A program made the position numbers and the translations under genes. Under the pieces are notes generated by a model. The model made no database searches and was not told the DNA's origin. It saw nothing but the letters and a program-made list of their open reading frames with translations. DNA of 55,629 nt from a virus. The stretch covers positions 1 to 55,629 of IMG/VR virus record IMGVR_UViG_3300037247_000947; one strand, given 5' to 3'. Within the stretch, counting starts at the first letter, position 1; every line of letters begins with the position of its first letter. This document shows positions 1 through 55,629 of this stretch, in pieces.

Positions 1-1
1 C

Positions 2-499
2 ATTTGTCACGACTTTGGTATCGCAGACCTCAAGGATGCTACCGTCCGAGTCGGTGCTGACGGCTGGTTTGCAAAGGCTTGGCAGGAGCTTAGGGACGAA
101 CTGCTTTATCAAATACTAAGATTGGCTTCCTTCGGCCCTGGCGTTCTCATCCTCTCTCATGAGAGATACAAGAAGGAAATCGTCAATCGTATGGCAACCG
201 AGAAGGCATCGATGGATGTTTCCAACAGTGTTTACAATGCCATCGGAGATGCCTGTTCGATGATACTACGAATGAGACTGGTAGATGGGGATGGCAAAGG
301 TCGTCTTCGGTGCCTTGCCTCTATGCCATCAGACTACGAGAACGTCAAGGACAATCTGGGAGTTATCCTTCCTCACTACCCCGATGGAGTAATCAAGTTC
401 AGGACTGAGGAACAGGCTGTTCAATCCCTGTTGGATTGTTTCGTAACAAAGAAAGTGAAGAAAGTCAAAAAAGCAAAAAGACGAGAAAGGAGAAACTAA
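2..499 (+). CDS. Sak4-like/AAA_24 ATPase, C-terminal part (start lies outside the left edge)
   Basis: The frame is already open at base 2 and gives about 165 residues. The stretch FGPGVLILSHE (residues 44-54) resembles the beta strand and sensor region after Walker B in the RecA-fold ATPases that phages use for recombination (Sak4/AAA_24 family). The protein ends in a Lys/Arg-rich tail. The last gene of the window carries the Walker A motif and stops right at a Walker-B-like MWVID, so both pieces are probably one gene across a circular join. The next gene follows after one base, using an AAAGGAGAAACTAAA ribosome binding site. The family is a fairly sure call; the exact recombination role is inferred from family and neighbours. 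Confidence 0.7.
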   Translation: MCHDFGIADLKDATVRVGADGWFAKAWQELRDELLYQILRLASFGPGVLILSHERYKKEIVNRMATEKASMDVSNSVYNAIGDACSMILRMRLVDGDGKGRLRCLASMPSDYENVKDNLGVILPHYPDGVIKFRTEEQAVQSLLDCFVTKKVKKVKKAKRRERRN

Positions 500-500
500 A

Positions 501-866
501 ATGAAATGGTTGACACCAAAACAAATAGAGAGACGTGCACAAAAGTCAATGAAGGAAGCCTTGTTGGTTTCAATAGCGCATCACCAACAGATTGTCAGCT
601 CTACACTCAAGGAATTTTTTGCTGGCGTAGCCGCCGACAAGACATCAATCTCAGCAGACTTTTGTGGATTGTGCCAAAGGATGGAGAGATGTGAAGATTG
701 TCCATTGCATAGCCAGAGTGACTGCTGTGAAGAATGGAGAGCAATCCGAAGTGCAATTACTAACTTATTTGTTGGTGATGGTTCTTGGCCAAAAGTTATC
801 AGAGATGAGAGAACAATGATTAGACGACTCAAAGAAGAATTGAGGATAGTTAAGAAAGGAGGTTAA
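501..866 (+). CDS. Cysteine-rich hypothetical protein
   Basis: A 121-residue protein that I do not recognise as a named family. Its centre (about residues 55-77) holds six cysteines in a pattern like CGLCQRMERCEDCP followed by CCEEW, which suggests a bound metal ion. The ends are Lys/Arg-rich helices. It begins one base after the ATPase with an almost perfect Shine-Dalgarno sequence and is probably co-transcribed with it. A role in DNA metabolism is only guilt by association. Confidence 0.7.
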   Translation: MKWLTPKQIERRAQKSMKEALLVSIAHHQQIVSSTLKEFFAGVAADKTSISADFCGLCQRMERCEDCPLHSQSDCCEEWRAIRSAITNLFVGDGSWPKVIRDERTMIRRLKEELRIVKKGG

Positions 867-897
867 GCAATCCGTAAGCCTTGTATGAATCGTAACC

Positions 898-913
898 GTA
901 AATTGCAATTTAC
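898..913. promoter_or_regulatory. Perfect 16-bp palindrome in front of the ssDNA-binding gene
   Basis: GTAAATTGCAATTTAC reads the same on both strands. It lies in the 66-base gap before the DUF669-like gene, about 20 bases from its start codon. A dyad of this size is typical of a dimeric repressor site, but it could also be a short RNA hairpin. There is no evidence for the binding protein. Confidence 0.45.
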
Positions 914-932
914 TAACTAAGGAGAAACTAAA

Positions 933-1574
933 ATGCCACAGAAGAAAGCAAAGAAAGCAGTAAGGAGAAACACCCCACAACAGGGAGGTCATCCTCGTGC
1001 AAGTACCAAAGCCACCTTGGACGACTTCATCAAAAATGGTAAACCAGTCAGAGGTTTTAGCAATCTTGACTCCGGTACTTACGACGGCTACATCAAAGCC
1101 GGTTCTGCCCTTCTCGACCAGAAGGCAGATGGTGGTGACCGTTGCACAATGACCCTTGTAACAGAGGTACCCGACAAGGATGGAAATCTTGTTGAAAAGG
1201 AGCAAAGAAAACGTGACGACCTATCAACACAGTTTGGCTACAACCTCCTCCTCGGTGATTTGGCAAACATGGATTTTCCAGTACCAACAACGAGGGCCGA
1301 GCTTGGTCAGATGCTCTCCGAGACTGACAATCTAAAGATAAAGTTCTGGGTAGGTAAGCCACAGGATGAGTTTCCACCGAAGGTACGCATCAATGAGTTG
1401 CTCGAAGACCAGGGAAGTAGTCCTGCCTCATCTGATGAGCCTACAGTAACCAAGGCAGCAATTGACGCAATGAGTGACGATACGAAGGTAGCCTTGGCAG
1501 AGGAGTATGGTATTGACCATGCTAAACTGGATTGGGACGAGCTGGACAAAGAACTCTACAACCTTGCCGGATAG
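933..1574 (+). CDS. DUF669-like single-stranded-DNA-binding protein
   Basis: 213 residues with a basic N-terminus, a beta-rich core (about 30-150) containing GFSNLDSGTYDGYI, and an acidic, low-complexity C-terminal third ending DWDELDKELYNLAG. This layout and the position directly after a Sak4-like ATPase match phage DUF669 proteins, which act as ssDNA-binding partners in replication and recombination. The acidic tail resembles the partner-recruiting tail of SSB proteins. The start is set by an AAGGAGAAACTAAAATG leader. Identity rests on pattern and neighbourhood; a different OB-fold protein is possible. Confidence 0.55.
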   Translation: MPQKKAKKAVRRNTPQQGGHPRASTKATLDDFIKNGKPVRGFSNLDSGTYDGYIKAGSALLDQKADGGDRCTMTLVTEVPDKDGNLVEKEQRKRDDLSTQFGYNLLLGDLANMDFPVPTTRAELGQMLSETDNLKIKFWVGKPQDEFPPKVRINELLEDQGSSPASSDEPTVTKAAIDAMSDDTKVALAEEYGIDHAKLDWDELDKELYNLAG

Positions 1575-1594
1575 ACACCCTCCTTTCTGTAGCC

Positions 1595-1643
1595 GGCCAG
1601 CCGTACAGCCGGACTAAAAACAGGTGAAATTCCTGTGCTGGCC
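1595..1643 (+). ncRNA. Candidate structured leader element with two exclusive folds
   Basis: In the 96-base gap ahead of the next small gene, GGCCAGC (1595-1601) pairs perfectly with GCTGGCC (1637-1643). ACAGG (1620-1624) pairs with CCTGT (1632-1636) directly beside it, around a 7-base loop. A competing stem, CCGGC (1593-1597) with GCCGG (1608-1612), cannot coexist with the outer helix. The stretch from AGGTGAAATTCCT on vaguely recalls the core of cobalamin riboswitches, but the rest of that consensus is absent. It may control the 69-residue protein downstream or be a transcription attenuator. Confidence 0.4.
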
Positions 1644-1670
1644 TTTCAAATTTTAGTAAGGGAATTGACT

Positions 1671-1880
1671 ATGAAAAATGTGAGAGTAAAAGCATGTGAA
1701 GGTTGTAGTGGTGATTGGTGGGATTACGGGATTTTTGAAGGAAGAAGCCGGCTTATGGGCATTGTGCCGCATTCCAAACTTTGGCAAACAAAAGAAGCGG
1801 CTATCCGAAATGCCAAAGCTATGGCCAAACGTATCGGCATATCCTTCGACCCCGAAATTATAAAGCAACATGGTTGTTGA
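1671..1880 (+). CDS. Small hypothetical protein
   Basis: A 69-residue protein beginning MKNVRVKACEGC. The chosen ATG has an AAGGGA ribosome binding site; the same frame also contains an upstream GTG inside the structured leader, which is less likely. It has an ACEGCSGDWWDYGIF segment and a helical end rich in Lys/Ala (KEAAIRNAKAMAKRIGI), like small phage proteins of the DUF2188 kind, but I cannot assign it. It is flanked on both sides by RNA-structured gaps. Confidence 0.6.
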   Translation: MKNVRVKACEGCSGDWWDYGIFEGRSRLMGIVPHSKLWQTKEAAIRNAKAMAKRIGISFDPEIIKQHGC

Positions 1881-1893
1881 AAATTGAATATTT

Positions 1894-2038
1894 GATGCTG
1901 GCAGTGGCATGGTCGCCAAGTAAGTCGAGCAGTTGCATAAGACTGTTTGGCTCGTTCAGATTTGAAGCTGAAGGCTGAGCAGCAGCTATGAATAATCTGC
2001 ACGGTAGCTTATTGTAGTACCAACTGCCTGCCAGCATC
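1894..2038 (+). ncRNA. Candidate 145-nt structured RNA with 11-bp closing stem
   Basis: The 176-base space between two genes has no plausible ORF but folds well by eye. GATGCTGGCAG (1894-1904) is perfectly complementary to CTGCCAGCATC (2028-2038). Immediately inside, GCAGTTG (1929-1935) matches CAACTGC (2021-2027), and TGGC/GCCA (1905-1908/1915-1918) makes a side hairpin, giving a three-way junction. Further inside are TTCAG/CTGAA (1955-1959/1968-1972) and AGCTA/TAGCT (1984-1988/2005-2009). A short T-run follows. It matches no RNA class I can name. It could be a regulatory leader for the next gene or a stand-alone RNA. Confidence 0.5.
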
Positions 2039-2056
2039 TTTTTAGGAATCATAATT

Positions 2057-2350
2057 ATGGCTAAACGCAAAATACACTCGCATACCTTCAATGGCAAGAA
2101 GTATCAAGTCATCGAGACCGCTGAGATTGATGGTATTTTCGATGGAGCAGGGAAGACTATCACTATCCTCTGTGGAGCTGACAATGTCCGTACCCTTGGC
2201 TCAGCCCTCGAAGAGGGTCTTCATGCTATGAACATACCTGATAGATATCTCCACAAGCCAGAGAGAAGTACTAAAACTGGTGAAAGTATAAGCAAGGTTG
2301 ATGACTTGGCTCGTTTCATTTGGCGTCTTGGATATAGGAGAACAAAATGA
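2057..2350 (+). CDS. Zincin-like phage protein with degenerate HExxH motif
   Basis: 97 residues. The segment ALEEGLHAM followed by DDLARFIWRLGYRR at the C-terminus follows the outline of small phage/prophage zincin-like proteins whose helix normally reads HExLHA and whose end reads (A)RxLWRLGYR. Here the first histidine is replaced by glutamate (EEGLH), so metal-dependent peptidase activity is doubtful. It overlaps the methyltransferase start by ATGA and so is co-translated with it. Family membership is from memory and moderate at best. Confidence 0.45.
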   Translation: MAKRKIHSHTFNGKKYQVIETAEIDGIFDGAGKTITILCGADNVRTLGSALEEGLHAMNIPDRYLHKPERSTKTGESISKVDDLARFIWRLGYRRTK

Positions 2351-3054
2351 CCAAATCACGCATCATCCACGGAGACTGTCTTGCCGTCTTGCCAACCTTG
2401 CCCAAGGCTAAGATGATATTTGCAGACCCTCCTGACAATATCGGAGCTAAATATGAAGGGTATAATGATAGCTTTAGTAGTGGCTATCAATATCTTCTTC
2501 GGCAAACAATAAATCTTGGAGCAGTGGGAGCTAAGATTTTTTGGTTAAGCTACAATGCCCACTATCATTCAGACATATACCTTAACTCAGAGCTATATGA
2601 TTCTCGTCAATTCATCTGGCGATTCACCTTCGGTCAGCATCGTCAGCTTGACTGCGGCAATGGCTACCGCCCTCTCCTGCGCATCATGCAGAAAGGTGCT
2701 TCCATATATCCTGCCTCAATCCGTGTTCCCTCAGCCCGCCAACTAAAGTACCAGGACAAGCGCGCCAATCCCCGTGGGCGTGTCCCCGACGACGTATGGG
2801 AGTTCCCCCGCGTCTGTGGAACTTTCAAAGAGAAACGCCGCTGGGCTGTCAACCAACATCCTGAAGCTCTCATTGAGCGCATCGTCAAGTTCTCAACTCG
2901 CAAGGGAGACCTCGTGATAGACATGTTTGCCGGTTCGGGGACTGTTAATCGTGTCTGTCAAAAGTTAGGCCGTCCTTGTATTGGAATTGAAATCAGTCCA
3001 TACTATTGTCAGAAGATAGCTGAGGAAACAGGACTGAAGGTGGCTAAAGCATGA
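2347..3054 (+). CDS. DNA adenine/cytosine-N4 methyltransferase (N6_N4_Mtase type)
   Basis: 235 residues with the permuted order of amino-methyltransferases. HGDCL (8-12) and the catalytic motif IV DPPDN (27-31) come first, a variable central region (about 60-165) for target recognition follows, and the AdoMet-binding FAGSGT (194-199) is near the C-terminus. It transfers a methyl group from AdoMet to an exocyclic amino group of adenine or cytosine. No restriction partner is adjacent, so self-protection or regulation of phage DNA is likely. The catalytic motif DPPD instead of DPPY/W is slightly unusual. ATGA overlaps connect it to both neighbours. Confidence 0.85.
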   Translation: MTKSRIIHGDCLAVLPTLPKAKMIFADPPDNIGAKYEGYNDSFSSGYQYLLRQTINLGAVGAKIFWLSYNAHYHSDIYLNSELYDSRQFIWRFTFGQHRQLDCGNGYRPLLRIMQKGASIYPASIRVPSARQLKYQDKRANPRGRVPDDVWEFPRVCGTFKEKRRWAVNQHPEALIERIVKFSTRKGDLVIDMFAGSGTVNRVCQKLGRPCIGIEISPYYCQKIAEETGLKVAKA

Positions 3055-3353
3055 CCCAGGTAATAAACCTCAGAACCTATACCGGCAACGACTTCATCCT
3101 CATTGATCGCAGAACACCCTATGGCAATCCTTTCCCTATCAATGCCAAAACTACTCGTGCCGATAGCATCAGAAAATTCAGAGAATGGCTCGACGAGTGG
3201 GTCATCTATGGAAAGGAAGTCATCATCCGAGGACGAAGCAACAAATGGATAATCGAACACCTCGGAGACCTCAGAGAAGGCAAACTCGCCTGTTGGTGTG
3301 ATCCTCTCCCTTGCCATGGTCATATCTATGTTGAAATTCTGGAGAAGGTATGA
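3051..3353 (+). CDS. DUF4326 family protein
   Basis: 100 residues with the hallmarks of DUF4326: TPYGNPF near the N-terminus (22-28) and CWCDPLPCHG (81-90) near the C-terminus, where three cysteines and a histidine probably bind a metal. The family is common in phages and bacteria and has no settled biochemical function that I know of. Start and stop overlap the methyltransferase and the radical SAM gene by four bases, a tightly coupled trio. Confidence 0.85.
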   Translation: MTQVINLRTYTGNDFILIDRRTPYGNPFPINAKTTRADSIRKFREWLDEWVIYGKEVIIRGRSNKWIIEHLGDLREGKLACWCDPLPCHGHIYVEILEKV

Positions 3354-4036
3354 CCCGACTCCAACAGTTCAAAAAGCGAGGCATCGTTCAATCCTACTCA
3401 CTTGGCCCGTACAACAAGTACAATGAGACTGAGCAATGGATTAGGATAAGCGAAGGCTGTCCCAATCATTGTGGATTCTGCTATGAGCCAAGAAAGGAGA
3501 AAGTCTTTCCTGTTCCGAGGATCATCCGAAACAAAGTCAAGATTATGGATATGAATCTTCTATCCAAGCCCGTAGCTCTTGACATTATTACCCAACTTGG
3601 AAACTACCGAGTAGATAAAAAAGTAATATACTATGAGCTTGTCTGTGGTATTGACTGGCGATTTCTCACCCAGAACATTGCAGAGGCTCTAAAGTATTCT
3701 CGCTTCAAGAAAATTCGCTTGGCTTGGGACTTTGGCTTCTCTCAACAGCTCAAAATCAAAGATGCGCTCACCCTCTTACTCAAGACAGGGTACCGACCAA
3801 AGGACATCACTATCTTTATGATATGCAACTGGCGCATCTCCTATGCCGTCTGCCTTAGAAAGCTCTGGCTCTGTGGAATCTGGAACGTCAAGGTCGCCGA
3901 CTGTTATTTCGATGGTCAGACCTCGCCAAATATTGACCCTATAAGTTGGACAGCAGAGCAAATCAAAAGTTTTCGTCGCCGTGTCCGTAAGCAAAATCAA
4001 CTCGTCAACTTTGGTATAGACCCAGAGGCAAAATGA
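3350..4036 (+). CDS. Radical SAM-like protein
   Basis: 228 residues. Cys37, Cys41 and Cys44 form the CxxxCxxC signature (GCPNHCGFC) that holds the 4Fe-4S cluster cleaving AdoMet. The rest has alternating strands and helices like a partial TIM barrel, shorter than many family members. The substrate is unknown. It is translationally coupled to DUF4326 upstream and to an AAA+ ATPase downstream. Its first residues (MTRLQQFKK) are nearly identical to those of the next protein (MTRLEQFKK). Confidence 0.75.
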   Translation: MTRLQQFKKRGIVQSYSLGPYNKYNETEQWIRISEGCPNHCGFCYEPRKEKVFPVPRIIRNKVKIMDMNLLSKPVALDIITQLGNYRVDKKVIYYELVCGIDWRFLTQNIAEALKYSRFKKIRLAWDFGFSQQLKIKDALTLLLKTGYRPKDITIFMICNWRISYAVCLRKLWLCGIWNVKVADCYFDGQTSPNIDPISWTAEQIKSFRRRVRKQNQLVNFGIDPEAK

Positions 4037-5175
4037 CAAGATTAGAGCAATTTAAGAAAGTTTGCCAAAAGCACCTTGTCATAAAAGACACAACTTACAT
4101 AGACATAATCTTCGGAACCATCATGGCAAACCGTCTCGACTCAGACCCAGTATGGCTCTATCTCGTCGGCCCACCCTCATCCGGTAAAACAGTTGTCCTC
4201 CAGGCCCTTGCAGATACCGATGAAGCCATTCTCCGTGACGTCGTAACCCGTCCCTCTCTTATCTCCGGCTACATTGACAAGAAAACCAAAGTTGACAACT
4301 CCCTCATCCCTCTCCTCGATGGCAAGAATCTCATCATCAAAGACTTCACCACCATGCTCCAGATGCACTACAAAGACTTGAATGAAACCCTTGGTCTCCT
4401 CCGTGCTGCTTATGATGGTCGCTGCTGCTGGAGCTTTGGTGCCGGTCAAACAAAGGAGTATATCTCCAAATTCGGTGTCATTGCCGCAGTTACCAATGCC
4501 TTGGATGAACATCGCGGCGTCCTCGCCTCCCTCGGTGAACGCTTCGTCACCTACCGTATGCCGGACATCTCTGACTACGAAAAGTCTCGCCGTGCCCTCA
4601 AAGCAATGTCATGTCTTTCGACAAGTGGGCAGCGCCAGGAACTTGCCTCAGCCGCTATTACTATCCTTTCCTCCTCTCCCGAAATACCAGTACTTACCCA
4701 ACAGCAAATGCACTCTATCATCAAGATTGTTCAAGTTGCATCAAAAGCCTGTACCGCAGTTGTCAGAGACAAATATTCCAAATCAAAAGAACCTGAAATT
4801 CCTACTCCTCAACATCCCGCCCGAATGGCGAAAGAATTGGGAGACTTGGCGGTCGGAATTGCAATGGCCCGCAGCAAACCTCATATCACCAGGGATGAAA
4901 TCAAACTTATACAGCAGATGGCCCTCCACTCAATTACACTCAAGCGTATCAAGTTTCTCCACGTCTTACTCAATACCTATCCTGACTGGATAACTGTCAA
5001 TGATGTTTCCGAGGAGATGGGCTTTAGTGAAAACTCCGTTTCCCGCTGGTTTCAAGACCTCCTTCTCCTCAATATTGTCGAAAAACACATCGTATATTCA
5101 GGCCCAAAGTTGACAAAAACACATGAATTCCGCATACTCCAAGGCCAAATGTTGAAGCGAATCCTGTCAATCTAA
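4033..5175 (+). CDS. AAA+ ATPase with C-terminal winged helix, probable replication helicase/loader
   Basis: 380 residues. Walker A GPPSSGKT is at 46-53, a Walker-B-like strand NLIIKDF at 99-105, a sensor strand AAVTNAL at 151-157 and an arginine-finger-like GERF at 168-171. The C-terminal third (about 310-360) reads as a winged helix-turn-helix (WITVNDVSEEMGFSENSVS). ATP-driven remodelling of DNA or a helicase fits, and it ends the early operon. The Walker B position has Lys-Asp instead of two acids, so the exact class is uncertain. Confidence 0.65.
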   Translation: MTRLEQFKKVCQKHLVIKDTTYIDIIFGTIMANRLDSDPVWLYLVGPPSSGKTVVLQALADTDEAILRDVVTRPSLISGYIDKKTKVDNSLIPLLDGKNLIIKDFTTMLQMHYKDLNETLGLLRAAYDGRCCWSFGAGQTKEYISKFGVIAAVTNALDEHRGVLASLGERFVTYRMPDISDYEKSRRALKAMSCLSTSGQRQELASAAITILSSSPEIPVLTQQQMHSIIKIVQVASKACTAVVRDKYSKSKEPEIPTPQHPARMAKELGDLAVGIAMARSKPHITRDEIKLIQQMALHSITLKRIKFLHVLLNTYPDWITVNDVSEEMGFSENSVSRWFQDLLLLNIVEKHIVYSGPKLTKTHEFRILQGQMLKRILSI

Positions 5176-5222
5176 ATATAGGATTTTGACGAAACCCCCC
5201 TCAGGGCCTAAAAACGCCATAA

Positions 5223-5304
5223 TTAACCAACTAACCATTTAGGGGGAGGACACCCTTTAAAAAAAAAGTCAGTGTTAGGGGGTGCAATGTGGTTAGATGG
5301 TTAA
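5223..5304. repeat. Inverted repeat between convergent operons
   Basis: TTAACCAACTAACCA (5223-5237) matches the reverse complement of TGGTTAGATGGTTAA (5290-5304) in 14 of 15 bases. Each arm itself contains two TAACCA-like units. The 52 bases between include a run of nine A (nine T on the minus strand). It occupies the gap where plus-strand early genes and minus-strand small genes converge, so a two-way transcription terminator or an iteron-like protein/origin site are both possible. Confidence 0.45.
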
Positions 5305-5326
5305 ATACAAGAAAGAGGGAGGCGAC

Positions 5327-5521
5327 TCAGTGTTGCACAATATCATCACTAAGCGGAACAAAACATTGGGACATACTAATAGGAAGTCCTTTCGCATTGT
5401 TCCAACCGATAGTGGTATATATCCAGCCACCAATAACTCGTCTAACTGAGATAGTGAAGGAAGCATCTTCAATTTTTCTAGATTCATGTAACTTCATCTC
5501 AACAAGTTCTCTTGCAGTCAT
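5327..5521 (-). CDS. Small hypothetical protein
   Basis: 64 residues beginning MTARELVEMKLHE, with a GGWIYTTIGW segment that suggests a compact beta sheet. An overlapping frame of equal length was set aside because this one has the GAAAGGAAA ribosome binding site seen throughout this minus-strand cluster. Unrecognised. It is the last gene of the cluster before the convergent operon. Confidence 0.6.
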   Translation of the reverse strand: MTARELVEMKLHESRKIEDASFTISVRRVIGGWIYTTIGWNNAKGLPISMSQCFVPLSDDIVQH

Positions 5522-5544
5522 AATCTATTTCCTTTCAAAAGTGT

Positions 5545-5597
5545 AGGCGGCCCCACCTTTTGACGGGATCGGAGGAGGAGGGTAGATGGGGCCGCCT
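5545..5597 (-). promoter_or_regulatory. Leader hairpin with perfect 11-bp stem
   Basis: AGGCGGCCCCA (5545-5555) pairs with TGGGGCCGCCT (5587-5597) around a 31-base loop. On the minus-strand transcript it sits between two genes and ends about 10 bases before the ribosome binding site of the next. The loop is CCTCC-rich, complementary in type to GGAGG ribosome binding sites. It might stabilise the mRNA or control translation. There is no T-run, so it is not a simple terminator. Confidence 0.6.
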
Positions 5598-5622
5598 GTT
5601 GTGAAGGAGGAGAGTGGTTCAT

Positions 5623-5868
5623 TTAACTTTGTATTATACCTACTCCTATTGCCGCAAAGATGTAAGCAGGGATTATTCCCACCTCACAGAACACAGCGCG
5701 TATAATGCCCCAGACAACAGCAGAATTATCAATACCCCAATTCTCTATTGCCGACATGATTCCACCATAGAGCATTACAAACAGGGACAGCCATATACCA
5801 AGGGCAATACTGGCCAAGATTATGACTACACCTCCAACTACTTTGAAAACATTTTGTAAATCATTCAT
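5623..5868 (-). CDS. Small membrane protein
   Basis: 81 residues starting MNDLQNVFKVV. The internal ATG is chosen because the AAAGGAAAAGAG just ahead is its ribosome binding site. Two hydrophobic helices (about 8-35 and 50-78) separated by a short polar loop predict an inner-membrane protein. Size would suit a holin, but there is no lysis gene next to it, so this is only a possibility. Confidence 0.65.
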   Translation of the reverse strand: MNDLQNVFKVVGGVVIILASIALGIWLSLFVMLYGGIMSAIENWGIDNSAVVWGIIRAVFCEVGIIPAYIFAAIGVGIIQS

Positions 5869-5882
5869 CTCTTTTCCTTTCA

Positions 5883-6224
5883 CTATTTAGTTTTCTGTTT
5901 TTGCTCCTTGCGTTTCTGATTCAGTGCGAGGAGTTTCTTGTAGAACCGTCTTGGCTCGTTAGTATAATCGTATGTCATATTTTCACAGCTAAACTGTTTG
6001 CCGACAAATTTGCCTGGACAGTTGCAACATCCTTCATCGTTTTGCTGCGTCGCATACTCACAGAAAAAACATAAAGCTGCTATTTCCAAGCAACGATGTT
6101 CCAGACACCACTTGTGTTTCAAGGCAGCAATGCACTGGATGGGGGATTCGTCAAGTTCTTTTATTATCCACTTCCACTGCCTAAGACACAACACCCATGC
6201 TTGATTCAATGTTAATTTCTTCAT
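5883..6224 (-). CDS. Cysteine-rich protein, paralogue of the next gene upstream
   Basis: 113 residues from the ATG that follows a GAAAGGAAA site. A central FFCEYATQQ segment with CCNCPG after it matches WFCEYGSQQ and CQYCPL in the 6239-6556 protein. N-terminal helices with conserved Trp are shared too. The spaced cysteines predict a zinc-binding fold. Tandem paralogues imply local duplication and divergence. Function unknown. Confidence 0.65.
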   Translation of the reverse strand: MKKLTLNQAWVLCLRQWKWIIKELDESPIQCIAALKHKWCLEHRCLEIAALCFFCEYATQQNDEGCCNCPGKFVGKQFSCENMTYDYTNEPRRFYKKLLALNQKRKEQKQKTK

Positions 6225-6238
6225 CTTACTTTCCTTTC

Positions 6239-6556
6239 TCACTTACATTGTTTTATTTGTGCCAAGAACAGCTTGGCGTATTTCTTGCGGGTCTTGGGTG
6301 CTTTGGTACAACTCCATTTGCCATAGTAGCTTTTGCCACAGAGCATATCAAGTTTTTTGATAAGAGGGCAATATTGACAGGTACATCCATTGTACTTTTC
6401 TACTTGCTGTGAACCATACTCGCAAAACCAACAGTCATTGTATGTGTAATCGTATTCTACCCACTTAGGCCAATCCTCCTTCTTCTTCCCTGTCTTTGCC
6501 AGCCACGTCCAAAGCTCAATACAAAGTTCAATTGCTTTCTTTCTCGTCAACTTCAT
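6239..6556 (-). CDS. Cysteine-rich protein, tandem paralogue
   Basis: 105 residues from the ATG at 6556; a TTG two codons earlier overlaps the leader and was not used. The N-terminal segment KKAIELCIELWTWL is helical. The centre has CWFCEYGSQQ and CTCQYCPL, the same metal-knuckle arrangement as its downstream neighbour. It probably arose by tandem duplication. Ribosome binding site AAGGAGAAATTGAAA. No function can be given. Confidence 0.65.
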   Translation of the reverse strand: MKLTRKKAIELCIELWTWLAKTGKKKEDWPKWVEYDYTYNDCWFCEYGSQQVEKYNGCTCQYCPLIKKLDMLCGKSYYGKWSCTKAPKTRKKYAKLFLAQIKQCK

Positions 6557-6571
6557 TTTCAATTTCTCCTT

Positions 6572-6799
6572 TCAATCAATAAAGTCCTGATTTCCAACAT
6601 AAACAATCTTCCTCCCTACCTTCTTAAATACCTCCTTGCACCACCCACAGAACCAGTCATCCCGCCACAACCTGCGAATGATATTGTGATTGCTACACAT
6701 GGGACACTGGGAGCGACAAACAAAAGCCTCCCTTTGGCTTGCCGTAAGCCCTCCTTTTAAGAAAGTACGTTTACGATCTTGTTCTTCTGTCTTTATCAT
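6572..6799 (-). CDS. Zinc-ribbon-like small protein
   Basis: 75 residues with two CxxC pairs (CPMCSNHN and CGWC, about residues 32-54) that resemble a zinc ribbon. The N-terminus is basic (EEQDRKRTFLKGG). It starts inside the end of the MT-A70 gene through an ATGA overlap, so both are translated from one message. Nucleic-acid or protein binding is likely but unproven. Confidence 0.65.
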   Translation of the reverse strand: MIKTEEQDRKRTFLKGGLTASQREAFVCRSQCPMCSNHNIIRRLWRDDWFCGWCKEVFKKVGRKIVYVGNQDFID

Positions 6800-7320
6800 T
6801 CTTCTATCCCCAATTCAATATCACTATCAATTTCGTTTCCCCATACGTCCCAACCAAGTGTTTTTTCTCTGGCAAACAACTCTACTCTATCTGCTTGAGG
6901 GAACCACTTCCTAATCCAATCGCGTACAATCGCTGGCTTTCTACTATGTTGTCCTCTCCGATGTCTTAACATCGATGAGACTCGGTATTTTGGAATCGGA
7001 GGTGAGAATTTGCCCTTTACACCAACAAGCAATATCTCATGTTGTCCTCGAAACCAGTATCCCATACCAATTATCTCTTTATCCCATACCATGCAAGTTC
7101 TATAATCAAAACCCCAAGCCATCATTACTTGCATTGCCTCTTCCATCTTTGGTGCAGTGGCCCACAGATATAGAACAGCGTTATCGGCACTCGGTACTTT
7201 GAGCGCCTTTATGTTCTCAAGTTTCATAGTAGGATATTGATTCTCAATCCTTCGACTATCAGAGGCACAGTGTCGATAGTTCCAAGGTGGATCAGCATAG
7301 ATAATCTGATACCGTTTCAT
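6796..7320 (-). CDS. MT-A70 family adenine N6-methyltransferase
   Basis: 174 residues. The catalytic DPPW lies at 10-13 (IIYADPPWNYR), with WATAPKM (about 53-59), CMVWDK and GYWFRGQHE, HSRKP and ELFARE following in the order usual for phage MT-A70 enzymes. It methylates N6 of adenine, most likely in DNA to evade restriction. It is a second methyltransferase besides the one at 2347-3054 and of a different class. Flanked by small zinc-ribbon genes. Confidence 0.85.
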   Translation of the reverse strand: MKRYQIIYADPPWNYRHCASDSRRIENQYPTMKLENIKALKVPSADNAVLYLWATAPKMEEAMQVMMAWGFDYRTCMVWDKEIIGMGYWFRGQHEILLVGVKGKFSPPIPKYRVSSMLRHRRGQHSRKPAIVRDWIRKWFPQADRVELFAREKTLGWDVWGNEIDSDIELGIEE

Positions 7321-7323
7321 TTC

Positions 7324-7509
7324 TTAATCCTTCCCGAAAAAATCATCCTGGCACTTTTGGCACAGTCCAGAAATCTTAAATTCTCTCAAGCTAATGTCAT
7401 TTCTAAAGTCCGAGACAAAAATTACCTTTTTACAAAAAGGACACTTTCCTGCCTCTACTAGTTTCACGTGCTCGCCAAGTCCAGCTTGTTTCATTATTTC
7501 CTTGTTCAT
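7324..7509 (-). CDS. Zinc-finger-like small protein
   Basis: 61 residues. KCPFCKKVI (about 22-30) and GLCQKCQDDFFGK (about 48-60) give two CxxC pairs. The family with SLREFKISGLCQKCQ is one I recall from many phage and archaeal/bacterial genomes as an uncharacterised conserved protein. Its start overlaps the end of the upstream gene by four bases. Confidence 0.7.
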   Translation of the reverse strand: MNKEIMKQAGLGEHVKLVEAGKCPFCKKVIFVSDFRNDISLREFKISGLCQKCQDDFFGKD

Positions 7510-7769
7510 TTCGTAACCTCCAATCCCACCGTCAACATTCCTTTCGCCCGACTAACATAAAGAGCAACCTGTACCGGCATACCTTGTAATTTATCCAACT
7601 CCTTCTTGGCGTTCTCCATCGCTGACCTTGCCTTTCTTAGACTATTATCCTTGCTGTCATATCCCGCCGCCTTATCCAGACACTCCTTGCAAATCACAGG
7701 TTGTTCTAGTTCACACTCGTCAAAATAGCCTAAGCATCCCTCACATTGACCTCTGTTTTCTTCACACAT
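7506..7769 (-). CDS. Cysteine-rich hypothetical protein
   Basis: 87 residues from the MCEENRGQC start, which has a GAGGAG site; a longer version would run deep into the upstream gene. Cysteines in CEGC, CELEQPVICKEC form a probable metal site in the first 40 residues, followed by a charged helix and a short beta segment VALYVSRAKGMLTVGLEV. Not recognised. Confidence 0.6.
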   Translation of the reverse strand: MCEENRGQCEGCLGYFDECELEQPVICKECLDKAAGYDSKDNSLRKARSAMENAKKELDKLQGMPVQVALYVSRAKGMLTVGLEVTK

Positions 7770-8079
7770 TCTTAGGCTCCTCTCTGGTCTTGGGCTTGGC
7801 TTTTGCAATCGCATCGTTCAAGAGCTTATCAAGCTGGTCTTTATCAATATCTTGAGGACGCATCTTACCACTTTGACAAGCATCGCGCAAAGTCTGTATA
7901 GTTTCACAGACCTGCAGCAAATCATCCCTCTGCACAATTGCTCTACCAATTCGGCTCGGCATTTCGTTCATAAATCGTATAGCCTCAGCATCAAGAGCAC
8001 TTCTGCCGAAATCAATACATTTACAAAAGTGTGCCCAACCATCGGCAAATTCTTTAGTAAGTTTTGATTCATTACTCAT
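7762..8079 (-). CDS. Helical hypothetical protein
   Basis: 105 residues beginning MSNESKLTKEFADGW, chosen for the GAAAGGAAACATT leader. Mostly helical with a Lys/Pro-rich end (AKAKPKTREEPKNV). Two cysteines in HFCKCIDFGR. It overlaps the downstream gene by eight bases and the upstream small gene by eight bases. No function recognised. Confidence 0.6.
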   Translation of the reverse strand: MSNESKLTKEFADGWAHFCKCIDFGRSALDAEAIRFMNEMPSRIGRAIVQRDDLLQVCETIQTLRDACQSGKMRPQDIDKDQLDKLLNDAIAKAKPKTREEPKNV

Positions 8080-8221
8080 AATGTTTCCTTTCTCTATCCA
8101 GATTTGTCTTCGCAATATTCGCTCCAAACTCATAGTCCTTAGTCCTTTCTCTGTCCCGCCACTCCGCCAGCCAAAACCTCAGGCTCCAGAGCAATACTAT
8201 GATTGTTTCGGTTATTCTCAT
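8072..8221 (-). CDS. Small membrane-anchored peptide
   Basis: 49 residues, MRITETIIVLLWSLRFWLAE followed by a strongly charged tail (RDRERTKDYEF...). A single N-terminal hydrophobic helix and cytoplasmic basic/acidic tail predict an anchored peptide. An AAAGAGGTACTAAA leader precedes the ATG, and the stop overlaps the next gene's start by eight bases, both arguing for real translation. Confidence 0.5.
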   Translation of the reverse strand: MRITETIIVLLWSLRFWLAEWRDRERTKDYEFGANIAKTNLDRERKHYE

Positions 8222-8291
8222 TTTAGTACCTCTTTGAAATCCAGTCTCTTAATTTTTCCTCCAAAACAATAACAATCGCTATCAAGTTTTG

Positions 8292-8546
8292 TTACGTGTC
8301 CCTCCCATTTATATATATACCTTTGCCATTGAGATTTTCACCAATATATTCCTGCATTTCTCCAAACAGCCAGGGCGAATCGCTTAGGCCCTTAAAGCCA
8401 GCATCCAGAAGCACAATATCTCCATATCCGCCATAAGCCCAAATCATATATCCTTTGTAGGAACGTCCTTTTTTAGGAGCAAGGTGTCCCCAGGTATCTT
8501 GTATTACATCTTGCCTTTTTCTTTCTGCATAAGCGTCAGTTATCAT
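8292..8546 (-). CDS. Hypothetical protein
   Basis: 84 residues with GYMIWAYGGYGDIVLLDAGFKG in its middle (split over two strands) suggesting a small beta-rich fold. Start supported by GAGGTAAAATG. Not assigned. The 67 bases upstream contain the hairpin at 8581-8607. Confidence 0.6.
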   Translation of the reverse strand: MITDAYAERKRQDVIQDTWGHLAPKKGRSYKGYMIWAYGGYGDIVLLDAGFKGLSDSPWLFGEMQEYIGENLNGKGIYINGRDT

Positions 8547-8580
8547 TTTACCTCACTTTCACGCTAATCATTGTTATTTA

Positions 8581-8607
8581 AGGCTCCCACGTCCATCCTA
8601 AGAGCCT
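8581..8607 (-). promoter_or_regulatory. Short intergenic hairpin
   Basis: AGGCTC (8581-8586) pairs with GAGCCT (8602-8607), 15-base loop, in the gap between two minus-strand genes. On the minus transcript it is followed by an A/T-rich stretch without a clear T-run, so termination would be weak. It is one of a set of leader hairpins in this cluster. Confidence 0.4.
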
Positions 8608-8613
8608 AAAAAA

Positions 8614-8796
8614 TTATTTAAGGGGCAAAGTACTATTATCTCTGGCTTGCTCATAAGCAGCGTCTATTTTTCGGGCTTGCTCATCAGCCAGACGTTCATC
8701 GCAAAACTCTTCATGGGCTTCAACGTCAGCGATTCTTTCGTCATCATCACTACCTTGTCCCACATATTGACACCAATTACATATTATAGTTGGCAT
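8614..8796 (-). CDS. Small putative zinc-finger protein
   Basis: 60 residues. CNWCQYVG near the N-terminus and HEEFC about 22 residues later form a CCHC-like set compatible with one zinc ion. The C-terminal half is an acidic/basic helix (ERLADEQARKIDAAYEQARD). Leader GGAGAGACAAAATG. It overlaps the end of the upstream gene by 20 bases. Confidence 0.6.
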   Translation of the reverse strand: MPTIICNWCQYVGQGSDDDERIADVEAHEEFCDERLADEQARKIDAAYEQARDNSTLPLK

Positions 8797-9139
8797 TTTG
8801 TCTCTCCTGTATTTTTTGATTATCTGGCAAACTGCACAATTTCACATCCCCACCGCAAATAGCCACAAAGTAACCTTTGGCGATTTTGCAGTCATATTCT
8901 GTGATTAGCTTACCGTTTCCATCTGGTTCCAGTGGTGGTTCGCCCCAAGTCCACTCTTCATAGTATTCGCATCTTTTTTCCGGCCTTTCAGTCTTTGGCC
9001 TTCTCAAATAACTATCCCGTCTCTTGTCGTGTCGATTGATAACATTATTACGACTACATTCCCTACACGCTCCGGTATGTCCTTCGATATACATTCTGCA
9101 AGTTTCCCACCAGCAACATTCACGCGGATTGACTTCCAT
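8777..9139 (-). CDS. Cysteine-rich hypothetical protein
   Basis: 120 residues with at least nine cysteines: CCWWETC, GACRECS, CEYYEEW, DCKIAKGYF, CGGDVKLC. The spacing suggests two metal sites. Start follows GAAAGGAAATAAG. Function unknown. It is part of the dense block of small metal-binding proteins. Confidence 0.6.
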   Translation of the reverse strand: MEVNPRECCWWETCRMYIEGHTGACRECSRNNVINRHDKRRDSYLRRPKTERPEKRCEYYEEWTWGEPPLEPDGNGKLITEYDCKIAKGYFVAICGGDVKLCSLPDNQKIQERQNANYNM

Positions 9140-9140
9140 C

Positions 9141-9239
9141 TTATTTCCTTTCAGCCTTGCTCTGTTCCTTCACAATCGAATAACAGGCAAAGTACCATAA
9201 CATCGTCTTTACTATGCCAACTATAAAGTTAAAATCCAT
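9141..9239 (-). CDS. 32-residue membrane peptide
   Basis: MDFNFIVGIVKTMLWYFACY followed by a charged tail SIVKEQSKAERK is a single predicted transmembrane segment. It fills the gap between two genes and its stop lies in the ribosome binding site of the next gene. The likely GTGAGG ribosome binding site sits inside the hairpin at 9240-9274, so translation may depend on hairpin opening. Confidence 0.5.
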   Translation of the reverse strand: MDFNFIVGIVKTMLWYFACYSIVKEQSKAERK

Positions 9240-9274
9240 AGGGCTGACCTCACTTTACACTGTGAGGCCGCCCT
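9240..9274 (-). promoter_or_regulatory. Hairpin covering a ribosome binding site
   Basis: CCTCAC (9248-9253) pairs with GTGAGG (9262-9267) and AGGGC (9240-9244) with GCCCT (9270-9274), a two-part stem. On the minus transcript the 3' side, GTGAGG, lies about eight bases before the ATG of the 32-residue peptide, so the Shine-Dalgarno sequence is hidden in the stem. A translational switch is a reasonable inference. Confidence 0.5.
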
Positions 9275-9280
9275 GCAAAT

Positions 9281-9769
9281 TTAGAATTTTGCTCGATAAC
9301 TTATTGCCTCTGCAACGTGTTCTGGCTTAATTTCTGTACTATCAAGTTTTGCTACGGCTTCTGCTATTTCAATTATTGTAACAAGTTCGCCGAGAGAAAA
9401 CTTTAGTTCTTGTTGGGCGTGCTTTAGCAGCTGTTGGCATGAGCTATCAAGGTCTTTATATTTAATATCTCTCTTACTGAATTGACCATCCACCCAGATA
9501 CAATCCTTGTGAACCTGTCGCAAATGGTTCTGATGATTCTCAATAGAAGATACCTCACAAGTGCATTTTCTAATCCGGCTGCCAAAAAAATTACAAGGAC
9601 AAGGTGAAACAAGTTGAACTACCTGGTTGCTCTTGCCAGTAAATTTCGTAAACAAAGGGTCGCTGGCTATCACAACCAGAGTCTTTTTTGCGACTTGTGC
9701 TACGTCTTGTGCGCGTTGTACCCCCGCAGGTAAGCTAATACTTATATACTTGTTTTCGAAAAGCGTCAT
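9281..9769 (-). CDS. Protein resembling the C-terminal part of ComM/Mg-chelatase-like AAA proteins
   Basis: 162 residues. CPCNFFG at 57-63 with Cys69 and Cys71 (KCTC) matches the cysteine loop of YifB/ComM-type Mg-chelatase-like proteins (NPCPCG...CxC). Residues about 112-160 (SLGELVTIIEIAEAVAKLD... IKPEHVAEAISYR) match their C-terminal helical domain (Mg_chelatase_C). The ATP-binding half is missing. ComM is a branch-migration helicase; a phage protein with only the end could act as a partner or dominant-negative mimic. Function is unproven. Confidence 0.6.
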   Translation of the reverse strand: MTLFENKYISISLPAGVQRAQDVAQVAKKTLVVIASDPLFTKFTGKSNQVVQLVSPCPCNFFGSRIRKCTCEVSSIENHQNHLRQVHKDCIWVDGQFSKRDIKYKDLDSSCQQLLKHAQQELKFSLGELVTIIEIAEAVAKLDSTEIKPEHVAEAISYRAKF

Positions 9770-9809
9770 TTTCAGTCTCCTATTCTGTTTGTCATTTTAG
9801 TTTCACAAA

Positions 9810-9855
9810 GGCCGTCCCGCAGTAGCTATCTCCGGCAAGAGCTATATTGACGGCC
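9810..9855 (-). promoter_or_regulatory. Nested leader hairpin
   Basis: GGCCGTC (9810-9816) pairs perfectly with GACGGCC (9849-9855), and TAGCT (9823-9827) with AGCTA (9840-9844) inside it. It lies in the 110-base gap ahead of the ComM-like gene. A seven-codon ORF (ATGACAAAC...) sits between hairpin and gene. Likely an RNA structure of the leader; no T-run follows. Confidence 0.45.
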
Positions 9856-9879
9856 ACTAATACAGATAAGACTCAAATC

Positions 9880-10242
9880 TTAACTTGCTTTCTTAAATGC
9901 GAATCCAGCATAACCGTTTTTCTCACATTCATCCTTGATCGACATAAGCCAATCTCTTAACTCTTGCGGAGCTGGTTGTATCTCTACCTGACATTCGACT
10001 AGCAACACTTGTTCGTGTTCGTCAATAGTTAATATCTTGCCATTTTTTCGGCAAATATCACATTTTGCCCCGCGCTTCTCTGCTTCTCGAATTGCGTCCC
10101 TTGTTAATATTCCGCCGTTGTGGTCAGCAGCATAGACCACATGGCGCAGCGTGATACAATAGGGATGTGGTATTCCGATTGTATCAATAATTGTGAAATT
10201 GCCATCTTTACTTACTCCATACTCGCCTTTTACATCTGACAT
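9880..10242 (-). CDS. Hypothetical protein with a CxxC pair
   Basis: 120 residues beginning MSDVKGEYGVSKDG, chosen because the longer version would start at TTG without a ribosome binding site. HPYCITLRHVVYAAD and CDICRKNG suggest a metal-bound core. The C-terminal part PAPQELRDWLMSIKDECEK is helical. Not recognised. Confidence 0.6.
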   Translation of the reverse strand: MSDVKGEYGVSKDGNFTIIDTIGIPHPYCITLRHVVYAADHNGGILTRDAIREAEKRGAKCDICRKNGKILTIDEHEQVLLVECQVEIQPAPQELRDWLMSIKDECEKNGYAGFAFKKAS

Positions 10243-10309
10243 AATACACCTGTTTCCTTTCTGTGTCTTATCTGTATGTAATTTCAAAAGAACAATTATA
10301 TCGGCCTTA

Positions 10310-10549
10310 TCAGCCGACAAGTTTTCTAATCAATTCTACTGCATCTTTGCCAAACTTGCGATCTATTGCCTGATAGGTACTTTCATTCTTTTCTGGAGCT
10401 ATCCACTCATCAAATGCAACAACGTCAAATCCTAATGCAACATTAGGGAAAAATGTAAACAGCCGAACGCCGAACATCCTGATAAACGGCATATTGTAGG
10501 TAAGCTGTTTATTTCGTTCTTTTAGAAAATAGTCCTGCATCGTTTCCAT
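10310..10549 (-). CDS. Hypothetical protein
   Basis: 79 residues with an aromatic core (FIRMFGVRLFTFFPNVALGF) and a charged helical end. GGAG lies ten bases before the ATG and directly abuts a four-base-loop hairpin. Nothing identifies its function. Confidence 0.55.
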   Translation of the reverse strand: METMQDYFLKERNKQLTYNMPFIRMFGVRLFTFFPNVALGFDVVAFDEWIAPEKNESTYQAIDRKFGKDAVELIRKLVG

Positions 10550-10562
10550 TTTGCTTTACTCC

Positions 10563-10580
10563 AGTTTATCGGCATAAACT
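10563..10580 (-). promoter_or_regulatory. Tetraloop hairpin next to a ribosome binding site
   Basis: AGTTTAT (10563-10569) and ATAAACT (10574-10580) form a perfect 7-bp stem with a four-base loop. On the minus transcript it ends immediately before the GGAG of the 79-residue gene. It may modulate ribosome access. Confidence 0.5.
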
Positions 10581-10592
10581 ACGACCGACAGT

Positions 10593-10757
10593 TTAGTCTT
10601 TTATCATAATCTCGGCTGCGAACATATCGAGTAACGTCTGTTCCAGCTTGTCGACCATTATGTCCATAACCTTTTGTGCTTGTTCTTGTGTAAGCGCATC
10701 TGTTTCAACTTCTTGGATCGGCCAACCTTCAATGAGTTCTATCTTAATACTTGCCAT
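10593..10757 (-). CDS. Small acidic hypothetical protein
   Basis: 54 residues, MASIKIELIEGW then a long acidic helix ending MFAAEIMIKD. The start is set by the leader TTTGACGGGAGTAAATCA, which is repeated before the gene upstream. No recognised family. Confidence 0.6.
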   Translation of the reverse strand: MASIKIELIEGWPIQEVETDALTQEQAQKVMDIMVDKLEQTLLDMFAAEIMIKD

Positions 10758-10780
10758 TTGATTTACTCCCGTCAAATACC

Positions 10781-10924
10781 TCAGTCAATATATTCCCATT
10801 TTACTGTTTGCTTGAAAGCTGCCATCTCGGCTTCTTCTTCACTGTCAAAAAACTGGGACACTTCGCCCTTATTATTCCGAAGATAATACCGACCGTCCCT
10901 TACTTGTGCAATTTCATAATACAT
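10781..10924 (-). CDS. Small hypothetical protein, first gene after the promoter
   Basis: 47 residues (MYYEIAQVRDGRYYLRNNKG ... FKQTVKWEYID). It has the look of a small beta hairpin plus helix with an EEEAE run. The ATG follows TTTTGACGGGAGTAAATCAG, the same leader as in the next gene, and the sigma70-like promoter lies about 50 bases upstream. Confidence 0.55.
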   Translation of the reverse strand: MYYEIAQVRDGRYYLRNNKGEVSQFFDSEEEAEMAAFKQTVKWEYID

Positions 10925-10974
10925 CTGATTTACTCCCGTCAAAAAACATTTGATTTACTTTATCCGTCTATAAG

Positions 10975-11002
10975 GTTATAGTCAAAAACCCTCAAAAGTC
11001 AA
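10975..11002 (-). promoter_or_regulatory. Sigma70-like promoter for the 5.3-10.9 kb small-gene cluster
   Basis: On the minus strand TTGACT (10997-11002) is followed after 16 bases by TATAAC (10975-10980). No gene lies upstream for over 300 bases on the same strand, and the first gene starts about 50 bases downstream. This is a good match to a host housekeeping promoter. Confidence 0.6.
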
Positions 11003-11321
11003 GTGATAAAATCATTTTGTTGTGAAAATAATACCTCACGCACTTGAATTGATGAAAATAGTTTAGACCGATAGACTATGGACACTTGGTAAGTAGGACT
11101 AAAGAGAAGGATAGCCTGAAAAATGATAAGAAAAGTATCTGCCAAGCGTAGGTAGTCTGGAACTTAGATAGGATAGATAGTGGTTTTATGCGTAGAATTG
11201 CCGTTAGTCCCTTAGATTGGACGTGCGGGGCTGGAATGACCATTGTGTATGGTAGTTGATGTGGCGTTGTAAAGTGATAATAACGATGGATTGTGATATG
11301 ATTGTCAAATAGGATAGTAAA
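11003..11321. other. Gene-free stretch upstream of the cluster promoter
   Basis: No ORF with a ribosome binding site was found on either strand; a 23-codon plus-strand ORF from ATGCGTAGAATTGCC has none. The plus strand is purine-rich with repeated GATAG words (for example in TTAGATAGGATAGATAG). A weak CTTGG/CCAAG pairing exists. I see no tRNA or known RNA here. Confidence 0.4.
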
Positions 11322-11549
11322 TCAATTAAGCCGTGATTGTTCAAGTATTGCGATCTCGCGTTTAGCATAGGCCCGTGCCTTGCTCAACTCCCTTTGATAA
11401 CCTTGTAGCTCCTCTCCTTGCTCTCGTAGTGATACATCGACGGCCTTCCAGTATGATAGACCACGACCAGGTTGGCGCTGGCGTTGTTGTTGTGCATAGT
11501 ATAACATCTGTTTAATCATGTTGTCATTGATATTGATAACGATTCTCAT
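11322..11549 (-). CDS. Possible ribbon-helix-helix-like small protein
   Basis: 75 residues. The first 18 (MRIVININDNMIKQMLYY) look like the beta strand and first helix of a ribbon-helix-helix DNA-binding protein; the rest is Gln/Arg-rich and helical. Leader GGAGAATAGATAATG. DNA binding is inferred only from this outline. Confidence 0.5.
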   Translation of the reverse strand: MRIVININDNMIKQMLYYAQQQRQRQPGRGLSYWKAVDVSLREQGEELQGYQRELSKARAYAKREIAILEQSRLN

Positions 11550-11561
11550 TATCTATTCTCC

Positions 11562-11621
11562 TATTCTGGATATAGTCTATCCATAATGTCTGGTTAGTTC
11601 CCGATATTCTGGATACAGTAT
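11562..11621. repeat. Pair of 17-base direct repeats
   Basis: TATTCTGGATATAGTCT (11562-11578) and TATTCTGGATACAGTAT (11605-11621) agree in 14 of 17 positions and are 43 bases apart. They lie just upstream of the 75-residue gene. Repeated half-sites for a DNA-binding protein are possible. A low-confidence 36-codon ORF crosses the area. Confidence 0.4.
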
Positions 11622-11687
11622 GTCTGGTATTATATACGAAGGTCGGTAGGGCGCCTTCGGACGGGGGATAGCTTGCTGTGGTACCAT
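11577..11687 (-). CDS. Doubtful 36-residue proline-rich ORF
   Basis: MVPQQAIPRPKAPYRPSYII continues to ...TRHYG. The composition is protein-like and the ORF fills most of the gap between two genes. Against it: no ribosome binding site, and direct repeats run through it. Reported only as a possibility. Confidence 0.25.
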   Translation of the reverse strand: MVPQQAIPRPKAPYRPSYIIPDILYPEYRELTRHYG

Positions 11688-11722
11688 TGTATGGCTGAGA
11701 CTATCGAAGCTGTTTTTACCTT

Positions 11723-11926
11723 TTAGTCCTCTGTACAAGGTTTCCACGTTTTAGCTGTACTGCCAAACAGGAGTTTCGTAGCTTTCCTCTCCTTGGCTGT
11801 TAGTGCATGTCTCTTGGTATAGCCACATTCCCCACAGGTAAGTTCCATTCTGTCATAGAGACAGTCAAGAAGGGCTGATTTGAATATATGGCCTTTGTCA
11901 ATACACTTGCCATAGTCTTTAGTCAT
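11723..11926 (-). CDS. Small cysteine-containing protein
   Basis: 67 residues. A Cys-His pair near the N-terminus (KCIDKGHIF) and CLYDRMELTCGECGYTKRH give up to six possible metal ligands. The end is basic. Leader GAAAGGAAAGTCAGATG. It overlaps the upstream gene by eight bases. Function unknown. Confidence 0.6.
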   Translation of the reverse strand: MTKDYGKCIDKGHIFKSALLDCLYDRMELTCGECGYTKRHALTAKERKATKLLFGSTAKTWKPCTED

Positions 11927-12284
11927 CTGACTTTCCTTTCAAAACTTGTTCAATGACCCGAAGCGCATAATCCCTTGTTTCTCCACAATCATTTATTGCT
12001 TCCCCGGCTCTACATTCAGGGCACTTTTTGTGAGGCGGATTCAAGTCACAATCACCGGTGCAATTATCCTGGTCGGCAAGAACCCATAGTCGTTCATAAT
12101 CCTTATATCTTTCTTCAACGTCTGGCTGTTTTTCGAGAATGGCAATAGCTTCACCTACCAACTTAAACATATCTTGCATAATCCATTTGTAAGTTTGATT
12201 TGCATCTATTGAATCATAATGTTTAATGCGAGCATCTTTGGCTGAGTCCTCTGCTTCTTTCAATTTATCTATCGCTTCTGACAT
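11919..12284 (-). CDS. Hypothetical protein with C-terminal cysteine motif
   Basis: 121 residues from MSEAIDKLKEAED, the ATG after GAAAGGAAAG. The N-terminal half is a charged helix. The C-terminal half carries DNCTGDCDLNPPHKKCPECRAG, a probable zinc site spread over about 20 residues. It overlaps its upstream neighbour by 20 bases. Confidence 0.6.
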   Translation of the reverse strand: MSEAIDKLKEAEDSAKDARIKHYDSIDANQTYKWIMQDMFKLVGEAIAILEKQPDVEERYKDYERLWVLADQDNCTGDCDLNPPHKKCPECRAGEAINDCGETRDYALRVIEQVLKGKSDD

Positions 12285-12483
12285 CTTTCTTTCCTTTCTG
12301 TATCTGCTCGTGAAGTTTAGGCGAAACGGCAATGTAGTACTGATTGTCCGCAAGAGATTCATCGAGTCTTACTTCAATACCGGTGAAGCGAGTAACAAAA
12401 TCCTTTTGCCAAATATCATTCATTTTAGCAAGGCTTTCGATATTAAGCTCTTCCTCATCAGCAAAGACTGTATATATTGTCAT
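12265..12483 (-). CDS. Small hypothetical protein
   Basis: 72 residues (MTIYTVFADEEELNIESL ... GKKDVRSDR). The ATG overlaps the stop of the gene upstream, but only a weak GAGAAAG lies in front. Beta strand followed by an acidic helix; unassigned. Confidence 0.5.
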   Translation of the reverse strand: MTIYTVFADEEELNIESLAKMNDIWQKDFVTRFTGIEVRLDESLADNQYYIAVSPKLHEQIQKGKKDVRSDR

Positions 12484-12674
12484 GGATTGTCTTTCTCAGT
12501 CTTCAGTACGTGGTCGAAGACTTTCTTTCGGCAATGTTCACAGATACAATAAACACCGATACAATGCCAAACTGGTGTCTCACGGCCACAATAATCACAT
12601 GGTGGAGTGTCTTTGTGAGTTATGCTTGTCGGGGGACTGTTGAAGAGCCATTTTAGGTTTTTCCATATCTTCAT
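12480..12674 (-). CDS. Zinc-ribbon-like small protein
   Basis: 64 residues starting MKIWKNLKWLF after GAAAGGAAATTTGGT. CDYCGRET and CICEHCRKK are two CxxC pairs about 18 residues apart. It ends with a charged helix. A nucleic-acid-binding zinc ribbon is the natural guess. Confidence 0.6.
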   Translation of the reverse strand: MKIWKNLKWLFNSPPTSITHKDTPPCDYCGRETPVWHCIGVYCICEHCRKKVFDHVLKTEKDNP

Positions 12675-12733
12675 ACCAAATTTCCTTTCATCCAAGGTTC
12701 CATCATACTGCACGAATAAGGTGTTACGTATTT

Positions 12734-12748
12734 TGTGAACCGAAACTA
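12734..12748. repeat. Direct repeat copy 1 (TAGTTTCGGTTCACA on minus strand)
   Basis: TGTGAACCGAAACTA occurs here and, without mismatch, at 12982-12996. This copy begins directly after the stop codon of the 12750-12980 gene, in the leader of the following gene. A regulatory site is likely because both copies precede genes. Confidence 0.5.
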
Positions 12749-12749
12749 C

Positions 12750-12980
12750 TTAACTTATTCTTTCTCTTACCTGACAACGACAGTCCCTATAGTCTATACT
12801 GTTTTCATATCTAACTGGATACGGAAACCATGACTTTCTAAGTCTTAACAGCTCATCTGGCTTGAAATATAATATTGCTGTGTAGAAACCATTAGCTAAG
12901 ACAAGACATTTCCATGCTTGATATTCAGAAACGTCTTCGTCTTCCAGTCTTAGCTTGTCAATATCACCTGCTGTTATCAT
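12750..12980 (-). CDS. Small hypothetical protein
   Basis: 76 residues from MITAGDIDKLRLEDED. No ribosome binding site is visible; instead the ATG follows TAGTTTCGGTTCACAT, the repeated element. An aromatic, basic middle (LYFKPDELLRLRKSWFPYPVRYE) precedes DCRCQVRE. Unassigned. A longer upstream GTG-started version is possible but less likely. Confidence 0.5.
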   Translation of the reverse strand: MITAGDIDKLRLEDEDVSEYQAWKCLVLANGFYTAILYFKPDELLRLRKSWFPYPVRYENSIDYRDCRCQVRERIS

Positions 12981-12981
12981 A

Positions 12982-12996
12982 TGTGAACCGAAACTA
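12982..12996. repeat. Direct repeat copy 2 (TAGTTTCGGTTCACA on minus strand)
   Basis: Identical to 12734-12748. This copy ends one base before the ATG of the 76-residue gene, where a ribosome binding site would be expected. It might be an operator or an unconventional translation signal. Confidence 0.5.
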
Positions 12997-13194
12997 AAAA
13001 AGACTGACAGGCAGGATTCCCCACCCTGCACCACTGGGACAACCTTGATAGATTGCTCTGGATATTGCTGGTAGGCTCACCACTATCTTCACCCATTAGC
13101 CATCACAGCTAACATATCCCTTACCCGACGCCACCACGCCGCTGCCAGTCTTAAGTTCTTAGCCTTTCAATTCTTTACCCACCCTGCCACCCGT

Positions 13195-13260
13195 TTACAC
13201 GCTTAATGGACATGTTTCGCCTGGTACATGAACTTGTCCACATTTTCCACATGCCGTCAT
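13195..13260 (-). CDS. 21-residue zinc-knuckle microprotein
   Basis: MTACGKCGQVHVPGETCPLS plus Val is preceded by AAAGGAGGTGATGCCCT, the best Shine-Dalgarno sequence in the window, eight bases from the ATG. CGKC, His11 and Cys17 could hold one metal ion. The size makes it easy to miss; the ribosome binding site is the main support. The 160 bases beyond its stop show no other clear feature. Confidence 0.55.
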   Translation of the reverse strand: MTACGKCGQVHVPGETCPLSV

Positions 13261-13292
13261 AGGGCATCACCTCCTTTCTAATCTAAATAGAC

Positions 13293-13520
13293 TTAACGGT
13301 CTCGAATAGGATTGGAGCCTCTCTTGTGCTCTCCACACCAGTCATCACTAAAAACTACGGGATAGCCTTTCATCGTAGGAGCTTGACGACGGCAACGACC
13401 TTCTTCAGCACCTACTGATGTTGCAGGAGGTACGTCGGCACCGGAGGAATGTTCTATCTTAGGTACATAGAACATACATGAGGAACATCCGAAGTCTGTT
13501 TTTCTGTCCCATCTATCCAT
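13293..13520 (-). CDS. Phage zinc-binding protein (CxxCxF ... DWCGEHK type)
   Basis: 75 residues. CSSCMFYVP, GRCRRQAPTMKGYPVV and DWCGEHK reproduce a small zinc-binding protein found in many phages and prophages. Four cysteines and one histidine are the likely ligands. Function not established. Leader GAAAGGAAAGCAAAGATG; overlaps the upstream gene by eight bases. Confidence 0.7.
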   Translation of the reverse strand: MDRWDRKTDFGCSSCMFYVPKIEHSSGADVPPATSVGAEEGRCRRQAPTMKGYPVVFSDDWCGEHKRGSNPIRDR

Positions 13521-13758
13521 CTTTGCTTTCCTTTCCTGAGTTTTGAAATCCTATCTTGCCATTTTCAACTGCCGGAGCAATCTCAAAGTCACTCATGTTT
13601 GTCGTATTTGACACACCGCCATCAAAATAACAGATAGTATAATAATGTCCTTGTAGTGAGTCTGTGATAGAGACTATCTGGCCAAGAAAGAGAGGATTTA
13701 TAACTGAGGTTACTTTGTCTCCAATGCTAAACTTACTCACTTTTTCTTCCCCTGACAT
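13513..13758 (-). CDS. Small beta-rich (SH3/KOW-like) protein
   Basis: 81 residues. FSIGDKVTSVINPLFLGQIV and YYTICYFDGGVSNTTNMSDFEI have the strand pattern of a small SH3-like barrel. A GAGGTGGCCG precedes the ATG. It overlaps the 26-residue basic peptide gene upstream. Role unknown. Confidence 0.55.
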   Translation of the reverse strand: MSGEEKVSKFSIGDKVTSVINPLFLGQIVSITDSLQGHYYTICYFDGGVSNTTNMSDFEIAPAVENGKIGFQNSGKESKDG

Positions 13759-13817
13759 TTACGACGGCCACCTCGATGTTTGGGATAGCCACTCTTCTTT
13801 GTTTGTCCCTTAGCCAT
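13737..13817 (-). CDS. 26-residue basic peptide
   Basis: MAKGQTKKSGYPKHRGGRRK then CQGKKK. AAAGGAAGACTGAGA stands in front of the ATG and the stop overlaps the next gene. Half the residues are Lys/Arg, so it may bind nucleic acid. It resembles the 27-residue peptide encoded at 27243-27326 in length, Gly/Ser-Tyr start and Lys-rich end. Confidence 0.5.
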   Translation of the reverse strand: MAKGQTKKSGYPKHRGGRRKCQGKKK

Positions 13818-14106
13818 TCTCAGTCTTCCTTTCGGGCCACTGCTGTCCTTCCGCGTAGCGATAACTCTCCATCCATTGCTGTTGAGCGGCTACTGTTAGT
13901 CCTTCAATATCAATTGGTATGACAAGGTGAGCTATACCATTGTCATCGAAAACATAGAAGCCGTATGTTGTAGAATCAGCAGAACTAGAAGAGACAGTAT
14001 CACAGGCTATTTCTAATTCTTGTCCTGCCTTTGGCTTGGGCAGTAACAAAGCAAGGGGGGCAATCAAGAGGGACTTTAGAATATTTCTACGACTTGTCTT
14101 CATCAT
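13810..14106 (-). CDS. Exported protein with twin-arginine-type signal
   Basis: 98 residues. SRRNILK (5-11) followed by a hydrophobic stretch (SLLIAPLALLLP) and KPKAGQ fits the Tat signal consensus SRRxxLK. The mature part is about 70 residues, beta-rich at first (YGFYVFDDNGIAHLVIPIDI), then a helical WMESYRYAEGQQW end. Tat substrates are rare in phages. Targets could be the envelope during lysis or exclusion of other phages. Leader GGAAGGAAAACTGGAATG. Confidence 0.6.
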   Translation of the reverse strand: MMKTSRRNILKSLLIAPLALLLPKPKAGQELEIACDTVSSSSADSTTYGFYVFDDNGIAHLVIPIDIEGLTVAAQQQWMESYRYAEGQQWPERKTENG

Positions 14107-14125
14107 TCCAGTTTTCCTTCCAACC

Positions 14126-14338
14126 CTACTGCTGTGTTATCCAATGTCTAAGCCTGTCCTTGAGTAGTAAGTTTATCTCTTCATCTCCTCTAAGCAACTC
14201 CTCAGCCCTGTCTTTGAGAACCAGCTTGACCTCAGTCTCGATACCATGACCAAGTTGTGCAACAATAACATCCTTTGCCGCCTCCTTAATTATATTATCG
14301 AAGGCTTCCTTTGTTAGTCTTTCAATATCAATATTCAT
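14126..14338 (-). CDS. Helical hypothetical protein
   Basis: 70 residues, almost entirely predicted helix with heptad-like Leu/Ile spacing. Leader GAAAGGAAAGTTGCC. It is the first gene after the promoter at 14384-14412. Unassigned. Confidence 0.6.
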   Translation of the reverse strand: MNIDIERLTKEAFDNIIKEAAKDVIVAQLGHGIETEVKLVLKDRAEELLRGDEEINLLLKDRLRHWITQQ

Positions 14339-14383
14339 GGCAACTTTCCTTTCAATTTCCCAAACAGACTAAATTTCCTATAT

Positions 14384-14412
14384 AGGATATTACCGATATT
14401 CAGGAAAGTCAA
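14384..14412 (-). promoter_or_regulatory. Sigma70-like promoter for the 11.3-14.3 kb cluster
   Basis: TTGACT (14407-14412, minus strand) and TATCCT (14384-14389) are 17 bases apart, about 45 bases ahead of the first gene. The -35 box overlaps the stop codon of the upstream virion-cluster gene. Its CTTGACTTT start is shared with the promoter at 10975-11002. Confidence 0.5.
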
Positions 14413-14591
14413 GCACTTTCTCCACTATTTTTGATAATTTCAGCAATTTTCTCCTGCAATTCCTTATTCCTCCCTCTCAGATGGTCTTTTTGCGCTTCCG
14501 AGATTGTCAGAAGTTTGTCCAATCTCGCATTCTTAGTCTCCAAGACCTCGATATACTCCCTGTCCGGCAGATCTCTTCTCAGACTATCCAT
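14409..14591 (-). CDS. Coiled-coil hypothetical protein
   Basis: 60 residues (MDSLRRDLPDREYIEVLETK ...), a continuous charged helix with coiled-coil spacing. The ATGGATAG arrangement overlaps the stop of the gene upstream, so translation is probably coupled. A longer frame (Arg-rich start) is possible but would overlap the neighbour completely, so it was not used. Confidence 0.5.
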   Translation of the reverse strand: MDSLRRDLPDREYIEVLETKNARLDKLLTISEAQKDHLRGRNKELQEKIAEIIKNSGESA

Positions 14592-14745
14592 GATGTGGCC
14601 CAAAGTATTTCGCAACCATTGTTTCAGCCCTTTTCCTTCCCTCCTCCACCTTCTTCTTCCTCTTGCCCTTCTTATCAAGATAAACATCCTTGAGAAGGCC
14701 ATCCTTTCCATCATCATTACTCATATCCCTTATAGTAGTAGTCAT
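14584..14745 (-). CDS. Small basic hypothetical protein
   Basis: 53 residues, MTTTIRDMSNDDGKDGLLKD continuing into a KKGKRKKKVEEGRKRAETM run. TAAGGAGACTGTGTT gives a strong ribosome binding site eight bases from the ATG. This frame is preferred over the overlapping Arg-rich one because of that site and the clean stop-start overlap below it. Confidence 0.55.
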   Translation of the reverse strand: MTTTIRDMSNDDGKDGLLKDVYLDKKGKRKKKVEEGRKRAETMVAKYFGPHHG

Positions 14746-14757
14746 AACACAGTCTCC

Positions 14758-14994
14758 TTAGTTTGTCAAGAGATAAACGATAAAAATTACAAGAAGGGAG
14801 GTGGCAAAACCAATCGCCCACTTCTTCCAGCTCTGGAGACTTTTAATCCTCTCGTCATGGCGGGCAACATGTTCTACAAGGCCCGTACCGCCGTTACCTT
14901 CAAGGATGCGAAATATCTTGGCAGTATGGTTTTCGATTCGGTCAAGCTGTGGCTGACATACCTTTGAATATTGTTCTGACTCATCCATTGGCAT
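14758..14994 (-). CDS. Single-span membrane protein, holin candidate
   Basis: 78 residues: a polar, coiled-coil-like N-terminal half with GNGGTGLVEHVARHDERI, then one transmembrane helix (KWAIGFATSLLVIFIVYLL) at the C-terminus. This layout occurs in phage XhlA/holin-like proteins. It starts in the TAATG overlap with the end of the large ejection protein, a common place for lysis genes. No endolysin is next to it. Confidence 0.6.
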   Translation of the reverse strand: MPMDESEQYSKVCQPQLDRIENHTAKIFRILEGNGGTGLVEHVARHDERIKSLQSWKKWAIGFATSLLVIFIVYLLTN

Positions 14995-17885
14995 TACTCT
15001 TGTCTCCTTGAAGAAAAATCCTCTTGATTGGCCCGAATCTTTATGTCTCTCTGGGCGTTTTTCTTGGCTCTTCTAATGATATTCTTGATTAACGGCTGAT
15101 TAGTCTTGCCAGACGGAGACATCCTATTGATATTCTCAGCAACAAGGTTCTGATACTCCTGGTATCTATCCTTGTTAAGTCTCCAGTCACCAAGCATACG
15201 AGAAACTCCTCCGATACGGACTTTGAACGTCTCCAAATGCTGTCGCATCTGTGGATTTATCATCTTCAGGACTCTCTTCTCAGACTCAACCTGTTCACGT
15301 TCCATCTGTCCGAGACCAATTTTTTCTCTTTCAAACTTAATACTCTCCTTTGTCTTTTTCCAATCAGGATTTATATTGGACATTAGTTTTTGCGCCAGGG
15401 GTCCTGTCTCATCCCAAGCCTTGCCATACCTTCTTCTGGAGGCCTCATCCTGCTGGAGAGCAAGTTTTTGTCCCTTTGATATAGGCCATGTACCAGTTCC
15501 TATTCCAAGGATGGCTGCTGGTGTTGTAATAAGTGCTTCTCCTGCCCCTTGGTACACGGCAGCATCGAGAATATCCTGACCTGCCAGGGGAACAAGTCGC
15601 TTGAACAGAATTCCCTCTGATATTTTACCAGCTTGTTGCTCGAATACTGTCTCTGCTTGCCCTGGAACCTCACCGAAGAGACGAGCTACCTCCATCTTGT
15701 CACCAACGAAAGTAGTCCCAGTCCACATATCAACAACAAAACTTGGTGCCGGAGCAAGTTTTGACCTAAGAAATCTCTTTCCAACTTCAGTTGGAGTTGT
15801 CTCAAACATCCTCCCTGTTATGGCTTGTTTCTGCTCTCCCGTAAGAGCTTGAACAGTGTATCGAGCAAGGGGTTGGTAGCCAGCAAAAGCTTCAAAACGA
15901 CTATTGCCAATACGGACTTTTCCGAAATCAGATGAGCGAGGGTCTATTTCAACATCAACTCTTGGATCATCTCCCCAGTAGAATTTGACGGCTGCAAGGA
16001 TAGCTGTATTTGTACCAACAAAGGTGGTTATGTCGGCGGCGGCCATCTTTGAAACGGGATGGGCTGGAATCATTCCTCCAGAGACACCCCAAGGAACTGC
16101 TTTTGCTGCCTGATTTAAGAGTTGGACGCGAGAGGCCAGCCACTTTGGAGAGAAGAATAGAGCATTCATCGCCGCTCCATTTTGCTCAAGAACCTTGAAT
16201 GGGAGCTTACCCCGACCCGTGAGAGCATTGACATAGTTGGCAAGTAGTTTGTAATCTGCTGTCTTTTTTCCAGTTCCTTTCCATAGCTCCATAGTTTTAC
16301 TGAAGAGGTCAAACCGCATCTTATTGCCAAAGGTTACAAAGGCTCTCTCAGAGGCTTTAACGCCAGGAAGGATATGGGCAAAGCGACTCATAAACTCTTC
16401 CGGCCTTGCAGAAATGGCCTCGGCAAATCCAGAAATACTTGGCTGATACAACTTATACTTTACCGCTTCCGGCCAGTATTTACTTGTTCTAATTGTATTC
16501 TCAATCGTCAGTGCTCCTTCCTCACTGCCAAATGCTTTTATTTGAGATACGAATGCGTCTGACCAGAGTTTAGGATGGCGCAAACCTGCAATGTAGTTTT
16601 GTCTAAGACTTGCACTTAGGTCGTAAGAAGTAAGAAGAGTTCGAGGCATGTTTAGAATATCTAACATTGCCGCCTCAATTTTCTGTGGAGTTGTTCTAAG
16701 ATGAAGGAGTGACTTTATGATGCCGGAACCAAATTCTCGCTCCAACAACTCTAACTGATTAGGTTGTGGTTTGTACCCTGCCAATAAAGATTCCAGTCCC
16801 TTTTTGGCCTGTATCTTGTCAAAGACTAAAAGCTTTTTACTGAGTCGTAGCTGCTCGGCCAATGCGCCTTTCTCGGCAGGGGACATAGCCATTCCTGGAG
16901 GAGTAAAGTCAGGTGCAGTAATTCTACCTTTAAGTGCACCAGCAGCTCTTCGCCAAGCCTTCTCTCCCGTGTATTGCTCAAGTGCTTGACCAGCCTTACC
17001 AGCTCTTTGTTGGAGAGTAATATGTTTGATTCTCTCAAATTGAGGTTGGATACGTTTAGCTGCCCGAACTAAACGAGAGAGTTTCTGTATTGGTATTTCA
17101 GTTTCAAGAGTAGCTTCTGGAAGCGGTTCACCGGCTCTTTGAAGTCTCCCGCTGACAGTCTTCCATGCTTGTTTGAATTTTGTACGAGCAAGTCGCCCGC
17201 CACCAGGTTCAATCTCTCCGGCTTCTGCCAATTTCACCTTCTTAACTGCTTCGACTCTGGCAACTTTCTCAGCATATCCAGGGCGACCCATTCTGTATTG
17301 CCTAAGTGCTCTTGGACCAAATAACAAAATAGTATCGGCAGAGGTAGTCATAACTGGCTCATACCAAGCTGGCGGCTTCTCTCCTACCAATGGTTCATAC
17401 CAATCCTCTGCCAACATCTTGCCAAAAGTAGGGGCTTCTTTTATATCTCCAGGTTTGCGAAGGGCTGTCTTTAGACCTTTGAATACTGACTCTGGATACT
17501 TCCGAAGCTCTCCCGTTTCGATAGTTTCCAGTCTTCCTTTTCCTACAGCAGCAAACAAGGGTCTGACAAGTCCGGTGGCAGCAATATTGAGTCTTTCGAT
17601 AGCACTGCCAATACCTGAATATGTAACTCGTGGCAGGAAAGTTATCGTACGATACAATTTCTCGGCACGTCCTGGCCTTGTCCATCTTCCACCATTATAA
17701 CCTTCCTCAGTAGGAAAGAAAGCATGTTCCTTCCAAGCACCTATTTGAGATTCCCACCAGGATGGTTCTGGAGCAGCTTCAATTTCTCCGAATGGGTTTT
17801 CCACACGGAAAGCAGGTTCAGGGACAGGTTTCAGGTCAAGAGATGGTTTTAGATCGAGAACGGGTTGTAAGTCTAATTTTGCCAT
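14994..17885 (-). CDS. Large internal virion (ejection) protein, LPD38-like
   Basis: 963 residues. The N-terminus has short LDLKP repeats. A central segment beginning DLSASLRQNYIAGLRHPK and continuing to FGSEEGALTIENTI (about 405-450) corresponds to the LPD38-type domain of large podovirus virion proteins (DLSxxLRQ...HP). The remainder is helix-rich and Lys/Arg-rich. Such proteins enter the cell with the DNA or line the ejection channel. No lytic transglycosylase motif was seen. It is followed by three smaller proteins of the same cluster. Confidence 0.65.
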   Translation of the reverse strand: MAKLDLQPVLDLKPSLDLKPVPEPAFRVENPFGEIEAAPEPSWWESQIGAWKEHAFFPTEEGYNGGRWTRPGRAEKLYRTITFLPRVTYSGIGSAIERLNIAATGLVRPLFAAVGKGRLETIETGELRKYPESVFKGLKTALRKPGDIKEAPTFGKMLAEDWYEPLVGEKPPAWYEPVMTTSADTILLFGPRALRQYRMGRPGYAEKVARVEAVKKVKLAEAGEIEPGGGRLARTKFKQAWKTVSGRLQRAGEPLPEATLETEIPIQKLSRLVRAAKRIQPQFERIKHITLQQRAGKAGQALEQYTGEKAWRRAAGALKGRITAPDFTPPGMAMSPAEKGALAEQLRLSKKLLVFDKIQAKKGLESLLAGYKPQPNQLELLEREFGSGIIKSLLHLRTTPQKIEAAMLDILNMPRTLLTSYDLSASLRQNYIAGLRHPKLWSDAFVSQIKAFGSEEGALTIENTIRTSKYWPEAVKYKLYQPSISGFAEAISARPEEFMSRFAHILPGVKASERAFVTFGNKMRFDLFSKTMELWKGTGKKTADYKLLANYVNALTGRGKLPFKVLEQNGAAMNALFFSPKWLASRVQLLNQAAKAVPWGVSGGMIPAHPVSKMAAADITTFVGTNTAILAAVKFYWGDDPRVDVEIDPRSSDFGKVRIGNSRFEAFAGYQPLARYTVQALTGEQKQAITGRMFETTPTEVGKRFLRSKLAPAPSFVVDMWTGTTFVGDKMEVARLFGEVPGQAETVFEQQAGKISEGILFKRLVPLAGQDILDAAVYQGAGEALITTPAAILGIGTGTWPISKGQKLALQQDEASRRRYGKAWDETGPLAQKLMSNINPDWKKTKESIKFEREKIGLGQMEREQVESEKRVLKMINPQMRQHLETFKVRIGGVSRMLGDWRLNKDRYQEYQNLVAENINRMSPSGKTNQPLIKNIIRRAKKNAQRDIKIRANQEDFSSRRQE

Positions 17886-17887
17886 TA

Positions 17888-18625
17888 CTATTCTACAAGG
17901 GTGTATCCTTGGGCAAGGGCAGTATCTAATTGCTCTTTCGGTATGGTGAACTTGCGACCACGTTCATCTTGGACTTCAACTCTTTCACTATCGGCAGTAG
18001 CAGGAAATGCTGTATCTGTCTGTTTTAGTTGGTCTTCTGCCGCCTTCATACCTTGATTCATAAGAGCCTGTCCAGCTTCTTGTCCTTCAAGTGTTATTGC
18101 CTCGTTCATCATTGTTTTACCAGCGGTAATCAATGCTGCTGGTGTCATTGCTGGTGGAGCAAGGCGATTATATCTATCTGCGGCGAGCTGGGCTGTATTT
18201 TCAGAATATCCCTGTTCAGTGTAATACTCCCTTGTTCCTGTTCGAGGTCTTGTACGAAAAGCGGTGAGCGATTTAGCAGAAGCTTGTTGCCTTGCCTCTG
18301 TTATTCCAAATCGTCTCTTAGATTCTACCGCTTGCTCTCCACGAAAGGCAAGGTTTTCTGCCTGTGTTGTCTCTCTATAAGTTTGGGCAGTGTCAAAGCG
18401 TCCTTGGGTAGCTGCAAATCCTTTTCGTGTGAGTTCCTGACCAGCTTCAAATCGAGTTTGGATACCAACTTGGCCTACATTGAACCTTCTTGTGCCCTCT
18501 GTTAGTTGCCTCTCGTATCTATCTTCCTGTCTGCGCTGAAATTCAAGCTGGAGCTGTAGCCCCTTAAGCTGAAGATAACGATTTATAAGATTCTGCTGAA
18601 ATGCTAAACCTGGGTCTTGCGCCAT
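17888..18625 (-). CDS. Internal virion protein, helical
   Basis: 245 residues, rich in Gln, Arg, Glu and Ala and almost all helical to about residue 150. The C-terminus (RKFTIPKEQLDTALAQGYT) is a short motif I have seen at the ends of other phage virion proteins. Its position between the large ejection protein and the Gly/Ala-rich protein fits an internal core or ejection role. Start follows an adjacent gene by 11 bases. Confidence 0.55.
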   Translation of the reverse strand: MAQDPGLAFQQNLINRYLQLKGLQLQLEFQRRQEDRYERQLTEGTRRFNVGQVGIQTRFEAGQELTRKGFAATQGRFDTAQTYRETTQAENLAFRGEQAVESKRRFGITEARQQASAKSLTAFRTRPRTGTREYYTEQGYSENTAQLAADRYNRLAPPAMTPAALITAGKTMMNEAITLEGQEAGQALMNQGMKAAEDQLKQTDTAFPATADSERVEVQDERGRKFTIPKEQLDTALAQGYTLVE

Positions 18626-18636
18626 TATACTATTCC

Positions 18637-19329
18637 CTAACCATATACCTTGTTCATTGCAAGTAACTGCGCGATATTTCCAAGAGTTTGTCCCTGTGTC
18701 GCTCCCCTTGCCTGTGCCAATTCCTGATTTATCAAGTCTGATTGAGCTTGCAGCACCGGAGTCTGGAGTTGCGAGTTGATAAAGTTCTGCAACTGACTCA
18801 TGCGATTCAGTGTAAATCGACGGCGGGCTTCTCCAGCTTGTCGCGGTCCTTCCTGTGCTCCTCGTATTGCCGATGCACCTTCTGCAACCATAGCCTTGGC
18901 AACCCCTCCTGAAACAACATTATCATTAGTTGTAACTCCCTGAAACATCCGGCTCGATGCCCTGCTTCTAAGTTGCTCAATCTTCCTGGCCTGTCCGATA
19001 AATCTGGAGGCAAGGTTCTCAGGAAAGAGTTTGTTCTTCTTCAATGACTCATAAAGACTTGTCTCAAGGGCCTTTCCTTTTGCAGTGAGTTCTACCTTTG
19101 CCGATGGTGCCCCTCCTGTTGATACTCCACCTCCCAAAGCCTGTCCTGCCGCAGCACCGATACCGAGTGTAAGTCCAGGGTTTGCTCCCATCCAGCCACC
19201 AATACTGGCAAGAAGACCACCACCAGCGGCAGCGGCAGTCATTGAAGACAGGGCTGCGGTAGAGCCAATAGTTGCGCTACCAGTAAGACCGGCACCTAAT
19301 GCTCCGGCTAATACGAGTGGAAGAGCCAT
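18637..19329 (-). CDS. Internal virion protein with hydrophobic Gly/Ala-rich N-terminus
   Basis: 230 residues. The first 70 are Gly/Ala/Leu-rich (LVLAGALGAGLTGSATIGST...), likely membrane-inserting, then a charged helical part with GNIAQLLAMNKVYG at the end. This is the layout of T7 gp14-like or P22 gp7-like ejection proteins that enter the outer membrane. No homologue was verified. Confidence 0.55.
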   Translation of the reverse strand: MALPLVLAGALGAGLTGSATIGSTAALSSMTAAAAGGGLLASIGGWMGANPGLTLGIGAAAGQALGGGVSTGGAPSAKVELTAKGKALETSLYESLKKNKLFPENLASRFIGQARKIEQLRSRASSRMFQGVTTNDNVVSGGVAKAMVAEGASAIRGAQEGPRQAGEARRRFTLNRMSQLQNFINSQLQTPVLQAQSDLINQELAQARGATQGQTLGNIAQLLAMNKVYG

Positions 19330-19341
19330 TATATTCTCCTG

Positions 19342-19977
19342 TTATCCAAACTTGGTAAATTCCCGACCATAGCCAATTGGCCCTGCAATCAGCATACCGG
19401 CAGCACCTCCCAATCCTCCGGCAAGACCAGAAGCAAAGGAAGGGGCATAAGCCTGTCTTAAGGCCGACTGATTATAAAGACTTGTAATTGCAGTCCCCAT
19501 TCTTCTCTCTCCTCCGACAGCGCCAAAGGCCATCGTTTGCGCCCTCTGGACGTCCTCGAATGGCTGCATCTCAAACTCCTCCCTCACTCCCTGTTTCTGT
19601 CTTGCAAACTCAGCATTCAAGGAGTTACTGATAAACTCTCTCACCTTCAAATCAGCCTTGGGGATTGTCCTCTCCATCATACTCGTCATTCCTCGATGTG
19701 CTTCCTCAAACCCTCCCTGTGTTGCTGATAGCAACTCCCTCATACTCTGGCCGGTAATTCCAGGAGTCAGACCTTGACCTTCCAGTCCTGACTGAATCAT
19801 GGGATAAAGTTCGGATTGAAATTCCTTCCCCCTTGGGTCAAGTTCCGGAACCGGAGGGGGAGCAGGGGTACCGCCACCACCACCTCCGAAGAGACCAAAG
19901 AGAAAGTTTACAGTCCCAAGAGAGTTACCATGCCAAAGTGATGGTAGCTTTAGTTGTATGATAAAGTCATCTTCCAT
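19342..19977 (-). CDS. Virion protein, probable ejection protein
   Basis: 211 residues. A hydrophobic FLFGLFGGGGGG stretch and a PAPPPVPELDP linker precede a helical body; the end is again Gly/Ala-rich (GLAGGLGGAAGMLIAGPIG). Its ATG overlaps the previous stop (TAATG) with no ribosome binding site, so it depends on translational coupling. Similar in style to its downstream neighbour. Confidence 0.5.
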   Translation of the reverse strand: MEDDFIIQLKLPSLWHGNSLGTVNFLFGLFGGGGGGTPAPPPVPELDPRGKEFQSELYPMIQSGLEGQGLTPGITGQSMRELLSATQGGFEEAHRGMTSMMERTIPKADLKVREFISNSLNAEFARQKQGVREEFEMQPFEDVQRAQTMAFGAVGGERRMGTAITSLYNQSALRQAYAPSFASGLAGGLGGAAGMLIAGPIGYGREFTKFG

Positions 19978-20180
19978 TATTCAAATACCTTTAGAATACT
20001 CGTCAACCGCGTCTGGCTTGTGTCTATCTCATCTATTTGTTCTTGCAACTCTGCCAGTCTATCAGGAATGTGGTCAAGTTCCGTTTGGAGTTCAGCTTTG
20101 TCCCGTTCAACGACAGTCGGGGGAACAGTCGTGGTTATCTCTACCGTTTTGTCGTCTATCTTTTTGTAAGTCTCAGCCAT
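19977..20180 (-). CDS. Small coiled-coil protein
   Basis: 67 residues: a short beta part (KTVEITTTVPPTVVERD) then a heptad-rich helix (LDHIPDRLAELQEQIDEIDT). It sits between the receptor-type protein and the ejection proteins and is common in this position in podovirus-like genomes. Possibly a virion component or assembly factor. Confidence 0.55.
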   Translation of the reverse strand: MAETYKKIDDKTVEITTTVPPTVVERDKAELQTELDHIPDRLAELQEQIDEIDTSQTRLTSILKVFE

Positions 20181-20189
20181 TGTATCCTC

Positions 20190-21674
20190 TCAAAATAACT
20201 CAAGCCAGTTCATTGATATAACACTGTCAACATTTCCACTTGATGATTCAAGACTAACAGTAAGCGTTTCGCCCGGATTGAGTTTTTCCATTACCTTAGT
20301 GAAATCAATTATAGGGGCCGCTCCCTCAGTTATGATTTGTGTAAATACAAGAGTCCCGCCCGAAACCGCAGTGGCAGAGTTATCTGTACGGACAACAGAC
20401 GTATTAGCATCAACTGCGGAAAATGAAGCTGCTGTAAGTGTAGCATTAAGCCTTACTCTGATTGTCGATGGCTTGTTTGCACTAGCAGAATCTATTGAGG
20501 CGGTAAAGATAGTAGGCTCTACTCTTACGCGATTTATCTTGCTTTGATATACGGTATGGTTGTGGATTGAAAATAAAGGTGTTTCATCCGTTCCAGTGGC
20601 GGAGTCTTCGGCAGTGATATTATTTACTATCCCCTCTTCTAAGTCCTTCCCCTCAATTGCTCCCATCATGGAAGCTGACTCCAAGACTATATTAGTAGTA
20701 TTGCTTGTATTTGCTACCGCCATGCACACTGGCAGAGTAGGATTGTCCAATGATGGTATAGTGTTGGCATTGGCATATTCTATCCTATGGACTAAGACAA
20801 ACCTTCCTGTTGAGGGATTCTCAATATAAAACTCAATAGCTCCAAATCCGAGCCATTGATAGCGGATTTCAAAAACATTTCCATTTGTAAATGTCAGACT
20901 TGGTAAAGTCTCTGCGCCCGCCGCTTTATCTGCACTCCAAGCAGTCTGTGCTTTGATTGTTTCTGTCGGGGCCACTCCTACAACGCTTCGTGCAAATGTT
21001 CCTGCTGCTGATGTAGCGGTAGTTATTTCGTAAGTTCCTGTCTGTGACGCGGCGTTATAAGACTCAAAGACAATGTTTGGCCCCATTGAATGAGCCTTCC
21101 AGCCCTGACCAACATCAGAATAATCATGGTTGGCTATCTCATTAGCGGTTAAAGTTCTTGTACTGGTATTATCCGCAACTTGGGCTGTTACAACCACTGC
21201 GGCACCAGTTGAGTCTCCATCAAGAGTTATTTCGATACTTTCTGCATCCTGCGAAGCTGCTGATATTGTAAGTGTTCTAATCTCAGGCGAGCCACCTTGT
21301 CGTCTTAATATTCCGAAGGCAGTCCCATTGTAGCCAAAGAAGTATCCCTCTGACGAAGTCCCTATGCCGATATACTGAGTGGAATTTGCCGCTCCCGCTG
21401 TAAATACACCCGTTCCTCTCCATAGTCCTCCTTGGCCCGCATTGTACTTGACGGCTATTCTCGAAAGCAAGGAAGATGACCGATTAGTTCCAGAACCAGT
21501 TGAAACCTTGAACTTGTTATTATTTATAGACGAGGTTCCCTTGTTGTCTCGCGCCTCCATTATCCTGGTATTGATATTATAAGCAGAATGAACTTGGACT
21601 ATCGGAGTGAGTTCCGCGTTTAACATCTCTCCAAAGGCCGTCTTTTGGTTCTCAACAAAAGGATTATAACTCAT
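20190..21674 (-). CDS. Tail/virion surface protein, beta-rich
   Basis: 494 residues from the ATG that overlaps the preceding stop (TAATG) after GGGAGATACAG. The N-terminal part (FGEMLNAELTPIVQVHSAYN, then GTSSEGYFFGYNGTAFGILRR) matches a family of beta-sandwich virion proteins often annotated as phage structural or receptor-binding. The remainder is Thr/Ser/Ala-rich beta. It probably sits on the tail or capsid surface; ligand unknown. Confidence 0.6.
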   Translation of the reverse strand: MSYNPFVENQKTAFGEMLNAELTPIVQVHSAYNINTRIMEARDNKGTSSINNNKFKVSTGSGTNRSSSLLSRIAVKYNAGQGGLWRGTGVFTAGAANSTQYIGIGTSSEGYFFGYNGTAFGILRRQGGSPEIRTLTISAASQDAESIEITLDGDSTGAAVVVTAQVADNTSTRTLTANEIANHDYSDVGQGWKAHSMGPNIVFESYNAASQTGTYEITTATSAAGTFARSVVGVAPTETIKAQTAWSADKAAGAETLPSLTFTNGNVFEIRYQWLGFGAIEFYIENPSTGRFVLVHRIEYANANTIPSLDNPTLPVCMAVANTSNTTNIVLESASMMGAIEGKDLEEGIVNNITAEDSATGTDETPLFSIHNHTVYQSKINRVRVEPTIFTASIDSASANKPSTIRVRLNATLTAASFSAVDANTSVVRTDNSATAVSGGTLVFTQIITEGAAPIIDFTKVMEKLNPGETLTVSLESSSGNVDSVISMNWLELF

Positions 21675-24427
21675 TACTGTATCTCCCAATTACTTGTAGT
21701 GGAATTACCCACCAAAGTTACAGATGCCCCATTCGTATTGATAGTCAAACTCGCGGCATTTTCTACAGTATCACTGCCATCTGGAGAAACTGTTATATTT
21801 TTCCCCCCTGAATTTTCATCCTGGTCTTTGATATGATAAATTGTACCATCAATGATAGCAGGTAAATTCAATGTGATTGCTGTAGATGCTGTGGTAACGC
21901 TAATGTGCTCATCGGATGCTAACACAGTATATGGAGAACTCGTAACAGAAGTTCTATTTATAATTCTGCCAGCTGATGTTTTCACGGTATCAGCAAAGTC
22001 AAAGTAATTCTCATCCTCCATCCACGTTAGAACACCTGAATTAGTAGTACCAATATAGTTAGTGACTAAGTCAGTATTAGCATCGGGGGTCAAAGTAAAG
22101 ATGCCGGTAGAATCTATTTTTAATCTCTCAGTCAGAACACCTGTTGGGCCAGCAGTTGATGTGCTAATAACGATCTCACCAGCATCATCGTCAGCACCTC
22201 CATCATGTCGCACTTCAACCTGTGCAAGTTCATTTTCCTCTCCACCAGAGCGCTCACCCTTGAAAATGAGTTTTGATTCCCTGCCTCCGTCTGAGTCTTC
22301 GTGGGTAGAGTTGTGAAGTGTAATGTAAGGAGCAGTTCCGGTCCATTCGGTGAGGGTTTCGGGGGCGGTTTCACCACCAAGGCCAATGTTGCCAGAATTG
22401 TCCATTACAAAATAATCATTTGTACCTAAAACAGCAGTCCCTTCTGCTGCTGCGTAAGCAATCTTAAAAAAATCATCAGTATTATCAATTCCTATTGCAT
22501 AAGCATCGCCTGGAATACTAAACTGAATATTCGCATCGCCAGCAGAGCCAGTAACACTTGTTTGCTCTATCTCTACTAAAGGCTTTGTTGTTGTCGTACT
22601 TATCTGAAGATGAAGATATGTCTGTGGATTGGCTGTGAATATACCAACTCCAGTATTCGTCCATTTGTGGAATTTCGTACTTGTAGCAAGATTAGTTTGT
22701 ATCTGGAATGCGGCATCTGTCACAAATTTCCCTGCTCCAGCATTTTCCACTTGAAGAAACATATCTCCAGGACTTGACCCTGTTCTTGATATCTTTATTC
22801 CGTGATTTGCTGAATCTTTGGATAGATGAATTGTATTACCTGGATTTGCTATTCCAAACCCTACCCTATTATTCACGGTGTCAACATTCGCAATGACATT
22901 GCCATCTTTGTCATTGACCTGAAAGAATGTCGTGGAATCAGTGATAGGTTGAAAGACAGCCGTATTCAAATCAAGAACAGCACTTCCAGTCACCGTCAGT
23001 CCTTGAGTAAGGACAACATCACCGTCAGCTTCTATCTGCATGGCATCTGTATCACTTGCAGAACCAATATAGCCTCCATCGGCAATGATGAGATTACCAG
23101 ATGATGTAATCGTTCCAACATTCAGTGTCCCTGTTGTTGTAAGAAGAGCATCGCCAAAATCGATAGTAAACCCAGCCTTGTTGCTGTCAATCGTCAAGTC
23201 ACCATCACTCTCGGTAGCAAAGGAGACATAATTAGTCCCATCGTAGGAAATCTTAAACTGTGCTCCCCCTGCCTGGACATTGAAGACATTGTTTCTAATA
23301 TCGTCAATCTCCTGTGCACTCAAAATATCCTTAAAGACAGCCACCTCATCTATGTAGCCGTCAAAATAATAATCTGATGTCGGACAGCAATGCGCACCAA
23401 TAAGGAAAGGTGCGAGGGTTATACTCATAGTATTCGTGTAAGTACCGGTTGTCTCGTAGACAGTGTCAGCATCCTCATCATATACTCTAAGACGGAATGC
23501 CTTATCACTGCTTTGGTATGTAAAGCCAACGTGGTACCATTTATCTGTCGCAACAGTTATGGCTGTTAGCGTTTTTCCTTCTGTGTCAGTACCGTTTGTA
23601 TGGCCTATAGAGACGCGGAACTGATGTGTACCACCATTGTTATGAATATATATCAGAAGACTTCTTCTATCATTTCCCGCCGTCCACTTGGAAATCATTG
23701 TTTTCCACCTATCAGCAGTGGAGTTTAGAGCTGTTGGACGCACCCAGAAGACAACGGATATATTTGTCTCTGCGCCACCGGACTTAAGGGGAAAATCAGC
23801 ATCCATATTCGCTTCTGTGAGAGTCCAATAGTCCGGCCCTGGAGATGCACTCGTAAAAGAGGTGGCTTGGGAACCCTCCCTGAAATATGTAGTCTCCATA
23901 TTTCTTTCGACCAACCCTGTAACATCATTACTTCCCACAGAGTCGTCATTAAACTCTGAAACAGTCCCTTCAAAGCGCCAAAGAGCAACAGCGTTGGAAT
24001 CATTGGCAAAATCATTACCGCCGCCTCCTGCCGACATAATCTCAAGTGTCGTATCAGGGTCTCCAACTCCGACGCCAAACCAATCTTCTGTATCATTAAA
24101 GAATAACTTGTCATTATCCTGATAAATCCTTCCTCCAACTCCGGCAAACAGGACACTTCCTTCTGTCAATTCTGACAGCGTAAGACCGGTAAAAGTCGGA
24201 CTATCTCCAGTCCCAAGTCCAAGGGACGTCCTAGCAGTATTGCCACTTTCAGTAATCCAATTAGACCCATCACCGACAATGAAGTTACCATCATCGGGTG
24301 TAAGTCCGGCAATATCATCGAGTCCTGGGTCCCAAGCCTGAGTGACCGAGCCAGCAAGGGCAGCAATCAATATCCGTATCTCGCGGTCAACTTTGGCCTT
24401 GCGTTTTATTTCTTCAGGAGTCTTCAA
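21674..24427 (-). CDS. Tail fibre with LamG/concanavalin-like domain
   Basis: 917 residues. The N-terminal 130 residues are fibre-like (GLTLSELTEGSVLFAGVGG). Residues about 145-375 (NAVALWRFEG ... YFDGYIDEVAVFKDILS) match a LamG/pentraxin-type sugar-binding sandwich. The rest is shaft repeats ending in a Gly/Asn-rich tip. It starts with TTG after AGGATACTGAGAAG; two tandem GGATACTGA words lie there. Host-surface binding is the likely role. Confidence 0.7.
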   Translation of the reverse strand: MKTPEEIKRKAKVDREIRILIAALAGSVTQAWDPGLDDIAGLTPDDGNFIVGDGSNWITESGNTARTSLGLGTGDSPTFTGLTLSELTEGSVLFAGVGGRIYQDNDKLFFNDTEDWFGVGVGDPDTTLEIMSAGGGGNDFANDSNAVALWRFEGTVSEFNDDSVGSNDVTGLVERNMETTYFREGSQATSFTSASPGPDYWTLTEANMDADFPLKSGGAETNISVVFWVRPTALNSTADRWKTMISKWTAGNDRRSLLIYIHNNGGTHQFRVSIGHTNGTDTEGKTLTAITVATDKWYHVGFTYQSSDKAFRLRVYDEDADTVYETTGTYTNTMSITLAPFLIGAHCCPTSDYYFDGYIDEVAVFKDILSAQEIDDIRNNVFNVQAGGAQFKISYDGTNYVSFATESDGDLTIDSNKAGFTIDFGDALLTTTGTLNVGTITSSGNLIIADGGYIGSASDTDAMQIEADGDVVLTQGLTVTGSAVLDLNTAVFQPITDSTTFFQVNDKDGNVIANVDTVNNRVGFGIANPGNTIHLSKDSANHGIKISRTGSSPGDMFLQVENAGAGKFVTDAAFQIQTNLATSTKFHKWTNTGVGIFTANPQTYLHLQISTTTTKPLVEIEQTSVTGSAGDANIQFSIPGDAYAIGIDNTDDFFKIAYAAAEGTAVLGTNDYFVMDNSGNIGLGGETAPETLTEWTGTAPYITLHNSTHEDSDGGRESKLIFKGERSGGEENELAQVEVRHDGGADDDAGEIVISTSTAGPTGVLTERLKIDSTGIFTLTPDANTDLVTNYIGTTNSGVLTWMEDENYFDFADTVKTSAGRIINRTSVTSSPYTVLASDEHISVTTASTAITLNLPAIIDGTIYHIKDQDENSGGKNITVSPDGSDTVENAASLTINTNGASVTLVGNSTTSNWEIQ

Positions 24428-24442
24428 CTTCTCAGTATCCTA

Positions 24443-25012
24443 TCAGTATCCTATTGCAAACCAATTGGTAGTATCGGCGCCAAAAGCGTCATCTGGATTT
24501 GTAACCTTCATAGTGGTTGTAGTAAGAGTATGTGCTTTGAGCGCATGTTGTGTAAAGGAGTTGGTCGTAGCTAGAGTTAGCCACGCACTAGTACAAGCAC
24601 TTGGAAAGGCGGTTCCAAAGGTAACTGTTGCAGTGGTATTTACACCGACACTGACCGTTCCTTGCTTCATTATCATACCGTTGGGAAATGTTATGCTTTC
24701 CTCTCCGGCATATGATGTCGGTGTGTAGTTTGCAGAACCAACATTGTTATCAACGTAAGCCTTTGTCGATTGCTGACTTGGTACAGCCGTCGACGAATCT
24801 GACGACATATCATCCTCGTCCTTGAAGAATGCCGACGACATCTGGCTGGAAGTCAAACCACTGATGCGGGATAGTGACACCGAACCTGAAGAAAGGTTAC
24901 TCGCATCAAAGGCGTTAAGTGCCGTCAGGACATCGGTAAAGTTCTGATTTACCTCGGAAGCAATGGCAGTAGTATCGGCTGAGAAAGAATTTGTAACCGT
25001 GTAAGTTGCGAT
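24443..25012 (-). CDS. Tail fibre with gp53-like C-terminal domain, apparent AUC start
   Basis: 189 residues if read from ATC at 25012. The N-terminal part (ATYTVTNSFSADTTAIASEV, VNQNFTDVLTALNAFD) matches the usual start of this fibre family, and the C-terminal part (ITFPNGMIMKQGTVSV ... NWFAIGY) matches the gp53-like fibre tip. AAGGAGGT lies six bases before the ATC, and no ATG, GTG or TTG occurs in frame until a GTG at 24880, which would lose 44 conserved-looking residues. Confidence 0.6.
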   Translation of the reverse strand: MATYTVTNSFSADTTAIASEVNQNFTDVLTALNAFDASNLSSGSVSLSRISGLTSSQMSSAFFKDEDDMSSDSSTAVPSQQSTKAYVDNNVGSANYTPTSYAGEESITFPNGMIMKQGTVSVGVNTTATVTFGTAFPSACTSAWLTLATTNSFTQHALKAHTLTTTTMKVTNPDDAFGADTTNWFAIGY

Positions 25013-25026
25013 GATAGACCTCCTTA

Positions 25027-27087
25027 CTATGCAGGAATTGGAAGAATCTTGTGATAAAGTTTCAGAGCAATCAAGTTAGTATCCTTGGAGTCAATCGACT
25101 CAAGAGTAAGTTTTGCATTTCTCCCTTTCCCTCCTTTGGCAATCTTCTTATGACCGGACTGGAAACCAAACGAACTTGACCCCCAGTTAAAGTTCCCCCA
25201 TGTCCCCTGACCCCAAATCAACCATGTACTATCAATTGCAACCGTTCCGGAACCAAGGATAAACTGTTTAGTCCTTTCAAACTCGTTATCATTAAACGAC
25301 ACGGTCGTCTCCATTGTAATTCCTGACGACTCGGCAATCAGCGAAAGTGAATTGACCAGTTTCTCGCTCCACTCGTGACCAAAGTGAATATCTCCCGTTG
25401 CGAGTTGTGTATTGATATTATAAGATGTCGAAGCATCATATTCAGTCTTATTGATAAAGTCCGCCGACCCCGCAAAGTCATGTTCCATAATATACTTGTT
25501 AGTATTATCAGCGGAATACAACCCACCGTCAAATGACTGCAAGTCATTGGCGCTCCAGTTAAGGGAAGTCCAGCCTCCCGTTTGTCCTTGCAACAACATC
25601 CTTGTTCCGTTCTTCACATCCCAGACTATCGTAGCAGTATTAACAGTCTGGTTAGGTCCTGTTATTGAAAGGTAGTACCTGTCCTTGTGAAACTTTCCGA
25701 TAGACTTGTCTCGATAGGCCACGGGGATAGCGGCAATCTTATCTCTAATCGGGTCTCCTACAGGCCACGGCAAATCACCGGTAGTAGGATTGAAGCTATT
25801 AAAGTTGGCCCAATAGATATTCCCATCAAATTGCCACATCAAACCATTTCCGACATCGACAATAGAGGTAAAGGAATCACAACCTATCTCGCAAACCTTT
25901 ACCGGCTTGGGATACTTGTCAACATCTCCCTCCGGCGTTACATATATCTGCTCCTCGGTAAACCAGTAGACATCTTTGCGAAAGGCAACAGGGCCAACCA
26001 GAGGGTCAGGGAAGTATGCAAAGTTTTCAGCGGGGAAGAAATCAGGATTTCCCTTCCTCGAATAAACTCCTTTGTTCGTCAGTGCCCCTGACGAGTTAAT
26101 CCCTATCCCCCATAGCCTCCCATCCTGTTCCAGAGGATTCTTCAATCTCGGAGGTGTCCCTGCATCTATATCAGGTTCAGCGCCTTCCTCACCGTTAGGA
26201 CGATTATCAGTATAAGTATCGCCGGAGGTGAAGAATCCGACAAACTCAAACGGTCCAGTAGCCTGCCCCGCAGGTGAGCGATAAACATTACACTTACTAA
26301 TCCCTGATGGAAAAGCACTTCCTGAAAGGTCTATATTCAGCGAACAGGCAACAGGGTTGGCGGCAGTTGCATTGCTAAGATCGGCAGAGGTCAGTGCTGC
26401 TGATGGGCCCGACTCACCATATTTTGTTGAAGTTCCACTGTCGTCATAAAAGTAAGTAAACTTGTAAGTATAGACGCCGCCGAGAGTGATTCCTCTATCG
26501 CCAGCACCGAGAGTATTATCCTCAGTTCCCGCCTCCGCTCCTTCAAAAGACGGGACAGCCAAGCCGAGCGCCGTTGAGGCAGTATCCACAGTTCCGACCC
26601 AGCGCTGAGGAGCATCTTTACCGTTGCAAAAGAGAAGGTCTTCCGCCTCATTAACACTATATTTTACAAATCTCGATATGTATCCATCGGTAAGGTCTGC
26701 CTTGATTGAAGTCCCGCCTCCCTCACCTGCCCACCTGTTGTTAGATTCATCATAAACACTAACTTCAGTATTACCTCCGTTGTCCCAACAGGCGACGCGA
26801 TAATCACTTCCTCTTAGCTCGACTATCTTGAATGACAACGGAGGAGCTGTGTTGGGAAGGATAGTATCTTCAGAAGCAACCAGCCAAGGTCGGAAAGGCC
26901 CTCGTGTAAGGAGTGTCCTGTTTGGTTGATGGTAGTAATTCAACAGAACGGTAAACTGGTCTTTCCTCAGTGCACTGGAAGGCTCGGCAGTATTCAGACC
27001 ACCTGAGAAGTCTTCTATCGAATAGGGAAGCCACTGGGTAGCTTCTTCAGTAACAGGTTGTGGTCGAAATGGAGCTGTTGTAAACAT
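25027..27087 (-). CDS. Tail hub/nozzle (DNA-stabilisation type) protein
   Basis: 686 residues. DFSGGLNT near the N-terminus and repeated YR-, WDNGG-, and GISKCNVYRS-type beta segments suit the large beta-propeller/nozzle proteins of podovirus tails (T7 gp12-like, P22 gp10-like role). It follows the two adaptor genes in gene order. The ATG has no visible ribosome binding site and lies after a terminator and an AT-rich hairpin, so its expression may be controlled apart from upstream genes. Confidence 0.6.
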   Translation of the reverse strand: MFTTAPFRPQPVTEEATQWLPYSIEDFSGGLNTAEPSSALRKDQFTVLLNYYHQPNRTLLTRGPFRPWLVASEDTILPNTAPPLSFKIVELRGSDYRVACWDNGGNTEVSVYDESNNRWAGEGGGTSIKADLTDGYISRFVKYSVNEAEDLLFCNGKDAPQRWVGTVDTASTALGLAVPSFEGAEAGTEDNTLGAGDRGITLGGVYTYKFTYFYDDSGTSTKYGESGPSAALTSADLSNATAANPVACSLNIDLSGSAFPSGISKCNVYRSPAGQATGPFEFVGFFTSGDTYTDNRPNGEEGAEPDIDAGTPPRLKNPLEQDGRLWGIGINSSGALTNKGVYSRKGNPDFFPAENFAYFPDPLVGPVAFRKDVYWFTEEQIYVTPEGDVDKYPKPVKVCEIGCDSFTSIVDVGNGLMWQFDGNIYWANFNSFNPTTGDLPWPVGDPIRDKIAAIPVAYRDKSIGKFHKDRYYLSITGPNQTVNTATIVWDVKNGTRMLLQGQTGGWTSLNWSANDLQSFDGGLYSADNTNKYIMEHDFAGSADFINKTEYDASTSYNINTQLATGDIHFGHEWSEKLVNSLSLIAESSGITMETTVSFNDNEFERTKQFILGSGTVAIDSTWLIWGQGTWGNFNWGSSSFGFQSGHKKIAKGGKGRNAKLTLESIDSKDTNLIALKLYHKILPIPA

Positions 27088-27123
27088 AAAGTATCGTGAG
27101 AAATGTTATAGAAAATGTTAGCA

Positions 27124-27150
27124 ATAACTCTTTGCTGATAATAGAGTTAT
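27124..27150 (-). promoter_or_regulatory. AT-rich inverted repeat
   Basis: ATAACTCT (27124-27131) and AGAGTTAT (27143-27150) form a perfect 8-bp stem with an 11-base loop, between the terminator and the hub gene. It may be an operator near a promoter (the region is AT-rich) or a leader hairpin. Confidence 0.45.
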
Positions 27151-27174
27151 ATTGACTTATGCTGAAAAGATGTT

Positions 27175-27208
27175 AAATAAAAAAGGCTGCCTAAGCCAAG
27201 CAGCCTTT
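27175..27208 (-). terminator. Rho-independent terminator in the virion cluster
   Basis: AAAGGCTGC (27181-27189) pairs with GCAGCCTTT (27199-27207). On the minus transcript the stem is followed by TTTTTATTT. On the plus strand it has four T, so it could work weakly both ways. It separates the upstream head/adaptor genes from the tail genes. Confidence 0.75.
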
Positions 27209-27242
27209 TAGAAAGGATACCAATATGAGTCAGTTTATTATG

Positions 27243-27326
27243 TTACTTCTTCTTTCCCTTACTGGTACTGGGTTTCTTGTGACCTGGTTTGCTCTTGTAC
27301 GTGCTTTTTCCTGATTTATGAGCCAT
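27243..27326 (-). CDS. 27-residue basic peptide
   Basis: MAHKSGKSTYKSKPGHKKPS then TSKGKKK; ten lysines. GGAGCAAATA precedes the ATG and the terminator follows the stop. Similar in style to the 26-residue peptide at 13737-13817 (MA-K..., Tyr, Lys-rich end). DNA binding or packing is conceivable. Confidence 0.5.
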   Translation of the reverse strand: MAHKSGKSTYKSKPGHKKPSTSKGKKK

Positions 27327-27376
27327 TATTTGCTCCCTTCAAAAAACACATTTAGTAACTTTTATGTTGGACGACA

Positions 27377-27634
27377 CTATCTTGGATAGCAAGAAGTGCC
27401 TCCATCGCATGCTTGTACTGCCTTACCAATTCTCATGCGAGCATCTTCAAGGTGGCGGTAAGCAAGCTGAATATTTGCTTGCATTTCACCTTGCTGCCCA
27501 ACGTAATTCTCATCTTTACTAAAATCACTGTGGGCTTTAAGCGTGAGGGTACTTACTTTTACTGCTTCGATTACTTTTCTAATGCTAAAACAGTTTTCCT
27601 TGAAACCCAGTTCTTGTGCTTGTGCTTCTGCCAT
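27377..27634 (-). CDS. Small helical protein resembling the Acb2/Tad1 hairpin domain
   Basis: 85 residues from the ATG after GAAAGGAAAGAAA. An N-terminal helical half and the C-terminal helix IQLAYRHLEDARMRIGKAVQ (55-74) recall the helical hairpin of phage cyclic-nucleotide sponges (Acb2, including T4 Vs.4, and Tad1), whose last helix has the pattern L-x-E/D-A-x-M with A-V later. Those proteins sequester CBASS/Thoeris signals. The match is by memory and short, so this is a candidate. It sits between an adaptor gene and the basic peptide. Confidence 0.45.
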   Translation of the reverse strand: MAEAQAQELGFKENCFSIRKVIEAVKVSTLTLKAHSDFSKDENYVGQQGEMQANIQLAYRHLEDARMRIGKAVQACDGGTSCYPR

Positions 27635-27649
27635 TTTCTTTCCTTTCAA

Positions 27650-28252
27650 TTATCTTGCATTACCTTCGAGTTTCCATTTATTCAGCGCGAACGCCGACTG
27701 CCTCAACTTCTCATACTCTCCCATGCTCTTAGCTTCCAATGTAGTATCTCTCTGGGAGGCATAACACCTTGCCATTCCATACTGAACAATCGCAGGCTTC
27801 CACTCATTGGGAAAATCAAACGTATCACTAACGGAAGACATCTCAGTAGAGAGCCTGATATAGAAAGCCTTCAAGGCATCCGAACCACTTGCACTGGTTG
27901 CTTTCAAATCAATATAAAGCACTCCTCCAAATTCATACCATGTCGTTGGAGTTCCAACACTTGCACCAAACTGATACGAAACCTCATGTCTATAAGTCCT
28001 GTAAAGTGGCACTCCTGCATACTCAATGGCAAAGATTATCAGAGGATTGGTAAGAGACGAGGACAGGGTGAATGAGAATGCCGACCCGTTGGTATCAATC
28101 GTCTGGGTATCTTGCAAACAACCGGTAGTCGCACAAAACTCTGCCGCTCCCCTGTTGATATACCTTAGAAGCTCGGTGGTACCAAAACTCACATCAGTAG
28201 TATCCTGAAGCTCATCTCTAATCTCAGCAATTACAGTTGTCCCTGTTGCCAT
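27650..28252 (-). CDS. Head-tail adaptor protein (SU10-type)
   Basis: 200 residues. The beginning IAEIRDELQDTTDVSFGTTELLRYINRGAAEF is typical of short-tailed phage adaptor proteins (helix with D-x-L then YIN). A beta-rich middle and a helical end containing AMARCYASQRDTTLEAKSMGEYEKL follow. It probably forms a ring between the portal and tail hub. TA-ATG style junction with the next gene (shared base 28252). Confidence 0.65.
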   Translation of the reverse strand: MATGTTVIAEIRDELQDTTDVSFGTTELLRYINRGAAEFCATTGCLQDTQTIDTNGSAFSFTLSSSLTNPLIIFAIEYAGVPLYRTYRHEVSYQFGASVGTPTTWYEFGGVLYIDLKATSASGSDALKAFYIRLSTEMSSVSDTFDFPNEWKPAIVQYGMARCYASQRDTTLEAKSMGEYEKLRQSAFALNKWKLEGNAR

Positions 28253-28974
28253 TAGATACTCCCGCTAATCCTTAACTCCGGTGCAACATAGCTTGTCCCT
28301 CTATTCTCTCGAAGTTGCACATGAGCAGGACCACTCCTCCCTCGTTGCTTCTCTCTAATATTCTTCAGTCTCTCCTCAAACCTCCCCTGATGTACTCTTC
28401 CATCCAATCCTAGACTTTCAAGAGCAATCGCCGTAGCCAAGCTTCTCAACATCCCGTGATACCATCCTGGAAGCACATCAGTCAAATTGGTACTAACCTC
28501 GTCCGGCATACTCTCGACCTTCAAGTTGATAGTATAAACTGCATTAGGAGTACTTCTGAGCAACATCCTCATCGTACCGGAACCGTCAGTATCAATCGCA
28601 TAGTAACTCGGATAGGTAGACTCGATGTCCTCGCCAGGATCGAAACGATAGAAGTCGGTAATCCCTCCTGAGAAATAAGTCAGGATATGTTTCTCAGCGA
28701 CAATCCTTACAGTTCCATCTATGACATTAACGACTGCCGAATCCAAGTCAACATATGCTTGACCGGCAACTGTAGCAATGGTAGTATCCGACATGATAGT
28801 CTTGGGAACATCAATACTTCTTTCGAGAGAAAAGTCAATCAAAGCCTCGTTGATGGCACCAAAGATAGCAAACCTGTCCTCAGCGGATATGAGAGCTACA
28901 TTGCCTCTCATTGCTCTGACAGTTCCTTCGATACTTCGCTGAAGGTCGTTCTTTGTCCTACTCCAAACTGCCAT
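28252..28974 (-). CDS. Second head-tail adaptor-like protein
   Basis: 240 residues, starting VWSRTKNDLQRSIEGTVRAM with AINEALIDFSLERS, the helix pattern of adaptor/connector proteins, followed by beta strands and GMLRSLATAIALESLGLDGR. Two such genes in a row is common in podovirus-like genomes with long connectors. It abuts the next gene with one shared base. Confidence 0.6.
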   Translation of the reverse strand: MAVWSRTKNDLQRSIEGTVRAMRGNVALISAEDRFAIFGAINEALIDFSLERSIDVPKTIMSDTTIATVAGQAYVDLDSAVVNVIDGTVRIVAEKHILTYFSGGITDFYRFDPGEDIESTYPSYYAIDTDGSGTMRMLLRSTPNAVYTINLKVESMPDEVSTNLTDVLPGWYHGMLRSLATAIALESLGLDGRVHQGRFEERLKNIREKQRGRSGPAHVQLRENRGTSYVAPELRISGSI

Positions 28975-29001
28975 TAGTTTATCTTCTCCAGTCTTATCAT
29001 C

Positions 29002-29457
29002 TCAAAAGTCATCGTTTTTTACACTGTCAGTCATTACTCTTCCACGCGTGGCATGGTATAATTCTTCACCGAATTCAGCACCGGCATTACTAACCGCACT
29101 TTCAACTCTCCTGCCCTCTTCCTCATCCTGTTTCTTCTTCATCTGTCTCAAAGACCTTGAAGTCAAAATGCTGTTATACTTAACATACTTGAAAGCCTCT
29201 CCGAAGCCACCAATACTAAAACTCCTAATTACCTCAACTTTCCCATAATGGTCATAGACAATCAACCATTGTTTCCGAACATGACTCCATCTGAGGTGAA
29301 GGTCGGAATCAAACTCTTCCAGCTTCTCCTGCCAGTATTCCTCCTGCCCTCCTCGCGCCTCTCTCGTAAACTTCTCAAGATAGTCTCTCATTCTCATAGA
29401 GACCCTTGTGGAAGGGCTAAAGGTAATATCAGCTATGTTGTTAAATTCAACAGCCAT
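29002..29457 (-). CDS. Conserved phage protein of unknown role
   Basis: 151 residues from MAVEFNNIADITFSP, the ATG that follows GGATGGTAAGAG; a longer start at 29475 lacks a binding site. The middle (LHLRWSHVRKQWLIVYDHYG) has strand-turn-strand character and the rest is helical. Found with connector genes; may be a virion or assembly protein. Confidence 0.55.
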   Translation of the reverse strand: MAVEFNNIADITFSPSTRVSMRMRDYLEKFTREARGGQEEYWQEKLEEFDSDLHLRWSHVRKQWLIVYDHYGKVEVIRSFSIGGFGEAFKYVKYNSILTSRSLRQMKKKQDEEEGRRVESAVSNAGAEFGEELYHATRGRVMTDSVKNDDF

Positions 29458-29461
29458 ACTC

Positions 29462-29560
29462 TTACCATCCGTCATTATAAGGCTCGGTCAAAATAAACCA
29501 AGTGAGAAATATAAGAAGACACCATTGCAAAACAGTGCTAATCATCAGAATGGTTATCAT
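29462..29560 (-). CDS. 32-residue membrane peptide
   Basis: MITILMISTVLQWCLLIFLT then WFILTEPYNDGW: one transmembrane segment. GGAAAGAGATAAAACA precedes the ATG, the start overlaps the previous stop (ATGA) and the stop lies just before the next ATG. This tight fit supports a real gene. Confidence 0.5.
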   Translation of the reverse strand: MITILMISTVLQWCLLIFLTWFILTEPYNDGW

Positions 29561-29757
29561 TGTTTTATCTCTTTCCACTTTATCCCGAAGAAGACCCAAT
29601 GCCAGAGCCGCCACCAACAGTTAGGACGAGGCATTGTAAAACTATAGCACATATCCTCTACAATGTACATCTCAGACCTATAGACTGGAACGCTAAGAGT
29701 ACATTTATCAATGAGGAGAGGCTCATCGGGAACAATAAGTAGCTGGTCTTTACTCAC
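29557..29757 (-). CDS. Small protein with Trp-rich C-terminus
   Basis: 66 residues from a GTG overlapping the preceding stop. The end MPRPNCWWRLWHWVFFGIKW then KEIKQ is a Pro-Arg/Trp-rich amphipathic stretch that I recall from small phage proteins of unknown function, perhaps membrane-associated. Confidence 0.55.
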   Translation of the reverse strand: MSKDQLLIVPDEPLLIDKCTLSVPVYRSEMYIVEDMCYSFTMPRPNCWWRLWHWVFFGIKWKEIKQ

Positions 29758-30262
29758 CAAGTAGCTCTCTCATCTGAGCAACAGCACCTCTCTTGGCCAT
29801 TATCATATCACTCAACTGGTTGATGTTCTGCTGAAATGTTTGTCTTTTCCGAAGCAAGGTATCAAGGTCCTTTTCCTGCTCTTCAATCTTCTTCTCAATG
29901 TCAACACGGTCAATAGGTTTGGTCTCAACGTCCTTTGCTTTGTTCTCACTCGCCTTGGGACGTTTCGACTTGGGATTATCAACTACCGCTACCGGTGTTT
30001 GAGGAAACTTGATAGTCTCAATCTCGTTTCTCTCAGGAGCATTCTTCGGTGTTGCTATTACTGGAGCTATTCCACCTTGCTGGTCTGCAATCAAAACTGC
30101 CTTCGGGTCTCTCTCACCACACTTGTCACACAAATTAACTCTCTTATGCGGATACCCAGGCGTCCTTGGGTCATACTCCCTCGCCATCTCCGTAGTCTCA
30201 CATCTGTCACACTTCAACGTCATTGCTGTTTTCTCTGCTTCTTTTGGGTTTTCTTCAGTCAT
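29750..30262 (-). CDS. Zinc-finger and coiled-coil protein
   Basis: 170 residues. CDRCETTEM and LCDKCGERDPK (about 18-50) form a four-cysteine zinc site; a disordered Pro/Lys linker follows; the C-terminal 60 residues are a heptad-rich helix (IEKKIEEQEKDLDTLLRKR...). Leader TAAGGAGTTTCTGATG. It may be a virion-associated or assembly factor. Confidence 0.6.
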   Translation of the reverse strand: MTEENPKEAEKTAMTLKCDRCETTEMAREYDPRTPGYPHKRVNLCDKCGERDPKAVLIADQQGGIAPVIATPKNAPERNEIETIKFPQTPVAVVDNPKSKRPKASENKAKDVETKPIDRVDIEKKIEEQEKDLDTLLRKRQTFQQNINQLSDMIMAKRGAVAQMRELLGE

Positions 30263-30286
30263 CAGAAACTCCTTAAAAAGTTACGG

Positions 30287-30355
30287 TTACATTTTTATGG
30301 TTAGGGACTCTTCATTTGAACAATAAGACAAAGTTGAAGAATCACTCATTCCCAT
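30287..30355 (-). CDS. Doubtful 22-residue peptide
   Basis: MGMSDSSTLSYCSNEESLTI then KM. GGAAGACTA stands before the ATG and the ORF occupies most of the 114-base gap between two genes. No other support; could be chance. Confidence 0.3.
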   Translation of the reverse strand: MGMSDSSTLSYCSNEESLTIKM

Positions 30356-30376
30356 TAGTCTTCCAGAACTAATTCC

Positions 30377-30580
30377 TTATGCACTTGAATATGTAGTATA
30401 CGTTGGCCATGCCCAAGACCACTGACAAGGATAATGGTCGTGATGATAGTGCTCCTCTCGTATAACCTTTTCGCCAAACAAACCATCAAGGGCGTCTTTT
30501 AACTTCTTGGCTTGCTCCATAGTCAGGGTTATTTCCTTCTTGCCCAAATCCAGTACCAGCTTCTTGATGACATTAGCCAT
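30377..30580 (-). CDS. Small conserved phage protein with His-rich end
   Basis: 67 residues from the ATG after AGGGAAACAA. The front (LDLGKKEITLTMEQAKKLKD) is a strand-turn-helix I recall from short phage proteins, and the end is EEHYHHDHYPCQWSWAWP, rich in His and Trp, perhaps metal-binding. It overlaps the gene upstream by eight bases. Confidence 0.6.
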   Translation of the reverse strand: MANVIKKLVLDLGKKEITLTMEQAKKLKDALDGLFGEKVIREEHYHHDHYPCQWSWAWPTYTTYSSA

Positions 30581-31895
30581 TTGTTTCCCTTTCTTTACAG
30601 TAGTTATCAATTACCTGTGTACCTGAAAACGATTTCGGAATCGCCCACGAAGGCAACCCACCTTCAAGCACTTCGTTAATATCAACATAGTGTGTTGCAA
30701 AATTCTTCTCCACAGCTCCTGACCAAGCACACATAAGTTGCAAATGTCCTATCCAGACCTCAGCAAGAGCAACTTTTATCCCTGCCTTCTTACACTTAAT
30801 CCAAAAGTGGACATCAGCATCCTTATGCCCTCGATGCCAATCTCCTGCATCACTAGTCTTACTTTCAAACCAAGGCTTCTCCAGCTTCTCCGTCTCACTC
30901 AAGCGTATCATCGTCAGTCCAAAGTGAGCCGTATCAACATCTTTAACTCCATCAACAAACCCTCCCTTGGAAACAGTAACCATATCACCTTCAGGGTCAT
31001 TAAACATTCCTGACATTGGATATTTATTCCCTCTCCTCGCCTGGAGTGGAACCAGAATACCTACCTCTGGATGTATCTCCATCAAGCTATACAAGTCAAG
31101 AATATGATACATCGTATAGAACGTATCATAGTCTATTGCAAGTCCATACTTGTATCCTTTCTCAATCGCCTTCTCCAAGAGGTTCTCCATCCCCTGCTCC
31201 CAGAAGACGCCGCTAAACCTCTCACCATAAATCCCAAGTCCCTTGACGGCATTGATGGCCGAGAACATATTGTCAGTGAAGCAAAGGCGTGGCATCGACA
31301 TGAAGAACATCACATCTTTACTGATACTACTTTTACTTTCTTCTGTCACCGGAGGATTGACAGGAGTAGTGAGTTTCTTATTATAGGCAACAACGTTTAG
31401 GCTAATAAGCTCGTTGTCAACATCAATCTCGCTGCAATCGTGAAAGATACCCAGCTTTCTGACAACCTCACATTTGGCAAATCCAGCCTGTCTAATCATC
31501 TCGATGAGAAAGTCTTTATCAAACCCTATCTGGTGGGCATCATGTTCATCGACATGGCCCCCATAAATCATTGCAATGAATTTAACTCTCTCCTGTGGCG
31601 TATACTTCTCCTTGTCTAAAAACAACCTGCTTATGACATCAAGATTAGGGACACTCAGATACAATCGTCCTTCAGAGTCCAAGACACGTCGCCACTCCTT
31701 CAGTGCAGTCGGCATGTCCTTATAGTCAAAATGCTCAAGTACATGAGAAGCATAAACCTCCTCGAAAGTACGGTCTCTGAAACGGCTCAGGTCTTTAGCA
31801 TTACCGACATGGTCAACACCTGTCCTTGAGGCAATTGAGAATAGTTCCCAACCGTCTGCAACTACCTTGCCTCCGATATGAAGTCTTCTACTCAT
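30573..31895 (-). CDS. Methyltransferase-glycosyltransferase fusion
   Basis: 440 residues. The first ~180 (LHIGGKVVADGWELFS, EEVYASHVLEHF, EWRRVLDSEGRLYLSVPN) match class I SAM-dependent methyltransferases of the type acting on sugars. The second half (LAIDYDTFYTMYHILDLYSL, VGILVPLQARRGNKYPMSG) resembles a glycosyltransferase-like domain. Together with the FkbM-type gene nearby it may modify carbohydrate on the virion or host. The domain boundary around residues 180-200 is a Lys/Pro/Ser linker. Confidence 0.65.
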   Translation of the reverse strand: MSRRLHIGGKVVADGWELFSIASRTGVDHVGNAKDLSRFRDRTFEEVYASHVLEHFDYKDMPTALKEWRRVLDSEGRLYLSVPNLDVISRLFLDKEKYTPQERVKFIAMIYGGHVDEHDAHQIGFDKDFLIEMIRQAGFAKCEVVRKLGIFHDCSEIDVDNELISLNVVAYNKKLTTPVNPPVTEESKSSISKDVMFFMSMPRLCFTDNMFSAINAVKGLGIYGERFSGVFWEQGMENLLEKAIEKGYKYGLAIDYDTFYTMYHILDLYSLMEIHPEVGILVPLQARRGNKYPMSGMFNDPEGDMVTVSKGGFVDGVKDVDTAHFGLTMIRLSETEKLEKPWFESKTSDAGDWHRGHKDADVHFWIKCKKAGIKVALAEVWIGHLQLMCAWSGAVEKNFATHYVDINEVLEGGLPSWAIPKSFSGTQVIDNYCKERETNG

Positions 31896-31911
31896 TCCTT
31901 CTCTTCCTTTC

Positions 31912-32034
31912 CTACTTCATCAGATAGTAGATAAGAGCGTCTATTAAGTCAGGTTCCCCAACCCAAGCAAGTAATAACAAGACAAGGCCGGAGACGCCTC
32001 GTTGAATTGTCACTTCAATCTTGTCACTGTTCAT
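31912..32034 (-). CDS. 40-residue membrane-associated peptide
   Basis: MNSDKIEVTIQRGVSGLVLL then LLAWVGEPDLIDALIYYLMK: one hydrophobic helix and an acidic-amphipathic tail. AAAGGGAAGAAG precedes the ATG. It fills the gap between the two sugar-modifying genes. Likely real; role unknown. Confidence 0.5.
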   Translation of the reverse strand: MNSDKIEVTIQRGVSGLVLLLLAWVGEPDLIDALIYYLMK

Positions 32035-32053
32035 CTTCTTCCCTTTCCTAACT

Positions 32054-32665
32054 TTAGTAGTCTCCTAATGGAAACTCCCCGTCCCATCCCATCTTCCATC
32101 TTGAAAACAACTTCCCTTCCAAACATATAAGATTGATCGGCGTAACGGCAACAACAAAGTAATCCTTCTGTCTTGCCAATCTTAACATTGGGTACAAACC
32201 GGTTTGGTTCTGTCCCAAGGCTCCATCACTTCCTCTTATTGGAATAAAATCTGTCTCGACATACGGACTCCACTCAATGATAACAACCCTTGCCCGATAC
32301 CTGACCATATCCCCCCAAACATAGTATTCCTGCCCGTCAATATCAATGTTAAGCAGGTCAAACCTCTTGGGAAAACTCATCTGTTCCAAGAGATTGTCAA
32401 TCGTATTGTCTTTGGTAACAGTCTCTCTAAGACACTTTTCCGCCGGATATAGTTTTGTTAACTCTCGATGTCTCGCCGAATGTGGTTCAATAAAAGCGCC
32501 ATCCCATCCCACCTGTTCCATGAAGAACCGCGAATTGGAATTCAACTTTCCATCATGTGCACCTATATCACAAAGTATCTTATTCGTAGTCCCGATTTGA
32601 CGAAAGAGACCATCGACAAGGGCATCTTCATAAAACTGTGAGTAGTGCTTTGCTGTCCTTATCAT
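32054..32665 (-). CDS. FkbM-type methyltransferase
   Basis: 203 residues. CDIGAHDGK (32-40) is the AdoMet-binding loop and LLNIDIDGQEYYVW (104-117) the conserved acidic strand of FkbM-like O-methyltransferases, which act on sugars. FkbM enzymes in phages are associated with glycan modification. It sits beside the methyltransferase-glycosyltransferase fusion and downstream of the giant fibre. Leader AAAAGGAAAGAG. Confidence 0.7.
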   Translation of the reverse strand: MIRTAKHYSQFYEDALVDGLFRQIGTTNKILCDIGAHDGKLNSNSRFFMEQVGWDGAFIEPHSARHRELTKLYPAEKCLRETVTKDNTIDNLLEQMSFPKRFDLLNIDIDGQEYYVWGDMVRYRARVVIIEWSPYVETDFIPIRGSDGALGQNQTGLYPMLRLARQKDYFVVAVTPINLICLEGKLFSRWKMGWDGEFPLGDY

Positions 32666-32879
32666 CTCTTTCCTTTTTGTTTCTCTCTCTTTTAATCAGA
32701 GCTTCAAAAATCTTCTGCCCCCTGTTTGCAGTAATCGTTTCTTCATAAACAGCCCTTGCAATCATGGCAACCTCCCCAGGCAATACTCCAAGTTCCCAGA
32801 CAGTACATTCATACTTCTTAGCATATCTCAACCCCGTCTGTGTTATCAAATTGGCACAAATCTTGGGAAAGCTAGTCAT
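32628..32879 (-). CDS. Small hypothetical protein
   Basis: 83 residues, a mainly helical body and a charged end (KRERNKKERDDKDSK). It overlaps the FkbM gene by 38 bases. No good ribosome binding site; instead a hairpin lies directly before the ATG. Could be a chaperone or regulator; unassigned. Confidence 0.5.
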   Translation of the reverse strand: MTSFPKICANLITQTGLRYAKKYECTVWELGVLPGEVAMIARAVYEETITANRGQKIFEALIKRERNKKERDDKDSKALLTVL

Positions 32880-32883
32880 AAGA

Positions 32884-32908
32884 GGCCAGACTACTATAGA
32901 GCCTGGCC
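32884..32908 (-). promoter_or_regulatory. Leader hairpin abutting a start codon
   Basis: GGCCAG (32884-32889) pairs with CTGGCC (32903-32908), 13-base loop. On the minus transcript the stem ends four bases before the ATG of the 83-residue gene. TTGACA lies just upstream (minus strand) but no well-placed -10 was found. The same six-base word forms the outer helix at 1595-1643. Confidence 0.45.
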
Positions 32909-32950
32909 CCTTGTCAAGTATAAAATTAAAAAACTTTCAAAAGTCTAAGT

Positions 32951-35900
32951 CTAACTCAAAGCAGCAGTTGAGACCCAGGTAGTACCACTTTCACAAACCC
33001 AGAGTACCGAAGCATCCTGCTCATAGTAAATCGCTCCCGTAGTCCCAGTCTTACTACCATCAGGACTTGAGGAAGCATGGGTGGGAAGCACAAGACCTGA
33101 AAAACTGGTAGTATTCAGATTACAGGTAATCGTTGCTGTCCCTGTCTGAGTCAGGACACCTGCCGAACTAATACTTACATAGTTGGTCTTGTCACCGATA
33201 TAGACATTACTCGATGGTACAATCTGAAGCTGTGTTTGGTCCCATGTGATATAACAATCGGTAGTACCTGCGTCGCCAAATTGGAGAATATCATCATCTT
33301 CAATCTGGAGGTCAAAACCATTGAACTTACAAAGCAGGGCGCTATCATCGGTGTCAAAGGTGACTGTATTGGTTGTCGTCCCGCCAGCGATTATCACATC
33401 CACATTGGTTGGGTCGCCGAAGATAATTGTGTTATTGACAGATGCCCCTGTTATCATCAACTGTGTTTGGTCCCAAGTCATTGTAATATCACTTGCATCG
33501 CCGAACTTTACAACGTCATCGTCCTTCATGTGAAGGTCAAATCCGTCAAACTCGCAAACAAGAGCACTATCATCGGTATCGAATGTCACGTTGTTCGTAG
33601 TGGTTCCACCGCAGATAATCAAATCAAGATTAGTCGGGTCGCCTATTCTTATTGGATTATTAGCTGTGGCGCCGGTTATCATCAACTGGGTCTGATCCCA
33701 GGTCATCGTGATGTCGTTAGCATCGCCAAACTGGATGATGTCATCATCTTGAAGTCCAATATCATAACCATCTAAGAGTAGTTCAGCGGCACCGGAATCG
33801 AAGGAGGCAAATTTTGCCGCATCATCGGCATAGATATTAAAGTCCATACCGGCGGTTGCACCAATCTTGATTATTCCAACACCTTGGGACGCCGGTTCGA
33901 TAAGCAGGTTCGTCTGGTCCCAGACGATGGTAACGTCACTGGTGGTTCCAAAGGCCAACTTGGCGTCATCCTGGAACTCAAGCATATCAGATGCCTGGAC
34001 CCAGAGAAGGTCACTTCCAGCAGTGTCTCCATAGAATCGAACAGCAAGACCCTTACCGGACTCGCCGAGCAGAAGATTCTTGCCTGTTGCAGAAATCTCT
34101 CGTATGTACAGGTTAGAGCCGTCGGAGTCCATCTTGAAGTCACCAGCATTGGAGCTACCTGTACCAAAGAGCAATTCAACATTGTCGTTGAGGCTAATTT
34201 GTGCCGCACCTGCAAATACAAGCTGGTCAGCAGACTCGTCCCAAAGCATCTGGGCACTGGCTGACTCACCGTAGAACAAAACATCCATACCTTCGTCATC
34301 GGCACCGATGCGAATCTGGTTGCCGGTACCGGTAATATTCAACCTCGTCTGGTCCCAGCTTATCTCGACATCGGGAGAAGCAGCGGTTCCGCCGAAACTA
34401 AGAACAGCATCATCCAGGAATCCAAGAGTATTCTCCGAGGAATCCCAGTGGGCGTCCTTACCTGCACCGCCACCATGATAAATCCAGTCGGTGTTAACTG
34501 TTAAACCAACGTCGACAGTATCATTAGCTGCCGCAGCATCAATCGCCATATTTGACGTGGCCGAATCATACTGGAAAACAAAGTCATCAGAGTTACCAAA
34601 TCGCAACTCTTCATCATCACCAAAGGAGAAGTTGCCAATATCAAAAGCACCACTGACAGTCAAAGTCCCTGTGATATTGAGGTCTCCGACCATGTCAACC
34701 TCACTGTTAGTATCATCCCATACAAAGTAAGCATCGGCATCCGAGCCAAAGTATAGTCTCGCATCGTCGTCAAGTCTCAGGTCAACATCAATCATATCCA
34801 TTCTGGAATTGTCCTCATCCCAATAGACATAATTAGTTGCATCCTCGGTGTACCAATACATATCGAAACCACCACCGGAGACTCCGAAGTCAAGTTGCTC
34901 GTCATCTCCGGTTATCCGAAGAATATTAGGACTTCCGGCAATGTTCTGGATGGTGAAGTCATTGCTCGTTCCGAAGCGAAGGAGAGCCTCGTCATCGAGG
35001 TCAATATTCACATCGAGAAAATCAACAAGCTCATTGTCCTCATCAAAGAAAACATGGTTGCCAGAGGTTTCGGTATACCAGTAAACATCCATTCCGGCAC
35101 CGGCAGCGCCAATGTCAAACTGCTGGTCGTCGCCGAGCAGCTTCAAAATGTTTGGCGAGCCGGAAGTATTGCCCAGAGTAAAGTCCTGACTATCACCAAG
35201 ACGAATGAGGTCTCCATCTCCGAGGTCAAGATCGATGTTATCGAAAATTAGTGACCCGACAGAGTCAGCGCCCCCATCGCCATCAAAGTGCATGAAGTTT
35301 GACGTAGCGGTATTACCGATAAACATAACATCCACTTCATAGGTTCCGTCCCCGAACTGGACTTGCTCTACTGCGGCAGTGCCTTGGATTAACATCCCGT
35401 TTCCGGCAGTTCCAGGGGCACCATCGTTAAAACTAATAGTCATATCCGTACTCGTACCGAGCGAGATATTATCATTATCAGTCTTCAGTGTAAGCCCCGA
35501 ACCATCGATAACACCGGCAGATGTAATTGCCCAAGTATCAGACGTCCCTTGGATGTCGTCACTTGCCTGTGCGCTGGTAATCTGGATAGAAGCCGCAGTA
35601 CCGGCATCGGTCATTTCAAGACAGTGGATATCGCTTCCGGTATCGTTATTATCAAGCAATAGAAGCTGTCCATTGGTTGAGATGATAGCATTGTCAGCCT
35701 CAATCTCAATTCCGCCTGAAAATCCGGAATCAATAGTAATCTTGGTTCCTATATTAGCAGCAGCATCGAGTGAGCCGGAACCAATTCCGCTCATCCCTGC
35801 CGGAGACCAGTTTGAACCATCATAAGTTCTCAACTGGTTGAGGGTAGTGTTATAGTAGCCATCACCCTCGGTTGCGGAAGCCTTGTTCCGCGCGGTAAGA

Positions 35901-35977
35901 TAGGCGGCGGCAGACGCGAAGACGCCATACAGTCGCCAATCTTGATTCAAATTTCGTTGTCTTATTCCACCTGGCAT
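32951..35977 (-). CDS. Giant repetitive fibre, possible head fibre
   Basis: 1008 residues made of repeated beta units with motifs like LRFGxSxDFT, MTWDQTQLMITG and GTTTNxVTFDTDDSAL, giving at least ten copies from about residue 160 to 930. The DNA of the last copies is nearly repeated (around 33448-33490 and 33671-33715). The end (TGTTGAIYYEQDASVLWVCE) is a tip-like domain. It lies immediately after the major capsid gene, so head fibre or decoration is favoured; a tail fibre cannot be excluded. Confidence 0.6.
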   Translation of the reverse strand: MPGGIRQRNLNQDWRLYGVFASAAAYLTARNKASATEGDGYYNTTLNQLRTYDGSNWSPAGMSGIGSGSLDAAANIGTKITIDSGFSGGIEIEADNAIISTNGQLLLLDNNDTGSDIHCLEMTDAGTAASIQITSAQASDDIQGTSDTWAITSAGVIDGSGLTLKTDNDNISLGTSTDMTISFNDGAPGTAGNGMLIQGTAAVEQVQFGDGTYEVDVMFIGNTATSNFMHFDGDGGADSVGSLIFDNIDLDLGDGDLIRLGDSQDFTLGNTSGSPNILKLLGDDQQFDIGAAGAGMDVYWYTETSGNHVFFDEDNELVDFLDVNIDLDDEALLRFGTSNDFTIQNIAGSPNILRITGDDEQLDFGVSGGGFDMYWYTEDATNYVYWDEDNSRMDMIDVDLRLDDDARLYFGSDADAYFVWDDTNSEVDMVGDLNITGTLTVSGAFDIGNFSFGDDEELRFGNSDDFVFQYDSATSNMAIDAAAANDTVDVGLTVNTDWIYHGGGAGKDAHWDSSENTLGFLDDAVLSFGGTAASPDVEISWDQTRLNITGTGNQIRIGADDEGMDVLFYGESASAQMLWDESADQLVFAGAAQISLNDNVELLFGTGSSNAGDFKMDSDGSNLYIREISATGKNLLLGESGKGLAVRFYGDTAGSDLLWVQASDMLEFQDDAKLAFGTTSDVTIVWDQTNLLIEPASQGVGIIKIGATAGMDFNIYADDAAKFASFDSGAAELLLDGYDIGLQDDDIIQFGDANDITMTWDQTQLMITGATANNPIRIGDPTNLDLIICGGTTTNNVTFDTDDSALVCEFDGFDLHMKDDDVVKFGDASDITMTWDQTQLMITGASVNNTIIFGDPTNVDVIIAGGTTTNTVTFDTDDSALLCKFNGFDLQIEDDDILQFGDAGTTDCYITWDQTQLQIVPSSNVYIGDKTNYVSISSAGVLTQTGTATITCNLNTTSFSGLVLPTHASSSPDGSKTGTTGAIYYEQDASVLWVCESGTTWVSTAALS

Positions 35978-36059
35978 AATTTAACTCCTTTTCAAGTGTG
36001 TATATTGCTGAAGTTAATCTTTACCTTTCTGACAGGCACACACCTGAACGACCTGTACT

Positions 36060-36097
36060 AAAAAATCAGGTGAGGCACTGTAAGTACCCCACCCGAT
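36060..36097 (-). terminator. Rho-independent terminator after the major capsid gene
   Basis: On the minus strand ATCGGGTGGGG (36097-36087) pairs with CCTCACCTGAT (36075-36065), eleven pairs with two G-U wobbles, followed by a T-run. It lies after the capsid stop codon and before the giant fibre gene. Partial read-through would keep capsid more abundant than downstream products. Confidence 0.75.
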
Positions 36098-36145
36098 TGA
36101 TGAAAGGAAAGAGAGTAAAGAAAGGAGAAACTGTTCCTTGTAATG

Positions 36146-37522
36146 TTAGCTTTCCGAGATGTCATACCCCTTTGCCTGGCGGTATGCGTCAAAGCAAACA
36201 AAATTGACATACTGAACGGCAGCAGCAAACTTATTGTCCCCAGTATGGCTCTGTACAAGGACATTGCCACCGTCGCCAAGCACCCACTCGATAGGTGAAT
36301 TCTGGCAAAAGGCAAAGTCAGTGGTATTGATAACAAACAGAGTATTCTGAGGACAGGCACCGAGCGAGGTCAATATCAATTGATACTCACCAAGCTGCAC
36401 CCCAAGTCTCGTATAACCACCGACGAAACTCATCGGCCCGACATTGTTAAACCTTCTGTCGTCTTTCTTCTCAAGGAAGTATTTGTTCTCCGCCTTGGGA
36501 GTTGTCAATAGAAGGTTAGGCTGGGCCTGCCGTGCAAACTGCAAGTCCATCATCAATGCCGTCATGTTTTCTTCGTCAAGCCTTGCACTTGCAAAGTCCT
36601 TCATTAGACTCTGGAGATACCAGAAATTTGTCCTTGTCAATCCCCATATCGAAGTATAGTTACTGGTAGTCTCGGAGTTATTTGAACCATCCGAGACAAG
36701 ATTGGCAAGTCCGTTAATCTCCTGGATATTTGCATACGTCACTGCTGAAGTTCCGGCACTACCATACGCCCCTTCTCGGAAGAAGAAGTCACCGACAGCT
36801 ACGTTGGTACTTCCGGCTTCATTGTAAGTTGCACCGGCAGAGTCATTTATAACCATCACGGAAGTTCCGTTGTCCAAGTCCTGTGAAGTTCTGCTATCGA
36901 CAATAAAGGTCGTCAGTGCTGAACCGGAGTTGTTATGCCCAGTACTGTCAAGACCACTGGAGTCAAATGTTCCGCTCTCCAGCCTTGCCCCGATAGGCAT
37001 GAACATATCGGCAAAGTAGGGTGCCTGTGGGAAGCTGGCATTAGTCACGGTAATACTGGTATTGGGACTAATTGCCGAGACTCTTCCAACATAGCCACTG
37101 GCATCACCCATTAACATTCGGTCAAAGTTACTCTTAAACGCCCTGATGTTGGTCCTGAAACTTTCAGTAACAACATTGACGGCACTCTTCATACCAGAAT
37201 TAGCCGCCTTGATAACCGGTCCTGTCAAAGCAATATACGAGTTTAGATACTTGACATTCTCAGTCATCTGCTTGCCCTTGATAGGCACGTTAGTGACCCA
37301 GTTACCGCCCTCGGCAATCGTACCAACGCCCTCAGCCCTCTGTGTACTCGCCCAATGGACGATGTGGTTTCCACCACCAGGGATAAGGTCGGTACGGGCC
37401 TGGATTAAGTCGGTAAAACTGGGGTCATCATAGGCAACGTGCTGCATCGTAGGCAAGTAGACCTTCTTCAACAGACCATCTAAATTGGTCGAGTTGGTAA
37501 GGTTACTTATAGTTGTAGCCAT
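36146..37522 (-). CDS. Major capsid protein (HK97-type)
   Basis: 458 residues. Location directly after scaffold and portal, length, and composition fit a major capsid protein. FTDLIQARTDLIPGGGNHIV and the Gly-rich strands around 55-130 resemble the N-arm/E-loop side of HK97-fold capsid proteins. Assembles into the icosahedral shell. No cleavage site was identified; there is no protease gene in this cluster. Confidence 0.7.
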   Translation of the reverse strand: MATTISNLTNSTNLDGLLKKVYLPTMQHVAYDDPSFTDLIQARTDLIPGGGNHIVHWASTQRAEGVGTIAEGGNWVTNVPIKGKQMTENVKYLNSYIALTGPVIKAANSGMKSAVNVVTESFRTNIRAFKSNFDRMLMGDASGYVGRVSAISPNTSITVTNASFPQAPYFADMFMPIGARLESGTFDSSGLDSTGHNNSGSALTTFIVDSRTSQDLDNGTSVMVINDSAGATYNEAGSTNVAVGDFFFREGAYGSAGTSAVTYANIQEINGLANLVSDGSNNSETTSNYTSIWGLTRTNFWYLQSLMKDFASARLDEENMTALMMDLQFARQAQPNLLLTTPKAENKYFLEKKDDRRFNNVGPMSFVGGYTRLGVQLGEYQLILTSLGACPQNTLFVINTTDFAFCQNSPIEWVLGDGGNVLVQSHTGDNKFAAAVQYVNFVCFDAYRQAKGYDISES

Positions 37523-37533
37523 AAGATGTACTC

Positions 37534-38577
37534 CTAAACTTGTGCCTCTGTAGAAGCCATATAAGCATCCACATTGGCATTAAGTCTATTTATATCAAAG
37601 TGTTCCTTGTCGGCAGGAGGGGCCGGAGGAGCACCGCCGCCACCTGGGGTCAAGGGATTAACCACCATCTGATTGGGTGGGGCACTCCCCTTGTTAATCG
37701 CCTCGGTAGCGGCCTGCACACCTGCTTTGTAGATCGACTGAACAAACTGGTCGAACTTAGGCGCTAACTTGGTCGCCTCATGCCTGTATCCTTCCGGCGT
37801 AAAGGCACGATTGCGACCTACTTCTTTGGCAAGGTTCCCAACTGAAATATCAGTAGCACCGATGAAAAAACTTTCACCAATTTCTCTGACATCATCGGGA
37901 ACTTTTACAGTCACGGCAGTACCAAAGACATCCTTGGTTGCTGTCTGGACGTCATTTAGAAGCGTCTTTAGCGCAGTATCCTCCTGCAATTGGTTAATAT
38001 TCTGGTTAGCTTGAACCAATCCTGTTATCACCTCAAGCATTTTTCCCTCTCTCTCACGATATTCCGGCTCTGTCATGCCGGTAGTATTTATCGGTTTGGA
38101 TAGGGTATTTGTAAGATTGATAAGTTTTTGGTCAAGGGAAACTACTGGTGCGGCAGCATCAGGTACCGTCGTTTCTGTCTTTGGCTGAACAGTCTGTCTC
38201 GACCTATTCAAATCCTCAATGGTAATAAGTCCGCTTCGCAGTTGTTCAGCGGTATTACCATCTGGGTCAACACCTAACTTAGTCAACGTTGCTCTAAGGT
38301 CGGCATTGTCCTGACTGAGACGAGTTGCTTTTGCTGCTACTTCGGCATCACTTTCCTTAACTTCCGGTTCCGTTGCCGCTGGCGTCTCCGGTGGCACAAC
38401 AGTCGAGACTCCCGCCTCGCTGGTACTCTCGTTTGTCGGAGGAGGAACAATTGTTTCCACACCCGTATTAAGTGCGGCGTCAATATTCGCTCCAAGGTTT
38501 TCCAGTGTGCTTGTTTGTGAACCATCCGCAATTGGTGCTGGATTGGTTACTGTTGCTACATTGGTTACAGGTTCCAT
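37534..38577 (-). CDS. Scaffolding protein
   Basis: 347 residues: Pro/Thr/Glu-rich, low-complexity N-terminus (PPTNESTSEAG, PPETPAATEP), a central coiled-coil part, and a Gly/Pro-rich tail (GGGGAPPAPPADKE) with a short C-terminal helix. This is the usual build of phage scaffolds, and it lies between portal and capsid. It likely guides procapsid assembly and then leaves. Confidence 0.65.
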   Translation of the reverse strand: MEPVTNVATVTNPAPIADGSQTSTLENLGANIDAALNTGVETIVPPPTNESTSEAGVSTVVPPETPAATEPEVKESDAEVAAKATRLSQDNADLRATLTKLGVDPDGNTAEQLRSGLITIEDLNRSRQTVQPKTETTVPDAAAPVVSLDQKLINLTNTLSKPINTTGMTEPEYREREGKMLEVITGLVQANQNINQLQEDTALKTLLNDVQTATKDVFGTAVTVKVPDDVREIGESFFIGATDISVGNLAKEVGRNRAFTPEGYRHEATKLAPKFDQFVQSIYKAGVQAATEAINKGSAPPNQMVVNPLTPGGGGAPPAPPADKEHFDINRLNANVDAYMASTEAQV

Positions 38578-38597
38578 GTTACTATCCTCTTATAAGG

Positions 38598-40724
38598 TTA
38601 GGAGCCAGTTGCTCTCGACGGAGCAGGCTTGGCATCCTCTTTTTCTTCTGATGATTCCAAATCCTCCCTCTTAATCACTCCCGTAGCAATTGCCTGTCTT
38701 ATTTGCTGCTCGGCAAGTATCGTTGAATGCTGCATCCAGTGCACCTGCATCGCATTGGCAATTACAATCATCCCTGGGTCGCCAGTCCCAAGGTATTCAA
38801 AAAACTTATCTAACAAATCATTCTTATGCTCTATGACATGAACTTCGTGGTTGTCAAAAGGATTGACTGCCGGAAGGTAAATTCCCTTTACAGCTTCCTC
38901 GGCAGGAACTCCTTGTTTAATCATCTGGTGATACTGTTTAACAGGGATTTGGAATTCCTTTTTGGCAAAGTTCACATCCTTGTTATTATCTTTCAGTATC
39001 CTGTCCAGCCCACCAATATCAATCGTCTCAAGAACTCTCTTTCTTACTGTCGGGTCGGATGGGTTCCCCAAGACCCCCTGTTGCAACAGTACCAATGCAA
39101 GGTCTCTTTCCAGTGCCCGACTAATCGGCATTGAAGACCCAGTCCTGATATTGACATTGAACTTTCCATGAAAGGACTCTGGGGAGAATTCAAACATCAC
39201 CCATTCATTGTCCTTACCGATAATATTCAATGTCCTCTCACGGTAGTTGGCAAAAGCAATTGACAGAAGTTGTCTTATCGCTCGTTCATCTTTCCTCTCC
39301 ATCTCTGTGATAATCGGGGAATGTTGTGTCTGACTTGCTTCCTGTAGCAATGCAATCCCAACTCCTGACTTCGGCCCTCCCACCGGTCTCTTGCCTTGAG
39401 CCACCATCGGAAAACTAAATATATCATTTATGTCCGAGACAATCTCCTGCTGATAAACAAAGAGCTGTCCAGATACCGGAACCCCTGCCTCTCGATGCGG
39501 CCTATACGACCCATCATATTCAACGATAAGCCCAGGCCCGTTATCAAGTCGTGATATATTTATCTTTCCTTCCCTCGGAACTGTCCAAAGCCCACTTCCT
39601 AAGGTACAGGTGTTCTCACGAATCAAAGTCCTGATATCATTAAGCTCATCCTGTAGTGGCCTTGCCTGTGATATTCGACTTGCAGTTCCGGCAACTGCCT
39701 TGTCCGGTAACATCATGTCATAAGCAGTAAAGGGAACCTCGCCATGGGGATACTGCTCGATAGGATATGGCACGTTCTGCATTACCACGCCATTTTCAAG
39801 ACCGGCCATTACCCAGTATCCCCCCAGAGGATAATTACTGTCTCTCACCTGCCAAGCTTCATATATCATTATAAGCTTGTCATCGGTACTCATCTCCCCT
39901 GTATCAATCCTAATAGTTGTCCCCGCCAAGCCGGTCGTAAACTGCTCAAATTCGTTAAACAGTTTTATCTCAAACTCACTCTGGCCGGAACTTGGGTCGA
40001 TAAACTCCGATTCAGGTATCAAGTCTGCCTTTTCTTCCCATCTAATCCTTGCCTCCGCCTTTGTCATCGGAGAGGCATGGATTATCCAAGGCAACCTATC
40101 AGTGTTCTGTCGCCAGTCGTAAATCAACTCATTGGTCGGGACAAACTCTGATATTGCCTCCCCCTGATATATCGGTGCCCCTGGCTCCATCTCAGGATTA
40201 TGCCCATCCTGTTCCGGCTCAGGATTATGACCAATCAATTTATAGAATGGGTCCCACCACTGTTTCCTCCAGCCAATAGCAGAGATGTCATACCACAGTA
40301 TTATCTTTCCCCTCTGAGTATCAAAGTCATTCAACCGCCTTAGATATGACAACATCTTCTCGGCAGCAACCGCCGTTGCCTTGTCGTTCTCATCGGTACT
40401 GTCAGGCGTGACGTCAAACTTCGGAGGTACCTTGGTTGCAAGAGCAACGTCGTTTCTCACGGCAGGGGCCAACTTATTCACTGTAGAAGTAAAAGGACTC
40501 AAGTTAGTCCTTCTTACAATATGGCCGCCACGAAGTCCGAGGTGCTGATGTCCACATAGGTATGCAATATTAGCGTTCCACTCGACAATCCTACTCCGTC
40601 TAAAGGGATTAAAAGTCTTGACACGGGACTTTATAATCGTCCTTACTGCCTCATCCTTCGGAGATGTCGTCGGACTTGCCGATGTCTGTAGAACCACTTT
40701 CTTTGGCTTGAACTCTTGAGTCAT
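38598..40724 (-). CDS. Portal protein
   Basis: 708 residues. Gene order (terminase-portal-scaffold-capsid), length typical of podovirus portals, and segments such as GYWVMAGLENGVVMQNVPYP, RTLIRENTCTLGSGLWTVPR and the long C-terminal helical domain support the call. Forms the dodecameric DNA-packaging channel. The first 74 bases overlap the upstream zinc protein; no strong ribosome binding site is seen. Confidence 0.75.
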   Translation of the reverse strand: MTQEFKPKKVVLQTSASPTTSPKDEAVRTIIKSRVKTFNPFRRSRIVEWNANIAYLCGHQHLGLRGGHIVRRTNLSPFTSTVNKLAPAVRNDVALATKVPPKFDVTPDSTDENDKATAVAAEKMLSYLRRLNDFDTQRGKIILWYDISAIGWRKQWWDPFYKLIGHNPEPEQDGHNPEMEPGAPIYQGEAISEFVPTNELIYDWRQNTDRLPWIIHASPMTKAEARIRWEEKADLIPESEFIDPSSGQSEFEIKLFNEFEQFTTGLAGTTIRIDTGEMSTDDKLIMIYEAWQVRDSNYPLGGYWVMAGLENGVVMQNVPYPIEQYPHGEVPFTAYDMMLPDKAVAGTASRISQARPLQDELNDIRTLIRENTCTLGSGLWTVPREGKINISRLDNGPGLIVEYDGSYRPHREAGVPVSGQLFVYQQEIVSDINDIFSFPMVAQGKRPVGGPKSGVGIALLQEASQTQHSPIITEMERKDERAIRQLLSIAFANYRERTLNIIGKDNEWVMFEFSPESFHGKFNVNIRTGSSMPISRALERDLALVLLQQGVLGNPSDPTVRKRVLETIDIGGLDRILKDNNKDVNFAKKEFQIPVKQYHQMIKQGVPAEEAVKGIYLPAVNPFDNHEVHVIEHKNDLLDKFFEYLGTGDPGMIVIANAMQVHWMQHSTILAEQQIRQAIATGVIKREDLESSEEKEDAKPAPSRATGS

Positions 40725-40983
40725 AATTATTATCTATATAAGAATGTCTTACAGATTCCACTATCCCTTCCTCTCTATCGACACGATGGGTCGTATTACA
40801 CGAAGCACAGGTTATGACCATCCAAGGAGCATGGAGACTTGTCCTTGCTTTCTTAAAGTGAAGTATCCATCCCTTGTCCATCAAGACCCTGTCACACAAT
40901 CTCGCGTGACATTGCTTACACCGTATCTTTATCCTCTCAGATTGGAATAGTTTTCTGCTCTTCTGTCTTTCCTGGTTCGGCAT
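40651..40983 (-). CDS. Zinc-finger-like protein (Com-type)
   Basis: 110 residues from MPNQERQKSRKLFQSERIKI. CKQCHARLC and ITCASCNTTH provide the metal ligands of a small zinc ribbon, like the Mu Com translation activator family. It is basic. A weak GAGAAG precedes the ATG. The C-terminal region overlaps the portal start by 74 bases. Could regulate translation of its neighbour; unproven. Confidence 0.55.
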   Translation of the reverse strand: MPNQERQKSRKLFQSERIKIRCKQCHARLCDRVLMDKGWILHFKKARTSLHAPWMVITCASCNTTHRVDREEGIVESVRHSYIDNNYDSRVQAKESGSTDIGKSDDISEG

Positions 40984-41128
40984 TTTTCTTCTCACTCTTT
41001 TTTGGTAAGATTTGCTCTCGTACTCGTATCCCCTCAATCCCACATTCAATTTCAGTCATTCTCTTTCTCAACCTTGGATTGGTCGCCTTCAACGTAAGCC
41101 AACATCTGCGAAAAAATTCATCATTCAT
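40937..41128 (-). CDS. Small hypothetical protein
   Basis: 63 residues, MNDEFFRRCWLTLKATNPRL and a Lys/Glu-rich end (KKSEKKNAEPGKTEEQK). The ATG overlaps the nuclease stop (ATGA). Common in position between terminase and portal. Unassigned. Confidence 0.55.
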   Translation of the reverse strand: MNDEFFRRCWLTLKATNPRLRKRMTEIECGIEGIRVREQILPKKSEKKNAEPGKTEEQKTIPI

Positions 41129-41874
41129 ATCGTTACAACCATCCTTTCACCATTTTTAATACGGCCAAAATGTCTTTCAAGAAGATATTGTGCAAAGGCA
41201 GCATCCTCTTCTTTCGGATTGAAAACCTCCTCTTTCTCCACCGCTGCCTGTGGCCTCAGAAGACAGCCATGGAGGGCAAACATTGCAGCCATTACGGTAT
41301 CATCAAAAGCCCCTGACATTGCCCCAGTCTTTCTCTTGTCTTCGATAAAAACATAGTTGCAAAACTCGTTAAGAGTCACCTCATCGTGGAAAATTACCTG
41401 TGGCCCATCAGGATTCTCCATCAAACTCTTGGTCTGGTTTATCAGGAGATGTTTATCAGCTTCGGTAGTACATATCCCATACTTGCTCGACACCGACGGG
41501 TCTTCATCCAATACCTGCTTTCGTCTAAAGATATGTCCGTATCCGTAAACCTCGATAGCATTATCTACATAGGCGTTACCAGGATGGCGGGTTTCAGGAA
41601 CAATAAAAGCATTGTTGTAGTATTTAGCCAAGGCTATCATTACCTTTGACCCCTGGACAGTTGTCACCCTCTTGTTCCGAAGCCAGGCCACCTGCTCAAA
41701 CGGCATCCGGTTCGACCAAATCTGGATAGAAGTATAGTCGGCACCAAATCCCGTTGCAGCATCCAGACCTAATGTATATCTACAATCCTTCTTGGGGTGT
41801 TCGTAGATACTAACAAGGTCGGCACGGCGACTATCTTCCCCCCTTGCAAGATGAAATTTCCACTTCTCCATCAC
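41125..41874 (-). CDS. terL: Large terminase, nuclease domain (separate ORF)
   Basis: 249 residues from the GTG (an ATG follows at once). RNase-H-fold motifs: LGLDAATGFGADY (Asp38, Asp46), FIVPETRHPG (Glu94) and GAFDDTVMA (Asp191/Asp192). It cuts the concatemer during packaging. The GTG overlaps the TAG of the ATPase gene (TAGTG) and the frame is open for only about five codons upstream. So either two subunits are made by coupling or the gene is joined by a -1 shift. Confidence 0.75.
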   Translation of the reverse strand: MMEKWKFHLARGEDSRRADLVSIYEHPKKDCRYTLGLDAATGFGADYTSIQIWSNRMPFEQVAWLRNKRVTTVQGSKVMIALAKYYNNAFIVPETRHPGNAYVDNAIEVYGYGHIFRRKQVLDEDPSVSSKYGICTTEADKHLLINQTKSLMENPDGPQVIFHDEVTLNEFCNYVFIEDKRKTGAMSGAFDDTVMAAMFALHGCLLRPQAAVEKEEVFNPKEEDAAFAQYLLERHFGRIKNGERMVVTI

Positions 41875-42806
41875 TACGCTGCATGAGACTCAATAAATCC
41901 TTGCGAAATTGGTATATCATCCTTAAGCCTGTTTATCATTCTTGTCAGGAGCCTGATATTAAAAACAGGACTTCCCCCGAACACAACATACTGTCCTTCA
42001 ATTCTGACAAGTGCCTCCTCTTCACTCAAATCCGCAGCCTGTTTCTCAATCTCTTTTATCGGAAGATATGGATTGTCCCACATTGCTCCGGTAGTAACAA
42101 AAACTCCCTCCTGCTCGGACAAGGCTTTGAGCCACGCTGTTCCAAGAACCGGAGTGGCTGTCATCCACCAGATACCCATCTTGTCAATCAAGGCCCTCAT
42201 ACACTCTGTCCAGATGTCACTCTTCAGAGGTTCCTCATCGAACCAAATCCAGTCTACCGAGTCTCCCTGGAACTTGGCCCGACCGGAGTCAGTAGACTTG
42301 AACTGTACTTTACATTCCCTTCCATCTCCTCTTATATGCCAAATCTTGTCAGCTTTGTTGAAGTCGGAATCAATGGTAAAGTTACGAGGAAGAAATTTGT
42401 CAAACTTCGGCAGGTTAACATCTCTAACCATATTGTAGTCAAGACCGACAACCCAACCGCTACTATTCTTGGGAAACTTTCGGCAAGGATGTCTACCGGT
42501 TACTGCAAGAACACATTCGTAAGCTCCTTGGTCTGACTTACCAATTCTATTCCCACCGAGTGCCAACCTTCCCTTATAATCCCCTGCTGCCATGAGGAAT
42601 TTCCACTGCCAGCTTGGTTTCTTATCTCTCCGATTATAGTAAGGCTCATACCGATAGAACAATTCCCGCGACCGTTCAAGCGTCTGTTGCGCTAACTGCC
42701 TGTTCTCCGGTACTGCAAGCCATTGCGGATTCCTGCTGAGGAACTGTATTCGTTTTAACAACTTCCGCATTTGGACTACCGGTAAGTTGATTTTTGAGAC
42801 GTCCAT
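41874..42806 (-). CDS. terL: Large terminase, ATPase domain (separate ORF)
   Basis: 310 residues with Walker A GGNRIGKS (84-91), Walker B WIWFDEEP (186-193), coupling motif TATP (216-219). Powers DNA translocation into the capsid. The usual C-terminal nuclease is absent here and encoded by the next ORF. AAGGAGATAGAAACAA gives a clear ribosome binding site. Its first 131 bases overlap the small terminase gene in another frame. Confidence 0.8.
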   Translation of the reverse strand: MDVSKINLPVVQMRKLLKRIQFLSRNPQWLAVPENRQLAQQTLERSRELFYRYEPYYNRRDKKPSWQWKFLMAAGDYKGRLALGGNRIGKSDQGAYECVLAVTGRHPCRKFPKNSSGWVVGLDYNMVRDVNLPKFDKFLPRNFTIDSDFNKADKIWHIRGDGRECKVQFKSTDSGRAKFQGDSVDWIWFDEEPLKSDIWTECMRALIDKMGIWWMTATPVLGTAWLKALSEQEGVFVTTGAMWDNPYLPIKEIEKQAADLSEEEALVRIEGQYVVFGGSPVFNIRLLTRMINRLKDDIPISQGFIESHAA

Positions 42807-43266
42807 TTGTTTCTATCTCCTTAAGCGACCCATCAACCGCGTTAATCAATTCATCATCACTCATCGAAGCCATTGAATGTTTCAAGTCAACTTTCTTCGG
42901 TGACTTCACTCCGAAAACCTCCGCGATATGATTGACCGCCAGAAACCTTACAGAATTCTGTGGCTCATCCTTAATTGTTGCCTTGGTCAATGCAATCATA
43001 TCATCGGCAATACTTCCTAACTCGTAATCTCTCTCCTCATACCTCGCAATCTGAAGTGCGTTATACTCAGGTTTCTGTTTAGTCCTTGCAATCGTCTTGC
43101 CGCTAACACCAAGGTCCCTTGCTGTCTCATCGTAAGTCTTTCCAAGACGCCCTTCACATTCTTCAGACATATCAACTTCCTGCGAATAGAATATCGCCAG
43201 CTCCTTCTCTGTCATTGGAGCATCCAAACTTTCAGAATATTGTGACCTGTTCTTTGGCGTATGCAC
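42676..43266 (-). CDS. terS: Small terminase subunit
   Basis: 196 residues. A helix-turn-helix region (YDETARDLGVSGKTIARTKQ) and a helical oligomerisation part follow. Directly upstream of the large terminase. The GTG start overlaps the previous TAG (TAGTG) after AGGGACACC; a start at Met18 is also possible. Recognises the packaging site. Confidence 0.6.
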   Translation of the reverse strand: MHTPKNRSQYSESLDAPMTEKELAIFYSQEVDMSEECEGRLGKTYDETARDLGVSGKTIARTKQKPEYNALQIARYEERDYELGSIADDMIALTKATIKDEPQNSVRFLAVNHIAEVFGVKSPKKVDLKHSMASMSDDELINAVDGSLKEIETNGRLKNQLTGSPNAEVVKTNTVPQQESAMACSTGEQAVSATDA

Positions 43267-43805
43267 TACGGTGTCCCTGTGAAGAATGCCCTGACATCAT
43301 CACTACTGGAAATTGCAGTAAAGAGACAGAGGATAAACTTGTAGTCATAGGTATCAAAATCCAACTTGGCAACACCGTTACTACCACTCGAATCGGTCTC
43401 AATCACACCAGTAACACCGGTAGGATTGGGATAAGCAATAAATCTCTGTGTTATAGACCCAATAGTATCACAGAAGTATCTCGTAGCTGCTGGATTACCA
43501 AGATCGCTTTGCTGTTCCCCTGCTGTTATCGTATCAATACTACAGACAAACTCAGCCGGACCTCCCTGTTTATAAACATAGATAGACACCGCAGCAGTAT
43601 CAGTATCAGCATTTTTATGGTCGAAGCAAATCGAGATATGTTTAATCCCAGCCGGTATCAGTTTTGCCACACCACTTGTAGGCTGACTTGGATGATATGT
43701 CGAAACAAAGGTAGCCCATGTCTTTGTCGATGCAGTAAGGTCACTATCAGCAGTCGAGATGATTCCACGCAAGGGCATCCAAGGTAATTGTAATACTTGT
43801 CCCAT
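43266..43805 (-). CDS. Beta-rich phage protein near terminase
   Basis: 179 residues from MGQVLQLPWMPLRG after AAGGAATATATT. VSTYHPSQPTSGVAKLIPAG, HKNADTDTAAVSIYVYKQGG and GPAEFVCSIDTITAG follow a pattern I have seen in other phage genomes close to terminase genes. A virion decoration or head protein is plausible, not shown. The stop overlaps the start of the small terminase. Confidence 0.55.
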   Translation of the reverse strand: MGQVLQLPWMPLRGIISTADSDLTASTKTWATFVSTYHPSQPTSGVAKLIPAGIKHISICFDHKNADTDTAAVSIYVYKQGGPAEFVCSIDTITAGEQQSDLGNPAATRYFCDTIGSITQRFIAYPNPTGVTGVIETDSSGSNGVAKLDFDTYDYKFILCLFTAISSSDDVRAFFTGTP

Positions 43806-43815
43806 AATATATTCC

Positions 43816-44064
43816 TTATTTGAAAGGTTTGAGAGTTTGAGAGTAAGAGAAGGCGCAATTCCAGCACAACGCCGCAATTTGGGATTTGGTCATAGTGATG
43901 TCAAAAGCATTCCTCCCGACAACTGAAAGTGGATTGCCGTCAGGAGCAATACCAAAATCCTTTCCATAACTCCCCCTCCTTGCTCCACATCTACCACAGT
44001 GGAGACCATCTTTACTATCTGCCACCTGTGCTGGCATTCCCCAGGTTATAGTTCCTCTTGGCAC
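43816..44064 (-). CDS. Zinc-binding small protein
   Basis: 82 residues from a GTG. GLHCGRCGARRGSYGKDFG and ALCWNCAFSY provide two CxxC pairs, likely one zinc. I recall the same build in other phages at this place. A later ATG (44037) is an alternative start. Role unknown. Confidence 0.55.
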   Translation of the reverse strand: MPRGTITWGMPAQVADSKDGLHCGRCGARRGSYGKDFGIAPDGNPLSVVGRNAFDITMTKSQIAALCWNCAFSYSQTLKPFK

Positions 44065-44079
44065 CTTGTTTACTCTCTT

Positions 44080-44101
44080 TCTAATATTTTCTTATATTAG
44101 A
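44080..44101 (-). promoter_or_regulatory. AT-rich leader hairpin
   Basis: TCTAATAT (44080-44087) and ATATTAGA (44094-44101) form a perfect 8-bp stem with a six-base loop about 16 bases ahead of the GTG of the zinc protein. Resembles the inverted repeat at 27124-27150 in being AT-rich and in front of a late gene. Confidence 0.45.
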
Positions 44102-44165
44102 TATTTACATAACATCTATACTACATTCCTTCTACTATTATTCCTTATATGACCATCAATCTTTG

Positions 44166-44420
44166 TTAAAAACGCATTTGCGGTTCTGAATGTATGTTTT
44201 CGTTAAAGGGAACTACTCTGCTGCGAGGTTCAAACTTTGGAGCGAGAGATGGCCAAACTTCTCTAAATCCTCGGAGATGTCGCATTACGCTTCGCTTGTC
44301 AATCTTCATCCTTTTGGCAACATCACGTAGAGATAGCTCTTTGATATAGCGATAATACCAGGCTAAGAACTGTTTTTGGGTTGGACACTCGATAAATTGA
44401 CGACAGTGTGGACACTTCAT
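44166..44420 (-). CDS. Zinc/helix-turn-helix DNA-binding regulator
   Basis: 84 residues. CPHCRQFIEC at the start could hold a metal ion, followed by ELSLRDVAKRMKIDKRSVMR (about 28-48), a convincing helix-turn-helix. It is the first minus-strand gene at the divergent region, transcribed towards the terminase genes, so it is a good candidate for switching the virion genes on or repressing its own promoter. Leader AAGGTATATTATATG. Confidence 0.65.
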   Translation of the reverse strand: MKCPHCRQFIECPTQKQFLAWYYRYIKELSLRDVAKRMKIDKRSVMRHLRGFREVWPSLAPKFEPRSRVVPFNENIHSEPQMRF

Positions 44421-44471
44421 ATAATATACCTTAAAAATAGTTAAACAACAAACAGATTTTAATTTGAGGTT

Positions 44472-44500
44472 AAGTTACTACCTAACTTTTTGAATGTCAA
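44472..44500 (-). promoter_or_regulatory. Promoter with overlapping operator-like dyad
   Basis: On the minus strand a perfect TTGACA (44500-44495) precedes TAACTT (44477-44472) by 17 bases. The -10 box is one arm of AAGTTA-CTACC-TAACTT (44472-44488), so a dimeric protein here would block RNA polymerase. It drives the regulator gene and perhaps the head operon. The surrounding 110 bases are AT-rich and must also hold a plus-strand promoter, which I could not define. Confidence 0.55.
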
Positions 44501-44566
44501 GATAATTTTTAATTATTTTGGATTTTATGTTTGACTTTCTTCTTATCCTTGTTACATTGGTTCGCT

Positions 44567-45136
44567 ATGAGTAATATAATAAAATGGATACTGGTTATCG
44601 CAGGGCTTCTCTTCTTCATCCTTCTCTTCCTCAATGGTTGTCATCTGTTCTCACAGGGAAAGCTGGAACCACTAGAAGAGAGATTGCCAAAACTCGAAAT
44701 TAAAGAAGTCATCATTGAGAAAATCAAGACCGAGTATATGTATAAGAACCTCGGCCTTATCCAAGGAATGTTGATTATCGGAGCTACCGGTGGTCTGATA
44801 GTCTGTTTTCTCAAACTCCCTGCTATAGGTATCCCAATCTTCCTTGGTTGTACTGGCGGCCTCGGACTTGTCGCTGCAAGACTCTATTATGGAGCACTAA
44901 TGGGAATCGTTGCCTTAGTTGCTGCCGTCCTTGCCGTAGTCTATGCTATTTGGATCAATCGAAAGGCTTTTACTCAAGTCATTGCTGGTGGTGAGCATTT
45001 CAAAGAAGCAAATCCTGAAAGCAAGGTTGCTTTTGTAAATTGTCAAAGCGTTGAACAAATAGATAAATCAACAAGAAAGTTAGTTGCAAAGACACGAAAA
45101 AAGTTAAATGGAAAGGAAACAAATGAACGCACTTGA
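44567..45136 (+). CDS. Membrane protein with lipoprotein-like N-terminus
   Basis: 189 residues from MSNIIKWILVIAGLLFF. The N-terminal hydrophobic stretch ends in FLNGC (lipobox-like), followed by a soluble charged part, then two more hydrophobic regions (about 65-85 and 110-130) and a Lys/Glu-rich end. It heads a two-gene unit closed by a terminator. A lysis or envelope role is possible. Confidence 0.6.
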   Translation: MSNIIKWILVIAGLLFFILLFLNGCHLFSQGKLEPLEERLPKLEIKEVIIEKIKTEYMYKNLGLIQGMLIIGATGGLIVCFLKLPAIGIPIFLGCTGGLGLVAARLYYGALMGIVALVAAVLAVVYAIWINRKAFTQVIAGGEHFKEANPESKVAFVNCQSVEQIDKSTRKLVAKTRKKLNGKETNERT

Positions 45137-45383
45137 CATCGTTATCCTCCTCGCCATGATAATCATCGGTGGCTATGACCTGTTTCTCTGGCGAGAAGAC
45201 AGACCAACATTATCCGAGCAGTACCAGAAACTTTTCCCCACCTTGGTTGACCTGATTATCTTTCTGGTTATCTTTGTCGCACTATGTTACCTTAGCTTCG
45301 TCGCCGTTCCGGTCAGAATTGGTATCGCTGGAATTTGTGGCCATATCTGTCTGCCAAATCGAGAGCGTTATGGAGAAAAGTAA
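45123..45383 (+). CDS. Small membrane protein
   Basis: 86 residues (MNALDIVILLAMIIIGGYDL ...). Two hydrophobic helices flank WREDRPTLSEQYQKLFP, a pattern seen in small phage membrane proteins. The ATG overlaps the upstream gene's end and follows GGAAACAA. The gene is followed by a strong terminator. Confidence 0.6.
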   Translation: MNALDIVILLAMIIIGGYDLFLWREDRPTLSEQYQKLFPTLVDLIIFLVIFVALCYLSFVAVPVRIGIAGICGHICLPNRERYGEK

Positions 45384-45410
45384 AAATTTCTATTGCAACC
45401 TCCTCCTCCT

Positions 45411-45444
45411 AAAACCCCATTCCAAGACGTGAGTGGGGTTTTTT
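45411..45444 (+). terminator. Rho-independent terminator
   Basis: AAAACCCCA (45411-45419) pairs with TGGGGTTTT (45434-45442) followed by a six-T run. It ends the two membrane-protein genes. The A-run on the other side allows termination on the minus strand too. Confidence 0.8.
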
Positions 45445-45486
45445 ACTATAAGTCCTAATTAACTAAATGTCCAAACGAGAATGTGT

Positions 45487-45514
45487 TTGACATCAGCCAA
45501 AGATATGTTAGTTT
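45487..45514 (+). promoter_or_regulatory. Probable early promoter
   Basis: Perfect TTGACA (45487-45492) and TAGTTT (45509-45514), 16 bases apart, directly after the terminator and about 30 bases before the first early gene. This should start the long replication operon. Confidence 0.55.
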
Positions 45515-45544
45515 GTTATTTGGTTAAACAGAAAGGAACCAAGG

Positions 45545-45718
45545 ATGAACATCCAAACTTGTCACCACGACCTCTGTGTTGTCGTCTATGATTTCTACAT
45601 CAATCCAAAGGGATGTCCTGTCTGCCAGGTAGAGAGGAACATGAAAGAGCTTGAAGTAATTCTCGATAAGATAGAAGAAGCAAAACCAAAAACAGAAAAG
45701 GAGAAACAAGATGCCTAA
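45545..45718 (+). CDS. Small Cys/His protein, first early gene
   Basis: 57 residues (MNIQTCHHDLCVVVYDFYIN ... EAKPKTEKEKQDA). CHHDLC and CPVC may bind a metal; the end is a charged helix. AAAGGAACCAAGG precedes the ATG. Stop and the next start overlap (ATGCCTAA). Unassigned. Confidence 0.6.
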   Translation: MNIQTCHHDLCVVVYDFYINPKGCPVCQVERNMKELEVILDKIEEAKPKTEKEKQDA

Positions 45719-45989
45719 GACAATCACAGTAAGCGATGAGACGTATGAGAAAATCAGAGAGCAAATTGAGAAGGAAGAAAAGGGGAAGAAGCATTATCCT
45801 CTAGTAACAGGAACAGAAGACGAACATAGGATAATACTAAATCTTCCTGATAGGTTTCTCGCCAAACAGTACCAAGGCAAAGTAATTGTATTAGACCGTT
45901 CTGGTGATTATTGTAATGAACGCCAAAAACCAGCCGAATTTGGTAGCCTTTACAGAGATGAAGTCCAAATATTCCCAGTACCAGACTAA
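45711..45989 (+). CDS. Hypothetical protein with RHH-like start
   Basis: 92 residues. MPKTITVSDETYEKIREQIE resembles the N-terminus of ribbon-helix-helix antitoxin-like proteins; the rest (YQGKVIVLDRSGDYC) is beta-like and different. AAAGGAGAAACAAG leader. Precedes a structured RNA gap. Confidence 0.55.
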   Translation: MPKTITVSDETYEKIREQIEKEEKGKKHYPLVTGTEDEHRIILNLPDRFLAKQYQGKVIVLDRSGDYCNERQKPAEFGSLYRDEVQIFPVPD

Positions 45990-45998
45990 ACAATCGCT

Positions 45999-46144
45999 AG
46001 TAGAGTCTTAGCCACAAATGGGCTTCGAGAGGTTATTGCCCGATGATGCGAGAAAGAAGAAGTAGTTGTAGGAAAATCGAACAGTACGATTGGAACATGA
46101 GATGATTTAACCCAAGTGGCTTGATAAGACCAACCTCGTCTACT
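45999..46144 (+). ncRNA. Candidate 146-nt structured RNA
   Basis: No credible ORF occurs in the 184-base gap. AGTAGA (45999-46004) pairs with TCTACT (46139-46144); directly inside GTCTTAGCCAC (46005-46015) pairs with GTGGCT (46116-46121) and AAGAC (46126-46130), with a four-base bulge. Inside are GGGC/GCCC (46020-46023/46038-46041) and AATCG/CGATT (46075-46079/46087-46091). The closed multi-branch form is almost the same length as the element at 1894-2038, but sequences do not match. Confidence 0.5.
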
Positions 46145-46173
46145 GGCTTTTAATTACAGAAAGGAGTTTAGGA

Positions 46174-46833
46174 GTGACCAACAGGAAGGAAAAGCTTGTT
46201 CTTCTAAAGACAATGCTTGACCTTGAAACAGGCAAGGTTGACACCGACGCTTTCGAGTGGGAAAACCAACTTTACGAAAAGTCCGTCCAGATGAAAGCCC
46301 TCAATGCTCGTATCCGATCCTGTACCTCATGCCCTGGTCTAAACATCAAACGCTTCACCGAAGGCTGTCCAGGATGGGGAGACTTGAACGCAAAGGTATT
46401 CTTCATTGGTCAGTCCCTCCACTCGCCAGGAGTATCATCAGACCTTCCTTTTATCCTCGGCTGTGGTTATATCCTCGATGCTGCCTTACGATTGAGTGGC
46501 CTGCTGCGAAAGGATGTCTTCTTATCAAATTGCTGTCATTGCCATCCTCCGAAGAACCGAGCTACAACTGATGAAGAAAAGAAAAACTGTCTACAATACG
46601 TACTCAAGGAAATCTGTATTGTTCGGCCTCAATTGATTGTTGCTCTGGGCAATGATGCAAAGGCAGTGATGGAGTACTTTGAATCCAGGACAAGTTACTC
46701 GAAGAAAGAGAAGCAGTATAAACCAAAGATATTGAAAGTGAAACATCCGGCCTCATTTATGTATTCCAGTCCAGAGGAGCGAGTCAGTTGGATTGTCAAA
46801 TTGTCGAAAGAAATTGACAGGGTTTACAAATGA
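46174..46833 (+). CDS. Uracil-DNA glycosylase superfamily (family 4/5 type)
   Basis: 219 residues from a GTG after AAAGGAGTTTAG. Cys50, Cys53 (SCTSCP), Cys123 and Cys139 suit a 4Fe-4S cluster; FFIGQS (77-81) and HPAS (191-194) correspond to the catalytic and DNA-reading motifs. Removes uracil from DNA. In phages this can proofread or, with an unusual base content, protect the genome. Confidence 0.7.
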   Translation: MTNRKEKLVLLKTMLDLETGKVDTDAFEWENQLYEKSVQMKALNARIRSCTSCPGLNIKRFTEGCPGWGDLNAKVFFIGQSLHSPGVSSDLPFILGCGYILDAALRLSGLLRKDVFLSNCCHCHPPKNRATTDEEKKNCLQYVLKEICIVRPQLIVALGNDAKAVMEYFESRTSYSKKEKQYKPKILKVKHPASFMYSSPEERVSWIVKLSKEIDRVYK

Positions 46834-47381
46834 TAAGTAAGAATGCCTACATAGTAACCTACACCGGCAAGAAGGTCTATCCTCTCAACCCAGACCCAGA
46901 GACAATCTGTATAGAGGATATTGCCCACTCCCTTGCGCAGAAGTGTCGCTTCTCCGGCCATACAAAAGTCTTCTACTCTGTTGCCCAACACTCTATCATT
47001 GTTGCAAATCTCTGTAGCCTTCCACTATGGGGACTTCTCCATGACGCTGCTGAAGCCTATCTACCTGATGTTGCTGCAACTATTAAGCCATATCTACCAA
47101 CACTCAAATATGCTGAGGATATATGCTTTGAGGCAATCAAAAAGAGATTCAATTTACCTGACTTGAGTGAGGATGAGGAGAGGGAAATAAAGACAATTGA
47201 CCGCGCTATTGCCTGTACCGAATGGGATATATTGATTAACAATCCCAATGAATACTCTATTGTAATAGATATGCCTGATGTACCACAGCTTCACTGGAAG
47301 CCTACTGGCTTCTTTGGCTATATTGAGGCTGAAAGAGTTTTTCTCAAAACGTTTGAGCAACTCTGGGAGGACAAGAAATGA
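46830..47381 (+). CDS. HD-domain phosphohydrolase (YfbR-like)
   Basis: 183 residues. VAQHS (His54), LLHDAAEAYLPD (His71, Asp72) and the later acidic residues form the HD metal site of nucleotide phosphohydrolases. It likely removes phosphate from dNMP-type substrates, adjusting nucleotide pools. ATG overlaps the glycosylase stop. Confidence 0.75.
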   Translation: MISKNAYIVTYTGKKVYPLNPDPETICIEDIAHSLAQKCRFSGHTKVFYSVAQHSIIVANLCSLPLWGLLHDAAEAYLPDVAATIKPYLPTLKYAEDICFEAIKKRFNLPDLSEDEEREIKTIDRAIACTEWDILINNPNEYSIVIDMPDVPQLHWKPTGFFGYIEAERVFLKTFEQLWEDKK

Positions 47382-48046
47382 GTCAAGCTGAAATTAAAGA
47401 AGCGATAGGGTTATTGGAAAAAGTTGTTAGAAAATATATGTGTCCTGTGTGTGGTAAATATTCCGGCGAATCTAACTCCTCATCAGAACATTGGTCTGAT
47501 TGTTATGTAGACAAAGCCCTCGCCCTGCTCCGAGGCAAAGAGCCATGCAAGACTTGTGGTGGAAGTGGTAAAGTGCAAAAAGAATGTGAAGCATGTGCAT
47601 TGGATATGCCACATCTTGCAAGCGAATGCGGTGGCAGTAAACCTTGCCCTGACTGCCAAGAGCCAAAGCGCCCAAAGAACCCCGACCGCTTTCTTCTCGT
47701 CGATGGGGCTGAAGAGCCAGAGGCAAGTGGTTTTACGAAAGAATGTCGAACATATATCAAAGGCTCTCCTATCATGTCAAATAATCCGTGTAAGGGATAT
47801 GCAATAAGGTTATCTAAAACCTGCGACATCATCGACAGCCAAGCCGGAGAGCTGAAGAAAAAGGACGAATTGTTATTTGCTTACGAGTCAGTTCGTGCTC
47901 CGAAGTCGAAAGATAATAAACAACTAAGACAGGACTTAATCGACTTTGGCAGACATAGCAGAAGTTGTAACTATCCATATAATCCCAATTACGGTTGCAA
48001 ATGTGGCTGGCTCGAAGTCGAGAAGACCCTCAAGGAGACATCGTGA
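47378..48046 (+). CDS. Cysteine-rich protein with DnaJ-like zinc repeat
   Basis: 222 residues. CPVCGK, CKTCGGSGKVQKECEAC and CPDC recall the CxxCxGxG repeats of DnaJ. A C-terminal NYGCKCGWLEVE. No J domain. Possibly a zinc-dependent chaperone-like or DNA-binding protein. Overlaps both neighbours by four bases. Confidence 0.55.
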   Translation: MSQAEIKEAIGLLEKVVRKYMCPVCGKYSGESNSSSEHWSDCYVDKALALLRGKEPCKTCGGSGKVQKECEACALDMPHLASECGGSKPCPDCQEPKRPKNPDRFLLVDGAEEPEASGFTKECRTYIKGSPIMSNNPCKGYAIRLSKTCDIIDSQAGELKKKDELLFAYESVRAPKSKDNKQLRQDLIDFGRHSRSCNYPYNPNYGCKCGWLEVEKTLKETS

Positions 48047-48717
48047 CAATCCTCGAACAATATCGCCGTACTCTAAAGTTCACAACCTTGACTCCTATGG
48101 CCCGTAAAGTCCTGTCCTTGTGGGACGGCAAAACTACTATTGCCTTCGATACCGAGACTACAGGGGTTGTATTTCACCAACCTTCCTATTTGCACCTACA
48201 TACTACAAATGATGACATCGAGGTTAACAATCCTGTCATTTTTGGCATATCTCTTGCAATACCATATAGGAGTAGAATCGCTTTATTCTGGGCAAGAAAT
48301 TCACAACTAGATTTGCACTGTGCAGTTAGTAGTCTGCTCGAAAAAAAAGGCCCAAAGGTAGCCCACAATGCTCGTTACGACCTCCGCGTCTGTAAGGAGA
48401 ATGGCATCATCGTAGCTCCCGAAGTCGAATGTACTATGACGATGGCGAGAATCTTCTGGGACAGGAGGAAGAAACATGGACTGGAAGCCATCACCGAGTT
48501 CCTCTGTCCTGAACTTTGTGATTTGAAGGACGCCACCAAGAAGGAACTGACGAGGTTGAAAGGTAAATATACCAGAGATGGATTTGAAAAAGACTATGTC
48601 AACTTCTCCTTTCTGCCGGACGAGATGATGGCTGAGAGGTCAATGTTGGACAGTTTTATGTGTTTGATGATTTATCGTACTTTACAGGAGAGAGCACAAT
48701 GGAATTCGAGTGCATAA
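48043..48717 (+). CDS. 3'-5' exonuclease domain of family A polymerase, as a separate gene
   Basis: 224 residues from the GTG that overlaps the previous stop and follows AAGGAG. Exo I FDTETTG (35-41), Exo II AHNARYDL (107-114). A C-terminal helical part with MLDSFMCLMIY includes the usual third aspartate. It proofreads with the polymerase encoded two genes on. Confidence 0.75.
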   Translation: MTILEQYRRTLKFTTLTPMARKVLSLWDGKTTIAFDTETTGVVFHQPSYLHLHTTNDDIEVNNPVIFGISLAIPYRSRIALFWARNSQLDLHCAVSSLLEKKGPKVAHNARYDLRVCKENGIIVAPEVECTMTMARIFWDRRKKHGLEAITEFLCPELCDLKDATKKELTRLKGKYTRDGFEKDYVNFSFLPDEMMAERSMLDSFMCLMIYRTLQERAQWNSSA

Positions 48718-48878
48718 AATGTAGAGAGCTGTTTCGACCTCATCCGTTTATTGGAATGAGGCATCCAAGTAACGCAAAATGTCCCAAGTGCGGAGCAAAA
48801 GGTAAGCTAACTAAAAAAGGTAGAAAGGCACGCAAGAGCCGATTTGGCGCAATGAACCAAAGACGGAGGAAATCTTGA
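48699..48878 (+). CDS. Small zinc-ribbon protein between exonuclease and polymerase
   Basis: 59 residues from the ATG after CAGGAGAGAGCACA. CIKCREL and CPKCGAKG give two CxxC pairs, followed by a Lys/Arg-rich end (KKGRKARKSRFGAMNQRRRK). It may link the exonuclease to the polymerase or DNA. Overlaps both genes. Confidence 0.65.
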   Translation: MEFECIKCRELFRPHPFIGMRHPSNAKCPKCGAKGKLTKKGRKARKSRFGAMNQRRRKS

Positions 48879-50140
48879 AACCAGACTTCAGACAACTCTA
48901 TGCTCGTGAAAAGGCCGTCTTTCACATCATCTCCAAGGTGGAAGAGCGAGGTCTGGCATTCGACTCAAAAAAGGCACGTCGTGAGGCTGGCAAGTTGCAG
49001 AAGAAAATTCAAACGGAAATGAAGAAAATACAGCAAGTTGCCGGTCTCGATTTTAACCCCAACTCTCCGGCACAAGTCCTTAAGGCTCTTAGGCAACTGG
49101 GACTGACAGACAAACAACTTACCCTCAAAGGCAAGGTAACAACCGGTGCTGACGTTCTCCACCGTGTTCAGGCTGAGGGATGTAAGAAACGAGTTGACAA
49201 CTTCATCTCCTCACTTCTGCTCAATCGTGCTTATATCAAAACGTGCAATACCTATCTTCTTCCTCTGGCCAAGAGAGCTGAGATGAATGATGGTATTGTC
49301 TACACCAAGATAAATCCAACCGACACCAGAACTGGTCGTATGGCTTCCCGCGAACCTAACCTTCAGAACATTCCCACTCTCACTCCTCGTCGTGGTCGCA
49401 CCGCAGGAGGTGAAAACCCTGTCCGTAGTTGCTTTATCTGTCGCAAAGGATTTGCCAACTACTACTTTGATTATAGCCAGATGGAGATAGTTCTCTACGG
49501 CCTTTACGCTGGAGAGCCTCTCATTACTGATACTTATAAAGCTGGTGGAGACATACATGGTGTCATGTGTGAAAGACTATACAGTAAGGACTATACTGTA
49601 ATAGAAAGAGACCGAACCAAGGACACCAACTATGGAATCATCTATGGGATGGGCGTTAATGGAATGGCTCAATATCGTGGAGTATCAAAAGAAGAGGCAC
49701 GAGAATTTCTCAAATTCTACCATCAATCGTTTCCCTCCATCACAGAGTTCTTAGAAGTGTTAAAGTATGAACTAAAGACGAAGGGCTATGTCGAGGATTG
49801 GTTCGGACGACATTATTCGATTCCTTATGGTAATGCTTACTTGGCTATCAGTGCTCTCATCCAAGGTGCTTGTGCCCAAATTTTCAAAATTGCTCTCATT
49901 GCTATTGATGAATATTTAGATAAAGGATATGAACACATCCTTCTTCCCGTACATGACGAGTTTCAAATAGAAGTTAAAAAAGCTAACTATTGGAGAAAGA
50001 GAGAAGAACGATATTTTATGACTTCGATAATAGACAGAATGGTAAATATTACAGAACTTATAGATAGAGATTTGATATTACGCGTGGACGTATCCAAGTC
50101 GACGACGAATTGGGCTGAGAAACAGAAATTGGAGATTTGA
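48875..50140 (+). CDS. DNA polymerase A, polymerase domain
   Basis: 421 residues from a TTG after GGAGGAAATC. TRTGRMASREPNLQNIP (151-167), motif A FDYSQMEI (198-205), motif B RDRTKDTNYGIIYG (245-258) and motif C PVHDEFQ (358-364) are all there. The position equivalent to Phe762 of E. coli Pol I is Tyr here, which in the family favours dideoxynucleotide acceptance. The exonuclease is a separate gene. Confidence 0.85.
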   Translation: MKPDFRQLYAREKAVFHIISKVEERGLAFDSKKARREAGKLQKKIQTEMKKIQQVAGLDFNPNSPAQVLKALRQLGLTDKQLTLKGKVTTGADVLHRVQAEGCKKRVDNFISSLLLNRAYIKTCNTYLLPLAKRAEMNDGIVYTKINPTDTRTGRMASREPNLQNIPTLTPRRGRTAGGENPVRSCFICRKGFANYYFDYSQMEIVLYGLYAGEPLITDTYKAGGDIHGVMCERLYSKDYTVIERDRTKDTNYGIIYGMGVNGMAQYRGVSKEEAREFLKFYHQSFPSITEFLEVLKYELKTKGYVEDWFGRHYSIPYGNAYLAISALIQGACAQIFKIALIAIDEYLDKGYEHILLPVHDEFQIEVKKANYWRKREERYFMTSIIDRMVNITELIDRDLILRVDVSKSTTNWAEKQKLEI

Positions 50141-50141
50141 A

Positions 50142-50405
50142 ATGCCACACATGGGACTACCAATTTGTTATCACACTGAGGAAATCCACAAGAGGGTATT
50201 GCCAGATTACCCAGAAGGATTTCGTGTTGAGAAATCTCGATGTCCTGACCAGTTTTGGCTTATAAAAACTAAGTCTAAGCCTTGGACTCCTCCTAAGAGA
50301 TTGATTGAATGTAAATATTGTGGTAAACAAAGGTGGACGTCAACACAACGGATTTATGGGATATTGAAACCTAAACCGAAAGCAAGAAAAGGAGAAACAA
50401 AATGA
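50142..50405 (+). CDS. Small zinc-binding protein
   Basis: 87 residues. ECKYCGKQRW and an earlier CYH and RCPDQFW provide cysteines. C-terminus is Lys-rich. It sits directly behind the polymerase and overlaps the next gene by four bases. Unassigned. Confidence 0.55.
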   Translation: MPHMGLPICYHTEEIHKRVLPDYPEGFRVEKSRCPDQFWLIKTKSKPWTPPKRLIECKYCGKQRWTSTQRIYGILKPKPKARKGETK

Positions 50406-50986
50406 CAAAAGTACAGACACAAATTATTCCAGCAAATGAAGTACAAACAATCAAAGGGAAGAGTTCGGTCATTATTGCAAGAGCTGAGGCTCTCGTAGTA
50501 GACTCAGCAGAAGATGAGAATAGGTCTTATGACATCTTGGGAAATATCAAGGATAGGCTCAAAGAAATTGAGGTTCGTCGTACTTCTATCACCAAGCCTC
50601 TCAATGAGTCCCTGAAGGAGACAAACAAGCTCTTCAAGACTCTTAGCAGTCCATTGAAGAAAGCTGATAGAATCATCCGAGGCAAGATTCTCGACTTTCA
50701 CAGGATACAGGAAGAGAAAGCAGCCAAGGAGCAAGAACGTCGTGAGAAGATTCAAGCCTCACACGAAGAGCGAGGCCATGAGACACACGAGCTTGCCGAA
50801 GTCGTGCCTGAAGTCTCACAAGAAACGGTGACGACTAAGCGATGGACATTCGAGCTGATTGCCTTCAAGAAAATTCCGATTGATTATCTTATGCTGGATG
50901 TCGTAGGAATTAGAGAGGCTATTCGCAACGGAGCAAGAGAGATAGCGGGTCTAAGGATATACCAAGAGGAAGGTCTCCGAGTATGA
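50402..50986 (+). CDS. Phage replication/recombination-associated coiled-coil protein
   Basis: 194 residues. A long helix (NIKDRLKEIEVRRTSITKPL...) precedes WTFELIAFKKIPIDYLMLDV and GAREIAGLRIYQEEGLRV, the pattern of conserved phage proteins that accompany recombination genes. Function not known to me. Leader AAAGGAGAAACAAAATG. Confidence 0.65.
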   Translation: MTKVQTQIIPANEVQTIKGKSSVIIARAEALVVDSAEDENRSYDILGNIKDRLKEIEVRRTSITKPLNESLKETNKLFKTLSSPLKKADRIIRGKILDFHRIQEEKAAKEQERREKIQASHEERGHETHELAEVVPEVSQETVTTKRWTFELIAFKKIPIDYLMLDVVGIREAIRNGAREIAGLRIYQEEGLRV

Positions 50987-51483
50987 GATACTTGAAACGA
51001 CCAAAACTCAATATGGACTTTGACATCCTCTATGACAAACAAGAGAAGCAACCATGGTTGTTCCTCAATGCAAAGTACGGGGCAATGGAAAGAGTACATC
51101 TAAAGACCGGCGATTACACGATAAAAGGATTTGAGGATGTAATCGCCATCGAGAAGAAGTCCGGCATCATGGAGCTGTTGAATGACCTGTCTGGCAACTA
51201 CCGCCCTACGTTCCAACGCTTCCTCATGCAACTGTCGAAGTATCCCGTCAAAGCAATTGTAGTCGAATCTCCATTGCGAGTCGGAGAAGTAAGTAAGGCA
51301 ATTGCAACGAGAAAGAGAAAGAGCAATGGCAAAGCTCAACTTACTGCTGAGACAATCTGGTACTGGACTGCTGAGATTACAATGAAGTATCGCATTCCAC
51401 TATTGTTCGTTGACAGCAGTTGTCTCGTCAATGTCGTTTGTCAATTATTCGAGAGTGCTTATAGAAATGCACAGGAGATATGA
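50983..51483 (+). CDS. ERCC4-type nuclease
   Basis: 166 residues. LYDKQEK, LKTGDYTI (40-47) and IAIEKKS (54-60) match the XPF/ERCC4 nuclease core (GDY ... ERK). Such phage nucleases resolve or trim branched DNA. ATG overlaps the previous gene. Confidence 0.8.
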   Translation: MRYLKRPKLNMDFDILYDKQEKQPWLFLNAKYGAMERVHLKTGDYTIKGFEDVIAIEKKSGIMELLNDLSGNYRPTFQRFLMQLSKYPVKAIVVESPLRVGEVSKAIATRKRKSNGKAQLTAETIWYWTAEITMKYRIPLLFVDSSCLVNVVCQLFESAYRNAQEI

Positions 51484-52523
51484 TGAAAAAAGTATCAAAA
51501 GAAGTAGAAACAGAAGTCGAAGAAATGTTAGACAGTGGTAGTACCGAGCGTGAGGTTGCCCTTGCCCTTGGTATTGGTCACTCTGTTGTCACTCGTGTCA
51601 GAAAGAAGATACGAGAACGACCAGAGATAAAATTAGAGGATTCTCCCAAACCCCAGTTTGACAGACCTCCCAAGAAGTCAGTTGACCCTCTTGCATTTCT
51701 TCAACAGGCGATAGAAAGAACAGACCGCCATCCTATTGACCCTGACTATTGTAAAATTAAGATAGATACCCAGAAGCCAATCGCAGTCATCAAGGCCGCT
51801 GACCTTCACTTCGGAGGTCTGGACATTGATTATCCGGCACTACAATCGCACGTAGAGTTTCTCTTCAATACTCCTAACTTCTACCTCCAACTCTTCGGTG
51901 ACGACCTAAATCTTATGATTATGCACCGAACAGCTTGTGCTCGTCACGACGGCTGGACACCGGAAGAGCAAGTCTATTGGCTTGAGAGTTTTGTCAATGA
52001 GTGTCTTAAACGAGGAAAACTCCTCTCGATGTGTTGGGGCAACCATACCGACGAGTTCACCGAAAGAAATGCTGGCTTTGGCCTCGTCCGAATGCTCATG
52101 CGGGACAAGATTCCTTACTTCCGAGGTCTCGGTTATATTGACTTGGTGGTTGGGAAACAAACTTACCCAATAGGCTTTACTCACAAGACCCGATTCCATT
52201 CCTTTATGAACCAACTACACGGCAACAAGAGACTTCAACAGATGCACACGGAGTTCTTCGGTGTCAATCGCAAACCCTGTCGAGAGTACATCACCGCCCA
52301 CACTCACTATCCTGCTGTCTCATGGGAAGGGTGTCTTCCCTCTGACAGAGTCTTCTTCATCAAGTGTGGAACATTCAAGACCAAGTGTCTTTATTCCCAG
52401 AGATACTTCGGTCAAGGACATATTGGTTGCCCAACTGTCGTCTATCATCCCGACCGACTTGAACATTTGTGCTTCCCTACCCCGTGGGAGGCTGCAATTT
52501 ATATGAAAGGCTGCGAAAAATGA
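51480..52523 (+). CDS. Metallophosphoesterase with N-terminal helix-turn-helix
   Basis: 347 residues. The first ~45 (STEREVALALGIGHSVVTRV) look like a helix-turn-helix. KAADLHFGG (Asp108, His110), LFGDD (140-142), CWGNHTDEF (187-189) and TAHTHY (274-276) are calcineurin-like motifs binding two metals. Likely a DNA phosphodiesterase like SbcD. Leader CAGGAGATATGATG. Confidence 0.75.
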   Translation: MMKKVSKEVETEVEEMLDSGSTEREVALALGIGHSVVTRVRKKIRERPEIKLEDSPKPQFDRPPKKSVDPLAFLQQAIERTDRHPIDPDYCKIKIDTQKPIAVIKAADLHFGGLDIDYPALQSHVEFLFNTPNFYLQLFGDDLNLMIMHRTACARHDGWTPEEQVYWLESFVNECLKRGKLLSMCWGNHTDEFTERNAGFGLVRMLMRDKIPYFRGLGYIDLVVGKQTYPIGFTHKTRFHSFMNQLHGNKRLQQMHTEFFGVNRKPCREYITAHTHYPAVSWEGCLPSDRVFFIKCGTFKTKCLYSQRYFGQGHIGCPTVVYHPDRLEHLCFPTPWEAAIYMKGCEK

Positions 52524-53029
52524 AAAGACTTGATTTACATTGGTTAGCTGGCTATCTTGAAGGTGAAGGGTACTTCGGTTTCATGTGTACATCAAAAACT
52601 AATAAGGCTTCCGGTACTCCTCGAATTGAAGTAACTACAACAGACTATGATATAGCTAAAAAATGTAACAATCTTCTCAATGGAGGCAAAATTACAACAA
52701 GAGTAGCAACTGAAAGAAGAAAGAAGTGCTATTCTTGTCGTATTGCTGGAGATAAAGCAATCGTGCTGATGGACAAACTTGCACCTCTTATGGGTAAGAG
52801 ACGCCAAGAGGCAATTATATATGTTTTAGAAAAAGCAAAGAACAGGCCCAAAAGAGCCATTGGCTCAAAATGTTATAATGCTATCCTCAAAGAATCTGAC
52901 ATACCAGTAATTCGAGCTTTGAAAGCTATAGGAGCGTCTGTAAAAGATATTGCTTATCAAATTGGCGCTCCCACAACAACTATTAACCATGTTATCTCCG
53001 GAGATAGTTGGAGACACATAAATATATGA
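52520..53029 (+). CDS. LAGLIDADG homing endonuclease, free-standing
   Basis: 169 residues. LAGYLEGEG (9-17) is the LAGLIDADG motif with the catalytic acid; one copy only, so it acts as a dimer. The C-terminal VKDIAYQIGAPTTTINHVIS and GDSWRHI form a DNA-binding helix-turn-helix. It lies between two early genes with an ATGA overlap. Mobility by copying into allele-lacking relatives is the family behaviour. Confidence 0.8.
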   Translation: MKRLDLHWLAGYLEGEGYFGFMCTSKTNKASGTPRIEVTTTDYDIAKKCNNLLNGGKITTRVATERRKKCYSCRIAGDKAIVLMDKLAPLMGKRRQEAIIYVLEKAKNRPKRAIGSKCYNAILKESDIPVIRALKAIGASVKDIAYQIGAPTTTINHVISGDSWRHINI

Positions 53030-53062
53030 ATGGTACTGATAAAGTTTGAAAGGAGAATCAAA

Positions 53063-53893
53063 ATGGAAGATGTAGCAATTCGAGAAGTAGAAGTCGCGGC
53101 AAAGAAGTCAACACTAGCGGCGGTACGATGTTCAATGAGGCATCACCTGTACAATGTACAAGTAACAGTTCTTGCTCAGGCATCAACTGGCCCGGCAAGA
53201 TGTGCCCTTTGTGCACGGTTTAATTCTGGCGATGGTAAATGCACAATAAAAGGCAAGACTTGTCCTCTTCATGGCGACAACGAGAAACATCGAGCTTGTT
53301 GCCGAGAATATTACGAGGCTTCGAATGCAAAGAACAATAGAAACTTGGAAGGATTCCGCACTGGAGCAGTAAAACTCATTGCTCGTCTTGCCAAGATTGA
53401 ATACGACCTGATGCACAAGGACGAAAAGAAGGAGGAGAAAGAGGAAGAGACTTACACCGGTGGCCAACTGTTCAGAGTTGGCAAGAGCAAATACCTCGAT
53501 GTTTTGGTATCTGTAGACTATAACAAAATTGCATTGGTTTCTCCTGAGGATGGAAATCATTGGGGGGCGTTCTTGGAAGTAAAGGATACCAAAATAATAA
53601 CAGAAAAAGATTTGAACAATCTTTGTGGCACTGGAAATTGGGAAGCTCTCCCAAGGACAGCCAAGCTGGTCGTGCAGTATGAGGAAAAGATAGAAGAAGA
53701 TTTGGACTACTTTGGTGTCAAACTTACAGAGGGAGATTGGTATGCTCAGACAGAAGATAGGGATAGCAGCAACAGAATAGCCATACATTTAGAGAGGCAT
53801 CGCTGGTTCTATCCAACATTAGAACAGGCCGAAGAAATCTGGAACAAGTTTGGACGACTGATAGCAACCGTGAAAAGGAGGCAAAATGCCTAG
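53063..53893 (+). CDS. Hypothetical protein with Cys-rich N-terminus
   Basis: 276 residues from MEDVAIREVEVAAKK after AAAGGAGAATCAAA. CALCARFNSGDGKC, CPLHG and CCREYY give a metal-binding set near residues 50-90. The middle has acidic repeats (KKEEKEEE). Common early phage gene; role unknown to me. Confidence 0.55.
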   Translation: MEDVAIREVEVAAKKSTLAAVRCSMRHHLYNVQVTVLAQASTGPARCALCARFNSGDGKCTIKGKTCPLHGDNEKHRACCREYYEASNAKNNRNLEGFRTGAVKLIARLAKIEYDLMHKDEKKEEKEEETYTGGQLFRVGKSKYLDVLVSVDYNKIALVSPEDGNHWGAFLEVKDTKIITEKDLNNLCGTGNWEALPRTAKLVVQYEEKIEEDLDYFGVKLTEGDWYAQTEDRDSSNRIAIHLERHRWFYPTLEQAEEIWNKFGRLIATVKRRQNA

Positions 53894-54842
53894 CATAGTT
53901 CCGTCAACAAAACTCCTATGCGTTACAGTACACAAACTCGCATCCATGACTTGTCTGCGAAAGTATTTCTGGCGGCGCATCCTCAATCTCGAATCAAACA
54001 AGTTGAACAATGCCTTTTGGTACGGCGGTGTCCTCGGTGCCGGCTTTGAGGCCTACCTCCTTGGCAAGAATCCTGAGAAGGCAATGGACAAGGAGGATCG
54101 TCGCCGTCGTCGTGGTAAAATCATCAATCCTGACGACGAGCCTGAGATGGCAGTCCAGCGACGACTTATCTCTCATATTATCAATGAGGCTAAGAAACAA
54201 CCGGATGTGAAGAAAATGAGAATGACTCGTTCTCAGGCTCAATTCAAAGTAAGGTTAAAGGATTCTGGTCTATGGCTCTGTGGGACTGATGACGGCGAAG
54301 GGACTTATGCCGGTTCTCCTTGTGCTTTTGAAGAAAAGACAGCTATACAAGTCAATGCTGCTTATATTACCTCTCTTTCCTTTGACCCACAGATTCACAG
54401 CTATGCGTATGCTCGTCGCCTTGAGAAGAAACCTCCTCTTGCCATGTGTTGCTACTGTATCTTCCAGAAGGTAAAGAAATATGTCAAGAAGAAACAGACT
54501 GTGGATGACTTCTGTGATAGAGAGATACCAGAGGACTTGGCTACTCGTCCTGAGTTCTATTACCATTGGATAAGACTACGCCTCGGACGTCTTACTGTCT
54601 CGGCAGTTGGTCACGATATAGAGAGAGAGGCCACTATCCTCAAGAGTCTTTATGACAGTATGAGTGAGAAGGAAATCCTTGACCCACACAATTGGCCGAG
54701 ACGAAGAGGACTGTGTAGTGATTGGAAGGGCTGTGAGTTTCTTTCCTTATGCAGACGTCCGGCCAAGTGGAAATTGTATCTAAGGTTCTTCAAACAGAGA
54801 GAAATGATGTATGAGATTGAGAAACAGGAGTTGCAAAAATGA
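53886..54842 (+). CDS. Cas4-like PD-(D/E)XK nuclease
   Basis: 318 residues. CGTDDG (132-137) and FEEKT (148-152) are the nuclease core; Cys23 near the N-terminus and Cys277, Cys283, Cys289 near the C-terminus are suited to a 4Fe-4S cluster as in Cas4/AddB/RecB-like enzymes. It probably processes DNA ends for recombination with the ATPase encoded two genes on. Confidence 0.75.
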   Translation: MPSIVPSTKLLCVTVHKLASMTCLRKYFWRRILNLESNKLNNAFWYGGVLGAGFEAYLLGKNPEKAMDKEDRRRRRGKIINPDDEPEMAVQRRLISHIINEAKKQPDVKKMRMTRSQAQFKVRLKDSGLWLCGTDDGEGTYAGSPCAFEEKTAIQVNAAYITSLSFDPQIHSYAYARRLEKKPPLAMCCYCIFQKVKKYVKKKQTVDDFCDREIPEDLATRPEFYYHWIRLRLGRLTVSAVGHDIEREATILKSLYDSMSEKEILDPHNWPRRRGLCSDWKGCEFLSLCRRPAKWKLYLRFFKQREMMYEIEKQELQK

Positions 54843-55192
54843 AAATTGCCATTGTTGGCTCAAGAAACTTTAGAAACTATGCTCTTTTAGTTGAAATACT
54901 AAGTCCCTATTACGTTGCTCTTCCACTTGATAATTTGATAATCGTCTCAGGAGGCGCACGCGGAGCGGACACTCTCGGCAAGAATTATGCTGAGAATCAT
55001 GGCTTGGACTGTAATATCTTCAAACCAGATTGGGAAAGATATGGAAAGTCAGCAGGGTTTAGGCGCAATCAAACTATCGTTGATGCCTCTGATATAGTAA
55101 TAGCCTTCTGGGATAGCGAGTCAAGAGGGACAGCAGATACGATTGAGAAGGCTAAGAAAGCAAAGAAACCTACTTTAATTGTTTATTATTAA
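54839..55192 (+). CDS. SLOG-superfamily protein (YspA/DUF2493)
   Basis: 117 residues. IVGSRNF (5-11), IVSGGARGAD (35-44), WERYGKSAGFRRN and SRGT are the DUF2493 signature. Rossmann-like fold that binds a nucleotide or sugar-nucleotide. In phages its role is not established. ATG overlaps the nuclease stop. Confidence 0.8.
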   Translation: MKIAIVGSRNFRNYALLVEILSPYYVALPLDNLIIVSGGARGADTLGKNYAENHGLDCNIFKPDWERYGKSAGFRRNQTIVDASDIVIAFWDSESRGTADTIEKAKKAKKPTLIVYY

Positions 55193-55212
55193 AGACAGAA
55201 AGGAGAACTAAA

Positions 55213-55629
55213 ATGGCACATCTAAGACAGCCAAACAGAACAACCAGAGTACCAAACAGTCCAAGGCGCAAGTCCGAAAAGACCCTTGACTCTCGCCTCA
55301 AGCGCATCTCGGAAGAGCAAGTTATTCACTCCATCCAGTTCGAGATGGAAGCTTCCTCAAGCTGCAAAACCTTCGAGGACACCATCAGTTGCCTCTACGG
55401 TGTTCCAGGAATCGGAAAGTCCCACCTTGCAGAACTTCTTGGCCTTGCGCTACAGAAGAAATACTCCCTCAAGACCTCCGGCGTTTACTTCCTCCAGTGT
55501 GAGCCAATTAACCACTCTTGGCAAATTCGCAAGTCCCGTCTTGACAACTGGGTCACGTTTCGCCAGTTCATAGATAACGCTGAAGCTGACCCATCCTTTG
55601 TCTCGTCGGTCAAGATGTGGGTCATCGAC
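55213..55629 (+). CDS. Sak4-like/AAA_24 ATPase, N-terminal part (runs off the right edge)
   Basis: 139 residues to the edge. Walker A GVPGIGKS (63-70) and MWVID (135-139), a Walker-B-like strand, mark a RecA-fold ATPase. Leader AAAGGAGAACTAAAATG. The C-terminal half probably continues in the frame at base 2 of the window. Phage Sak4 proteins promote single-strand annealing and recombination. The role is supported by the Cas4-like nuclease upstream and DUF669 gene downstream. Confidence 0.7.
   Translation, partial: MAHLRQPNRTTRVPNSPRRKSEKTLDSRLKRISEEQVIHSIQFEMEASSSCKTFEDTISCLYGVPGIGKSHLAELLGLALQKKYSLKTSGVYFLQCEPINHSWQIRKSRLDNWVTFRQFIDNAEADPSFVSSVKMWVID

Follow-up and report, generated by a model that had tools for sequence, protein, structure and literature searches.

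Does the small gene at positions 27377–27634 of the 55,629-nucleotide viral stretch analysed here (the window; IMG/VR record IMGVR_UViG_3300037247_000947) encode a sponge for cyclic-nucleotide immune signals, and is its place among virion genes unusual for such a protein? An earlier note on this DNA had proposed as much from a C-terminal helix string, HLEDARMRIGKAVQ, which corresponds to residues 61–74 of 85 in the gene product P0001 (MAEAQAQELGFKENCFSIRKVIEAVKVSTLTLKAHSDFSKDENYVGQQGEMQANIQLAYRHLEDARMRIGKAVQACDGGTSCYPR). The reading frame itself proved to be real, and its coordinates exact. It runs on the minus strand from 27634 to 27377, starts with ATG, and the stretch immediately 5' of this codon, GAAAGGAAAG, resembles a Shine-Dalgarno site. 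Comparison with the nearest relative gave a dN of 0.22 and a dS of 1.34, which indicates purifying selection. The gene was also correctly placed among virion genes, with a pair of SU10-type adaptor genes upstream and a gene for a 686-aa structural-type protein downstream; P22-type portal and terminase genes are found further upstream. The locus is thus composed of the following features:

28252–28974, minus strand: second SU10-type adaptor gene (PF24175, E 6.6e-11)
27650–28252, minus strand: SU10-type adaptor gene, upstream neighbour of the insert (PF24175, E 8e-16)
27638–27646, minus strand: Shine-Dalgarno-like AAAGGAAAG of the 85-aa gene (sequence reading)
27377–27634, minus strand: gene of the 85-aa hairpin protein P0001 (ORF and translation, relatives, AlphaFold2 model, purifying selection)
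27243–27326, minus strand: ORF of a 27-aa Lys/Ser-rich basic peptide, MAHKSGKSTYKSKPGHKKPSTSKGKKK, second gene of the cassette (sequence reading)
27181–27209, minus strand: intrinsic terminator with a 13-pair stem and a T run, end of the cassette (sequence)
25027–27087, minus strand: gene of the 686-aa virion-type protein, downstream neighbour of the insert (phrog_511 internal virion protein, E 4e-5)

Two close phages, L281 and L282, lack the P0001 gene but have retained the adaptor genes and the 686-aa gene at 60–66% identity (the last as a syntenic counterpart that is about 66% identical); as both are fragments, the gene is absent from their available parts and could lie elsewhere in their genomes. 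In L281, the two genes flanking the insertion site overlap directly. The L282 insertion site (1520–1648) holds a different tiny ORF together with its own terminator-like sequence. From the kept flanks without the gene it follows that the window carries an inserted cassette that consists of the hairpin gene, the 27-aa peptide gene and the terminator. The peptide ORF lies directly downstream of the P0001 gene and upstream of the terminator, and is preceded by GAAGGGAG, a good ribosome-binding site. Terminator-like sites occur in this region in a number near chance; the stem at the end of the cassette is long, however. The composition of the insert is not distinctive.

Some further observations concern the surroundings. 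The different ORF in L282 suggests that the end of the adaptor genes is a hotspot for small-gene insertion. The adjacent PF24175 genes (27650–28974, minus strand), kept in L281 and L282, are apparently a tandem paralogue pair. A 440-aa protein of the virion cluster (30573–31895, minus strand) features a methyltransferase-like domain followed by a glycosyltransferase-like part, and its syntenic counterpart in L281 is 65% identical. A 170-aa protein (29750–30262, minus strand) has an N-terminal CxxC zinc-ribbon-like part with a weak Lar-like match, and its L281 homologue is devoid of that part.

The earlier note had regarded the location as outside the usual region for such a gene. However, annotated Acb2 homologues elsewhere also adjoin virion genes: in Beetrevirus they lie where the head genes give way to the tail genes, a Leptolyngbya phage has one near its major capsid gene, and in a Vibrio phage the neighbour is the portal gene. 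Hence, the virion neighbourhood of P0001 is not odd.

Relatives of P0001 were found at 52 viral loci with identities of 37–73%, and P0001-like copies also occur in MAGs labelled Kiritimatiellia, Verrucomicrobia, Bacteroidetes and Fibrobacter; the isolated phage and plasmid records searched contained none. What these loci share with the window is essentially this gene, with 54 matches for P0001 and at most five for any other window protein. The genes next to the relatives are of unrelated kinds, among them methyltransferases, HNH nucleases, an Erf annealing protein, transposition genes, terminases, portals and head genes, and no fixed partner gene emerged across more than 50 loci. In the 73%-identical relative (L001), for example, the gene adjoins HNH and methyltransferase genes. 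Since more than 50 relatives occupy unrelated neighbourhoods and two close phages do without the gene, we regard P0001 as a mobile accessory gene and not as part of the virion, and a mobile accessory family of phage hairpin proteins is with high confidence the right description of the group. Two members are longer proteins with extra sequence after the hairpin (L019, 4328–5059; L042, 5004–5672), and a second GGVSCYDK tail in the L019 protein suggests a fusion or duplication.

The proposal had started from a Leu-x-Glu/Asp-Ala-x-Met spacing ascribed to Acb2 and Tad1. In T4 Vs.4 this spacing is indeed present, as LKEASM. Tad1 also has it, with Val at the Leu position (VEEALM), and in PaMx33-type Acb2 IQTGMM stands in its place. 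The called window proteins, 17,354 residues in total, contain the pattern [LIV]x[ED]AxM twice, and one of these two cases belongs to an unrelated protein of 917 aa. Because it is expected by chance about once per window, the spacing alone is weak evidence, and we rejected it as a sign of kinship. The signal above chance is the family of relatives, not the motif by itself. Within this family, helix 2 contains the core conserved stretch:

27410–27457, minus strand: RH[LIVF]ED[AC][RAS]MRxGKxxQA, helix 2, residues 60–75 (family alignment and motif-unbiased relatives)

An apparent 100% conservation of RHLEDARM was partly an artefact, because this string had served as the search pattern in two scans. 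A motif-masked scan found relatives with RHLEDAAM, RHIEDASM and RHLEDCRM; R66 then became variable, and R60, H61, E63, D64, M67 and R68 were still invariant. The alignment also shows a conserved tail, GGVSxYDK. Helix 2 carries conserved polar residues off its hydrophobic face (R60, H61, E63, D64, R68, K71 and Q74), and from these we infer that they could form, together with the GGxSxYDK tail, a candidate interface or pocket.

Among 24,736 Pfam families, the top match of P0001 was PF24729, the Acb2/Tad1 hairpin, with 16.4 bits and an E of 0.01, below the curated cut-off of 27 bits. PF24729 matched 27 of the 42 relatives scanned, and no other Pfam family matched more than two. In the best relative, the match extended from position 5 to position 56 of the 58-position profile and scored 25.9 bits (E 1.2e-5). 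Ten further relatives, most with an altered helix-2 motif, likewise had PF24729 as their first match in nine cases and as the second in one. The cut-off was reached by no match of the P0001 family; on the same score scale, T4 Vs.4 obtains 71 bits and a genuine Tad1 hairpin only 34.4 bits. The profile gave four matches across 289 genomes of one MAG phylum, one of them above cut-off, and none across 297 genomes of another. NCBIfam and PADLOC had no match for P0001, and PDB sequence searches with P0001 and with the family profile yielded chance matches only (NADH dehydrogenase subunit, syntaxin).

Profile–profile comparisons were marginal. With hhalign, the P0001 family gave a P of 0.0047 against 15 Acb2 sequences and of 0.062 against 59 Tad1-type hairpins, and the same test returned 1e-5 for Acb2 versus the Tad1-type group. 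In column shuffles against the combined superfamily profile, approximately one in 150 reached the observed score. When a home-made superfamily HMM was run on 1,728 phage ORFs, forward and reversed, P0001-family members came out first, yet near noise. Helix 2 aligns in one register, with LAYRHLEDARMRIGKAV opposite IAKTKLKEASMWACRAV of Vs.4 and opposite ALTHVEEALMWMNR of Tad1. Taken as distant homology, the kinship of the P0001 family with the Acb2/Tad1 hairpin appears to us somewhat likelier than not.

For the structure, the earlier note had called for AlphaFold and Foldseek comparisons. AlphaFold2 predicts P0001 as a two-helix antiparallel hairpin (pLDDT 90), with helix 1 at about residues 2–34 and helix 2 at 47–76. 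The expected hairpin was thus obtained, while a significant match to a solved Acb2 or Tad1 structure was not: in a Foldseek search of the whole PDB, T4 Vs.4 was at rank 2 with an E of 0.97 and a TM of 0.37, which is not significant in a test of low power, and a search of BFVD gave nothing significant. As a positive control we modelled an undisputed PF24729 member (59 bits); this model reached an E of 0.026 with its own homologue 9ptq and no better than 2.9 with Vs.4. As a true PF24729 member is almost as weak, the non-significant Foldseek result does not refute the Acb2/Tad1 idea. What stands of that idea is a distant kinship, with PF24729 as the best match for most members, the predicted hairpin and the common register; the curated cut-off, the Acb2 pocket residues and the Tad1 beta-domain do not go with it.

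Other functions must be weighed against this. P0001 might belong to the adaptor or neck region, as a minor part of the virion or in its assembly, since its gene is flanked by SU10-type adaptor genes on one side and an internal-virion-type gene on the other. However, two related phages with the same virion module (60–66% identity) do not have it, and members of the P0001 family adjoin methyltransferase, recombination and transposition genes. The absence from L281 and L282 between retained flanks led us to reject a virion part on synteny, and we consider it very improbable indeed. A phage regulator or small nucleic-acid-associated protein, involved for example in DNA modification or packaging, could act via the invariant basic and acidic residues of helix 2. 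The invariant Arg and His of this helix would suit such a role, as would the proximity of several relatives to DNA methyltransferases, HNH nucleases or terminases, but a partner gene is not fixed over more than 50 loci and profile searches with P0001 matched no DNA-binding family. This makes a regulator quite improbable.

The mobile hairpin could also inhibit a host or defence protein, such as a restriction, CRISPR or toxin component, in which case its short amphipathic helices would have come to resemble PF24729 by convergence. Any host-interaction gene might be mobile and missing from close relatives, and the marginal profile–profile scores, the missing Acb2 pocket residues and a conserved GGVSxYDK tail that has no Acb2 counterpart all agree with a protein inhibitor. 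Convergence, however, does not readily explain why PF24729 leads among all Pfam families both for the majority of members and for relatives that were found independently, and this in the same register. We hence judge an inhibitor of this kind unlikely.

The single likeliest mechanism, to which we give a probability of about 0.5, is that P0001, as a new and divergent hairpin of the Acb2/Tad1 type, serves as a sponge that sequesters a nucleotide immune signal. The block of adaptor genes would have received, at its end, a cassette made up of the 85-aa moron-like gene, the basic peptide gene and the terminator. If Acb2, Tad1 and Acb2 homologue 43 are a guide, P0001 may oligomerise through its hairpins, and the oligomer could bind and hold the nucleotide immune signal of a CBASS, Thoeris or similar system. 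With its signal held, the host effector would not be switched on. P0001 is probably a counter-defence gene, because it is an insert among virion genes, recurs in unrelated phages and encodes a hairpin distantly like the sponges. As to the signal itself, our guess slightly favours a cADPR-like ligand, since the shared E-[ED]-A-x-M pattern resembles Tad1 and the cADPR-binding hairpins more closely than Acb2.

More tentatively, the P0001 family may represent a third lineage of hairpin sponges, so far overlooked, that has spread horizontally among uncultured phages and stays below all curated cut-offs, with a different pocket (the invariant R-H-x-E-D plus the GGxSxYDK tail) and possibly a signal unlike those of Acb2 and Tad1. 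If the sponge reading is true, sponge-type counter-defence extends to phages of experimentally little-studied host groups, and current family models miss these sponges. A ligand screen could draw on the family's clear motif and its more than 50 sequences, with motif mutants as ready controls. Even if P0001 is not a sponge, it stands for a horizontally mobile phage gene family that has been repeatedly retained.

How does P0001 compare with the known hairpin sponges? Acb2 (anti-CBASS 2; T4 Vs.4; Pseudomonas PaMx33/PaMx41 Acb2; PDB 7uq2, 8h2j, 8h39) is likewise a small phage protein with two long antiparallel helices, and the T4 protein and P0001 both have L-x-[ED]-A-x-M in the C-terminal helix. 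As a hexamer, Acb2 binds cyclic di- and trinucleotides. Of the T4 Acb2 residues, F82 stacks against the ligand, and replacement of Y8 by Ala disrupts the binding of cyclic dinucleotides (PMC12657218). In our alignments, however, the Acb2 N-terminal segment I-x-GY-x(n)-N-x-x-K with its stacking Tyr (Y8) is absent from the P0001 family, and at the position of the C-terminal stacking Phe (F82) P0001 has Gln74, a residue that is Gln in 93% of the family. Moreover, P0001 differs from Acb2 by a longer inter-helix loop and the extra GGxSxYDK tail. Tad1 (Thoeris anti-defence 1; PDB 7uav, 8kbe) is built from an N-terminal antiparallel beta-sheet followed by two helices (PMC12043709). The ligands of Tad1 are gcADPR or cADPR isomers. 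Its hairpin sequence H-V-E-E-A-L-M-W-M-N-R resembles H-L-E-D-A-R-M-R-L-G-K of P0001, whereas the N-terminal beta-domain is absent from P0001, for which an all-helical model of 85 aa without any strand was obtained. Lacking counterparts of Y8 and F82 as well as the beta-domain, P0001 is neither Acb2 nor Tad1.

A stand-alone two-helix hairpin like P0001 is found in Acb2 homologue 43 (mycobacteriophage Xandras gp101 group), whose structure was solved with bound 3'cADPR (PDB 9ptq) and which demonstrates that a hairpin without the Acb2 N-terminus is able to bind a signal. Actinobacteriophages and Paenibacillus phages contribute hundreds of proteins, annotated as hypothetical, to the 9ptq group. Members of this group have an invariant RE...EEAMFWAN...R pattern and an N-terminal F..H segment, from which P0001 differs (hhalign P 0.06). 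Both share an R in helix 1 and L-E-[ED]-A in helix 2, and E-[ED]-A in helix 2 is common to Tad1, the hairpin-only group and the P0001 family. The hairpin-only homologue 43 is thus the nearest workable precedent for P0001.
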